Made by a program: the position numbers and the translations under genes
The notes under the pieces: generated by a model
The model's input: only the letters and a program-made list of their open reading frames with translations
Told to the model about the DNA's origin: nothing
Database searches by the model: none
NCBI GenBank assembly: GCA_002946415.1
Contig: NJPS01000070.1
Span: 468,054-532,053, forward strand
Reading direction: 5' to 3'
Origin: Rutstroemia sp. NJR-2017a BVV2
Lineage: Eukaryota > Ascomycota > Leotiomycetes > Helotiales > Rutstroemiaceae
Length of the DNA stretch: 64,000 bases
Part shown: positions 1 through 64,000 of the stretch, piece after piece
Position numbering within the stretch: position 1 is the stretch's first letter
How the letters are laid out: the number at the start of each line of letters is the position of its first letter

Positions 1-3000
1 TTTTTCCGAAATAGAATTTATTTGAATATAATAAAAAGTTTAGTAAATATTTAGTTTAATAAAGATCTTTATATTTATAATACTAATAAATATTTTATCA
101 ATCAAGAATAATAGATATTAATTTTTATAAATAAAGATATTAAGTATTCGAAAATCGATATAAAAATATAATTTATTTATTGATTTCTTAATAAAAAAAA
201 TAGAGATTATAAATAGTATTTAATTAAATTTAATAAAATCTTTTAATAAATTCTTTATAAGATATTTCTTAATAATCTTAAATTCTTCAAATAATATTTT
301 ATAAAATAAATTATATTTTAATACTTTTTTATTATTATCTTCTAAATAGATTTTATAATTATAGAGATAATAAAATAATAAGATATCGGATTTAATTTTA
401 GAAAAAATATAGATATAATTAATATATTTATCAAGAATTAGTAATTTAATAATATTTATTTATAGAAAAAAATATATAATTATTTATCAAGATTAAAAAA
501 AAAGATTAGATTATAAAAACTACTTTTTATTACTTTTTATTATAAATATCTCGATATTAATTGAATAGATTATTTAATTTTTGCAAAGTTATAATAAATA
601 GTTTATAATTATTATATTTTTTATAAATAATATTTAAAATAATACTCGAAATAATATAAATTTCAATAATAGAAAACTTATATATAATAAGAAATATTTA
701 AAAAGGTTTTGAAGAATATTTAGAAATTAGAGAAAATAATATTTCTATTATTCTTAATTCCTTTTTCATTTTGATAATATTTAGTTTTATTAATTTCTTA
801 TATAATAATTTAATACTAATTCGAATTACTTTAGCTATATTAGAATTCAATTTATTAGATAAAGTAAATTCGAAGAAAATAAAGTTTGATTCTAATTTAG
901 ATAAATACTTTTTAATTAGTTTACAAAGTAAAATAATTATATTAATTATTTTAATCTAAGTTAGGAAATATTTCTTTTTCTAGAATATATTTAATTATCT
1001 ATCTCTCTAATTAGTATTAGTTTAATAAAAATAGTTAATTATAAATTTGTTATTATCTAATTATATTTCGAAATTGATAAAATAATTAAAAATATAAAAT
1101 AAATTAATTAGCTATTTAAATTAATAATATATATAATCTAGAAATATATAGTATTTAGTAAATTATTATTTTTCTAAGATAATATACTAAAATCCAAGAT
1201 AAATAATTAAAAAGAGAATAAATAATTATATATAATTATCGATTATAAAATTAATTAAAATATAATATATAATCTTTTGGCTTTTAGTACTATTATAACT
1301 TTTAATTTATAAAAAAGATTTCAAATATTTAAAAATAGATTTTAGAATAAAAGAAAGATATTTAAAAAAAGATATATTGATAAATATAAAACTATTTATA
1401 TATAAATTAATAAAAATTTTAAATTGGAAAAAGAAATTATTTTTTATTAAAATATATAAAAATATTATATATTCTCTTTCTATTAAAATAACAAAATCTA
1501 AATATTTTATATCTTTTAGTTTATTTAAAAAGAAGTTTTTTATTAGATAATATCTTTTATTTAGTTTATTTTTTTATAAATTATATAAATAATTACTTCT
1601 ATTTTAATTATAATAAAATACTTTTAGTTATTTATAAAGATCTTTTAAACTTTATTTATTTTAAGATATTCAATTATATTTATAATATAGAAAATATAGA
1701 ATTTAGTTTAATCTTTATTATAATTATCTAAAAAGATAAAATAATATTATATATTATTTAATTAAAAAGTAGATATATTATAATAAAGAATATAATATTA
1801 TAAAATATTAATAAATATAAGAATATTAAAATATAGATTTATAAATATATATATATATAGAATATTAAATTATATTATTTAGATAATTAATTTATTTTTA
1901 TTTATAATATAAGATCTACTTTATAATCTATAAATAGAGTTGTTAATAAAAGTACTAGAATATATATTGGTTGGATCTTCTAATAAAAGTAATATATTTA
2001 AAAAGGGGAAAATCCAATAAGATTATATAAACTTATATTGATATTTACTTGGAATACTAGATTAAGTATATAATAGCTAACTTATATTAATAGATAAAAT
2101 TATCTTATTCTCTTTATAATTAACTAACTATATAATAACTTATTTATAATATATAATAAATATACTCCGAAGCTTTTTTTAATATTCTCTAGTACTTCAG
2201 CTTCGGTATATATAGATATATAAGTAAGGATATAGCAACCAAAAATATATATAGCTATTTTGATAAAGTATACTTTATATCTGAGATATAATAGTTTATA
2301 TAGCTATTATCTAGCCGAAGTACCGATATTCCGATAATATATAATATTTATAATTTTAATTTCTATTTTATTTATTTCGAATTATTAATAAACTTATATA
2401 TTATCTTCAAGAAATTAGTTAACTATATACCTTATATCTATATTATATTAATAGAATTTAGTAACTTTAATAATTAGATTTTAATAAAGAATATATTTAT
2501 CTATAATACTTATAATAATAATAAATAATATAAATTATTAATAGAATTTAATAAAACTTAAATTATCTATATAAAATGAATAATATTTATTAGTTATATA
2601 TTATATTTCTACCAAATCGATTAAAAAAGTTATTATTAATTCGATAAGTTATATAATTATTAAAAAAAGGAATTATTATAAATATAATTTTTTAAGATAT
2701 ATTAATATTATATTTTATATCTATTTTAAAATATATTATTATCGGAAATTTTTAGTTAATAATATATATTAATAAATTTCAAATTATTTTAATATAAATA
2801 CTTCCTATAAACTTAATTTAATATTATAATATTATTTAGTTTATTATATAGATCTATTATTTTAGAATAATAAAAAATTAAATTAATTGATATAAATAAG
2901 TTAAAGATTTATATATAGAATTACTATTATATTTTATATATATTTGTTATATATAAAGTATTTTAGAAGAAATATATATATTCTTTTATTAAAAATATTA

Positions 3001-3157
3001 ATATAATCTATTTAATTGATAGTTAAATATTTCTTAATCTATTGATTTTTTTAGAAAGTTCTTATAATTACTTTATAAGAAAAATATTTTATTTTTCTAA
3101 TATTGATATATTTATATTTATTTAATTAGTATTTTTATTAGTAACTTGGAAAATAGT
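1..3157 (-). mobile_element. Older Ty3/Gypsy family A copy, left part (minus strand)
   Basis: The reverse complement of this stretch aligns along its length with the internal region of the younger family A copy, from about 3745 to about 6528, including gag-like sequence and the start of reverse transcriptase. It is clearly more AT-rich than the younger copy, so it has had more RIP. It continues past the left edge of the window. It is the downstream part of an element whose LTR and leader lie at 9511-10087; the younger copy separates the two. Confidence 0.85.
1970..2335. mobile_element. Unidentified ~365-bp insertion in the old Gypsy copy
   Basis: Alignment of the old family A copy with the younger one is interrupted here by about 365 bp with no counterpart; ATATATT-like sequence occurs on both sides, possibly a target duplication. 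The insert is less decayed than its surroundings and contains a small hairpin with CCGAAGC/GCTTCGG arms near 2166-2204. It could be a solo LTR or a MITE. Ends are approximate. Confidence 0.5.
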
Positions 3158-3162
3158 AATAC

Positions 3163-3376
3163 TGTGATAAACCTTATAAAAGTAATCTAGAGCTAGCTCC
3201 TTATCTAAAGTTTGCTTAGTCCAACTCTTTATCTAAGCTACTATAATATTAGTATATTATATATTCTATATATAATCAACTTTCTATATTTAAACTCTTT
3301 AAGCTCTAGAGCTCTCTTAGTTCTTTAGTTATTAATTCTAAAACTAAATCTATTCTATTATTGAAGGTTTATTATA
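3163..3376 (+). repeat. 5' LTR of Gypsy A (younger copy)
   Basis: 214 bp starting TGTGATAAACC. It matches 9292-9505 along its length, with differences mainly of the C/T and G/A type. The target duplication AATAC lies just before it. Confidence 0.88.
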
Positions 3377-6300
3377 TTATTAACAATTTACAATCCTACT
3401 AGCTGTATTGATAGCTATTTAAATAATATTAGTTATTTATCTCTCTTTGTTTCTGATTATTCTGATTACTAAGTAGTAAGAATAGATTTATTCCAAGAGA
3501 TCCTCGATATATAGTAATTACTAATAATCCTTATAATATATCTCTTATTCAGTAACGATAATAATAACAAACAGAATACTCCCTAAATATTCAATTAATA
3601 TCTGTTCCATTACTAGCAATACTCTGCCTTCTGGATAATATATCGATATCCAAGAAGGAGCTAGTATAGATAATAATAATAATAATAGAGATCAGAATAG
3701 AACTTTCTCTTAATAAGAGATATAAAGCTCAATATCTAGTACTACTACCTCTCGAGCTACTAATAAGAGTACCGATAACTAAGTAAATACAAGTATATCA
3801 ATATTAGAAAAGCAGAATATTTTCTTTATAGAATAGCTATAAGAACTTTCTAGAGAAATTGATAAACTAAGAAGTATTTAACTATCAATCAAGTAAACTA
3901 TATTAGTACTTCTAATAAAAGAATATATATATTTCTCTCAAGATACTCTATATATAGCAAAAATGTATAAGATATAGTAGCAACCCTATATACAAATCTA
4001 TAACTTATCTATATCGATCAACTTAGTTCCTTATTATCTTAAGATAATAGATCTATATAATAAACTAAATAATAATATAAGTATTAAACCGAGTTTATAG
4101 AAAATATTTATACTAGAACAACTCGAGATTTACTAGTATATACTACTAACTAAGAGCTTCCGACAATAATATATTCTAGAGCAGATATAAAATATAATAC
4201 TAGTATACCTCGAAGAATTATATCTATAGTAATTCCCTTTTTTGATAGTTATATAGCTTATCGAATCAGTAGTAACTTTTTTAACTGATTTGGTAGAAAT
4301 ATAATATATAGCCGATAAGTACTATATATTTTGTATAGATAACTTAAGCTTTACCAAGTTCCACTAGTAACTTATACTACTTGTTACTATTATAGATATT
4401 ATAGATAAATATACCCTTTGCTAGAATCTAACTATTAAAGTTACCAAGTTCTACCAATATATTATAAATATAGGATATATAGCTAGCTAATCCTTTGAAG
4501 ACGATATATAGATCTACTAATAGTTCGAAGTAAACGAAATAGGAATCAAAACTATAAATACTATATATTCCGATACCTCTACTAGTAACCCTATTTATAG
4601 ATCGCAAAATAGATCCTATACTACAAATAAGAATAAGTTAACTATCTAAATAAAGTAACTTAATACTCTATATATATATATATCTACAAACCTATATCTT
4701 GGTATTCCTATATTTGTTAATATTCTATAATATTTTATCCTTTACTATAATATCCCTGCTTTTCAACAAAATAGTATATAATACTACTTTACTCCTTTAG
4801 GCAATTATAGTAGAGATCAAGCTAGATCTTATACTTTCTATACTATAGATATAATTGAATACTTAGAAGTAAACAAAGATCAAGAAATCTTTATAGATAT
4901 CTAGGAAGATCTTATTATAGCTAAAGAAGAGATAATTATTTATATAGTTTATAAAGAGATAAATCGAACAAAAGATATTATCTAGTAAAAAACTTCTTTC
5001 TAGATAAACTAAGAAATATAAGATACTTAGATCTTATTACCTTAATAGAAGGAAAGTATATAATATTTCTATATATTTTAATAAAGAATAATCTCTTTTT
5101 CTAATCCAAAGTTCTTATTAATTTAGAAATAAATAGTTTCATATTTATTAATATATCTTTCCTTAAATATCTTTTTTCTATTTTAAAACCTATCTTTAAG
5201 TATTTGAAATCCCCTTTATAAGTCAAAGGCTATAATAGTACCAAGGGCTAGAAGATTATATATTATACTTTAATTAATCTTACAATCGATAACTATATAT
5301 AATTATTTACTTTCTTTTTAATTACCTATCTTGGATCTCAATATATTATCTTAAGACAATAATAGCTTACTAAGTACTATATACTTCTAGATTATATATA
5401 TTACCGACTTAAGTAACTAGCTGATCTGCTTTATATATTCAATTACTCTATTAACTTCGAAATACAACTGGATAATGATAAATCTATAATCAATTACTTC
5501 TACTAAGCCAATACCGATTAGAAAGATAGATAACTAGATATATTCTGGAAAAAGAAATATTTTCTAATTTAGACTAAAACAATCAATATAATTATCCTAT
5601 TCTGCAAACTAACTGAAAAGTACTTGTTTAAGCTAGAATTAGATTCTATTTCTCCTAATTTTGCTCTACTTGGTAAATTGAATTCTAGTATAGTTAAAGT
5701 AATCCTAATTAGTACTAGGTTATTTTACAAGAAGTTAGCAAAACTAAGTACTGCTAAGATAGAAAAGGAGTTGAGAATAATAGAAATACTATTTCCTTTA
5801 GTTTCTAAATACTTTCCAAAGTTCTTCTAGATATTTTCTATTATATATAAGCCCTTTGCTCTTGAAATTTGTACTATCTCAGATATTACTTTAAATACTA
5901 TTTGTAAAAGATATAGCAATTATAAACTATTTACTATAACATTACAAAAACTAGATAGTTTAATCAACTAATATTGAGATATCTAGAATGAAAAATAGCA
6001 GAAAGTAGTTTTTATAATCCAATTTCTCTTCTCTTAATTCCGATAAATAGTTATATATTCTCTTCTACAAATAGATATTACTAAGTTTCCAATTTCTAAT
6101 AAATATACTAATTATATCTATATCTTTTCTAAAACCGAATTAGATATCTTGTTATCCTATTATCTCTATAACTATAAGATCTATTTAGAGAACGATAATA
6201 AGAAAGTACTAAAGTATAATCTGCTTTATAAGATATTGTTTGAAGAACTTGAGATTATCAAGAAATACTTTATAGAGAATCTATTAAAAGATTTTATTAA

Positions 6301-9291
6301 ATCTAGCTAAATACTATTTGTAATTCCTATTCTCTTTATCAAGAAATCTATAGATAGATTATATTTCTATATTGATTTCCAAATATTTAATATCCTTATT
6401 TATAAAGATCAATATCTATTACCTCTGATTAATAAAATATTTATTAGTATTATAAATATAAAGATCTTTACTAAGTTGGATATCTACCAAGTCTTCTATT
6501 ATATTCGAATAGACCTTATTTCGGAAAAGTATACTATCTTTCGAATATACTACAAAATATATAAATACAAAGTTATATCTTTCGGACTAATAAATAGTCC
6601 TATAATCTACTAGTACTATATAAATAATATATTTTTCGATTATCTAGATATATTCTATATTGCTTACTTAGATAATATCCTGATTTACTTTGAGAACAAG
6701 CTGGAGTATATAGTATATATAAGACTAATTTTATAATACTTCCAAGATACTAGTTTCTAGACCGATATAAAGAAGTGCGAATTCGATATTAAATAGATAA
6801 AGTATTTAGGATTTATTATTTCTACCGAAGGTATTGAAGTAAATCCAGAAAAAGTTACTATTATACAAGAATAGCAATATCCTAGTATTATAAAAGGTAT
6901 TCAATCCTTCTTAGATTTCTATAACTTCTACTACTAGTTTATTTATAATTTTGATCTAATTGCAAAATCTTTGATCAACTTGATGAAAACTAGAACTTGT
7001 TTCGACTTCGATAAAAGTTATCAATAAGTATTCAATATACTAAAAGAGATACTGATCTCTATTTCTCTATTTAAATACTATAATTATATACTCCTCTATA
7101 TACTAGAAACCGATATATCAGATAAAATAGTAACTAGTATACTTTTACAGAAATATAGAGATAACTATCTATCTATTATTTACTTCTCAAAAACTATATA
7201 AATAGTAGAACTTAACTACAAAGTATATAATAAAGAAATACTAGCTATTATTAAATCGTTCGCGAACTAGTATACCGAACTAACTAGTATCCCTTACTAG
7301 ATATATATCTATACTAATTATAAAGTACTAGAGTATTTTATATCAACTAAGTTTCTTAATACTTACTAAATATACTAGGTTGAACTATTTACTGATTACT
7401 ATTTCTTGATTATATATTGCTCTGGAAAGTAGAACTCTCTAGTTGATACTTTAATTTGCAAAACAGACAAATTGGATTTCTAGAATAAAGTTAAAAAAGA
7501 GAAAAGAGTATAATAGCTACTAAAGGAAAAGTAATTGGATTTTTAGATAATTGCTGTTCAAATATATATCCACTTTTACAAAACTAACTTCTAGCTATCC
7601 AAGCTATATAATATATCAAATCAACTAACTTTTGTTATATATATTTTATAGATGAACTGAGAAACAAAAAGTTTGTAATTGTTAAGAATTATATCAACCG
7701 CCGACTAAGCTAAGCTTTCTATATAAAATAGTTTTTTATTATATAAAAGTTATCTGATTATTCCTAATATAGCTAATTTGTATATCCTTCTAATTTGCGA
7801 AGTCTACAACTCTGTAACAACTATATATCTTGGTATTCAAAAGACTATATTGCTACTTATCTACTAGTACTATTGGTATAGTCTTCAAAACGATATTACT
7901 ACTTATATATATAACTGTTATACCTACTATCGCAGCTTAGTACCAAGAGATAAGATATCTAGTTTACTATATCCCTTGCTAATCCTTATATATACTTAGG
8001 AATATATTACTATAGATTACTATAATTTTAATAAAGACAAATATAGATTCGATAATATATTAGTTATTATCAATTATCTAAGTAAGTAGATTATTACTAT
8101 TCTCTACTATAAGACTATCGATATATATAAACAGGCTAAGCTATACTTGATATATATTTACCGATACTATAGTTTATCAATTACTATATTATCAAATCGT
8201 AGTCCTCAGTTTATCTCCTCTTTCTAAAAGGAATTCAATAATATCCTAGATATAGATACCAAACTCTCTATTATAAACTACCTATAAATAGATAGCCAAA
8301 TAGAGATTTATAATCAGTATTTGCAAAAGTACTTAAGATCCTTCGTCAACTATTACCAAGATAATTAGTCGGAATATCTTCCTATAATAGATTATATCTA
8401 GTTAATACTTCTATATTTATTGTTCGGAGATCTCCTGCTTTTTGAAGTACTTTATAGATATATTCCTAGAATCTTATAGAGCTAGCAAGTAGATTACTCT
8501 ATAGTTGATAACCTTAATATAGATAATATCTGTATTTATATTTGCTATAACTATAAAGTACTTAAATATATATACTTTACTATATAGAGAGTATAAGACT
8601 ATATATCTAAAATAGCTAATATATATCGAAGATTTATTGATTTCGATATAGATAATTATATATAGCTAGATATATAATATCTCCCAATATAACAATTATC
8701 AAGAAAGCTTAATTACCTTATAAATAGATACTTCAAGATACTTAAGAAAATAAACTACTTATTTTACTTAGAACTACTTGATATAATATATATCTATAAT
8801 ATATTCTTAGTAAATAAATTATATAAAGCTACTAACAATCTATTACCTGATCAGTATAATAAGCCCTCGCCACTACTTAATATTATAGATACTGATAAAT
8901 ACAAAATCGATAAAGTATTTGTTTATAGAAAATACTATAGATCTCTAGAATATTATATTTCCTAGCTTAACTATAATACTAATCTGATTTGGTATAAAGC
9001 TTCTGACTTGAAGATAGTATTATATAAGCTATATAACTTCCATTTGAAGAATCCAATACTTCCTAGTTTATCTGTTCTTTTACTCGAATAGCTATAACTA
9101 TTCTAGAATAGAGAAGAGAATTATAACTATATAGATAGTAATTACCTAATAATACTAGCTTAAAGATATATATTCTTTAGTTTATTTCTTTAATATACTC
9201 CTTATCCTATACTTATTTAACTAATACTAATTATCAGCTTTTAACTAAGATAATAATGCTCGAGGACGAGCTTATTTAAAGAAGAAGGTAA

Positions 9292-9505
9292 TATAACGAA
9301 CCTTACGAAAGCAATCTGGAGTTAACTCCTTATCTAAGGCTTGCTTAGTCTAACTCCTTATCTAAGCTACTATAGTATTAATATATTATATACTCTATAT
9401 ATAATCAACTTCCTATATTTAAACTCTTCAAGTTCTAGAGCTCTCTTAGTTCTTTAGTTGTTAATTCTAAAGCTAAATCTACTCTATTATTGAAAGTTCA
9501 TTATA
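9292..9505 (+). repeat. 3' LTR of Gypsy A (younger copy)
   Basis: 214 bp matching 3163-3376, preceded by a purine-rich tract and followed by AATAT, the RIP-altered partner of the left AATAC target duplication. Confidence 0.88.
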
Positions 9506-9510
9506 AATAT

Positions 9511-10087
9511 TAGATACTAAATTTTATATTTTTTATTAAAAAAGAATTTTATTCTGATTTCTATTATTATTATTATTATTTATATTAATTCTTTCTTAGA
9601 TATTAATATATTATCTAGAAGATAGAATATTATTAATAATAAAATAGATATTAATTAAATATTTAAAAGATATTTTATTTATTATTATTATTATTACTAA
9701 ATAGAAGATATATTATAAAGATTATTAGTAATTATTATATATTAAGAATTTCTTAGAATAGATTTATTTTTACTATTTAATAATTAAGATAATTAGAAGT
9801 AAAAAAGAATAAATAACTAATATTATTTAAATAGTTATTAGTATTAATTAACAAGATTATAAATTATTAATAATATAATAAATCTTTAATAATAGAATAG
9901 ATTTAACTTTAGAATTAATAATTAAAAAACTAAAAAAGTTCTAGAATTCAAAAAGTTTAAATATAGGAAATTAATTATATATAAAATATATAATATATTA
10001 ATATTATAATAGTTTAAATAAGGAGTTTAATTAAACAAATCTTAAATAAAAAACTAACTTCAAATTACTTTTATAAAGTTCGTTATA
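9511..10087 (-). mobile_element. Older Gypsy A copy, 5' LTR and leader (minus strand)
   Basis: In reverse complement, 9874-10087 matches the family A LTR (also 214 bp) and 9511-9873 matches its leader up to about 3742 of the younger copy. It is the upstream part of the old copy that continues at 3157 and runs leftward. The young element was inserted between the two halves. Nearly every possible C-to-T change seems to have occurred. Confidence 0.88.
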
Positions 10088-12493
10088 TTTTTTATATAAA
10101 AATATATATATATTTAAATATTTTGTAATTATAATAGATATAAATATAAATATTATCTATATTAAGATTATCAATTATAGAATAATCTATTTATTAACTT
10201 TAGAGGATTCTAGAAATATATTTATAAAATATTTCGAATAATAAGAAATCTCTAAATAATAAATATAGAAATATTAACTAAATATAATTTATTATAAAAA
10301 GATATTTCAATTAATTATCTTGATAATAATTAATAAACGATTTTAAATATTTTTATCAATATTAATTATCAATCTTTATCTAACTATTTATTTATAGATA
10401 GTTTATAATAAAGAATTTTGTATTTATATCTAAAATATTATTAAATTTCTTTTAGAAAGAGAAAATAAACTAAAGATTATAATCTAATAATATAGTAATT
10501 AGTAAGTTATAATATTAGTAAATATATATTAAATATAACTTACTTTATTTATATATATCGATAGTTTTATAATAGAAAATAATAATAACTAATATATTAT
10601 CGAATTTATATTTGTTTTTATTAAAGTTATAATAATCTATAATAATATATTTCCAAATATAAATAGAAATTAGTAAAGAATATAATAAATTAAATATCTT
10701 ATCTCTAAATATTAAATTATAATAATAAATATAATAATTTATTATATATTATAATAACTAGATAAAAAGGAATTAAATGAAAATAATATTAGATAATCTT
10801 ATAATAAAGTAATTATTATTTAATTTTCTCAAATTGATTTTCTCAATCTTTTTTATAAATTAATAATTTTTATAATAGAAGTTTAAAGTATAAAATAATA
10901 TCTAAATAATAAGATTCTAGAATTATTAATATCGAAGATTTATATAAGAAAAGTATTAATTTCCAAAGTTCAAAACTATAAATTATTTATCAAATAAATT
11001 TATAATTATAAAAAAACTCTAATTTAGATTAATAATCTTTATAATTTATATTAGTTAATTAGTTTTTATAATATAGTTTCTAATTCAAATATTGAATTGC
11101 AAAATAAAGGAAATATTTATAAAACTATATTAGAAATATTTTAATATATATATAATAAATAAAATAAAAATTAAATTCTTTTGATTATTTTAAATTAAAT
11201 ATAAAAAAGTAAATTAAGATATTATTTCTATATAAGATATATTAGTTTAATAGAAATATATATTATAATATTTATATTATTAATATCTGCTTTATAAATA
11301 TTTATTTATAAAATTAATATTCTTCTTAATTATTATCTTGTAATTAGATAGAATTTGTTTTTTTTATAATATTTTCTTAATTTCTATTAATAAGATTATC
11401 TAGTAATATATTTTCTAGTATAGTATTTATTTGATATCAAATAATAATAATAATATATTTCTATATATTAACAAATAATATCTAATTTTTATAAAGAAGA
11501 TATTAAGAAAAAATATTAAAAATCTTGTAATTTCGACTAGAAATATATAATCGATCTAGTAAATCTAAATTGATAAAGATTAAAACTATAAATTATAATA
11601 TTAGTATCTTATTATTATCTAAATATATATTAATATATAATAATTCGTTTCTATAATAATAAATATAAAATAATCTTTATAATTATATATATAATTCTTA
11701 TTTGTATATTATTATAACTATAATATAATTAATATATTCTATTTCTTTTCTATTTGTTTTATTTGAAATTTATTATTTTCTATAATTTAATTTATTTATT
11801 TTTAAATTTTCATTATATCTAATATTTAGTTTAGTAAATATAATTATTAATTTTCTAAAGAATATTCTATATAAAACTTTTCTAAATTTTCTTTTATAAA
11901 ATATATTAAAATTTTTATACTTAATATATATTTTATAAATAAAGTAATAAAGAATATATTATTGATATAATTCTTTTTATTAATTCTTTACTTTTTCGAG
12001 GTTCTAAATTATAATTTTTCTATATTAGATATTAAGTTTTTATTAATTCAAAATCTTTTTTTATTAGTTAATTTAAAACTAGTTCTATTATCGATAATTA
12101 TATTATTATTGATATAATTATTTCTAATTTAAGTAAGATAAGTTTTCTTTTCAATTTTATTTTTGATTTTATTATTTATTTTCTAGATATTAATTATATT
12201 TTTATATCTATTTTTAATTATAATCTTTATAAAATAATATCAAACTTAATTTTGTAAATAATTTATTATAATTAATACTCTTTATAGTTACTTTTCTATA
12301 AATAGTATTTTCGAATTTTATATTAGTTAATTAATAATAAAGATATTTATTAGATATATTATTTATTATAATATAAAGTTCTTTTTATAATATATTTATA
12401 TTATTTTTTATAAAGTTATTATTAAGTTTTCTATAATTAAATAACTATTATAAAGATTTTAATTAATAATATTATTAATAACTTATAGGTTTT
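10088..12493 (+). mobile_element. Ty3/Gypsy family B, upstream part
   Basis: Degenerate AT-rich sequence left of the Copia insertion. If Copia and one target copy are removed, the frame ending here reads into a reverse transcriptase N-terminus (pattern Y-x-x-L-x-x-L-x-K-K-x-L) continuing at 21217, so this part should hold gag and protease of the same Gypsy. I could not assign those domains directly, nor find the 5' LTR. Confidence 0.5.
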
Positions 12494-12498
12494 TATTA

Positions 12499-12811
12499 TA
12501 TTATAAATATTTTATAACCAATTTGTAAAAAGAGAAATTAAGATAGTAAAATTAGTTGATTGTTTTCTATCTAATAATCTTTTTACAAGTATTTATATCT
12601 AATCAATAATTACTATATTTTTCGAATTCGGAGAAAAAGAGAAAACTTTTATCTTGGAATAATTTATCAAGTTAATATTTGTAAATTATAGTTTATAGCT
12701 TCTGTAACTTGGAAAATATAATTATTCAAATTAGATTATTAACTAACTCAATTAATTAATCTGATTTATTTATATTTGGTTTTATTAGCTTTATTATCTA
12801 TTTCTATAATA
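12499..12811 (-). repeat. Copia LTR (left, 3' LTR of the minus-strand element)
   Basis: 313 bp aligning without length change to 20899-21211; it begins TATTATAAAT, where an undecayed Copia LTR would begin TGTTATAAAT. TATTA immediately precedes it. Confidence 0.85.
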
Positions 12812-15800
12812 TATCTTTTAGATTAAATATTCAATCTATTTTACTTTACAAATTATATAGTATATTTAGCCAATATTTAGTTATAATATATTAGATTTAG
12901 TTTTATATACTGATACTTAGTTATTTACTTTATATATAGAAATATATATTATTATATATATTACTATTATCTCGATCTAATAGTAAATATATTATAAGAA
13001 TAAAGAATTTAATCTTTAGTTATCTTTATTTAAAAGTATTTATTATATTATATAAAAAGTAGATAATTTTAATAATAAATATTTAGTTTATTTTCGATAG
13101 ATCTTTTAGATAAATATTTGTTAATTAGATTATAGTTATAATAGTAACTATTGATATTATATCTATTATAGTTATTATTTGTTATAATTTTTAAATAATA
13201 ATATATTTATTAGCTTTATATTTGGTAAGTTTAAATACTTTTCTCTTTTTATTTTTTTTCTGAATTCTTTCTTCTCTTTTATATATTATTTTCTATTATT
13301 ATTACTATTATATTTTGTTTTCAACTATTATCTTTTTTTACAATTAATATTTTATTTCAATTATACTTATATATAATCTAGTAAAGTATTATTATAAATA
13401 GCGAAAATAGTAAAGTAAATATTTTTAATATTAATAATTAAAGTATCTTATTTATAATGAAAATAATAGTTCTTTATCTTTAGCTAGTAGTTTCTTAGAA
13501 ATAAGTTTTCTTGATTATTTATATAGATTTAACTTAGTAGTTTGAAGACTAATTAATTATTAATTATTTAAAAAATGATTTTAGAATAATTATAACTGAT
13601 TCTGAAGATAAAGTAATTACTAGTTCTTTTTATAATTTTAAAGATAAAGTAGAAAAGATATATCTTAATAATTATTTAGTAAATAGATTTTCTAGATTAT
13701 TTTTATATTTTTACTTTTCTTATCTTTATCTTTATATATTAATTTTCTTACTTTGATAAAATAATTATAAGATATTATCTATAAATAGTATCTTTATATA
13801 AAATAATCTTTTTATTGAAAATAAAATAGATAAGTTTTTAAATATTAATATTCTTTAAGATTGAGAAAATAAAATACTTTTCTAAAATAAAGATTCTGAA
13901 TTTATTAATTCTTAAAGGAAATAGATTAGTTTTGGTTATACTAGTTATATTATTATATAATTTATTGGTAGAATTATAAATAATAAATAGTTTGTTGAAG
14001 ATAATTCTATATCTATTATAGAGAATAGATCTATATCTATTATAAAAGATAGATTTATATCTATTATAGAGAATAATCCTATCTCTAAGTTTGAAGATAA
14101 TCAAATTTTGATAACAAATTCTAATAAATATATTAATAAAAATAATATAGATTCTAAATCTAGTAATGATTTATTATTATCTACTTTCTATTATTATCTT
14201 TTTATTATCTACTTTAAATTTCTTCTTTATTTTAAAACTTCTTTTATTTATTAGTTATTCTAGATTATAACTATTATTTATATCAAAAAATAGTTTTACT
14301 ATTTATCTTATTTACTTACTTATATTAAAGATAATAAATTTGAGTATCTTTATTAATATTATATCTAATCTATTATAAATAGATTTTATTCTAAATAGGA
14401 ATTTTGTAATATCAATATAATTAAGATTCGAAGTTATTATTATTTCTAATATAAGATTTATCTTTATAAATCTTTATATCTAGTATTTTAGGAAATTATT
14501 TATAGATATTTGATTTATCGATTAGATAAAGATAAGAAAGTAAAATTGGTTTATATTTATAATCTATTAAGTTAGCTAATTTATTAATTAGATTGAGAAA
14601 AAATATTATATCATTCTTTATTTGATAATAAAGTATCTTTATAATAATAAAGATAATATTATTAAAGATACTAAAATAAAGAAATATAAAATTAATAAGA
14701 TAAATACTAAGAATTGGAGAAGAAGTTATATAATAATTATTTATTTTTAAGAGATATTATTAAAAGTAATAAGTAAATTTATTCTATTTATTTATAGATA
14801 ATAATTATTTTATAGGTTTTTTATTTAATTAGTAATTAATTTTGCTTTAAATAGTTAGAACTGATATTCTAGTATATAATTTAACAAAATATTATAGATA
14901 TACTTTATTATCTTTATATCTTGGTAATAAATAAATTATTTGATTTTTTCAATCTTACTTTAGATATCTTATAAATTAAGTAATATTCTGAAATATTCGA
15001 AATTTTATCTAATAAGGTTCTTAGTTAATCTATTTACTAATATATTATTAATAAAGAGATAAATAATATCAAAGTTTTTCTTTTTATATTCCTATCTCAA
15101 CTATATATTCTAGATATCAATATATCGAAGTTTTGTTAAAATTTATTTATTTGTTTCTATAACTAACTAGATTATTTATATATTATTATAATAGATTATA
15201 ATAGAATTCTCGATTTATAAATTAATCTTTTTAAATAATCTTATTATTACTATAATCTCTTTAATAATATATTCTATATCAAATAATTCTATTTCGATTA
15301 TAGATATAATAATAGTATCTTACTAAATAGCTTTCTATAAAATTAATTTACTAAATAAGTTTATAATATATTCTTGAAATAAATATCTAGTTATTTGATT
15401 ATCTATAAATAATATATCTGATATAATTAAGAATTGAGTTATATAATCTATATTATATTCGATTACTAAGAACTATATTCTTTATAAATAATAAATATAA
15501 TAATTAGTAGTTTTAATATAGATTTAGCTTAGGTTGATTAGATAATAACTAAGTTATAATATTATAAATACTATATCTATTTATAGAATAATTACTATAT
15601 ATAGAATTAAACCAACTTTTTTCTAAAATTCCTTGATTTTGAATAAATAAACTATTTCGATATTTTTTCTAAACTCAATAACTAGAAGTAATATTAAAAT
15701 TAGTTATTTATCAATTTGGTTAAATTTATATATAATCTTCTTAATATAAATATTATAAACTAGTTATAGTTTCTTTTATTATCGATCTTTAAGAATCTAT

Positions 15801-18800
15801 ATATCTAGAAACTAAATTATATCTCCAAGTTCTCGAAACTTATATATAGTTTTGATTCTCTTAATAAATATTTTAATAATTTATTTATCTTTTTTATAAT
15901 AGAGTATTTGGAAGTTATTAATAATAAAAAATAAAAATTTTTCTATTATAGTATAGATAGATATATAGTTCTTCTTTATAAAAGATTATTTCTAGAGATA
16001 TTAATATAATAATAAAATCCTTGAACTAAATAGTAGATAAGTTTTATAATTTATAGAAAATATAATTAATAATAATATATATTTCTAAAGTTTGATATTT
16101 ATCTAGTAATCTATAATATACTAGTTTACTATTTAGATTATATAGTATATTTATAAATATATTGATTATATCAAACTATTTACTTTCGAGATCAAGTTTG
16201 GTTATAATTATTATAATAATTCTAAAGAAATATAATATAAAGATAACTATATAGATAAATTCAATTATATTTTTTATTTGAAGATTATCTCTAATTACTA
16301 ATTAGAATTAATATTATATTATATAATCTTTCTAATTTGTTTTATAATCAAATATCTATTTTAGTAAAATAGATTTGATTATTACTAAGTTAAATAAGAT
16401 TTCTTATTAAGTATTATATAATATAAATACTTTAATCTCTTAATTATAGTTTTCTTTAAACCAATATTCAAAAAGATAATCTTATAATTAATAGTAATAT
16501 TTAGATAATTTGGCGATATTATTTATATAGATTCAAGATAATAATTGAAGTTATAATTCGATAATCTTAGGTTTTTGAATAATAACTATTATAATAATAT
16601 TATATAGAATTATATATTAGTTTTATTTCTTATTCTTATCTATCCTAAACTAATTAGGTTATAAGATAGAATAAAAGTTATTAAATAGATTAATATTTTG
16701 ATTTTCTAAATACTAAATAATCAAAATACTAATGAAAATATAAATATATTATTCTTTATATTTGGATTTAAGATATTAAATTTATCTATTTTTCTATTAA
16801 TTAGATATTTGGATCTTAATAAACTAAATAGAATCTCGATTTAGAATGATTTTTCGGTAAGATATAACAATTTCTAGTTAAGATTATTTTAATATTTATT
16901 TTAGTAAATAATTAGGAAAAGAATCTAGAATTCTCTTAATTAGGTTTGAAAATATATCGATTTTTATAAAAGTAATTTCTTCTTTAATTTATAACTAAGC
17001 AACTTTATAAAGATAAATATATTTTAGAAATAATAATCTATTTTCTATATTATTATTGTTATAATCAAACTATATAGATATTTATATTAATAGTAAATAT
17101 CTTATTTGATTTAAATTAATAGATTTATTATCTAAACTATTTATATATACCTTATAAAGTATATTTATAATATTAGTAAATTCAAAATCTATAATAATAA
17201 TAGATTTATTCAAATTAATATTATCTTTATCTTAGTATTTATAACTATTTCTATTTCTAAATATTAATATTATATATATTATAATATCTATTATATTATC
17301 ATTCTTTGAATTATTAAATCTTTACTAAATAAATAAATAGTTTTTAATTCTTTTTTCTATAATAGAAAGAAATAAATCTTCTTTTAGTAGTTATATATAA
17401 ATTTGGTTTTTAATTTCTTTATCTATAATAGAAAGATATAAATCGATTTTTAATAATCCTTTATCTTAAATAGATAAATATAATTCTTTTATATTTAATT
17501 CTTTATCTAATATAGATAGATTTGGTTCTTTTATTTATAGTTCTTTATTATTATTTAGATAATCTAGTATATTATTAGATTTAAAACTATTATTCGATCT
17601 TTTATTATTATCTTCACTAATAATATTTATCTTTAAGATCGAAAAATAACTTAATATAATATTTTGATTTTCTAATAAAATAGAGAATTATAAGATTTCT
17701 ACTATAATATCTATTTAGTAAACTATATTATTACTTTCTAAAATAGATCTATTTAGTTAAAGATCTATTTTTTGATTAAGTTTATAAATAAGTTCTATAG
17801 TTTAATCAATTAATAGTATCAAATTAGATTTATTTTTATAGAAATATATTAGTTTTTTGTTAAATATAATATTTCTTATAATAATAACTTATTTGAATTA
17901 TAATATTTATATTCTATAAATTAATATTCTTGAGATATAACTTACTAGATAATCAATATATATTCTAGAATTTAATTTATATTATTTTCTCTTTTTATTT
18001 ACTTCTCTATTCTTATTTAAAGAATAAATTTAATATTTATAATAGTAAATTCTATTCTAATTAGATCGAAAATCTGAAGTAATTTAGATAACTAATATAA
18101 AGTTATATTAGTAAAAATATAATCAAAACTATAATTCAAATACTTTATTTAGAATCTTGAAATCTTGTTTTTAAAGTAAACTAATATTATAAAGATAAAT
18201 AATAATCTGAATAATTTCGACTTAAAGGTTCTTTAATAAATTTATATTTAGATATATTTTAATTATTTTTATAATTACTTCTTAATCAGTTTATTTTATA
18301 ATTTCGTTCGATTTATAAATATTGGATAAAGATAATTCAATTTCGATATTTTATTTTATAATCTATCTCTAATATAGAGTTGTATTTATAGTTGAAATAA
18401 TAAAGATATCGTTATCTTATTTAATTATATAAATTACTAATCTATACTAATATTATATCTAAACCTCGAATATAGTTATTATATTAAATATCTTAAAATA
18501 TAATTTCTAATATAATAGGAATCTGAAGAGTTTTCTATTAAATATTTCTTTGATTAATAATAACTATAATATTCTATTATATAAATTTGGAAAGTCGAAT
18601 AAATCTTATATAATCTTATAAAATAGTTATAAAGAAAATTGATTATTTAAATTATATTTGATAATTTACTTAATATATATTTATATATAATCCTTATAGT
18701 TAATATATTTTAAATCTTTAATTCAAATACTTTTTATAGAATATATAAGTTTTTTAAATATCTTTTATCTTAAATAACTAGTTTAGTTATATTATCAGTT

Positions 18801-20898
18801 TATATTATCTTCTCTTAGTAGTAAAAAATCTTTTGATTTATAATATAAATAATAGATTTTATAATTCAATATTAGATATATTATTATAGAATTACTTATT
18901 AATATACTTGATAAGATAATTAGATAGAAGATAGAAGATTTCTTAAATTCAAAGAATATTAAATTAAACTTATATTTCAAATTAGCTATAATAATATTTA
19001 ACTTTAATATTCCAATTCTCAAAATATTATCTAGTCTATAAATCTATAAATTCAAATTATAAAGTCGAGTTTCTGAAATGCTATTGATATAAAAACTAGA
19101 TATTAAAACTATATTTATAAAAACCAGATTTTTAATATTGGGTCTATATATATTATAAAGATAATTTTTGATTATATATATTCTATAGTTTATAATATCG
19201 AGAGAGAAGATTTTATATTCTATAATATTATTTAAAGTTATTTGATTATATTTACTACTATCTAGAAAATTAATATTATTAACCAAATATATAACTCTAT
19301 AGTTATCTAAAAAGATACTATCTATTAGATAATAGTAATTAGTAATAATTAGTATAATATAGATTTCTATATTATCAATCTTCTTAACTAACTATAAATT
19401 AATAATTATATTAATAATCTTCTTAGAAAATAGTAATAGAACTATATTATTAGTTTGATTATTAACTTTATATCCTTTATTAATAAGTATAATATATAGA
19501 GAGTTCTAATATAGAAGATTAAGATATTCCAAAATTGTTTTAATATCTTATTTAGTTAAGATATTATTTTTTTTTATAAAGATTTTCTTCTAGATTACTA
19601 AGAAAAGATATTTATAATCTTCGAATATCTATTTATATTTACTAATTTCTAGTTTTTCTATTTATTATATATAAAATTGATATAAATATTTAATTTGAAT
19701 AGAATTATTGATTTTTTGATATCTATAAAATTATCTTCTTAAATTTGATTCTTTATCTTTATTATCTAGATTATTATTAATATAATTATTCTTTTGAAAA
19801 CTATTATTCGAATTATTTACTAAGTTAGTAAATATAAAGATTATTTTACTTTTTGGATTCTTTATATAGATAATAACTAGATTTCCGAAAATAAAACTAT
19901 ATTATTTCAAAATTATAATAGATTTTCCTAGTTAAATATTTGTAATTACTTTATTAAGCTAATTCTTAGTTTATAGAGAAATTATCTTTTTATATATTAT
20001 TTTAAAGAAAATTATAATATTAAAGATTTCTTCGATATTAGAGATTTTATAAATAGAAATTTATATAAATACTTTATTCTATTTTAGATATTATTAGTTA
20101 GAATCGATTATACTATATTTTGTTTAGTTAAATATATTGAGATATTCGAATTATACTTTGTTTAGAATAATTATATCTATTAAAATAAGATATTTTTTGA
20201 GAGAAATAATTATTTCTTTAAAAATAATTTTAGGAAAGTTATTTTCTTCGAAGGAAATATCTAGTATATATATATTATCTACTATATTAATAATCTATTA
20301 ATATACTTTTTTAAATATTTTATAATGAATATTATAATTAGCTTTGAATTTACAATATTCTTTTTCGAGAATTAAATAAAAATCTTTGATATTATCAAGA
20401 ATAGTTAGTTATAGTTATATTAATAATACTAACTAATTAGTTTTTCTATTCGATTTTGGAATATTAGAAGTATTATTTATAGTATTAGTTATAATAATAT
20501 CTTTAATAGTTTCAGTATATTCCGAGAGTATTTATTTATACTAAATATAATATTTATAATCTTCTCTAGATATAAATTAAACTAGAGTTAGTATAGTAGA
20601 TAAAGTAATAATAAATTAATTAATCTATTTCTTGGATTTAGTAAAGTTGATTGAATTCTAGATATTATTAATTTGGTAAATTCGCCAAAATTAGAGATAC
20701 TATATTAGTTAGTCTGATCTAGTAACTAATTTAGTTTTATTAATATCTTTAGATATAATAATCTTAGATAAATAGAATAATAGAATTAGTTTGATATAAT
20801 AATTATATAAAAAGTAAATAAGATAAATAAGGATATTTATAAATAATAGTAATTATATATAATAAAAGAGTTTTACTAGACCGAGTTTATAATTATTA

Positions 20899-21211
20899 TA
20901 TTATAAATACTTTATAACCAATTTGTAAAGAGAGAAATTGAGATAATAAAATCAATTAATTATTTTCTATCTAATAATCTTTTCACAAATATTTATATTT
21001 GATTAATAATTATTATATTCTCCGAACTCGAAGAAGAAAAGAAGACTTTTATTTTGGAATAATCTATTAAATTAGTATTTCTAAGTTATAGTTTATAGCT
21101 TTTATAATTCGGAAAATATAATTATTTAGATTAGATTATTAACCGATTTGATTAGTTAATCCAATCTATTTATATCTAGTTTCATTAGCTTTATTACTTA
21201 TTTCTATAATA
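20899..21211 (-). repeat. Copia LTR (right, 5' LTR of the minus-strand element)
   Basis: 313 bp partner of 12499-12811, followed by the target duplication TATTA. Differences from the left LTR are mostly C/T and G/A. Confidence 0.85.
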
Positions 21212-21216
21212 TATTA

Positions 21217-22288
21217 TTATTAAAAAAGAAACTTAGATTACTTTATAAATATTTTAATAAGAATTTAATAAAAGAATTTAATAAAAAATCCATTTTATTT
21301 ATAAAAATATTAATTTTCTTTATATTAAAGAAAGAAGATAAGAAAGAAAAATTAATTATCAACTATTATAAATTTAATATTATTATTATTAAAAATCGAT
21401 ATTTGTTATTATTAATTAATAAATTATAAAATTGAATTAGAAAAGTTAAATATTTTATCAAATTAAATTAATATATAGAATTCAATCTAATCTAAATTAA
21501 AAAAGGAAATAAATAGAGAATAATATTTTATATATAATATAGATATTATAAATATTAAATTATATTTTTTAGATTTACTAATATATTAGTAATATATATA
21601 TATTTAGTTAATAATTTATTAAGATAATATCTTAATAACTATTATATAATATATTTAGATAATATCTTGATTTTTATTAAGATCTTTAAAGAATATATCA
21701 AAATTATATAAAAGATATTATAGATTTTGATAAATATAAATATTTTATTTAAATCTTCGAAATATAAATTCTATATTATTAAAATCGAATTTTTAGAATA
21801 AATTATTAGGATTTATAAATTTAAAATAAATCTAAAAAAAATAAAAGAAGTTTTAGAAGAGATATATATTTATTATAGTTAAAGAAATATAATTATTTTT
21901 GAGATTTGCAAATTTCTATAAATAATTTATTAAAGATTATTCGAAAATTATAATATTATTTATAAAGTTAACTAAGAAAAATCAAAAGTATAAATAAAAT
22001 AATATAATATAAAAGATATTTGATATTCTTAAATAGATCTTTATATAAATATTAGTTTTTATTATATTTGATTTAGAATTATTAATTATTATTAAAATAG
22101 ATATATTAGATTATATATTAGATATAATTTTTAACTAACTAAATAAAAATAAAAAATTATAACTAATAATATATTATTTTAGAAAATTATAATTAGCAAA
22201 ACTGAATTATAAAATATATAATAAAAAGTTATTTATTATTATTAATACTTTCAGAAAATAAAAAGTTTATTTTAAAAAATCTAAATAT
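21217..22288 (+). mobile_element. Ty3/Gypsy family B: reverse transcriptase and RNase H start
   Basis: The plus frame resembles Gypsy reverse transcriptase: an L-Y-K-Y-x-N-K-N-L stretch, the KNRYLLLLINKL region, a KYFIKL segment, YLDNILIF where YLDDILIY is expected, then an EFLE/IKVNLKKI region and the first part of RNase H. Many TAA/TAG codons make it dead. The frame is cut at 22288 by the small LTR element and resumes at 24312. Confidence 0.8.
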
Positions 22289-22293
22289 ATATA

Positions 22294-22484
22294 TAACAAT
22301 CTTTATCTAATTATATCTATAGCTAATCTACAAATATTTATAAATATATATATTACTAATCTATATAAGAATCTACTTTTTCTATTTATAATTAGTTCTA
22401 TAATTTGATATTCTAAAGTCGAATTTATTTTATATAATATATTTCTTCTAAACTATACTATATATATTATAAGGATTTGTTATA
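22294..22484. repeat. Left LTR of the nested 2-kb element
   Basis: 191 bp aligned to 24116-24306 at a constant offset of 1822 bp; it ends in the shared GGATT(T/C)GTTATA. Confidence 0.75.
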
Positions 22485-24115
22485 TTATATCAAATTCTTT
22501 ATATTTATATATAATATCTCTTTTTATTTAAAGAAATACTAAATATTTATTCAGAGAAGTATCTATATATAAATTATATCTAAAGATAATTATTTCTTTA
22601 TAATTTCTATTAAAAACAAAAGTCTCCAACTTCTGATTATAATTTAAGATCTAAAAGTTTAGAATTAGTATATTCTTTTTGAAGAAATAGTAATAGAAAG
22701 ATATAATCTATATAGTATATTAGGATTTATCTTCAATCTTCTTAAATAGAATTTATTTAATTCTAAATATAATTATAATTAGTTATAGTTTTTAAATTAT
22801 TTCTATAAACCGATAATAAAATATTAATATTTATTTTCTATATTATATTATATAATACTTCGATTTCTATTTAATTCAAATCTATCTTATTCTTTCTTAA
22901 TCTATATAAATAAATAAATTACTTTCTACTTTCGATTTCTTCTTTCTAGTTCTCGATTTATATAATATAAATAAATTACTAATTATCTCTTTTTCTCTAG
23001 ATCTAGCTAATATAGATTATCCCGATTTATTTCTACTTAAATTAAAATTATTTCGAGATCTCTCTATTTATTTCTTTTCGATCTTGAACGAAATAATCTA
23101 ATTTGCCCGAAAAAAAAATCTTTTATTAATATTATATTTATAAATCTAATACTATTCTTTAAAGCTAAATTTAATCTATTTAACAAAATAGAATTTATTT
23201 CTTTTAAATAGCTAGCTAGTTTTTATATAATCCAAATTATCAAATCTTATTTCACTTTATAATAGATCCGAATATAATTCTTATAGAGCTCCAAGAGATT
23301 ATATATTATATATATAATAAAATCACTTTTCTATATAAGTAATTTATTACTATTTCGGCTATTATTTTATTATTTATTATTCCTATTCCTTTTCGATCAA
23401 AGTTTTCGCTACTATATTCTAATAAATTTATTAGTAATATCTATAAATATAATATAATAACTTATTTCTATTAAGATTAAACTAGTAATCGATAGTTTAA
23501 CTATTAGTAATTCAGTTATTTAATTCAACTATATCTTCTTGAACCTTAAATCCAATATCTAATCTATTATACTTCTCTAATTTAAAGTAGATAAATTAGA
23601 TTATTATATAATTCTAACTTCTCTTTCTTATATCTATATAAACTTATATAAGATTTGCAAAATAAAGGATTATCTAAATTATCTTAGTTAAAAATCAGAT
23701 TTGCTAAATATTTATATTACTAAATATAAGTATTTAGTTAACAAAACTTATATAAACTATTATCTAGAAGATATAAAGATCGAGGTTTTCTATAAAGAAC
23801 TATCTAAAGTAATATAAAAGTAGTTAATTAAAAAAGATTCGGAATTTATAACTCTAACTAACTATATTATATATATTCAACAAATAATTAGCTTTTTATC
23901 TATTTTTCCCTTTACTTCCTAATTTACTATTATATATCTATCTCTAACTATATACTAATAATACCTTTTTAGCTATTTCTGTTATATCTTCTTAGCTAAT
24001 TTATTTAGAGATCTAATAGATATTAATATATTTAAAATAATAAAGAAGAATTAAATAGTTTTCTTTTATTTCTTTTATTATTCGAAGATAAATTCTATTA
24101 AAAAGAAGGATAATA

Positions 24116-24306
24116 TAATAATCTTTATCTAATTATATTTATAACTAGTTTGTAAATACTTGCAAATATATATATTACTAATCTATATAAAAATCTATTT
24201 CTTCTATCTATAATTAGTTCTATAATTTGATATTCTAAAATTGAATTTACTTTATATAATATATTTCTTCTAGACTATATTATATATATTATAAGGATTC
24301 GTTATA
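24116..24306. repeat. Right LTR of the nested 2-kb element
   Basis: Partner of 22294-22484; followed by the ATATA target duplication and then by resumed Gypsy B RNase H sequence. Confidence 0.75.
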
Positions 24307-24311
24307 ATATA

Positions 24312-26100
24312 ATCTAGATTTATTTAGATTATAAGAATTTAATATATTTTATAATAACTAAAATTTTAAATAGATAATAGATATAATAAATAGAAATACT
24401 AACTATATATTACTTCAAAATATTATATATTAAAGAAAACGAAAATATTAGAATAAATATATTTAATAAAAAACTTAAATATTTAGAAAATAAAATATAT
24501 AAATTATATATAATATTTTATTAAAAAGGAGATTTATTAATATTCAACTTAGTTTAACTAATTATAATAATATTATTTTATAATAATTATTTGGAGAAAT
24601 AAATATAAAGATATTATAAAAATAATTCAATTATAAAATAAATATTAGAAAAGCTAGATAAAGGATTTATAAATCAAAACAAAATTATATATTTTTATAA
24701 GAAAATATATATCTTTTCGATTCTAGCTAAATAATTTATTTAGAAATAATATAAACTATTAGTTTATAGATATTAAAGAATTACGAAAATATTTATAAAG
24801 ATAAAAACAAATTATTATTTTCTATAAATAAAGAAAATAAGTAAAGAAATTATCAGAAATTATAATATCTATATATAGAATAAAACTTTATAATATATTT
24901 TATATAGTTAACTTAAAAATCCAAATATATCTTCTTAATTATAGAAATCTATTATATAAAACTTTATAATTAAATTATTATTTTTAAAAAACCTAATTAT
25001 AAAAATAATATATAACTTTATTCTAGTAATTATAAATCGATTAACCAAGTTTGGATATATAATTCTATAAAAAGAAAATAATATAACTAAAAACTTAATT
25101 TATATATTTTTATAAACGATAATTAATATATATAGTATACTAAAAGAAATCATTTTTGATTAAGATAAATTCTTTATATCAAAATTTTAATAGATATTTA
25201 TAATATTATTAGAAATTAAAAAAAAGTTTTTAATAATATTTTATTTATAGATAAATAATTAGATAAAATAACTAAATCAAATTATAAAATAGTATTTATA
25301 TTATTATATAAATTATCGATAAAACAATTAAATAGAATTACTACTATTTATATAATTTATATATAATATATCTGATATTATAATAATAAATATATTATTA
25401 GTATATACTAATTTTAAATTCGAATTAAAAATATATAATATTCAACTTCTAAATATAATAAATTCAGATATTAATATAATAAAGATAGAAGATTTAAAGA
25501 ATTTATATAAATAACTATTATTTAATATCAAGTTTATTATATAACAAACAATATAATATTATAACTAGAAATATAATATAGAATTAATATTTAAAAAAGA
25601 AAATAAAATTTACTTCTTTAAACAAAATATTAATACGAAAAAATCAAATAATAAACTAAATTATAAGAAATTAGAATTCTATAAAATTAATAAAATAATT
25701 GAATTAATCAATTACTATCTAAAATTGTTATAAATAATAAATATATATTTAGTATTTTATATTTCATTTTTTGAACTAGTATTATTAGAAATATCAAATA
25801 TATTTTATATCGAAATTAAACTAATTAATCTAAATACTAAATACAAAGTTGAAAAAATATTAAATCAAAAATATATTAGAGAAAAGCTTTATTATTTAAT
25901 CAAATAAAAAGAATATCTATATTTGGAAAATATATAGAAATCAATTAGGAATCTAAATTATTTATAAAATTTAGAGAAATTTTATTTAAAGAACTTTCAA
26001 TTTCTAATTAAATAATCAATTTAGAATTATTTATTGAAAAAAATTCGAAAATCGAAAAATCGATTTTAAAAAAACTAAATATCTAAAAAACTTATTTAGT
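24312..26100 (+). mobile_element. Ty3/Gypsy family B: RNase H end, integrase, chromodomain
   Basis: The frame resumes with the KNLIYF...TKILNR part of RNase H, then an ENIR-[AI]-[DN] stretch at the RNase H end. Integrase-like sequence follows. At about 25680-25990 the frame ends in a pattern typical of chromoviruses: KLDYKKL, then the VFHISL-like segment, then YKVEKILNQKYIREKLYYLI, a recognisable chromodomain. RIP stops interrupt all of it. The 3' LTR is not resolved. Confidence 0.72.
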
Positions 26101-27000
26101 TTATTTAGTTTATTTTTTTTTTTGTTTCTCTTTTTCTTCAAACTTCTCTAGTATATTTATTATATATAGATTATATTATAATATTTTTCTAGTTTTCTTT
26201 TTTAGTTTTTATTATTATTTCTTTAAATAAAAAATCTTAATTATAGTTTCTTTCTCTTTAGTTTCTAAATAAACTTTTTTATATTATATTATTATTTAAA
26301 AAGAAGTAGAAATTCTAAATATATTATAAAAATTATAATTAATATTTTTAATATATTCTCTATAATAATCTATTTTAGAAAGAATATAATATTTTATATT
26401 GTTCTTAAAATAATGAAAATATTTTATTAATATTATCTTTTCTTTTTTCTTTATCTAAAAATAAATTAAATAATAATTTCTTAAAGATTTAGATAATTCT
26501 TTAAATATAATAAAGAAAAAAAAAATAAAATATTTATTAGAAATCTAAATAAATACTTTATATTATTATAATAAATATTGAGATAATATTAAATTAGAAA
26601 AAGGATAATATTATAATATATTTAAATAGAAGTTTAAAGATTTTAAATTTAAAAAATAGTTAATTATTATTTAATAAAATCAAACTATTATATAAAAATT
26701 ATATAATAAAATAAAGTTTAGATATCTATATTTATAATTATCAATATATTTTTATAAAGAATAATATTATAAAAATAAGATATTAGAAAATAGATAGATA
26801 TTAAAATAATTAATAATATCTTTAATAGAACCTTAGATTAGAATTATATAATATCTTAATAGTTCTAGTAATAAGAATTAATAAAACTAATAAGATAATA
26901 AAAAATAAAGATTTATATAACTAGATAGTTTTCTTTAATATATAGAGTTTTATATTTAATAATAATTATTATTTATTTATCTATTATTATAATTATAATC
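26101..27000. other. AT-rich degenerate sequence, unassigned
   Basis: Contains the expected position of the Gypsy B 3' LTR and T-rich tracts, but I could not match any part to another sequence in the window or to a protein. Confidence 0.5.
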
Positions 27001-28524
27001 GATTTTCTATATAATTGTTATCAATAATAAATTTATAATAATATTATTAATTATCGCGATTTCTAATATTTAAAATCCTAATTATTTCTATATAACTTAG
27101 AAGATAAATATTTATAATAAAAAAATAATATCAAAAAATAATATTTTCTCAAATTAATATAGATAATAATATTTTGAATACTAATTATAAATAATTCTAT
27201 TTAATCTCTTTTGATATTAATATATATTTAAATAGATAAATATAAAATTATAAGTAAATATAAGATTTCGAAAAATAGAAAAAAATATATCAAAAATCAT
27301 TATTTATTATCAAAATTTATATATAATTTAATAATTCAAGATATTATAATTCGATTAATATTTTAAAAATATATTAATATTCTATCTTCAATAGTTCGAA
27401 GAATTTATAATTAATATAAATTAAATATAATATATTGAATTAATTATATTTCGATTTTATCGATATTATAATATATATTAGATTACTATATATATAAATA
27501 ATAATTAGATTCCTTCTGAAATCTAAGAAGATATTATTATTAGATAGATAATTAATCAATATAAAATTTATTAGCTAGTTATTAAATTTATAATTTTTAT
27601 AATAATTATATAATTCTTATAATAACTAAATCCTTCTCGATATATACTAAGTTAGTAATAATTCTAGAAATTTATATAATAATATAAACTTGATTTCTAT
27701 ATAATTAAAATAAAGTTTATAAATTATAAATATATTAATATAATAAATATAAAAAGAATTGAAAAATAATTTAAATTATAAAATAAAGAAATTACAAAAT
27801 ATAATATTATATCTGAAAATTTATATAATATAGATAAAACCAATATATAACTAGAAATTTAGATAAATAAAAAGATAATAATATTTATAGATATTATTGA
27901 ATATTATAATATCTTTTTAAAGAACTATAAATCTCTAATCTATATAGAGATTATATATATTAATAAAATAATAATTAATTTATATATAATTATTCAAAGA
28001 AAGAGATATATAAAATTTTGATATAAATATTATAATTTTGATAAAAGAGAAATAATTAATATCTTCAAATCTAATTTTACAAATAATAAGATTATATTAA
28101 AATAATTAAAGTATTTTATAAAGAAGGTTAAAAGAGAGATAATATTAGAAAATCTATTTATATTATTTTAGAAAATTCTATTATTTGATAAATATAATAG
28201 TTATATATAAGATAAGTTTATTATATTAGTTTATATTTATAAAATCAATTATTAAACTTTCTTATTATATCTTATTTATATTTTATAGTTATATAATATA
28301 GATATATTCTCGATTTGGAAATATTAGTATTAAGAAACTATTATAGAATTTATAGATAATCTCAATATCGAATATAATATATAATAATTTCTTAAAAATC
28401 TTCTTTCTATTTATATAAAGATATTCAAAAAGCAAATAATTAAATATATATTTAAGAAAACTAGAATATAGTTATCTAATATCGATATTATCAGATTGAA
28501 TATATAATAATTTATATAATCTCA
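27001..28524 (+). mobile_element. Fot1/pogo-type DDE transposase relic
   Basis: From about 27830 the plus frame reads ENLYNINKTNI with a later INLYIII-RKRYIKFW stretch, the pattern of the ENIYNMDETG and FQGKxHxxxW region of pogo/Fot1 transposases. Around 28180-28320 it matches the DGHxSH...PPHTSHxLQPLDVxxF region in degraded form. The N-terminal helix-turn-helix part is only faintly visible near 27330-27500. Stops are frequent. The right end coincides with the composition boundary near 28525; inverted termini were not identified and the left end is a guess. Confidence 0.7.
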
Positions 28525-28703
28525 GTCGTGGTGCTTCCCCCCCCGAGTTTAGCGGCCGCCGCATCAGGCAAGGTGCGTGCACGGGCCGGCTGCCGCTTTC
28601 AACGTCTATAAAAATCGCGCGTCCTCCTCTCCTTGACTATCATCCTTTTCAATTCTCTTCCAACCCTCTTTTACTTGGTCATTCGACTTCGCCATACCCT
28701 GCC
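28525..28703 (+). promoter_or_regulatory. Promoter-like segment at the block boundary
   Basis: GC-balanced sequence starting directly after the AT-rich block, with a C9 run, then CTATAAAAAT at about 28605 and a pyrimidine-rich stretch with TC-rich initiator-like sequence about 40-70 bp later. This looks like a core promoter for the short ORF at 28704. Confidence 0.4.
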
Positions 28704-28844
28704 ATGCACTGTCGACCTCTCCCACATAGATTCACTTCGAATGCCCTTTATATCGGCCTCGCCGCAGCTGAAAACCTCGAGGATACGATGTATCTGAAGT
28801 CAGAATTCCCGGTTTACTCCTCTGAACTCGACACAATTCACTAA
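28704..28844 (+). CDS. Short ORF after a TATA-containing leader, unknown
   Basis: ATG to TAA gives 46 residues with no family I recognise. It begins MHCRPLPHRF and has no transmembrane segment. Position behind a TATA-like box is the only support. It may be the first exon of a decayed gene now represented by the tandem duplication that follows. Confidence 0.25.
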   Translation: MHCRPLPHRFTSNALYIGLAAAENLEDTMYLKSEFPVYSSELDTIH

Positions 28845-29857
28845 TTGCAATGTCGATTGTTATTTTTAAACTCATTCTATTGGCTGAGATGCGCGTATGG
28901 AATTCAGCTCAGTTTCCTCCTCCCGACATTGCACTATCATAACCCTTACGATACTGCCCTTCGGTGACTCCGTCTGCAGATGTTTTCCCCTTGTCTTTTC
29001 CATTCATGCATTGGGATTTGACCAATCGAAAAAATACCTTACAGCAGTGTAGTTGCCGCCTAGCTGCGCCGCGAATGAATGACGTGTCGAGGGACGGATC
29101 CTGGTGGGGTTCCTGCATCGTGAGATAGTAGTATGAGCCGTATGCCTTGACCTAGGCTAATTTGTGATGAGAAGGGCTTATTCCTGTCGAGCATCCTTGC
29201 TTGCAACCGAATACGAAACGCCGACGGTCTGAGCATCAGGTCGCAAGCGGACAAGGAGATGTAGGTATTTACAAGGGGACAGGTCGTATGACCTCGGAAG
29301 AAGTTCTAGCATTCACGATTTACTACTCTGAACTCGATGCTCTTGATGGTCGCAATGACGATTCCTTTTTTCAATCGCATCATATTTGTCAAAATACGAG
29401 CATGAACTAGGTTTGGCCTCCCCTTCTTGTTGTCACATCATCACAAACCTTACAGCCACGCCCCTCGGTGATTCCAGCTGCAGTGGCTATACCTTGGCTT
29501 TACTTTCACCACATCGCGATATGGCCAATAGCAAAAATGCCTCGCGACGATGTGGGTAGCTGCTGCCTACTTGCGCTGCAGATCAATTACGTGTCGAGGA
29601 AAGGAAGCTCGGCAAATTCCCTTTATGGAGACGGTGATATACGCTGTATGCCTCGACCTAGGCTGATTTGTGGTGAGAAGGGCCGATTTCCGCCGATGTA
29701 ACTGTGATAGATTGCAGATTGTATCATCACAGCTTCGGTTGAGCTTCCTTATGATCGAATACGAAACACCTGCGGTATGAGAGCTGGGTCACAAGCAGAG
29801 AGAGACGTGGGTGGTTACAAGCAGGCAGATCATGCGACCTTGTGAGGAGTTCTGTTA
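28811..29857. repeat. Diverged ~530-bp tandem duplication
   Basis: Copy 1 (about 28811-29318) and copy 2 (about 29319-29857) align over most of their length. Shared markers in the same order include the TTACT-CTCTGAACTCGA start, the CCAAT(C/A)G(A/C)AAAAAT-CCT stretch, TATGCC(T/C)TGA-like CGACCTAGGCT with GTG(A/G)TGAGAAGGGC (29141-29177 versus 29647-29683), and CGAATACGAAAC. They differ by substitutions and small indels. No frame is conserved between them, so the duplicated unit is probably non-coding or a decayed gene. Confidence 0.65.
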
Positions 29858-30442
29858 GAGTCGTGGCCATATCAGAAGCATGGTGTGGGAACTTGCAAGA
29901 GAACCTTTGGCTTCATACACTGCTTCTGGCAGGACAGCACATGTTGCTGCCAGAGTGGATGCACGGCCATCTGCAGCTGCATAGCCTCATTTCTGCGAGG
30001 GGAAGGTCTGCCGGACTCAGTCTGCACGTTTTGAAGCTGAGATAGGGAATCCTGTAGTATGGATTCGCGGTATCTCCGACAATCGAGAAATACTGCTGAG
30101 ATCGGCTGATGGTGTTATGAAAGAGAGAGGTATTAGTTGCTACTTTGACATAAGAATGTAGGATTGACGATACTCTGCAGTTACAGGGTATATTTTTGTG
30201 GCACAGATGATACATCAACGCTAGGGCATTTTTGACGACAAGGAAGTTGGAAAAGGGGGAGCAATAGTATGGTAAGAGTGTACAGCGAATCGCAAACCGT
30301 AGTTTCATTCTACGAAAATAGTACAAAAAGTCTATATAACCCCTTCGATTTCCTCGTTTCTACCATCCTTTTACAATCCAGTTGTGTAATCAACATAGCA
30401 GAGAATTTCCTCAATATTATCAATTATTTCTACACGTTCAAG
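29858..30442 (+). promoter_or_regulatory. Upstream region of the chromodomain gene
   Basis: No gene is supported. A TATATAA box at about 30331 lies about 110 bp before the ATG at 30443, followed by a pyrimidine-rich stretch, as expected for a fungal promoter and 5' leader. Confidence 0.45.
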
Positions 30443-32451
30443 ATGGCTACTTTTGATCCTATCCCTTATCATTATGTGCCTACTGTTCCACGATACAAAC
30501 GCGCAACTACCCAACACGTACCTGCCCAGAAACAATCCAGCATTCCCGGCAATATTCAATGTATCAAGCCAAACGATGCACTAGCAGTTGCGGTAGTGTC
30601 AGCCGATGAAGATCCGGGTTACAGGTCGGAAATTCGGGGTATGTTCCAATATCAAAGTCTTCAGCTTTTAGCGACGGTGACTAACTTGTGGGAAACCGAG
30701 CAGGGACTGCCACCGTCTATAGCGACAATAACAGGGAGAACAACAAAGAAGACAACAAAAATCGCGAGCTTCCTACAGCTGAAGAGCTGCAGTATACAGC
30801 ACTACGAACGAAGGATATTGTGCCGGAAGACTTGAGCCCGGATAACACAACCCGAGGGGATAAGGACATAGCTTTGAGCAAAACAAACAACGATTGCCCA
30901 TGGATGAAGGAGATTACAGATTCACCTTCGAGTAAGGAAGTCTTGACTGAAAGACATCAGAATAGCTGGAACACTCAAGGTATGTATATCAGCCATATAT
31001 CATTATAAGAAGCAGTCACCTGACTATACACAGATAGACCACTGGTTCTGGCAGATGATGAATCAGATATTCCCAATCTTCAAGCTGCTTCCATTTCCAC
31101 CTTACCTTATTTCTTTGATCATGGGAAATTGTGGGAGGTCGAAGAAGGCGGTTTCGAAAACGAGGACCCTCCGCTTGAGCAGGATACCTTAGCCTCTATA
31201 TCTGGCCAAGACCAGCCTAACTCCCCTACAACATCACAGAATCATACCAACCTGCTTGAAAATGATAAATCCAAACAAAGCGCATTTGAGATAGCATCGC
31301 CGCACCCTTTGCTTACAATATTGGATGAGAACGGTGAAGAAAGGGAGAACAAGGACATTTCTGAAAATGTAACAGATTTGCTCTTAGCTTTTGGAAAGCA
31401 AGAAAAGTCGGCTACTATTCTTAGCTCCTCACATTCTCATCCTCACTTCACTGAACTTTCACATCTTCACAATGACTCGGAGCATGAGCAGAGTGTAATC
31501 AGTCATAGCCGACCTGAAGAGCTCAGAGATGGCTTTCCGCCTCAAGGATATCACGATAAAGAGCAGCCGGAGCAGCAACAATATGAAGAAGTACCAGAAG
31601 AAGCGGTATGGGAGAATAATGACAATCATCATATGATAGATAGAGGAAAGCGGAAACGGAGGTATCAGGATGAGACTAACAAAATCCATTCTTTCGAGGA
31701 TAGCATCCCTGATACAAATAGCATGGATGACAACAACCCACAACCTGCAAAACGACGAAAACCACAGCTATTACCTCTCGATAACGCTTCAGCACTAGCA
31801 CCTAAGCATAACCCCAAAAGTCGTCTTAGACAGCGTCACGGCTGTTCACTGCCTTTCACTATGCAATATAAGATGAATAATGAGCAGTCTCGAAACAACT
31901 GTTCTTACACTTTCCAAACCTTTCGAAATTCATCCGATATGATCGAATCCGTATCAATAGCCGAATATCACGAATAGCCACTTCAAGGTCGTATAAAATA
32001 TGCTATAATCGAAAATAAGATAATATATAAAATCTCTTTACAGTTGGATCATGTTCTATACTTTTATGCTTCTATCCTTTCCAAAACCTTGGGTTTTGAT
32101 ACCGACAATTTAATAATTGATACTTCCAATATAGTCAATATTACTGGCGAAGATGAATGGGAAGTCAATACTATTTTGGCGGTACGGAAGAGATATAATA
32201 AGCTGGAATATAGGGCAGATTGGCTAGGTGTTGACAACGATCCGAAGTATTATCCGGCTTCAGATTTCAAATATTCACCTCATAAAATTCGAGATTTCCA
32301 TTTGGCTGACCCGAATTTACCTGGACTACTAGAGAATCTTTTGAAATGGATTAGGAAATGGGAGGACGGGGTAGATAATTACGATGAGCTAAATGGAAGC
32401 AAGGAAATGTCCGAATATTCGAGGACAAGCTTTTTTCGAAGAGAGTTATAA
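30443..32451 (+). pseudogene. Chromodomain nuclear-type protein, one nonsense codon (cassette 1)
   Basis: Three exons fit: 30443-30638, 30701-30979 (an acceptor 3 bp later also fits) and 31034-32451, with GT-AG introns of 62 and 54 bp. The frame is open for 630 residues apart from one TAG at 31975-31977. The N-terminal part is acidic and low in complexity with basic clusters (GKRKRRY, PAKRRKP) that could be nuclear localisation signals. Residues about 531-590 form a chromodomain (EWEVNTILAVRKRYNKLEYR, then YYPASDFKYSPHKIRDF). Chromodomains bind methylated histone tails. The TAG replaces the Trp of a conserved AEY-x-EWPF motif that the paralogue at 37333-38178 keeps; TGG to TAG fits RIP. Read-through or a shorter product cannot be excluded. 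The chromodomain resembles that of Gypsy A. Confidence 0.7.
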
Positions 32452-33171
32452 TATAATGATCTGATCCTTTCTCGAGGCTAGTAGGTAATCGGCCTTTGTT
32501 TATAAGTTTGACAAATTCGAATTTTTGCGAAATGATAAAGGGCAAATATGTAATATATATAAGATCAGTAAACTACGAATACATTTAGTTTCTACTCTCT
32601 CAAGGATATATTGGGAGATATATCAATCAAGTCAGAGACGAATTATTTACCAGTAATAGAAGGTGAAAGTAGATAATGGTAGCAGCTACTCAGTGGGTCT
32701 TGATACAGAACTCGGAGTAGATATATATTATCTTTTAAAACCTCTGATTCTAATAATATATTGGGCTGAAAATATATCCTTTGAAAGAATTCTTGTTTCT
32801 TTATATAAGATAACCATATAATATAAATGGAACTTGCTAGAATCAAGGTGGCAAATAAAAAATTTATATAATCACAAGCTTCCCCCAACCTCTCTATTAT
32901 AGAGAGAGAAAGAGAAAAAGAAAAAGAAATAATATTATGAAGGCAAAGTAAAATATATGACATTTAGTACTATACTACGGGGGTAATTCTTGCGCCAAGG
33001 TAGATCACGCGAGGGGGGCCTGAATAGCTTCACAGTACTGGATTATCTGTATCCTATTGGCTTGAAAGGCTCTATATGGATAAAGTAGGTCCTGGTTTGT
33101 ATAGAATCCCTCTAGAAAGCTTGGCGTAACAATTACGCCAAATACCACAGTATATATGCTGAAATTCTTTT
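32452..33171. other. Intergenic region between chromodomain gene and NLR 1
   Basis: No gene supported. It contains A/T-rich stretches, a purine run (GAGAGAAAGAGAAAAAG) near 32905-32928 and one copy of a dispersed repeat (32998-33157). Confidence 0.6.
32998..33157 (+). repeat. Dispersed repeat R2, copy a
   Basis: About 160 bp similar to 51888-52047 in the same orientation. Shared stretches include AATAGCTTCAC, CTGTATCCTATTG, ATGGATAAAGTA, CTGGTTTGTATAGAATCC and CTCTAGAAAGCT, ending in GGCGTAACAA. Possibly a small transposon or solo LTR. Confidence 0.7.
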
Positions 33172-35533
33172 TCAGTTGGATAATATAAGATTCCCAAGTC
33201 CAAGTTTCAAAAAGAAAACGCTATCAGATAAGTATCCTATAACTATGATTCCGTTGCAAACAGATGTAGTAAATAGTCGATAATCAGGAGGTAACCAGAG
33301 AATATTTCGCATTCCTACATCTATATTTTCACTTATCCAGGGATTTGAAATAAAATATTGATTGAAAGCCGAGGACGCTAGAGCGCTTGTGTGTCCCTCG
33401 AGTATCTGCTGTAGCTCGCCTGTCGCTGTATCCCAGAGCCGGATCGTCTTATCCTCAGAGCCCGATGCAACTATCTTGCTATCTGGAGAAAAGGCGACCG
33501 ACCAAACCGAGTCTGTATGTCCCTCGAGCGTCTGTAGAACAGGACTCCAATTTAATCTTGTTCTTGATATCTTGTAAATCCAATCAGGAATACACTGTTG
33601 AAATATTTTCCGAATAATACTTTCCTCTGGAGCGAAAAAAAGGGCTGAGCAATACAGTTGAAGAGGAGCCTGTTCAATTCCTCCTCGATTATGAAGAACA
33701 AATCGCTTAACGTCATGAACAAGGGCGAAAAGTTCAGGAGCCTTCTCAGCCTTTGATATTGATTAGTAAATATTCTCTAAAGCTACTCTGACTTACCAAG
33801 ATATAAGATTCCAAAGAACTTATTGTAACAATACCCTCTGAAATCTTCCCAATCCAGCTAAGAGCCTCAAGCCAGTGGAGGAGATGTACTTGGAGAAATT
33901 GATAGACTTGGTCATTGTCGTGAAGCTGAGCTCCGCCTTTTTGGAGATGTTGAACCCAGTAGATATATGTATATCTAACCTCTGGAGGAAGATAGTCCTT
34001 TATTCGAATCCCTACATTAGTTACAAGTGTACCAGGAGCCTTTTGTCCACAAATATCTTGTTTAAGAAAGGTAGATATAAGCTTTATACAGTTAAAAGCT
34101 AAGATCTGGTGTATCTGCTTCTTATCTACCTAGAAATTCGAGTCCCTATATCGTTTTTTGTTAAGGAGGAAGTCACGAAATGAAGGATGATATAGATGTA
34201 GTGAGTGATTTTTGTCTTCTGGAATATATAAGATTGCATGAAGATCATCAACTGCTTGATCGATTTCTTGCTTTGCAAGACTCAACAAGTTGTTTAGTGA
34301 GAAAGCAGAAAGAGGTGAGAGCAAGACTACTATACTTCCAAGTATATATTTCAGTGTTTTATACAACTCTTCCTTTTCTTCGTCCTGATAGTCCGAGGAA
34401 ATAGAATTTTTAAGGACAGTAATATATATCTCATCGAGATGCTTCTCTGGAGGTATAATAGTACCGCTACTACCTTTCAGAATTGTATCCAGTCGCTTAG
34501 GTGCGAATAGTTTCCCTTCAGAGATGAATCGATAAGCTGTTGCAGCCTAAATGAAAAGGCCACTAGCATTTAGGACTAGTATTTTGAGAATCTGTTCGCC
34601 TGGCCATCTATCCTCAAGAGTCCGTTCTTGCCTAATTTTACTCAGCCTGTCTTCGAGAAAAACATATATATCATGATCAATAATCGACGGTGATATATTA
34701 TGAAGTACAAAGTCGCAATGTTCAGCTTGTGGTATCTGGTATATACTATATCGGATTGGAATTTCAGGTCTGCTTGTTAGAAAGACTCGAAGTTGTATCG
34801 TCTTTAGTTCTCGAGCTGTAGCCAGAAGTTGTAAAATCATCTGAATATCATTTTCATTATCGCACTTGTCAAGAGTATCTATAATAAGTATGTATGAGGA
34901 TAGAGATAAGCTTCTATTCAACCTTGATAATGGACGAAGGATGAGCTGATGCTACTGGTCGCGGAAGGACTGGCTCGCAATATCACTCCGCTCTGTGATA
35001 GCATCGCTGATATAATGTTGGAGAGATGGAATATTGTCTGTAAGCTGTACAGCGAGACTCGTGAAGAATTTGCTAGTATGACCAATATCTCCACCGCCTC
35101 TCGAAAAGAAGAAACTGGCTCCAAGACGCTTCTGATCGAAATATGTGCGGGCAATGGTACGCGCAATTGTTGACTTTCCTGTGCTAGCCAAGCTATTTAG
35201 CTAGAAGATGTACCGCTCATCTTGCCCATCGGCCTACTCATATATCTCTTGTAGTAGGTCGACTCGGGTGTCAGGGAGGTAGGTGGGCTCATGTTGGCTG
35301 TTGTACGAATTGAACGGCGCATTCGTTGCAACTGGTAGGCGGCTGAGTAGATTTTCTTGATCTAGAGACTATCAGTTTCTTGTAGTACTTTATATGAGGA
35401 TCTAAGGAAAGCCGACTGATATATATATATATATCTTGAAGAATATACTAGATTGGTAATTTATTGTTCCAGGATTATTACCAACTTGTATACCGTGGTT
35501 ATTACTTCCAGGGAAGTAGGTTCGATAGTCCAT
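33172..35533 (-). pseudogene. NLR 1: motif-NACHT-WD40 STAND protein with five Trp-to-stop codons
   Basis: Exons 35533-35449, 35361-33797 and 33750-33172 join in phase to 742 codons. Residues 9-24 (GSNNHGIQVGNNPGTI) form an amyloid-type signalling motif shared with the neighbouring hydrolase. NACHT follows: Walker A at residues 85-92 (SLASTGKS, two Gly now Ser) and Walker B-like LIIDTLDKCD. A winged-helix/linker region with HPSFRDFLLN is typical of fungal NACHT-WD proteins. At the C-terminus there is one WD40 unit (LEGHTDSVWSVAFSPDSKIV, then SEDKTIRLWD), the start of a second, and a cap. Five in-frame stops, all TAG where this family has Trp, lie at 35234, 35201, 34952, 34547 and 34130. Each equals CCA to CTA on the plus strand, a RIP change. 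STAND proteins of this kind sense ligands and trigger cell death or incompatibility; this copy should be dead. Confidence 0.85.
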
Positions 35534-35852
35534 TGTCGGTATTTCTGATTTGGTGTTGTAATAATAGACTTGTATGCTTGCTATATATTCATCAAAAACT
35601 TCTGAAGAGATAGAATAATAAGATGCCAAATGATGTCCTCAGCTACAGCCTTGTGAGTTTTCCGATATAAGCACCTAAATTAAATATAGCAACTCCAAAC
35701 AATTCAGCCTGATTGTTATAAATTAAAGTTATTTATCAATTGCAAGAAAGTGATAGAACAGATAAAATATCTAGAGTTTATATTAAAAACGATCTCGAAA
35801 TACAAATTATAATCCTTCAACTTCTATATGATTATCGTATATAAGTAACTAT

Positions 35853-37168
35853 TTATTTTCCCCAAGTTATCGATCCAGAATTGTTCCCTACTTGCATACC
35901 AGAATTGTTGCTACCAGAGAAAAACACACCCATAGCTGGTGGGGTAAGACTCTGGAACCTTGTTGCCCCAGGCTCCAAATTGTTTCGACTATCCTCATAT
36001 GCCTTAGTGCCTTGCCTGGCACTAATACAAAGATCAGCAATTACCCCAGAAAGCTTTCTCCAATTTCCGTCCTTGGGGTCAGAAAATTTATTAAGCTCAT
36101 AGTGGTCGAGTGGTTGACTGTAGCTTTCACAGCCATCCAAGTTCGCCGAATCTTTATCAACAATAAAATCCTATTAATGGTAAAATCAATATACCTGTTC
36201 AATATTAATGGTATTCTATACAGACCTTGTAATTGTCCCCGAACATTTTTGATACCTTCGAGCTTTTCTGTTCAAAATAACAATGTACTGTGATACCATT
36301 TTTGCGAGTTGCGATCGAAAAATCTTTGACTATGTCCAACACCATCTCATTGTCAATTTTCAATGCAGCTAATGAGGTGGGTTCTCCCGCCGCACCGGCC
36401 TGGATGATCCTTGTCAAAAGTTCACCTGAGGTAATTTTATCGGTACCATTATGCGGAGTTCCAAGTAATATAACTCCAATTGTGGCATCGAGTATTTTCG
36501 ACATTTGCGGTTTGACCAGACCCTTGAATTTCTATAATCAGTGACAAGTAAGGTTTAGAACTCATATATAAAATAAAATACCTTTTCAATAACCAGACTA
36601 CCAAAGCAATGACCAATGAAAATTAGTCGCCGTGAAGGGCAATCCTGAAAACTGTTAGTAGTAGCCCTTACTAAAACAGGTTCAGCGTCGGGCACGCTTA
36701 TCTAATCTTACCCTTTGTTGTCGCTCAAGCTCACGACTCAAATCATTCGCGATATGAACAAGGCGAAGTTTGATAGCATCATCGCCGTACCAGTTGCTAT
36801 CATAATTGAAGGTCATTATTCGGGCATTCGTAACAAGTGCTGGAAGCATCGTTGGATCGCTGAGCCAATTGATACGCTTCTCCTCCTGAATAGGTGCTTT
36901 GGTCCCGGTCGTGGGTAAGAGCATCATTAAATTGCTGTACCAATTGATATTCTTCGGCTCTGCGCGTTCCTGTTGCTTGACTGCTTTGGTCCAGGTCGTC
37001 GATGGTGTAGCCCCAAGTCCATGAACAGCCACTATACTATGTAATGGTCAATAGTTAAAGAGCAAGGCACACTGATATATACTCAATATCAGGGCTCTCG
37101 CAATCGACAAGTACCTTAAGTCCCAAATCCCGAGAATCAATCTGCCTAGGCATCTTCAAAGTTTCCAT
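35853..37168 (-). CDS. SesB-type alpha/beta hydrolase with C-terminal amyloid-type motif (cassette 1)
   Basis: Five exons (37168-37083, 37036-36712, 36644-36582, 36531-36226, 36170-35853) join in phase to 365 residues without a stop; all introns are GT-AG (46-67 bp). Features are VHGLGA (oxyanion region, about 33-38), the nucleophile elbow GHCFGS (148-153), LLGTPHNGT (180-188) and a candidate catalytic His in LDHYELNKF (His283). The elbow has Cys150 where many family members have Ser. Residues 346-361 (GSNNSGMQVGNNSGSI) repeat the N-terminal motif of NLR 1, whose start is 319 bp downstream on the same strand. In described fungal pairs such a hydrolase is the effector activated by the adjacent NLR; by analogy it would be a lipase or esterase acting in cell death. 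It is the only cassette NLR/effector gene without breaks. Confidence 0.82.
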
Positions 37169-37332
37169 TTTTTTCGCTTTTTCCTGTGCTTGGTCGCCTT
37201 TGGTTTAGGATGCGTAACTAGCAAAATATAGTGCGAGATTTAATACGATGAGCAACTACAAAGAAACTGGCATATCTGAGGAGAAGAGCAGATTTTATGC
37301 CCCGAAAAATTTGTCGCAGAAGGCTGTGTTGA

Positions 37333-38178
37333 GGCTGTATCCTACGAGGCGAGTGGGAATATGTGCAAAGATACCGGGAGGAGATCAACGAAACCCGTCA
37401 TTCTGAGCACAGCGCCTCCACTACAAATGACGAGGACAACGAAGACTCACGACCTGCAAAACGGCGAAAATCTCCCTCGATATGCACTAACAATGCATTA
37501 ACGTTACCCCACAAGCATAGCCCAAAACGTCGCCTCAGACCCCGTCACAATATTACCCTGCTCTCAACTACGCAATTTGAGCTAGACGAGGAACAGTCCC
37601 AGAGCGATTGCGAGCATCAGCCAACACCTATGAGCAATAATTATCATTGTCCTTTACCAACCTCGCGAACTCCTTCATGTATAGGAGAACCGGCATCATT
37701 TGCAGAATATCGAGAATGGCCTTTCTAAGGGTTTTTAAAACGTACCGGGATCGGGAACGATACAACATACAATCTCGAATTTCAGATGCAATATATTCCC
37801 GAATATCTTCATCTTCCCGTCCTTTCCGAAGCACTAACCAATGGTGCTAATAAAACAATACCTGTAAAAACTTCAACCCCTCGCAAGGCTGTTGTACCTT
37901 CTATGCAAAATGCAAGGACTTCAAACACTTGCAGCGTCGTTATACCTTCCATACTGAAAACAAAGACTTCAAACACTTGCAACGTCGTTATACAATCCAA
38001 AGTACAGCCAGCAATATTGCGAACCAAAAGAAGTCGTATTAGATGGACATCAAACGAGAATAAGACAATACTTAGAATGAAAAAGCACGGTTGCTCTTGG
38101 GAGGAGATTCACCACGCTCTTCTATATCGGACTTTGGGGGCAATCCAAGTACAATACTCAACGAAACTCAAGAAGTGA
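37333..38178 (+). pseudogene. Truncated paralogue of the chromodomain gene with Myb/SANT-like end (cassette 2)
   Basis: The plus frame begins after a TGA at 37330-37332 and aligns with the chromodomain gene: RPAKRRKSP, then SPKRRLRPRH, then FAEYREWPF. A TAA at 37726-37728 replaces the Gln after WPF (CAA to TAA, RIP-type). The same frame continues through GFLKRTGIGN and IPEYLHLPVLSEAL, then an internal repeat (TSNTC-[SN]-VVI twice), and ends with a Myb/SANT-like domain at about 38020-38175 (RIRWTSNENKTILRMKKHG, then YSTKLKK). There is no chromodomain here; the two paralogues share a body but have different C-termini. The upstream exons are missing. Confidence 0.7.
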
Positions 38179-38501
38179 TTATACTAAAAACTTCCATTAT
38201 AACCGACGCCCACACGAGGAACTCCGGGCATGATTCCTCTATACAAACTGGGCTGACGCCATTAATGTATTGTCATAGACCTTCTCTGCAGCGCTACAGG
38301 TTGATGTCTTTCATTATCCATTGATATTATACAAAAGCTCATTCTACCTACTACCGATTGGCAACCTTCATCCTGATTCTTATAGCATTTATTAAAATAT
38401 TTATTATACTGTACAATCATGTTAGTATTCTTCCAATGCTCTAAATCAACTTCGATGTTATACTCACCTTGATCATTAGATGCTTTTCGATTCTATATCA
38501 T
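38179..38501. other. Intergenic between the cassette 2 nuclear gene and NLR 2
   Basis: Convergent 3' ends; no gene seen. Confidence 0.6.
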
Positions 38502-40719
38502 TCATTTCCGTTTAAAAAATCGTTGAAATATCTTTTCGACCTTATTTTTAATACTCTTGTGTTGATTTTTATGCAAGTTGTCTAGGTTTTGGACAACTTT
38601 AAGTGTCCGTTTGTGATCAGGGCCCCATGCTTTCTCATATCCTTTCAGTGCTCGCTGGTACATCTTCTCGGCCTCGGCCATCTTCCCTTGCTTGCAGTAA
38701 AGTATGCCTAGATTGTTGACTGTGTCAAGTGTTGAGGTATGCTCAGGACCCCATACTTTTTCATAACCTTTGAGTACTCGCTGGTACATCTCTTCAGCCT
38801 CGACCATCTTCCCTTGATCCATATAAAGATTGCCGACATTGTTGACTATATCAAGTGTTGAGGTATGCTCAGGACCCCATGCTTTCTCCTTTCCTTTCAG
38901 TGCTCGCTGGTATATCTCTTCAGCCTTAGCTATCTTGCCTTGATCCTTGTAAAGATTGCCGACATTGTTGACTATATTGAGTGTTGAGGTATGCTCAGGA
39001 CCCAATGCTTTTTCATAACCTTTAAGTGCTCGCTGGTACATCTCTTCAGCCTCAGCTATCTTCCCTTGATTCAAGTAAAGATTGCCGAGATTGTTGACTG
39101 TATCAAGTGTTGAGATATGCTCAGGACCCCATGCTTTCTCCTTTCCTTTCAGTGCTCGCTGGTACATCTCCTCTGCTTCTGTTATTCTACCTATGGTGCT
39201 ATTTAACCATCCTAAATTATGTAGATCTTCAGCATCAATATTATTCCAATCAATTGAATTTCTCAATCGTCTATAGTCCAATCGACGTATATGCTGTTCT
39301 AAACGACGATTTCTTACCCAGAAATCTGCTTCATTGTCCCACATTACATTTTCAGCGATAGCAGATATGGCTATACAACAAAGATCAGCATCAAATTTGT
39401 GATTTAAATGCTCAAAAGTCCAATCATGAACACATATGTGAAGGCTATACGGTCCTTGTTGTGTTTCAGCCTCAACTAGTGAATACTCATATAGCTTGCT
39501 CATCGCCTTGTTGAATCTTAGTTTGCTCTTCACCACGTTCGATAGCCACTCAGGCCCAGACTTGGCTGCCTTCTGGAAAAGCTCATACCACAGATCTGTA
39601 TTGCTGAAATATGCTATGAGCCGTAGTATCTGCGCCGCTTCTGGATCTTGGGCCTCGATTTGTTTGAAGGATAGATTCCAAGTCGAATAGAGAGTCCTGT
39701 TTTCATATTCTTGAGATTCATCACAATACTGAACTAATTCATCCCAGCTTTCTTCATACATCTGCAAATAGTATCCAAAACTGTTTGCTGTTTGGCTGAT
39801 ATATGCTCCAGCTGTAGCTAATGCGAGTGGTAGTCCGTCGAGACGAACCGCAAGACTTTGCGCTTCATGATCTATCCACAGTAGATCCATCAGTTAGTTA
39901 ATTTTAACTATTGTACTCAATACTTTCTTACCTTCACTAGTATCTTTGCCTGAATAATTCGCCAAAATAGCTAGGCTCTGATGAAGATCTTGAAACTTGC
40001 CAAGTGGTAATCGTTTACCAAAATTGATTCGATTTGATCGTATTGTGATTAATATCGATCCATATGCTTGGAAGGGAAAGAATTGCCGAATATCATATCC
40101 AGTGGAGCTTTTGTTTCCGGGAAGTCGAGGATCATCGTAATTATCATAAATCACCAGCCAGTCATGATTCTCAGAGTTAGAAAGCCACTGTCTGATATTC
40201 CGAATTGCTAGGTCTTCATCTAGCTGATTTGTAACAGATCCACTTTCTCGTTCATTTGAAATTCGTAACCATAGCTCGACGATTCCCGCCTTAAGAGTAT
40301 TTTCGTTCTTGGCATTCAACCAGATAATTGATGAATATCTAGCTTGATGTTGTTTGGCAAAATGAAGGCTGAGTTGTATCTTGCCAATTCCCCCGAGACC
40401 ATAGATTACCACGATATTCTGTCTTTGAGAATCTGGTGAAAGCCATTCACTTAGTTGGATCAATTCTATCTACCGTCCGATAAAGATATCATCGTCGATC
40501 AGTGGGGCGCCGTTAAGGCTCAGACCAAGCTTGTAATTTGGAGGAAGTGGTGCTATAGATTAAATGGAAGAATTAGTAATTGTTATATATATGGCTCGGA
40601 AAGGGAAAAAGGCAAAACATACCAGGTAGAGCATGGTGGTGAAATTCTATTGTTCCAGAACTATAACCAACTTGCATACCTTGGTTATTGTTTCCCGATA
40701 AGTGGATTTGGTGAGCCAT
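38502..40719 (-). pseudogene. NLR 2: motif-NB-ARC-TPR STAND protein with one nonsense codon
   Basis: Exons 40719-40623, 40552-39932 and 39871-38502 join in phase to 695 codons; introns are 70 and 60 bp. Residues 9-24 (GNNNQGMQVGYSSGTI) carry the same motif as NLR 1, at the same residue positions. NB-ARC follows: the P-loop reads GLGGIGKIQLS, where Ile replaces the expected Thr (ACA to ATA), then LVIYDNYDDP (Walker B region) and GLPLALATAGAYI. The C-terminus has five 42-residue TPRs (39191-38562) with the core EAEEMYQRALKG and GPEHTSTL. A TAG at 40470-40472 interrupts the FIGR-x-IEL start of NB-ARC; CAG to TAG fits RIP. ATG 40719 is chosen because it gives the same spacing to the motif as in NLR 1. 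Confidence 0.85.
38562..39191 (-). repeat. Five near-identical 126-bp TPR units
   Basis: Five tandem units of 42 codons within NLR 2, each G-[KR]-x-x-EAE-x-MYQR-x-LKG-x-EK-x-x-GP-[ED]-H-x-x-TL. High similarity between units suggests recent expansion or gene conversion, as known for repeat domains of fungal NLRs. Confidence 0.9.
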
Positions 40720-41000
40720 TATCTCAGATATATTTGTGAGCTTGTGATAAATGATATCTTCTTTCTTCTTGGAAGAGTGAAACTTCAGCGAAGATTTCTG
40801 AAGGAGATAAATGGTGTTCTCAGCTACAGCCTTATGAGAGTTAAATATAGTAGCCAATAGCAATTCAGTATGATTACTACTTGATTTATATTAGTTACAA
40901 AGGAAGGATATAACCAGAGATATTGAAAAAACTGTATATTAAAAATGACTTCAACATATAAGTTGAATCTTCTAGCTTCTATCCAATACAAAGTAGCTAT

Positions 41001-41120
41001 TTATTTTCCCCAATTTATCGAACCAGAACTATTTCCTACTTGTAAACCAGAATTGTTACTGCCAGAGAAGACCACACTACCTGGTGTGAGACTCTGGGTC
41101 CTTGCTGCCTCAGTCCCCAT
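41001..41120 (-). pseudogene. Orphan C-terminal tail of a SesB-type hydrolase (cassette 2)
   Basis: A 39-codon frame ending in the same motif and terminus as the intact hydrolase: RTQSLTPGSVVFSGSNNSGL, then QVGNSSGSINWGK and stop. It lies 281 bp upstream of NLR 2 on the same strand, the position of SesB relative to NLR 1, and the sequence between it and NLR 2 resembles that between SesB and NLR 1. The catalytic exons are gone. An ATG at 41120 could by chance allow a free 39-residue motif peptide. Confidence 0.75.
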
Positions 41121-41267
41121 CCTTAGTACTAGTAGCTTTAGTGGGCGTACGCAAGATTACGGGTGAATGCAAGTTCAAAAAGAAAAAAGTACATCTGGAT
41201 TATTCCCTTCACCCTCATCGTCCCCTGCCACCCCTTCCTACTACCCCTCATCTCAAGATATGATCCA

Positions 41268-41415
41268 GCCTGCAAGCAAGTCATAATTTACCCGCACCCC
41301 CGGCAAGGCCAAGTAGAGATATCAAGTAGGACTGATATCGCCTTCATTCTGCTACTTACTGTAGCACCGCATCATTACCAGATAGTATATGGTAGCATAT
41401 ATAGGATCCCCTAGG
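41268..41415 (+). repeat. Dispersed repeat R1, copy a
   Basis: About 150 bp matching 58005-58160 in inverted orientation. Shared stretches include CTGCAAGCAAGT(C/T)ATAATTTACC, GATATCA, CGCC/CACCTTCATTCTGC and CTTAC-GT. It adjoins the broken end of the cassette 2 hydrolase. Confidence 0.7.
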
Positions 41416-42289
41416 ATTGATAAGATAGCTTTATATGGTGCCCTCGTGAAGACGTTAATCGTAACATTTTAGGTCGTGCTTCATGTGGCTTGAGAGCAGA
41501 GGTGGCTGAAATTTCGATGCGCAGGACAAATGTGGGGTTTTCAGGGTCTGATGGTTTTCGCCCTGCAGGCCGTAACAGATGAATCAGAATCCTATCACAC
41601 CGAGGATATTAAATTTGCGGAATATGAGATTGAGTTGACCTCAGATTAAAAAAATTTCGTGTTCTAAGATATTACAGCCTAAGAATACTCGTACCGGCGG
41701 TGTTTCGGTCACTGTCTGGCTGCTGAGCAAATCGCGTGAGAATAACGACTAACCCTACCAAACTCAGCCTGACCCCACCAAATCTTTACCTTTATTCATA
41801 TCTTAACAACATCGTATTTTCCCTTCTTTCATATCGATTCATCCCTCTCTCAAGTCCTTGACCGTTTACATCAACTTCATCTCGTTCAGAAGAATCCGCA
41901 GATTAGTATGCATATATACACATATATCTACCAATATCGCTAATTGTACAGCAGTCAAATCGAACAACCCCACCAACGTTGAGCCTTCAAGCTTCAGGAA
42001 TACGCCAGACAACCTTCCTCATCTACTCACGTTTTAGGAGAAGTGCATAAGATAGTGATATTCCCCGTTACAAATTCTGCTACTTTCGCTGATCGGTATA
42101 CAGGCTCATCACGGAACGCGACCTTTCTATTCATCCACAATATCCTTCCCTCTCATCTGCGATATCTTTCCATCCTACTAGCTCATCACGCTACCACATC
42201 CTTCCATCTGCGATAACATTCTATTTGCGACGTCTTTCTACAATCAAATACAACCAGCTATCGTTTCCATCAGCCACTTATCTGCAATC
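41416..42289 (+). promoter_or_regulatory. Long upstream region of a small ORF
   Basis: No gene seen. The last ~450 bp is rich in C/T-containing runs (CCCTTCTTTCATATCG, CATCCCTCTCTCAAG), which is common in fungal promoters and leaders. No clear TATA box. Confidence 0.3.
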
Positions 42290-42526
42290 ATGCCTATAAT
42301 TGAGCAACGAGAAAACATCGCACTTTGGAATATCCCAGTAAGCGACGAGGAGCGAGAGATTGTGTATCAAGGATATTACATTATCATCGCCAATCCGGAA
42401 GATCCAAAGAATCCTATAGTTAGAAAGAGATGTGATACAGCTGAAGAAACCTTTACAATTCCCAAGGGGTATATATGTGAGCTTCATGGTCATATAGTTA
42501 TGGCTAAATTATCTACCAAAACTTGA
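42290..42526 (+). CDS. Small hypothetical protein, 78 aa
   Basis: ATG to TGA, 78 residues, starting MPIIEQRENIALWNIPVSDE, mixed charge, no signal peptide or membrane segment. No family recognised. It has a long pyrimidine-rich leader upstream and converges with the gene at 42544-45352, ending 17 bp from that gene's stop. Balanced codon use and context give moderate support. Confidence 0.45.
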   Translation: MPIIEQRENIALWNIPVSDEEREIVYQGYYIIIANPEDPKNPIVRKRCDTAEETFTIPKGYICELHGHIVMAKLSTKT

Positions 42527-42543
42527 GAGAATACAAGCCTGCT

Positions 42544-45352
42544 TCATTTTTTATGCATTCCAAACAAATTCGCCAATTCGAAACCTGATTTTCGATTAAC
42601 CATGATAAAAAATGTGATCTCGCTATCATCTGTACCACTACTACCAGAGGCAAATGCACTGACACAAGTAGAACGAGGTCCCGACTCCAGTAGGTATCTC
42701 TGGCTGAGAGTCGAATGTTCACTAAATAAGCCTCCTAAAATCCATAGTTTTTCCTTTGGTATATTCGAATAAAGCTGAACGTTGCTTGGAGAATGACCCT
42801 GTGGTTGTTCTTGTAAATCCAAGGTCTTGATAATTTCGCGTGCAGCCTTGTCATCAACAATGATAGAGATTCTAACATCTTCATCAACATCGCAAGGGAA
42901 CATCACATGAATACATTCCGGATAATATCCAGCTATCACAGGCGTAAGAAACGGTTCCTGAAGATTGCCGGCTAGCTCCTCTTTCCGTGCATAACTATAT
43001 GTGAACTCAAGTTCTAGATTGATCGTTATTAGTATCGACTTAAAGATATATATCTATTCAAACTTACCTAGAGACTCAATTTCGCGAAAATCTTCCGCCT
43101 GAGATACTGTACTGATAATCGCATTCCCTGAAGGAGGGCTCCCACTTACTCCTCGATCATGTGCCACTTCACTTGATGGTTGTGAGGGAGATAGATTGAT
43201 ACTTGGAAATATATCAATGTGCTTTCGTTTGTTGGGCGGGTTGTACACTTGACCCGGTACCTCTGAAGCCCATTCATCTGCAGTAGAATCCTGTTCATGG
43301 CCACTGAGTACCTCTCCACTGGCGATTTGAATAGATGAATTTCCGGTCGTTGACAACTGCTGGCTCTGCGCGGACCCCGCAATGTAATCTGCTGCATTCA
43401 ACAATGCATCTATAGAAATAGAGTTGTTATTAGACCTAGTCGGGTTGGTATCGATAATAGGTTCGCGACCAGGAATGGGTAAGCACGGACCAGGTAGTAA
43501 CGGTACAACATCCTGTGGAAACTGGTGATCCTCGGGGTTTGATATCGGTGTCTTTTCGTATCCATAACTAGAGCCTGATGGAAATACGCCAGTAGACGAT
43601 TTTTTAGTTTGGCTTGGAGCTGATTCGGATTCGACATCCGCCTTTCGTTTTCTGGAAGGAAGTGTGCTGTCCGTTCGCCCGTTTTCTGGCTCACGATCTT
43701 CACCTGTATAAACTGTTAGATATATTGATAAGTCTCGCGGTTTCTAAACTACCTTCTGGGAGAAGCTTGTATCCTGCTGCAAGACGGCCAAATGAACTAC
43801 GACTTTCCCAATGTAACCTTTCTGCAATGATTTTCACTGTTGGAGCCGCGTCAAGCTTTAAGTTAGTACAAATAGTATTATAACTACACAAATATCAAAT
43901 CAGAGTTACTTTCTAAAAGCGATAGGTAGGTAGTACTCACTTTATGTTTAAAGCGCAACTTACAAAAAACGCGGGATCAAGAAGCACCGGAGGGCCGGAG
44001 ACGGTAGGCACTTCGTCGCGTAAAATCTCCACCAAACTAGAGACAATGTTTTGCCGTTTCTTCTTTGCGAGTTGTGCGCTACTACTGAAATAATAACCGG
44101 TAGCTGTTATGAGATTAGAATATACCTCAGCTCGCGATTGTATCTTTTCAACATACACTCCAAAGCTGGATATATAAGAAAGGCTTTCCATTCCCAGGTT
44201 TCCAAAAGGCAATTCACGATGGAATTGATCATTTCAGTAGCTGTTTGCTAGTCTTTTCGCGTTCGATTGTCAGTCTTTTTGCTTTCAGTCTATAATTTCG
44301 TAAGCATCATAATATTCAAAAATGCAGCTTCTGAGACTTACCATAGGCTGGCTGTTGGCTCTATCCTCAATTCCCAAGTTTAAACGGATCATTCTAAAAC
44401 AACATGATAGGAAACGACTGGACTATTTCACTCCACTGAAAACTGCTTCTGTTCTCGAAGCTTGGGCCCAGAGATCTTCTTCGAAATACTTAGCTTTGTT
44501 GTATAAATTCTCAAAGTCGTTTGATAGCTGTGGCAAGGTATATGCACTTTCCAGATTGTTTAATCCTTTTCGGATCTTTACTACGGCTGCCTCGACTATA
44601 CTCTGAATCTTGTTACTATCAGAATGATATTGAACTGTTGATTGTGTTGGCTGGGTACTATTTGCATTGTAATTATCGTTCGCTAGTAATAGATCTTTTT
44701 CGGGATGGGTGCGATGCGACCGGGTACGACGAGACGGGGTAAGATTGGCTTGGTTGCTTCTCTGGCCATAGTTAGAGACGAGACTGCGCTCTCTGACTCT
44801 ATGTGCCGCTGGACTCGATGCAAGTCCTTCAGATATTGATACGACTACATTAATCGATTGAATATACTCGCGGAGCATCGAATTTGTCGTAAGCAAACAT
44901 GATTCTTTCGAGATGTTGTACACTATATCGAAATGATCCGCCGTAACACTTCATCGTATTTAGTGAGCTTCTTTCAATATAAACCTTTATACATACTACT
45001 GATCATATGAAAAGTCCCAATAGCCTGGCAGATAAAAGGTATCGTACACCTTTTGCACCCTTTCCTTCACTATCATTGCTATAGTATCTTGTGGGGCTTT
45101 CCCACAGCAAAGACTGTAGCGACAATTCGAATGGAAGAAGGTCTGTTGAGGATAATTTCCTAGTGAAAATGGATTGATCGTTATTTGAACTGCGGCGCTG
45201 TGAGGTCCAGATTGCACAAACAAATGAATATAAGTTATCGTAGTTAAAGAAATATGATGCTTTGGAGACCGCTCCAAACTCTCTTCTTGCTGCTTCACAG
45301 AGCAGTATTGGACACTTCCCTTACAAAGAGATAAAAAATCGTTCTCATTCAT
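42544..45352 (-). pseudogene. Seven-exon orphan nuclear-type protein, one nonsense codon
   Basis: Exons 45352-44997, 44948-44342, 44247-44126, 44084-43964, 43855-43753, 43703-43068 and 43013-42544 join in phase with GT-AG introns (41 to 108 bp) to 804 codons. A single TAG at 44423-44425 interrupts it (context GVK-stop-SSRFL), probably TGG to TAG. Visible features are a Ser/Thr/Arg-rich segment (SRRTRSHRTHPEK), two basic clusters (SRKRKADVES; PPNKRKHIDI) fit for nuclear import, and a compact C-terminal domain beginning ELEFTYSYARKEEL. I recognise no catalytic motif. The exon model is my reading of splice signals; if the TAG is real, a first product would end near 44426. A start at 44878 is a possible alternative. 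Confidence 0.55.
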
Positions 45353-45802
45353 ATTGTCTTATGTTGAAGAAAAAAGGATTAGGCAACGCAAGCAAGATGA
45401 AGATGTGAGAGTGAACAGGTTGGTTCATTGTGGTCATGTGATCGCCTATTTAGTGCCACCCAACATGTACATAGCCACAAGAATTCATAATCCTACCCAC
45501 ACATTTTCTGCAAGTACACTAAAAATCAAAATTCTCAAAATTTTGATTTTTAGAGTAGAAATTGATATTTTGACGCTAAACCTCTTTGGAAACAATCCTC
45601 CTTCACAAAGCAGATAGGTAGCTCTTCAAGATGGAAATGATAATGAAACAGGGGGCTCTTTCGGATCAGGGGAGTGATGCGATGTTAAGTATAAGAAGCT
45701 TGCAGAACGAGGCAACCAGTATAAGTATCTTGCACAATTATAAGGAAGAGTAACACAAATACGCTTCCCAGACCTCACTTCACCTTCTACACTCTATTCA
45801 GT
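45353..45802 (+). promoter_or_regulatory. Divergent promoter region
   Basis: Separates the orphan gene (minus) from the GTPase-like gene (plus). Contains a near-perfect hairpin at 45525-45553 (AAAATCAAAATTCTCAAAATTTTGATTTTAGAG). No gene supported. Confidence 0.4.
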
Positions 45803-46915
45803 ATGTCTAATAACGTCGGAGAAATCATCTATTTGCTTGTTCTTGGAGTAGAAGGCGTCGGAAAGTCTCTAATAGTCAGCCGAATGGTCGGCGATCTTCC
45901 TATTGTAAGTTTGTACATACTCGGCTTCTCCCCCAATTCTCGATATACTGTATCTGACTGTGTGATTTGATTTAGCTTCATCTCTTAGAAGATAATCACT
46001 CCACCCCTATAACCTATCCTGTGATATCGGCGATGGGCAGTCCGCTGAAGCTCAAGCTTGTAATCCAAGAATGTTCGACCTTAGGGAAACTAAGCACAAT
46101 CATGGCTGAAAATAGTCACTTTCCACGAAATGTCGTTCTCATATTCCACTATGGCTTAGAAGACAGTTTTAAAAGGTATGAAGCCTTCTGCAGAATGCTC
46201 CAGAAGCACCGGACCCGGTACAACTTTCTTTGCATTGCTAATACGGATCGCTCGGTTGGAGGAACTTCTGGATGGAGGGAGAGGATCGCACTACTAGTCA
46301 ACAAACCGGAACCTCGATTTTGCTAACTTCACTGGAAAAGACGGACCCGGATCTTCGAAATATTATCAGCTCCTTTTTTCTGATATCTTGGAAAACAATC
46401 AGCTTACGACTGATAAGTGTTTCCTCGACGATCAGGTCTCTCCTTATTCCGGTACAACAACATTGGAACTTTTCAAGGGCCCGTGGATCAGCGGTATTCT
46501 GACCATTGAATGTTGTACACAGTGGCAGACCGGAAGAGATGGGCTCATCACGGCACCGCAAGTGCGATCCTGGATAGGCGGCAGAGATGATATGGAAGAA
46601 AAGTCGCAAGGGTTTGCTACTGTGAAAACAAGTGCATCGTGGAGCAATTGGTCCTTGGATACTATGCAAGATAAGGGATATGCAGGAGAGGCTTCGATCG
46701 ATCAGAAGAGTTTGCAGGGGTTGAACAGTGGAAGGTCAGATGATGAAGCTGGAGAAATTGCGGCACAGAGCGATTGCATTCCGTATACGACGCTAGGGAA
46801 GGGATACGGAGCAGAGGAGAAGTCGACCAACAGGGAAGGTTCGAGCACATTATACGAAATAAGCACATCAAACGAAACGAGCGGTTGGTACCCAGATGAT
46901 GAAGGGGAAGCATAG
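45803..46915 (+). CDS. P-loop GTPase-like protein, apparently intact
   Basis: Exons 45803-45904, 45976-46254 and 46298-46915 join in phase to 332 residues. The first exon ends in a P-loop (LVLGVEGVGKSLIVSRMVG) of the GxxxxGKS type. Later there is FLCIANTDRS, resembling the N-x-x-D guanine-specificity strand but with ANTD rather than NKXD, and the downstream FTGKDGPGSSKYYQLLFSDI block. The C-terminal ~150 residues are acidic and Ser/Gly-rich. Intron 1 (70 bp) has a strong donor GTAAGT; intron 2 (43 bp, GTTGGA...CTACTAG) is weaker, and a frameshift is the alternative there. It may bind nucleotide in a signalling role; family assignment is uncertain. Confidence 0.55.
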
Positions 46916-48365
46916 GCAGAATGGAGAGCCTATTGGAGTACTAAAGTTCAGTGGCTTCGACGCCTCTGTTTCGGTTGTGTTGGCAGGAGATGAAGATCAT
47001 GTTACAATACGTTTTTTCTTTTTGGTGCTGTTGCCGTCTCTCTACAGATCACAGCCTAGATTACTTCTTCTAATTTCGTTACACTGCCGATATCTCCTGA
47101 TTACCCATCGTATGCATGATACTTCTTAACTTTGCAGGAGGATACAGAATACGAAGATGCCCTGTGATGTACTCTGGTCAGGCTACCAGGGTCTTATTTA
47201 CTTTACCTGAGGTTCTGCCCCGATTTGCTGTCAGTAATACAAATTCATCCTACTATTCCACGAAATTCGCCTTATCTATCTACTTGTTCTCCATGATAGC
47301 TATCCAGAGTAGAACAAGCTTACCACAGTCGACCAATACTCAACTATAAGTAACACGAATAACTATAATCTGCTAATCAAAATAAAGAATAAACAAGACA
47401 CAGTTACGAAAGCAAATATAGAACCATAAAGCTATCCACTTATTATTAATAGCTCCTTACCTAGAGAAGTATCGAGCAATACTAGAAGATATATCTCTGG
47501 ATAACTTGAAATTCCCCTTATCTGATGAATTCCGGTAGTATTGTAGAATAGAGAGATTACTGCAAGTCCAGCAGTATCAATCAAGTAATATTTACAGAAG
47601 GCTACTATACTAAGATGAAAATATATTCAGTCTCCCCTTCGTAGATCTTATTTGGTCGTCCCAAGATCCTTGAACCTGGAATATTATAGTCTTTGACATC
47701 TTTGAGAACCCACTAGCCTCTCCTTATTACAACTCGCGAACTCAATTTTTTGAAGTTATCTCAAGACCAGTACGACCCCACCTCCCGGAAACTTAGTGGC
47801 TTTTTAAATATAGTAGGTGTGCAAAGGATAGGTTTTTGCTGAGTAGCTCGGATTTGAGAGCTCGACCTTAAATAATTCCAAAGGGTTCACTTCTTACTCC
47901 GAAGAGGCAAGTTTGGTAGAGAGAAAACATACAATCGATACCAAAAAGGGTTAATCAGATATCTGTATACTGACTGGATATCGGGGCTCTGATTGAACCT
48001 TTGGGCCAGCGTCTGCACTGCGGTCACTAACAGGGATATATATCCTTACAATATTGTAGTAACTTTGCATCGCTAACGCAATATAATTGACCCCTACAGA
48101 CTGATATTTTACTGGTTCACTGGATTTTTGTTCACGAACGAAGCGAATCCTAATCCAGTGCATCAAACCAAATATTTCATGTAGTCGGCCAGGAACCTCC
48201 ATCTTGCAAAGTATATCCAAGATACGATAGCTAGCTACCTATTAATGCGATATAGACCAGGATTATGTGATATTCTAATTCTACTTCTACTTCTACCACC
48301 GTTTTTCCCATCAGGTATCTGTTTCGTATCCTATAATTTATCAACTTTTTCATTGAGATTTCATC
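46916..48365. other. Intergenic, no gene supported
   Basis: 1.45 kb with several short open frames on both strands (for example 48220-47951, 89 codons) but none with recognisable family content. The last 70 bp before 48366 is a pyrimidine-rich leader of the Hsp70-like gene. Confidence 0.5.
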
Positions 48366-50665
48366 ATGACCAAGCAACGCCCCCGCAAACGTATCAAGAT
48401 AGATGCTGAATGTGCTGAACTTGTTGCAGTGGACTTCGGGACTAGCAACCTTCGTATGGGTTTTGGCAACACAAATGAGGAGAGATTCAAAGAAATTGGT
48501 AACTATCCTGCAGCGTACGGGAGTTATAGACCCTCTACTATTGCCCAAGCACCATCGAATATTGTATACCGAAAGTTTGAGGATAGACCGGCTAAAGTTG
48601 TGGGTTTTGGCTTCTGCAAACCTCGAGTTCGATATGATGATATATCTGTCGATGTAGTAAAGACCCCACTTCTCCCCGACCCCCAAAATTATTCATATAT
48701 ATATGCCTCTCAAATTACAGCAGCAAAAGAATGTCTGCTGGACTCTGTGGAACAAATATCCGAAGATTTTATAAAGAAAGCAGTCGAATATGCTATCAAG
48801 GAAAACTATAGGCGGCAGCCTAGTAAAGGTTGGCTATTTGTAGGCCCTTAAGGCTGGACTATTCAGGAAGTTGAAAGGTTCCGCAAAATAGTCCAGAGAG
48901 CTGGTTGTAAGAGGGAGATATGGATCTATGGCGAAAGTGACTGTGTTGTGTTCGCAAATGTGAGCGATATTCAGCATGCTACAAGGAAGAACAAAGTTGC
49001 TGTAGGGGTATTTGACTTTGGTGCTGGTACAACGGTTAGTGTGATTATATTCAAAGCTCAATACTTTTATTAATATTTATATAGGATATAACAGTCTCCG
49101 AAATTCATTTCAGTCGCGATAGGAAGAGTCTAGAGGCAATCGATGAATTGAAAGAATCCTTAGGTATGGCGAAAGACTCGAATATATATATTTGATACTT
49201 ATATTGCAGGTATTGCGGTCGGAGGCAATTTGTTTGATGAACGGTTCGGCAGAGTTTTACATGCCAAACTTGACAAAGATATGAGCCTGGAAGAAGAGTA
49301 TAGGATCTAGCCTCTATTCGAAAATCATTTCCGCGAAATTTCCAAGCCCCGTTAGTCTACAGAGAATTGTGATGAACAAGCTACGAAGAATTACAAGGAA
49401 GAATATCCTTATTCTATACCAAACAGCACAGACAAGTTTGTTTTGATGGAGTAAGTCTTGGTCGCGTCCTCCTAATCTTATACATCGATTTACTAAAACA
49501 TGATGAAGGGAGGATATGAACTATATTATGAAACCGCCTATTGCTGAAATCTGTCGGCGTATTGTAGACCATCTTTCTGGTGTAAAGCTGGATGTTATCG
49601 TTCTATCAGGTGGTACCTCTGAAATAGTGCATTTAAGAGATTCTTTGGAAAAGATACTTAAAAATACAGGGGTTCTCAAAAGTGATCGCAAAATAGTTTA
49701 TAATCCTGGTCATTCAACGTTAGTAATATCCCAATAGAAACCCAGAGTATAAGCTAATACGGAAGCGCGAGTAGAAATACGGTGGTCAAAGGCTTGTTCT
49801 TTTTGAGCCGCAATCGAGATTTGTTCCAAAATCGGTATGCTTGTATGAGTCTGGCTTATGTAGTTAGATATAAACGTATAGAACTTAGCGATAAGCAAAA
49901 TATCCCCGATGCAGACGGCCAGCAAGAAGGTTTTTATGATTCTACTGATAGAATTATGACAAAAGTAATTATATCTATCAGTACTATATTATATCAACAG
50001 CTAATGTTTTCCAGGGAGTTTGTGTACCTGGTGGAGTTCAGATGATTGAAATCTACTACGATATCGATGCGAACAGAACCACTTTGGATTTATCCCCTAT
50101 TGATATATGTACACCGAATGCAAGTGTTCCGATCTACCAATGTGGAATCAGAAAATGGAACTTTGCCTCATAATACACAACTGTAGCCACTCTTTATCTA
50201 CAGCCAATCCTGACAGGTATCAATATAGAAAAGCTTGAGGAGAGTATAGAGGGTAAGCGTCGAGTTTGGGTTCAACTGGGGTTTGAGGTTGGTATGGAAA
50301 TCATTGTTGAAGTATTCTGGCGATACGATGGATACAAATGTACTGCGGAAACAAGCGAATTTTCGGCAAATTGCAAAGTCAAAATCCCTGATATACTACT
50401 GTTAAATGAGTTTCGTTCACCTATACAACAACGATAAACATCTACCTCAATAATCAAGCACGATATTTTGGACGATCATCTTGAAAGCTTGAGAAGTATA
50501 AGTGAAGGAAGAAAAGCGGAGATAGAAAAACACGAGATGGAAAGAAAGGCAGAGATGAAAAGAGCTGATACGGAAAGAGCCGATATGGAAAAAAAAATAG
50601 CGCAGATGGAAAGTGACGAGCTGGCAAGAAATATAGCAGCGCAGATGCAAAACGTTCGCAGATAG
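48366..50665 (+). pseudogene. Hsp70/actin-fold ATPase-like protein, broken by several stops
   Basis: Starts MTKQRPRKRIKID with a basic tail, then LVAVDFGTSNLRMGFG (phosphate-1 loop), VFDFGAGTT joined to DITVSEIHF over an intron at 49035-49084 (phosphate-2 loop), and IVLSGGTSEIVHLRDSLEKI (adenosine loop): the layout of fungal Hsp70-like ATPases, which lack the canonical chaperone end. Further introns fit after 49170 and near 49450, 49713 and 49964. In-frame stops at 48849 (TAA), 49308 (TAG), 49353 (TAG), 50171 (TAA) and perhaps 50435 (TAA) sit mostly where Gln or Trp is plausible. After 50437 the same frame stays open to 50665 with a charged coiled-coil (EKHEMERKAEMKRADTERAD), so the original protein may have had that tail. 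Confidence 0.7.
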
Positions 50666-51370
50666 GACTTTCGTGTTCATGTTGAGGATGATTTATTTGC
50701 AGATTGGCCCCAAACAGTGGACCCCAAGTTTTTGAGTTTAGGGAGGATAGATTTCAGTATTGAATAACTTGAGAAAATCTTTTGGATTTTCCCGTCCTTC
50801 CCTTACCAAGCAGGAAATGAAAACGAGCAGCTCTGGATATGATAATACAAGAATAATTCAAATAGTTTTCCCTCCGAGAAAAGATTCTGGTACTAATATT
50901 CTATTATCTTAGTTAATAACATTATACTCTTGACAAAGCGGAAGTGTATTGGGATACGGGGGGCGGAGATGAGAAGTATATCCTTGGTGCATCTATTGCT
51001 ATATGAATAGCCTTAACTTCTTTTGTATACACGTCCATAATTGGATAAACTATATATACAGCAAATACGGTTATGCTAAGTAAACATTTACAAAGATCGG
51101 TAGTCAAATATAGTATAATAGTTGATCATATTTTATATATTTTTCAAATAGAAAAGAAGAATACAGTATATGTTCTCTAACTACACAAATCAAACCTAGG
51201 TACACCTAGGGCGGCGACGGGGCAGATAGATCCACCTCTGCGTCCGCGCCGTATAAAACATATGCATACTCCATATTGGTTCATACTATAGTAGACCTGC
51301 GGAGCAAAAATAGGGCTGCCGGAACAAAGTATGGAGCATGGGCTATGCGCCGCTAGGTACAGAGATATAT
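50666..51370. other. Intergenic, no gene supported
   Basis: Ordinary to AT-rich DNA without a recognisable coding frame. Confidence 0.5.
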
Positions 51371-51481
51371 GCCGTAATGTTTGTCACCGCCTTGCACCGG
51401 ACAGAAGAATTTGTACGGTAAAATCGATAATCAGTAGCCTAAAAAAGCTAGCGTTGGCAAAAGCGGTGACAAACATTAGGG
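51371..51481. mobile_element. MITE-like inverted-repeat element, ~110 bp
   Basis: TAATGTTTGTCACCGC at 51375-51390 is perfectly complementary to 51463-51478, and the similarity extends a few bases outward (GCC-TAATG) and inward (TTGC), giving imperfect ~27-bp terminal inverted repeats around about 70 bp. A transcriptional hairpin is less likely because the loop is long. Confidence 0.6.
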
Positions 51482-54290
51482 CATGTGCCTTCGTATGTAT
51501 TAGGCGGAATAATCCTATAAGATGACGAGACACGATATGATAACAACCATATAGTCATAATAGAATTTTTTCTTTTCCTGATGATAGCTATAGAATGACA
51601 GGATGACAAGCCTATGATGATCTGCAGGGATATATATGGTGACCGATAATAATATGTGATGATTAATACAACAATGATGGACCGGTATCTGATAACTGAT
51701 AGGGATATGTGGTCACTGACAAAGATGTGTCACTGATGTAATGATGGTGGTATGAAGTAAAAGATGACTATTGAATGGCAATTAATACATAGAGCAGGTT
51801 CTTTGATTGTTACTATACGGAAGTACTGTCCTCTCGTACTGTACTGTATATTACTGTATAGGGTAACATTTACTGTGTACGTTACGGTAGATCGAACAAG
51901 GGAGTCTCAATAGCTTCACGCATTGGATTCTCTGTATCCTATTGACTAGAAGGTCTCTGTATGGATAAAGTACGCTCTGGTTTGTATAGAATCCTCTAGA
52001 AAGCTGGGCGTAACAAATATGCTATAGTATGCGTGCTCCGAATCTGGGCACACCAGCCCTAAGATCCTTCGTCGTTTGAGATTATCGGAGAGCCAATTGA
52101 CCGACCAACAACAACCGTGCAAACCCAGGACCCAACGACAGTATATATTATGGAACAGTCTATCGGAGCTATTAGAAGAGAGCTTCACTTGTATGGCACG
52201 GCATGCCCAATCATGTAATTAGATACAGGAGAGATACTCTATAGATCGACCATCTCTCCCAATTAGATAGGAAGAGTCAACCGAATCAACCAGTATATCT
52301 GAGTCCCAAAGTGACCCAGATCGGTGCCACGATTCGGTGGTATACCCATATTAATCAAATATCTCCACCTGAAGAGGACTTACCGTATTCTATCGAAAAA
52401 ACCAAACAAGTTGTCTTGCTTGACCCCGAGCGTCGTCTTGTCTGTGGATATGATATATTAAAAGCTTCACGTAAGAGAGATTGGAAATAAGTACAATTTT
52501 ATATTACTTTAATATTGGTCGCTATATGAATCATGAAGATAGTATTCGCTGCAAGGATGGTTATATAAGTTATGAAGATAGTATTCGCTTTACAAGATCT
52601 TCGACTACAGCACAGTTCAATAATGCTTATATCTAATGCGATATGTACTGGAAGCAACCAAGTCGAAATTTCTATCGAAGAAACAGAACCAGTTGATATA
52701 ACAAACTCTGTGATTGTTTGTATCATTCCATCAGAATCATACATCAATGCGATTAATTTGTATATAGTTATTGAATATACTTATCGATGTAACTCGTCTC
52801 TACAGTTAAAGAAGTTAAATATCAATAATATCCATTATTAAACTTATAAAATGCAAGGGACTTATATATCTTATGAAGATAGTCTATACTTCTATACTGA
52901 TTTGGGGATATCGTTGGGTCGAATAGAGCAGATAAAGGAGGTAATATATATAACTTAGATCGATACTTCTGTATTATTTTTTTACAGAAATGGTTCGAGG
53001 ATGGACGATATGAAGATCGATAATTCCGCTGAGCATACAATTATAAAGAGAATATAAACTAGGACAAGATAGACTTCTGGATATCCAATAATGGAATCTG
53101 TATACAATTTTCCTTATTACAATTGGATCTTTTTTATATGGAATTTCTTGAGGTATATAGGTTAAATAGATAACAGCAATAACTTAGTTACAGGCTTAAT
53201 TCTAAACTACTGAGCTAGCTATCTACAGTACAGTGAGAAGGACTCTTGTGTTAAGAATATATGTTGGATATCATGGCGGGCCACGGTCACGAAACTGTGG
53301 CATGCTATAACTGTATGCCTGAGATATACATACGCTATATAGTCAATATGGTCAATATGGTCAATTTGGTCAATAACTTAGAAGTCAATTATCCCCAGAA
53401 CCCATTATATCTCCAGCATGAGAGTTCTCAATTCTCACTATAGGATTATTTTGTCCCTTCCGGCCTTCACAGAGCAGAGATTTGGTACCTCGTTTTACGA
53501 AGCTAGCCGGTGTATATCTTTCTGCCCTAGGATAACTCTGATCCTATAAATTTTTAGATTATAGATCTTGAATTAAAAGAACACTACTCACCACTTCTGT
53601 CAAGCCAAGCGGCCAAGAAGGTACATCTCTAGATATATAATTAAAGAGTTTTCCATTCCTCCGTCCCAAAACATAAATATCACAACCGAACTCGCTCCTT
53701 AGCTCGTCTACCTTTTCCATGAAGGTAATTTTTCTTCTCCGAAAATTATCTGTTATACCTTTTGTCGAGCGTCGTTAAGATCGCAGCTTCTCCATACTTC
53801 AAAATGACTTATAATACTCCTTCTCAAGTATTATAGGCTATTTAATGTAATGGTTCTTGAGCTCCCTTTATAGTATCCTTCGATCCGCCGATGAAGAATA
53901 CAGTATTACCACAATTCGCAGATATTTTATTTATTCTCGATATACAGTACAGTATAATATTGAAGTCACAGTGTTTTGCCTTCGAGTTCATCTATTTGAT
54001 TTCGGTCAGCGTTCAATTGCGGGAAAAAAGAACAGTGTCTCACTAGATAATACGATATCACAGGCTGATATCAATAGTTACAGACTGAAGATAACTAAAT
54101 CTTTCTGCCAATTTTTAGAGTAGAGCTGACTGCGAAAGGAAAACTCCGATTCTGCAGACGAAATCAAGAGCTGACACAGATTTTTAAATGGTTGAGAGCT
54201 TATATATTCGGAGGGGAGGTGGATCTCTGAGGGATACCAGAGTATGGAAAACAACGGGTACCAATGAAATCCGAGTACAAAAAGATATTT
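51482..54290. other. Gene-poor region with small repeats
   Basis: No gene recognised. It contains dispersed repeat R2 copy b (51888-52047), repeats of ATGAAGATAGTATTCGCT at about 52529 and 52571, and a 9-bp tandem repeat (GTCAATATG) at about 53341-53376. A few ORFs of 70-90 codons have no family resemblance. Confidence 0.5.
51888..52047 (+). repeat. Dispersed repeat R2, copy b
   Basis: Second copy of the ~160-bp sequence at 32998-33157, same orientation. Its edges carry GTTACGGTAGATC on the left and GGGCGTAACAAAT on the right, a weak inverted GTTAC/GTAAC pair. Confidence 0.7.
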
Positions 54291-54292
54291 GA

Positions 54293-54498
54293 TACTTTGG
54301 TTACAGGCCAAATAAATCAAAACACTGGGTCCTATATCATTTATGTTATTTAATACTATTTGGGTAGAAGATACCAGAAAACAAGACTGATTTGGAGTAT
54401 AAAAGCTATGTATTTGCCTACAATTCTACTGTATTAAGCAAGGTGCTAGAAGGTTCCTGGACCCAGTGTTTTGATTTATTTGGCCTGTAACTAAAGTA
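54293..54498. mobile_element. MITE with 40-bp terminal inverted repeats, flanked by TA
   Basis: 54293-54332 (TACTTTGGTTACAGGCC...) and 54459-54498 are inverted repeats of 40 bp with one mismatch around about 126 bp of unique sequence. Both outer ends are TA, fitting a TA target duplication as in Tc1/mariner-type MITEs. A third copy of the arm is at 61267-61305. Confidence 0.75.
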
Positions 54499-54608
54499 CT
54501 TAACCCTAAGAGACATGTTATAGAAACAAATGAAGTTGATAGGTGAAGCCAGTTTCCAGAGACTTCATTTCTACTTGGATGATACAGTATGAGAGACCTG
54601 TACAGAAG

Positions 54609-54622
54609 TAGCTCTACAGTAT
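54609..54622. repeat. 14-bp target duplication, left copy (LINE)
   Basis: TAGCTCTACAGTAT, identical to 55457-55470, directly abutting the A/T tail of the LINE fragment. Confidence 0.85.
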
Positions 54623-55456
54623 TTATTTATTTATTTATTTTATTTAAGCGCTGGGCTGGCCACATGCTTCTAGCACGTGCCACTGAACCTCCCGGGGGGT
54701 ATCCAGCGTGCCTGCGTAGCTACGTACAGATTAAATACATAATTACCAGACAATTCGAACGCATTACTGCGGCAGTCAGGCAGAGGGATACTGTTATGAG
54801 CATCTTGGACTTATATGGCGTAGCCAGAGGCTATATTTGTCGATGGATATTTGTAGAATAAGGAAAAGGGGAGGGGGGAGATTAGGATAGACTAGAAGGA
54901 AAGGGGTAGTATAGCTAGAGATCTAGGAATGTACGAAGAAACGGGTTCTTGCACACCATTTAGCAAAGGCTTTTACGCCCTCAGTAGTGCTTAGCGCCCA
55001 CCGGGCAGGATTTGGGCAGCGTGTTGGGGCAAAGAGCTCGAAAGGTGGTGATATTGCCTCGCAGCTAGCAAAATGTTCTAGGGAGCTATCTTGATTGCAG
55101 TGTTGGCAGTGAAGGGTTGCGTTCTCGTGATTGAACCTCTCATGGTAGGCTCTGAAATCTCCATGCCCAGATCGGGCGGCTAGTAGATACCCTAGGGTAG
55201 GGCGGGGGAGTGTAAGCTCTATTAGCATTCTTGATGTAGGAAAGGGTAAATTGAGGCGTTCATATTGGGTTGGGCGCTTCACGCTCCAGTACTCGGTTGC
55301 AGCTTGCTCGTATCTTAGTTTTGACAGGCGCTGGGCGCATGCTACAGATGCCTGGGTACGTGTAGTAGGTAACAAGCATGCGGCTTTGGCTAGTTGGTCT
55401 GCCAGTTCATTCCCTGCGATGCCGACATGTGCTGGGCACCAGCGTATCCCTACTGC
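54623..55456 (-). mobile_element. 5'-truncated Tad-type LINE (minus strand)
   Basis: An 834-bp insertion between two identical 14-bp copies of TAGCTCTACAGTAT. On the minus strand its 3' end is an (AAAT)n tail (54623-54641). The frame from about 55456 to the stop at 54923 encodes the end of an RNase H domain (IRWCPAHVGIAGNELADQLA) and a C-terminal region with the zinc-type HCQHCNQDSSLEHFASC pattern, as in Tad/I-clade non-LTR elements. The reverse transcriptase and endonuclease are missing through 5' truncation, the usual result of target-primed reverse transcription. No stop interrupts the remaining frame. Confidence 0.88.
54923..55456 (-). pseudogene. RNase H/C-terminal fragment of LINE ORF2
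   Basis: Open for 177 codons to the stop at 54923-54925. The WCPAHxGIxGNExAD block is the RNase H end; the downstream TLPRPTLGYLLAARSGHGDF and CxxC-x8-H-x3-C regions are typical of LINE ORF2 C-termini. It lacks its start and its catalytic domains. Confidence 0.85.
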
Positions 55457-55470
55457 TAGCTCTACAGTAT
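55457..55470. repeat. 14-bp target duplication, right copy (LINE)
   Basis: TAGCTCTACAGTAT, identical to 54609-54622. Confidence 0.85.
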
Positions 55471-55616
55471 ATAGTAATAGAACTTGATGAATAAGAATCA
55501 GTTACACGTGACGTTGTAAAATGAAATGAGATAGAAGTCCTGGAAATTTTAGTAGATTGCAGACCGTATACTATACGCTATTCACAAATCCGGAATACAG
55601 TCTGTACCACAATACA

Positions 55617-56090
55617 CACTCCAGTACAAACCAAATTTTGGTTCATACCAAAGCCTGGTCTATACTGTAGGAAAGTCTACCCTGTACCAAAATTCGGTTG
55701 TCACCTCTATATGTCCATGTGAAATTGAGTTATTCCCAAGTACAGACTCAATTTTGGTTTGTACTAAAATCTGGTTTATACCCAAATTTGGTTTGTACCA
55801 AAATCTGGTCTGTACCAAAATCTAATTATACCCTCTATATATGGGTCCGGTCCACACTAAAGTCCGGTCCACACCAAAGTCGTCTATACCTAAATCTGGT
55901 TTATACCCAAATCTAGTTTATACCCAAATTCGGTTTATACCAAATTCGGTTTATACCAAAATCTGGTCTATACCAAAATCTAATCTATACCCTCTACATC
56001 CAAATCCATTCCACATTAAAGTCCGGTCCATACCAAAGTCGGTCACACCAAAATTTGGTTTGTACCTAAATCTGGTTCACGCAAAAACGG
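55617..56090. repeat. Minisatellite, ~18-bp degenerate unit
   Basis: About 25 imperfect units of the type ACCAAAATCTGGTYTRT (variants with CCCAAATTTGG and CCGGTCCACACC). The long frames crossing it are repeat artefacts. It ends directly at the left arm of the MITE at 56092. Confidence 0.85.
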
Positions 56091-56091
56091 G

Positions 56092-56320
56092 TGTACGGAA
56101 GGGGGTTTCCATAATTCGTGCAACAAAGGCGGTGAAGGAATTTGTCGCTGCTTTAATTCTATAATCTTCCATCATCATCATCATCACAACAAACACCTCA
56201 ATATGGGACGTGTATATCCTCCATATCAAAACAGCAAGTAGTTTTTACTGTATATAGATTAGTAATAGTGGCAGAAAAACCCCTGCTGTTGCACGAATTA
56301 TGGAAACCCCCTTCCGTACA
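56092..56320. mobile_element. MITE with perfect 34-bp inverted repeats
   Basis: 56092-56125 (TGTACGGAAGGGGGTTTCCA...) and 56287-56320 are perfect 34-bp inverted repeats around 161 bp containing a short (ATC)n run. The perfect arms suggest a young insertion or an active partner elsewhere. TA in the outer TGTA/TACA could be the target duplication. Confidence 0.78.
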
Positions 56321-56693
56321 TTGGTTAGTTAACTTAGTATGGTTCTATACTCCATTTACTTCCTCTACCTTGGCTATCACGGTTCCAGTATCTCATCTCC
56401 TCTAGAAGCGAAGGACGATTGTTTTAATAATATCGATAACCTGCAGTATATCATTTCATACCTTCTTAGATTGACCAAGTTCAATTTTAAACTTCTCTCT
56501 TATTCCTCCAAACCTACAATTCAGTCAATCTGTAAATTAGACCAGAAAAGAAAAGCCTGTCAACCCTGAGGCTACCCTTACAATATCAAGCTATCATGCG
56601 GCGATTAATCTATGATGGAAGTTCCACAGAATAAAGAATTCTATCAGGCAGCATTGCAATCGACGACTTCACCGAGTGCGCCATACGGAGCTA

Positions 56694-57958
56694 CTTGGTC
56701 TCAAGGATAAACAAAAGTACCCCCTGTCTCTCCACACCGAAAAAAGGATCCAATGCCGCTTTATTAATTTTTAATATTTTGTATGCCATCCATCTGCCTC
56801 AATAACTGCCTTACAACGTACTGGCATAGACTCAATTAATTCTCTTATTTGCCCTTCTGTAATACTATCCCAAGCCTCTAGTACTGCTTCTTTCAATCTA
56901 ATATAAGAAGAGTGATATTGAGGGTATTTCTCCTCAATATAATCCTTCATGATATTCCATATAGTCTCGATTGGGTTCAAATCTGGACTTTTGGCAGGCC
57001 AGAAGATAGGTTTGATACCCATTAGTTCAAGCTGCTCTAATGTCCATTTTGCACTGTGACTTGTAGCATTATCTTGCATATAAACAAGCCCTCTATGTAG
57101 AGCATATGCTTGAACTGTAGGTGCAATCCTTTGTAGGTACGATTCAGAAGAAATTGTACCCCAATTCTTCTCCCAAAAGATACCAGGACCTTTCCCATAT
57201 AGCCCAGAAATGCTCCCCCAGAACATCCAGCCTATCTTCCGTTGAGTCTTTGGCTCTAGGCAGTCTCTGTGTAGTGCTTCTCCTGCTCGTCTGGTAACCT
57301 TCACTTTCTTATACCGCCCAGGTTGAATCCATGATTTGTCACTCCAGAGAATCTGAGCCCACTCTTCAACAGTCCAATGCACATGCTCTAAAGCCCAGTT
57401 TAGACGTATTGCTGCGTGTTGTGCTGTAAGATCTGGCTTCTTTAAAGCAGTACAGCGCTTGAATCCTTCAAGCTTAAAAGCGGTTTCGATGGCATAAACA
57501 TGACAATCCCAGCCAAATATTGCTGGAATCTGATCCCAAGGTATTCTCCTATTCTTCGCCGAAGCACAAACCCATTCAACTAACTGTCTCCTTTCGTTGG
57601 GACCCAAGAAGGGTCGCCTGCCAGTCCTTCTTTTTTGAGGGGTAAGCTGATGCATCAATGCATATTTGACCTGGCGTAATGATAGGTTTAACTGTAAGGC
57701 AATTTCGTCTTTTGTGAATCCAGCATGGTAGAATAATGTCTGTACTCGAAGCCGATCATCTCGTGTACATTGGTATCGTTGTTTAGGTGTAGGAACCGAG
57801 TATTCAGCCATATAGTTGTTGTTCAGTTTGGTGATTTTGGTGATATAAAATAAAAAGTAAAAGCAGCCGGTTTTTATAAGCAATCCTATTGGCTGCCCCA
57901 TAGAAGCTACGAGAACCCGGAGTGACTAGGGGTACTTTTGTTTATCCTTGAGACCAAG
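56694..57958 (-). mobile_element. Intact Tc1/mariner-type DNA transposon
   Basis: 1265 bp with perfect ~31-bp terminal inverted repeats beginning CTTGGTCTCAAGGATAAACA, flanked by TA (56692-56693 and 57959-57960). It encodes an uninterrupted transposase on the minus strand. It shows no RIP-type decay, unlike the elements in the AT-rich block, so it is probably recent. Confidence 0.92.
56771..57811 (-). CDS. Tc1/mariner-family DDE transposase, 346 aa
   Basis: Catalyses cut-and-paste transposition at TA sites. From the ATG at 57811 (an in-frame ATG at 57901 would add 30 hydrophobic residues) the protein has an N-terminal helix-turn-helix (FTKDEIALQLNLSLRQVKYA), a linker with GRRPFLGPNERRQLVEWV, then the catalytic domain: first Asp in ILWSDKSWIQ, second Asp in YMQDNATSH, and SPDLNPIETIW giving the Glu with 34-residue spacing (DD34E). 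All three catalytic residues are present and there is no stop. It fills the element between the inverted repeats. Confidence 0.93.
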   Translation of the reverse strand: MAEYSVPTPKQRYQCTRDDRLRVQTLFYHAGFTKDEIALQLNLSLRQVKYALMHQLTPQKRRTGRRPFLGPNERRQLVEWVCASAKNRRIPWDQIPAIFGWDCHVYAIETAFKLEGFKRCTALKKPDLTAQHAAIRLNWALEHVHWTVEEWAQILWSDKSWIQPGRYKKVKVTRRAGEALHRDCLEPKTQRKIGWMFWGSISGLYGKGPGIFWEKNWGTISSESYLQRIAPTVQAYALHRGLVYMQDNATSHSAKWTLEQLELMGIKPIFWPAKSPDLNPIETIWNIMKDYIEEKYPQYHSSYIRLKEAVLEAWDSITEGQIRELIESMPVRCKAVIEADGWHTKY

Positions 57959-58004
57959 TATAACTTACGCGCGCTTGATTGTCTTCAGCTCTTTTGTCAA
58001 TCCT

Positions 58005-58160
58005 AGGAGGGTGTTCATCCGTGCTACTATATGTTATTGGGTGATGATGTGGAACCACTGTAAGCGGCAGAATGAAGGTGCGATCATTTTGCCTGATATC
58101 GTTATTTGGCTTTGTTCGGAACGTCGGTAAATTATAACTTGCTTGCAGACTGGACCATCT
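58005..58160 (-). repeat. Dispersed repeat R1, copy b
   Basis: Reverse complement matches 41268-41415, including the ACCTTCATTCTGC block and the CTGCAAGCAAGT end. It lies just right of the Tc1 element. Confidence 0.7.
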
Positions 58161-58680
58161 CTTGATGTAAGGGCTTATCTTCTCGCCTCTACTATCCCTT
58201 CCCAGTCGTTGTAGGAAATACCTACAGAATATGATCAAATCCAGTATCGGCTATAAGATACTGCTGAATATAAACTAATCTTTATTTAGCCTAGTGCTAA
58301 CTGATGTCCCTAGCGCTGTCTCCCTTGCGATTCTAAACTTTCTTATCTCTAAAAGTTAGTATTCCCAACACCAAAGCGGATCTAAACCAACTCCTTCTAT
58401 GTTTCTTGAATAGGCTAGTCTTAGGATACTGTATTTCACGAATTGACAAAAATGGTAATAGTTGCCGCTGCTATATTTTATCCCAAACTCTAGCGTATTC
58501 ATTACCTACCATCCCCCATCTGGCGCTGTATCTCTGACTCTTCTACTCGTCTTCTGTCCATCAACCACAGCGGTAATATAAACCCACCTGCTACCCCTCC
58601 TCCTTCCAGTCGATATAGCTCCGTATCAAGCAAAGCGGCCTCAAGGGAAACGGCCTCAAGGTATCAAGAAAGAACGACTA
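58161..58680. other. Upstream region of the DUF7924 gene
   Basis: No gene defined. Coding-like sequence with the downstream frame appears from about 58605 (VDIAPYQAKRPQGK) and ends at the TAG at 58681, so lost 5' coding sequence may lie here. Confidence 0.4.
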
Positions 58681-58683
58681 TAG

Positions 58684-60306
58684 TTATCTTCTCGTAAGAA
58701 CGCACGCCTAGAAAAGATACAGCGGCCCCAAGAACGAATTGTATCCAAAGACAGGAATATCGAACCAAAGTACTCACTTCCCTCCCCAACCAGCAACACT
58801 CCCGGTAAAGAGGCATGCCACTCTCCTCCTGCCTACTATGCTATAAAGCTAACCCAAGTCAAGTTTCCACAGACTAAGAATCGAAAACGAAAACGATCGC
58901 AAGAAGATGAAGCCGCCCTTCCTTCTACTGCCACTCCCTCTCAAAAGCGACTGCGGACGTCCCTGCTACGATCTCCTAACCAGGAAACAATCAGCGAGAA
59001 CACAGCGGTTGGTATCAGTGGTAAGGAGATAAACCCACTTGAATACTGGAGGAAGGAACTCCGTTGGCCCAAGGAATACTTTGAACCGGAGAGCAATATG
59101 AATCATCTGCTTGCGAGGAAGAAATCTTCGTCATCTTTTCGTGGCAAACAATCGGAAGCTGGCTCTGCCGCACCTAGCTCTACCACACCTAGCGATCAAA
59201 AGCCGAGGGAAGCAAAAAGCTTACCTTATGCGCGTCCGAGCTATGAGACGGTCCTTGCAACAAAGGGTAGCTTTATAGGCAAATTCGAATTGGGTATCAC
59301 AGATGAAAGCAAAAGACTCTGTCGAACTTTACTTGAGGCCGAACAATCAGTCCCTCAAGAAACCCTATTTCGTGACGATCTGTTTGAGGAAACTTGCGAG
59401 ACTGTACGAGCAAGAAATGAAGCTATGGTTGTTCGAGACATTTCCCTACTGATATATCCGTCCGCCCAAGTCTTAAGGATATATGGTACCAAACATCTCA
59501 AGCCTTTGAATGAAAGTGTCAATGAAGGCTGGAATAGCGCTATACCTTTCTACGGTCCTCGCCCACAGCCTGATTATTCTGTGGGATTCGGACGATCTGC
59601 GTTTACGGACGATCAACTCGAAAAACTTAGGCCTTTCGTCGGCGAGGTTACAGATATTTTTACCTCCTATTTCATGGCTACCTGGCAGACGTATTTCCCG
59701 TTTCTTACGTGCGAGGTCAAGTGTGGCGCCGCGGCACTTGATATCGCCGATCGACAGAATGCTTATAGTATGATACTTGCGGTGAGAGGTACAGTTGAAC
59801 TTTTCAGGCTTGTAAAACGCGAAAAGGAGCTTTATCGGGAGATACTTGCCTTCTCAATCTCGCACGATCACCGCACGGTGAGAATCTACGGTCATTATCC
59901 TGTGATCGATGGAAAAAAGACCACCTTCTACCGCTATCCGATCCGTGAGTTCAGCTTCACGGAACTGGATGGCAAAGAGAAATGGACAGTATATAAATTT
60001 ACCAAGAATGTTTACGATATATGGATGCCGACTTACTTGAAGAGAATCTGTTCAGTTATCGATAACTTGCTGCCCGATCTAGATTTTGAGGTCTCACAGC
60101 AATCCGAGCTAGGGGAGTCTGGACTTTCACAAGGGTTCGAAAGCCACTATCTGTCTGACCAAACAAGTCATGATGCTGTGTCTCTAAGGGAAGCTGGTAG
60201 TCAATCAAGCCCCGTTGGTTCACGAGATGTTCCCACCGATACTTCCCTATCTCAGAGGACTGAGGGGGGAGAATTCAAAAAACCGAAAAAAAGAGCTCGA
60301 TCTTGA
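58684..60306 (+). CDS. DUF7924-type protein, 5' part interrupted
   Basis: From the first ATG after the stop (59098) the frame gives 402 residues to TGA at 60304. The same frame is open back to 58684, with coding-like basic sequence (NRKRKRSQEDE, then INPLEYWRKELRWPKEYFEP), and is closed by TAG at 58681-58683, possibly CAG to TAG; homologues probably start earlier. The core 100-330 region has YFMATWQTYFPFLTCEVKCG followed by ALDIADRQNAYSM, then FRLVKREKEL and FTKNVYDIWMPTYLKRIC, which I recognise as the fungal DUF7924 family. The C-terminus is a Ser-rich tail ending in KKPKKRARS, a likely nuclear signal. Function is unknown; E-V-K in the core could be the ExK of a PD-(D/E)xK fold (inference). 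Confidence 0.75.
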   Translation, partial: LSSRKNARLEKIQRPQERIVSKDRNIEPKYSLPSPTSNTPGKEACHSPPAYYAIKLTQVKFPQTKNRKRKRSQEDEAALPSTATPSQKRLRTSLLRSPNQETISENTAVGISGKEINPLEYWRKELRWPKEYFEPESNMNHLLARKKSSSSFRGKQSEAGSAAPSSTTPSDQKPREAKSLPYARPSYETVLATKGSFIGKFELGITDESKRLCRTLLEAEQSVPQETLFRDDLFEETCETVRARNEAMVVRDISLLIYPSAQVLRIYGTKHLKPLNESVNEGWNSAIPFYGPRPQPDYSVGFGRSAFTDDQLEKLRPFVGEVTDIFTSYFMATWQTYFPFLTCEVKCGAAALDIADRQNAYSMILAVRGTVELFRLVKREKELYREILAFSISHDHRTVRIYGHYPVIDGKKTTFYRYPIREFSFTELDGKEKWTVYKFTKNVYDIWMPTYLKRICSVIDNLLPDLDFEVSQQSELGESGLSQGFESHYLSDQTSHDAVSLREAGSQSSPVGSRDVPTDTSLSQRTEGGEFKKPKKRARS

Positions 60307-61140
60307 GGTGTATTGTTTGCTATAGGCGGTTTTTGGGAATACTGTTCGTTTGAAAGTTTGCTTGTTATATAGTTACTCCTATACTGTTATCAACTATACT
60401 GCAGGCCGGTTATCAGTATTGAGAGGCGATTTTTTGGGGGCACAAAGGGTCTAGGGAAAAACTGTACGATACAATGATACTAAGGATATCCATAATGAAT
60501 ATGCGACTTATTGTATAGTCCACAAACTGTTTCCGATACAGTACCGATGATTATTAAAGAGTTGTGAAATACGTAGATATATTTAGAATTTTCCCGGATG
60601 ATGAATTGCGGAAAGTTATGATACGAGAAGAGGATCGGTAATCGATATCGGCTCCATCAACTCTTCTCAAAAGTGATAGGATGAGTACCTAAAGTGGTAA
60701 ACAGCCAGAGGCTGTGAGATACATACTATAGGAAAAGGTGTGCTTGATAGACGGATCTTGGCACAATCACCAAGCCCATAGATAAGAAGTGTTACGAATA
60801 CTTGTCTTCTGAGTCACGTGGAAGTGGTCAGGTCTCGGGATACTAGTAGTCGTCGGGACTAATAGTATTGTCGTAGGTTTATTATTGAAAACAGGTATTC
60901 GTAGGAGCTGGAGGTCGATAGTGAACTTTAATTTAGTTTAGGCGACAAATTTCTTGTTCATATCCAGATGAACGTAACTTATCTAGAGGAGGTATATATT
61001 GAACTACTTGCAAAGAAATATCTATATCTGGAGATATTAAAGTGAGATAATGAATATATTCGCCTTTTCACTACCCGTTCTTTTAAAAGACTACAAGAAA
61101 CTCGACTTGATATAGAAGGATATATATAGAATTCTATACT
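60307..61140. other. Intergenic, no gene supported
   Basis: AT-rich to balanced DNA with no recognisable coding frame. Confidence 0.5.
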
Positions 61141-61147
61141 TTGCTAT

Positions 61148-61235
61148 TTGCTTTGAGTACTTGCTGGAACATCAGTTCGGCCATGACAAACCTACCTTGT
61201 TTCTTATAAAGAAGACCTAGATTATATCTTATACC
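61148..61235 (-). pseudogene. Single TPR unit relic
   Basis: The minus strand reads YNLGLLYKKQGRFVMAELMF then QQVLKANSK, a degenerate tetratricopeptide repeat like those of NLR 2. Upstream codons are broken. It is probably a leftover of another NLR-TPR gene. Confidence 0.45.
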
Positions 61236-61266
61236 AAAGCAGGTTTAACTACTGCAAGTGTTGCAA

Positions 61267-61305
61267 GACCCAGTGTTTGGTTTTATTTGGCCTGTAACCA
61301 AAGTA
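61267..61305. repeat. Single arm of the 54.3-kb MITE family
   Basis: GACCCAGTGTTTGGTTTTAT... through CCTGTAACCAAAGTA matches the MITE arm at 54459-54498 with a few differences. No partner arm was found nearby. Confidence 0.6.
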
Positions 61306-62442
61306 TGAAGGCTATGGAAAATCAAATCTTCGACTAAATTTTTCATCATCAATCGACATATAGAATTCTTGCAACTATCTCCTGCAGTGCACGACACCAC
61401 TTCATTTCAATCTACACTAAGATTGAAAGTCATCATTTTTTCCAGGTACCGACGAAAAGATAGGTAACTATATTTCTGAAGGTAACATTTTCCACAGGTA
61501 TATTGATATTGAGAGGTACCACAGATAGAAATATACTAGTCTCGAGTAGGAAAAAGCCGGCAAAAACCTCACAATAGTTAAGGTGGTGGCGCTCTTAGTT
61601 GCCGCCATCCTACTTAGCACATGCCTGAAAGCCATCTAGTTTTCGATGCCTACTCGCACTTGATGGCTCTATTTATAATACACATTGCATTTTTATTTCT
61701 AATTAAGCATTAACTTATTATTGCAGGAGTATAGGAGGAAACTAATGCCCGAATTTATAAATTCGGTGCGTGCAGCAGCTCTATTTGGCCTAGCACCCTA
61801 CTTCGTACCCGTTTTGGACGAACATCAGGTGCTCTTATTGGCCGAATCGAGGGCTAGCGCTGCAGGGCTAACCCAGAAGACTATAGAACCCAAAGAACTA
61901 TAGGCTGAAGAAAGAAATGTATTGATAAATGCCACCTGAACTGAACCTGTAAATATATAACGAGTAAAGTAAGATTTATAATAAAAGATCTTAGTATTGG
62001 AACAATCACATAATTGAGTATATAAATGAAAATCGAAAATGAAAATAATAAATCTTTTTTTCTTTTTATTTTCTTTTTTTTAGAAATAATAATAATATTT
62101 ATTCTTTATATAATTTATCTTTAAAGATTTATTTAATATAATCTAATTATATTATATTATTATCTGGGTACAACGGTTTGGTCCTCCAAATACAGGTGGT
62201 TACCTTCTGAGCCTAAGGTCCCTTGGTCGCCACATAACCTGGTCATAACAACCCTCCGATAGGAATGCCAATAGCATTTCACATGGCGTTTAACTAGATA
62301 GCATCCTCCCCTCAATTTACTGGTCATTCTCCTTTGACTCTCTCCCTCATATATCCCCAAAGCAGGCTACCTCTGAGGAAGGTAAAACCCTTCTACTTCG
62401 GCGGTGCCCAAGACCCTCGCTATGGCATAGAGGGGTTATTTT
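61306..62442. other. Intergenic, includes a short AT-rich patch
   Basis: No gene recognised. A frame at 61721-61903 (60 codons) follows an intron-like TTATTATTGCAG but has no family resemblance. A run at about 62030-62160 is almost pure A/T, like the RIP block. Confidence 0.45.
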
Positions 62443-63363
62443 TCAGGCAGTTGGCTGCGGCAAAGCTGCGCCCACGAACACCACGAGCACTGCGGCGTAT
62501 GCTGCCACTGCTGCAAGCGCAAGATCTGGCGATGCGATCGGTAAAAAAGAGATGATAACTGCAAAAATAATCACTGATGCTGATGTTGTTGCCAATGCTG
62601 TCGTTCGGCCCTGATGCAGCACCATCAACAACATCGGCGCAATTAAAGCAATCCCACCAAACAACCCCATCCAAAATCGTTCCCACCTCGCCCTAGAAGA
62701 CTTTCTTTTCAACTCTTCCCGCCTAAGGCGTTCCTTCTCTTCGTTCACTCGTCGTCGTTGCCCGCCTGGCAGGTACGTGTCATCGGGTTTTGGTACTTCT
62801 GGCAGGCAGCGACTCTCCCAGCCCATTTCTATAACTCCCTTCTCCAGCATCAATTTGTGACTCAACAGCTTTTGGAGCTGGGTACAAAAAGGTCCTTGGC
62901 AATATCTCCGTCTGTTTTGGCTGCATGCTCAACCATAAACTCCCAGTCTCGCACCGCAGAGGCTATGGCTCTATCAGTTCGATTCTGAAGTCATGCTGGA
63001 TGTTAAGATTACTGACTGTATCCGGCTAGTATTGGCTCAATCTCTGCCATGGTTTGAACGGTCAATTGATGTCGATTATCCTGAATTTGGCGGATCTTTG
63101 TGATTAGCGCTTCTTGGAGTTGGGCGAGAATCATTCGTTGCAAACCAGCGAAGTTGACCCGCCACTCGTCTGGATCCTCGTCTGGGTGGGTGTAGCTTAG
63201 CTCACGATATTCGTTGGAGAGATAGTCGAGGGTTCCTGGACATATGCTGAGCATAGTATACTCAAGGGAAAGAGAGGATTTTCAATGCCTTACGGTTCTG
63301 TGGTGCGTTCTCGAAGAGAGCTTGTGCTCGAAGGTTATCTTCATCGCGGGGATTTGTTGCCAT
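62443..63363 (-). pseudogene. DUF6594 membrane protein, broken
   Basis: Exon 1 (63363-63294) starts MATNPRDEDNLRAQALFENA and joins across a 58-bp intron to 63235. The next frame holds LDYLSNEYRELSYTHPDEDP and RMILAQLQEALITKIRQIQD. Three in-frame stops follow (TAA 63009-63011, TAA 63003-63005, TGA 62991-62993), then RTDRAIASAVRDWEFMVEHA in the same frame. A frameshift near 62868 leads into the C-terminal part (MLEKGVIEM..., YLPGG, basic stretch) with membrane segments (MGLFGGIALIAPMLLMVLH and the hydrophobic end). This order is that of fungal DUF6594 proteins, whose function is unknown. The stops fit C-to-T changes at CAA and CGA. Confidence 0.72.
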
Positions 63364-63413
63364 TTTCAATCGTGGGCGGTATGTAAATTCCCGAAAATCG
63401 ATTATGTACTTCG

Positions 63414-63756
63414 TTATATGCTCAATAAAGGTTCATTGTCATCACACTAGAAAGACTTAGCTACTATGTACGCGATACTTAGATCAATGTGCAAAAACTA
63501 CTAACATAGATAGACGATATTCATTAAAATTGCTCACCTTGGCTCGACGTCTTTTGCAGTTCACACATGCATTCTGTACAACATGTTTCGGCTTCCTCCT
63601 CCTTTTCGTACCACGAGCGAGGATTTGTACTTCGTTCTGCGGAGCGCGTGGATAAGAGCTTGTCGAGATTCCAGAGGTAAACAATTGATTCGTACTACCG
63701 TTTGCTGTGTCGCTATTACTCTGTGGCTTGTATGGGCGGAGACTTCGTAGCGGCAT
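63414..63756 (-). pseudogene. Truncated Zn2Cys6 transcription factor N-terminus
   Basis: ATG 63756 opens a 73-codon exon to 63538; a GTGAGC donor and a CTTTCTAG acceptor (exon 2 at 63446-63414) place Cys-Asp after ACVNCKRRRAK, giving the C-x2-C-x6-C half of a fungal binuclear zinc cluster at the usual intron position. The second half (x-C-x2-C) is missing and the frame ends 10 codons later. A full activator would have 400 or more residues, so this is a fragment. Confidence 0.6.
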
Positions 63757-64000
63757 TGTCCATATGACCAAGCGTTATCGATAGACTTGGGAGACGTCTT
63801 CTATCCTATGGAAGAATAAAAATTTCGAGGACAACTCGATAAATATCTGCGAATTTGTTTACCTGGTAATATATGATAGAAGAAGTAGTAGCCAGCAGGT
63901 AGATTGACCGAAGAGCTAGTGAGTGCAGATCGATCGATACCCTGAATGAAGAGGCGTTGCTAAGTTTCGTGCTCCCGAAAGCGAGCAACTGGTTCCTGTA
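63757..64000. other. Upstream region of the zinc-cluster fragment
   Basis: No gene supported; a 60-codon minus-strand frame (63988-63806) has no family resemblance. It may hold the promoter or 5' leader of the regulator. Confidence 0.4.

What the first reader, a model, noticed from the sequence alone, without database searches (positions are those of the whole stretch)
33172..41120. Matched amyloid-type motif in two NLRs and their adjacent SesB hydrolases
The sequence shows four copies of one motif: G9-I24 in NLR 1, G9-I24 in NLR 2, residues 346-361 of the intact hydrolase, and the orphan tail at 41001-41120. Consensus G-[SN]-N-N-x-G-[ILM]-Q-V-G-x-x-x-G-[ST]-I. The placement (N-terminal on the receptor, C-terminal on the neighbouring effector) is that of fungal NLR/effector pairs with HRAM, sigma or PP motifs. 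The motif resembles what Pfam calls Ses_B/sigma; which group it belongs to I could not check.
Basis: partly seen in the sequence, partly recalled or inferred. Interest (0 to 1): 0.85.

Follow-up and report, generated by a model that had tools for sequence, protein, structure and literature searches.

The report
Decayed fungal amyloid-signalling receptor cluster
In this fungus a short prion-like tag is shared by two immune-type receptor genes, one enzyme gene and one gene remnant; it is a known kind of cell-death switch, here mostly broken, but its layout suggests how the matching tags could be passed on together.

Summary
The four motif copies are real, at the stated places, and not chance. 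They belong to the known PP motif family (core NxGxQxGxN, RHIM-like), not sigma: all four pass Pfam PF17046 'Ses_B', which hits 7 places in the 43.4-Mb genome (Rutstroemia sp. NJR-2017a BVV2), each the tail of a SesB hydrolase (one an orphan tail) or the head of an NLR. So this is a PP-type NLR/SesB cluster: orphan SesB tail, NB-ARC/TPR receptor, SesB, NACHT/WD40 receptor. Corrections: only one hydrolase body is present; both receptors carry in-frame TAG stops (one and five), and the NACHT receptor shows RIP-type damage. Each PP module found in this genome is damaged somewhere. Clarireedia jacksonii has annotated SesB and NLR genes with consecutive locus tags and the same motifs. Tail, spacer and head form one homologous DNA block before two unrelated receptor classes, and a metagenomic SesB joins a body 96% identical to a sigma-like-tailed SesB of this genome to a PP tail. 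One DNA block carrying both motifs may therefore be the unit that moves. Amyloid formation and cell death were not tested. New member of a known kind.

The parts
33172..35533 (-). NLR1: NACHT (NPHP3_N) receptor with about one WD40 repeat; exons 35533-35449, 35361-33797, 33750-33172; PP motif at residues 9-24; five in-frame TAG (35236-35234, 35203-35201, 34954-34952, 34549-34547, 34132-34130)
   Evidence: C. jacksonii P0188 matches at 75-88% per piece
35462..35509 (-). PP motif, head of NLR1 (GSNNHGIQVGNNPGTI)
   Evidence: PF17046 30.6 bits
35534..35852 (-). spacer between SesB stop and NLR1 start, homologous to the spacer of module 2
35853..37168 (-). SesB hydrolase, 365 aa, exons 37168-37083, 37036-36712, 36644-36582, 36531-36226, 36170-35853; nucleophile elbow GHCFGS; open frame
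   Evidence: own gene model P0189 and homologues; fold of homologue P0002 is alpha/beta hydrolase
35868..35915 (-). PP motif, tail of SesB (GSNNSGMQVGNNSGSI)
   Evidence: PF17046 43.6 bits
38502..40719 (-). NLR2: NB-ARC/TPR receptor, exons 40719-40623, 40552-39932, 39871-38502; PP motif at residues 9-24; one in-frame TAG at 40472-40470; P-loop reads GKI where P0067 has GKT
   Evidence: P0067 of Rutstroemia WRK4, 72%
38555..39184 (-). TPR array, 126-bp units, 75-77% alike
40648..40695 (-). PP motif, head of NLR2 (GNNNQGMQVGYSSGTI)
   Evidence: PF17046 37.3 bits
40720..41000 (-). spacer between orphan tail stop and NLR2 start
41001..41120 (-). orphan SesB tail with PP motif at 41016-41063; no hydrolase body found upstream; 90% identical to the tail of metagenomic SesB P0007
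35424..35977 (-). duplicated cassette, copy 1 (SesB tail + spacer + NLR head)
40584..41119 (-). duplicated cassette, copy 2

Best explanation
This is a PP-motif amyloid-signalling cluster of the kind described as PNT1/HELLP/SBP: a ligand-activated NLR would oligomerise, its N-terminal PP segment would form an amyloid nucleus, and this would template the C-terminal PP segment of the SesB hydrolase and switch it on, probably to kill the cell in self/non-self recognition or defence. Shown here: motif identity and placement, gene order, homology, hydrolase fold of a homologue, and the state of the genes. Inferred from the family: amyloid formation, templating, enzyme activation, cell death. In this strain the cluster is largely decayed: NLR1 carries RIP-type damage and five stops, NLR2 one stop and a changed P-loop, and the second SesB is reduced to its tail; only SesB is open.
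Against: No fibril, seeding or cell-death data. Receptors are not open frames here, so function of this copy is doubtful. NLR1's whole-gene RIP indices are hardly raised (0.92/1.17 against 0.89/1.19 for 28-64 kb), and at nucleotide level its 149 unique changes include 34 transversions and 44 reverse transitions. Heads and tails do not match better within a module than between modules (mean 12.6 against 12.5 of 21 residues, four modules here and one of C. jacksonii), unlike the within-cluster grouping reported for sigma in PMC3321046. No HeLo-like (PF17111) protein carries a PF17046 hit, so a pore-forming partner as in P. anserina is not seen; the HeLo family proper was not searched. The last residue of the SesB elbow is Ser here but Gly in all 59 homologues in which the elbow pattern was found. 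PP-like heads are rare among the listed receptor homologues: 2 of the 120 listed for NLR2 (661 found) and at most 10 of the 120 listed for NLR1 (2766 found) by simple patterns.
Confidence: 0.85

Rival explanations
1. SesB and NLR1 are one gene. Splicing from a donor inside the SesB motif (codons for Gly-Met-Gln) to the NLR1 exon-2 acceptor gives an all-in-one SesB-NACHT-WD40 protein without a PP core.
For: Gene models of the records join exactly there in P0189 (this locus), P0209, P0258, P0271 and P0226, and P0257 joins nearby. A donor-like GGTATGC or GGTATAC and a CTCTAG acceptor, about 0.55 kb apart, are present in 3 of 3 modules of this genome that have SesB followed by NLR1. All-in-one SesB NLRs exist elsewhere (P0074 by its Pfam list; PMC3321046 passages).
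Against: All six are automatic models from three Rutstroemia genomes of one series; P0189 also lacks the stretches around the stops, a sign of forced joining. C. jacksonii models keep two genes with complete motifs.
Confidence: 0.1
2. The TAG stops of NLR1 are corrected by A-to-I mRNA editing (UAG read as Trp), so NLR1 is a working receptor in the sexual stage.
For: All five stops are TAG and lie in columns where the relatives have tryptophan (5 of 13 such columns); none of 21 glutamine columns is a stop.
Against: TpG sites in tryptophan codons are not clearly hit more than others (5/13 against 16/54), and the changes outside tryptophan codons show no preference for a following G; RIP acting mostly on one strand explains the pattern. 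[quoted passage not shown] The NLR1 WD40 domain is reduced to about one repeat.
Confidence: 0.04
3. The stops come from ordinary decay of an unused receptor rather than from RIP.
For: RIP indices of NLR1 are near the flank; NLR2 shows no TpG bias; the nucleotide comparison of three modules gives NLR1 34 transversions and 44 reverse transitions among 149 unique changes.
Against: NLR1: 27 of 35 changes in unanimous columns are G>A, 21 of them after T, no transversion. A sister SesB on C30 has 68 of 80 unique changes of C>T/G>A type, 46 at CpA/TpG, so RIP acts on this family here.
Confidence: 0.15

Closest known systems
PP-motif system PNT1/HELLP/SBP (Chaetomium globosum) and PNT1/HELLP (Podospora anserina)
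   Same: PP core, NLR head and effector tail, neighbouring genes, lipase-like effector (SBP); receptors of NB-ARC or NACHT type with TPR or WD repeats (PMC7885112 passages)
   Different: No PP-tailed HeLo-like protein found in this genome; two receptor classes beside one SesB; receptors damaged
sesB/STAND and Goodbye-HeLo loci with PP motif (PMC3321046 passages)
   Same: sesB homologue with PP tail near a STAND gene with PP head
   Different: Here in a Rutstroemia; two modules in tandem, one reduced to a tail; no Goodbye-HeLo gene seen with the motif
sigma system HET-eN/SESA/SESB (Nectria haematococca)
   Same: SesB-type effector
   Different: Motif: no PF17106 hit; sigma-like tails and heads occur at other loci of this genome (C23, C51)
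RIP-inactivated NWD pseudogenes of P. anserina (PMC1805685 passages)
   Same: NACHT/WD40 family members killed by RIP
   Different: Those are heavily changed by RIP; NLR1 here shows light change, mostly G>A on the coding strand

Membership tests
PP amyloid signalling motif | Core NxGxQxGxN (as given in a passage of PMC9815663) | tested here: met
   Exact in SesB and NLR1; NLR2 and orphan have S for the last N
PP amyloid signalling motif | Match to Pfam PF17046 over its cut-off (that this model is the PP type is my inference from its hits) | tested here: met
   4 of 4; sigma-like tails 0 of 4 up to E = 10
PP amyloid signalling motif | N-terminal on the NLR, C-terminal on the effector of a neighbouring gene | tested here: met
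PP amyloid signalling motif | Forms a prion/amyloid and cross-seeds receptor and effector | not testable with these tools
   experiment needed
sigma motif | Match to NACHT_sigma PF17106 | tested here: not met
   No match; 0 hits in genome
HET-s / HRAM | Match to a HET-s prion-domain profile in Pfam | tested here: inconclusive
   No match for the four segments; profiles of the other HRAM groups were not at hand
RHIM | Central G-phi-Q-phi-G (PMC7885112 passage; strict form has I or V) | tested here: inconclusive
   G[ILM]QVG in 4 of 4: fits the loose form only partly the strict one; shared with PP, no proof of membership
SesB hydrolase | alpha/beta-hydrolase fold | tested here: met
   On homologue P0002, not on the window protein
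SesB hydrolase | Serine nucleophile GxSxG | tested here: not met
   Cys in the elbow; of 66 homologues 30 have Cys, 29 Ser, 7 no match to the pattern used
fungal NLR | NACHT or NB-ARC plus repeat domain | tested here: met
   Pieces searched apart
fungal NLR | Open reading frame in this genome | tested here: not met
   Five (NLR1) and one (NLR2) in-frame TAG

The most novel reading that the evidence does not exclude
The heritable unit of PP signalling is a DNA cassette of about 550 bp holding effector tail, spacer and receptor head. Because both motifs lie within it, a single recombination can give a new receptor class and a new effector body a matching pair of motifs at once. This would explain the same head on a NACHT/WD40 and an NB-ARC/TPR receptor, the bare tail in front of NLR2, and the SesB P0007 that joins a sigma-type body to a PP tail. 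A further part, also not excluded: the open SesB at this locus could be driven in trans by a receptor at another.
Probability: 0.3. Interest if true: 0.65.

Novelty: new member of a known kind. Interest (0 to 1): 0.42.

Why it matters
PP motifs resemble the mammalian RHIM and can partly cross-seed with it (PMC7885112 abstract). A genome in which PP modules survive in pieces, beside sigma-like modules of the same layout, lets one test how receptor and effector motifs stay matched while the domains around them change, and whether RIP prunes such modules.

Tried and rejected
Sigma membership was tested and dropped. RNA editing of the TAG stops looked attractive and was tested; the numbers favour RIP. 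Within-module co-variation of head and tail: the split of last-N versus last-S between the two modules of the window suggested it, but over five modules (four here, one of C. jacksonii) there is none. Homology between PP and sigma-like cassettes: 8 of 8 pairs score below the best of 30 shuffles. A SesB body upstream of the orphan tail: none by tblastn with two SesB proteins. The seven literature searches (listings seen) showed no paper on this locus; of papers I saw two of four parts of PMC5485727 and passages of PMC3321046, PMC9815663, PMC11087585, PMC12258605, PMC7885112 and PMC1805685. The absence rests on that alone. P0007 comes from short metagenomic contigs (4 contigs, longest 1461 bases, 9 members); a chimeric assembly is not excluded, its host is not known, and the tree that places it with Botrytis has support 93/91, under the program's own mark.

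Full report
Observation. Coordinates and residue numbers given in the finding are right. Random sequence of the same dinucleotide make-up never gave the full pattern in 200 tries of 36 kb. PF17046 finds each of the four alone, at 30.6 to 43.6 bits with a cut-off of 23.2, and nothing else up to E = 10.

Where it is. The protein P0189 is the record's own model of this locus in Rutstroemia sp. NJR-2017a BVV2: its last 192 residues match the window at 100%, and the length of its contig, 532053, equals the right end of the window in its contig. The genome is searchable (43.4 Mb, 79 contigs).

Anatomy, in the direction of transcription. Orphan SesB tail (41120-41001); NLR2, NB-ARC/TPR (40719-38502); SesB (37168-35853); NLR1, NACHT/WD40 (35533-33172). 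The 8 introns used have GT-AG ends. A second apparent stop of NLR2 falls in an intron; one TAG remains. NLR1 has five TAG. SesB is open.

Which motif. PMC3321046 (passages) gives the PP motif as a pseudopalindrome around Q, and PMC9815663 (passages) as NxGxQxGxN; PMC5485727 (two of four parts) and PMC7885112 (passages) describe its role with PNT1, HELLP and SBP. SesB and NLR1 fit the core exactly, NLR2 and the orphan but for the last N. PF17106 (sigma) has no hit in the genome, while PF17046 has seven, all over the cut-off: four here, tail and head on contig C47, tail on contig C30. The C30 head, with a stop at codon 4 and a Ser for a core Gly, was seen by tblastn and is not among the seven.

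Other PP modules in the genome. C47: its NLR1 paralogue is open for 627 aa with a PP head; its SesB is interrupted by about 500 bp, its first 96 residues found no match, and its tail has R for the second core G. C30: the SesB tail has E there, the NLR head has a stop, and the NACHT part one TAG. Both NLR paralogues have the same insertion of about 5 kb, with gene-like frames, before the WD40 part; the two loci are 98.3% identical over 5.9 kb there. So none of the PP modules found in this assembly is whole. Whether the open SesB here and the partly open receptor on C47 work together is unknown.

Decay. In NLR1, at 439 columns where all relatives present (three to seven) agree, 27 of 35 changes are G>A, 5 C>T, 3 T>C, no transversion. 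TpG sites: 21 hit of 67; other G sites: 6 of 138. SesB: 3 of 45 and 1 of 71. NLR2: 1 of 42 and 1 of 83. In nucleotide comparison of the three SesB-NLR1 modules, the C30 SesB has 68 of 80 unique changes of RIP type, 46 at CpA/TpG. NLR1 of the window has 149 unique changes: 50 G>A (25 after T), 21 C>T, 23 A>G, 21 T>C, 34 transversions; the other two copies are closer to each other (95% against 89%), so polarity is unsure there. That RIP can favour one strand is recalled, not looked up. PMC1805685 (passages) reports RIP-killed NACHT/WD40 genes in Podospora.

Cassette. Tail, spacer and head of module 2 match those of the three SesB-NLR1 modules at 82% of 445-456 ungapped columns (scores 176-205; best of 30 shuffles 29), those three match each other at 92%, while 8 of 8 PP/sigma-like pairs lie below the best shuffle. 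Past the head the two receptors are of different classes, and before the tail module 2 has no body. P0007, a metagenomic SesB, has a body 96% identical over 149 residues to the C23 SesB of this genome, which ends in a sigma-like tail, but its own tail is PP and 90% identical to the orphan. Four Sclerotinia and Botrytis homologues (P0002-P0005), 67-68% identical in the body, have sigma-like tails. In a tree of 14 SesB bodies P0007 falls with Botrytis (93/91). Body and tail are thus separable. That one event moves tail and head together is inference. The two sigma-like cassettes match each other only around the tail (131 of 166 columns).

The enzyme. AlphaFold2 on P0002 with 24 homologues: pLDDT 70, pTM 0.73, residues 311-352 below 50; fold of lipases and thioesterases. 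The elbow has Cys, as in 30 of the 59 homologues in which the elbow pattern was found. Whether it is a nucleophile is untested.

Verdict. A real, well-placed PP system of a known kind. The public model of this locus fuses SesB and NLR1 through the motif, so it hides the pair, and the receptors are broken in this strain.

Noticed in passing
L011 (contig C23) and L012 (contig C51): Two further SesB-NACHT modules with the same layout but another motif pair: tails with FSTNGGKQFIGGSF and FSSGGGKQFIGGNF, heads with FTSRGGPQLLG and FKSSGGPQFIG, 402 and 396 bp from tail motif to head start. Sigma-like by eye, no Pfam sigma match.
   Followed up: partly
window 35893-35900 and 35361: The codons of the PP core (GGT ATG CAA) hold a splice-donor-like sequence in phase with NLR1 exon 2; public models join SesB and NLR1 there.
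   Followed up: partly
window 1-28000: Very AT-rich (10-24% G+C) with RIP-type indices (1.10/0.53), changing at about 28 kb to about 40% G+C.
   Followed up: no
L011, C23 SesB: The sigma-like tail appears to lie behind an intron right after the hydrolase body, unlike SesB of the window, whose tail shares its exon with the end of the body (read from the sequence, not tested).
   Followed up: no
P0187 and P0188: Two C. jacksonii records of the NLR1 orthologue differ much in the number of WD40 repeats.
   Followed up: no
L020 and L021: The same insertion of about 5 kb with gene-like frames (one resembling a Zn2Cys6 regulator by eye) splits the NLR1 paralogues on C47 and C30.
   Followed up: no
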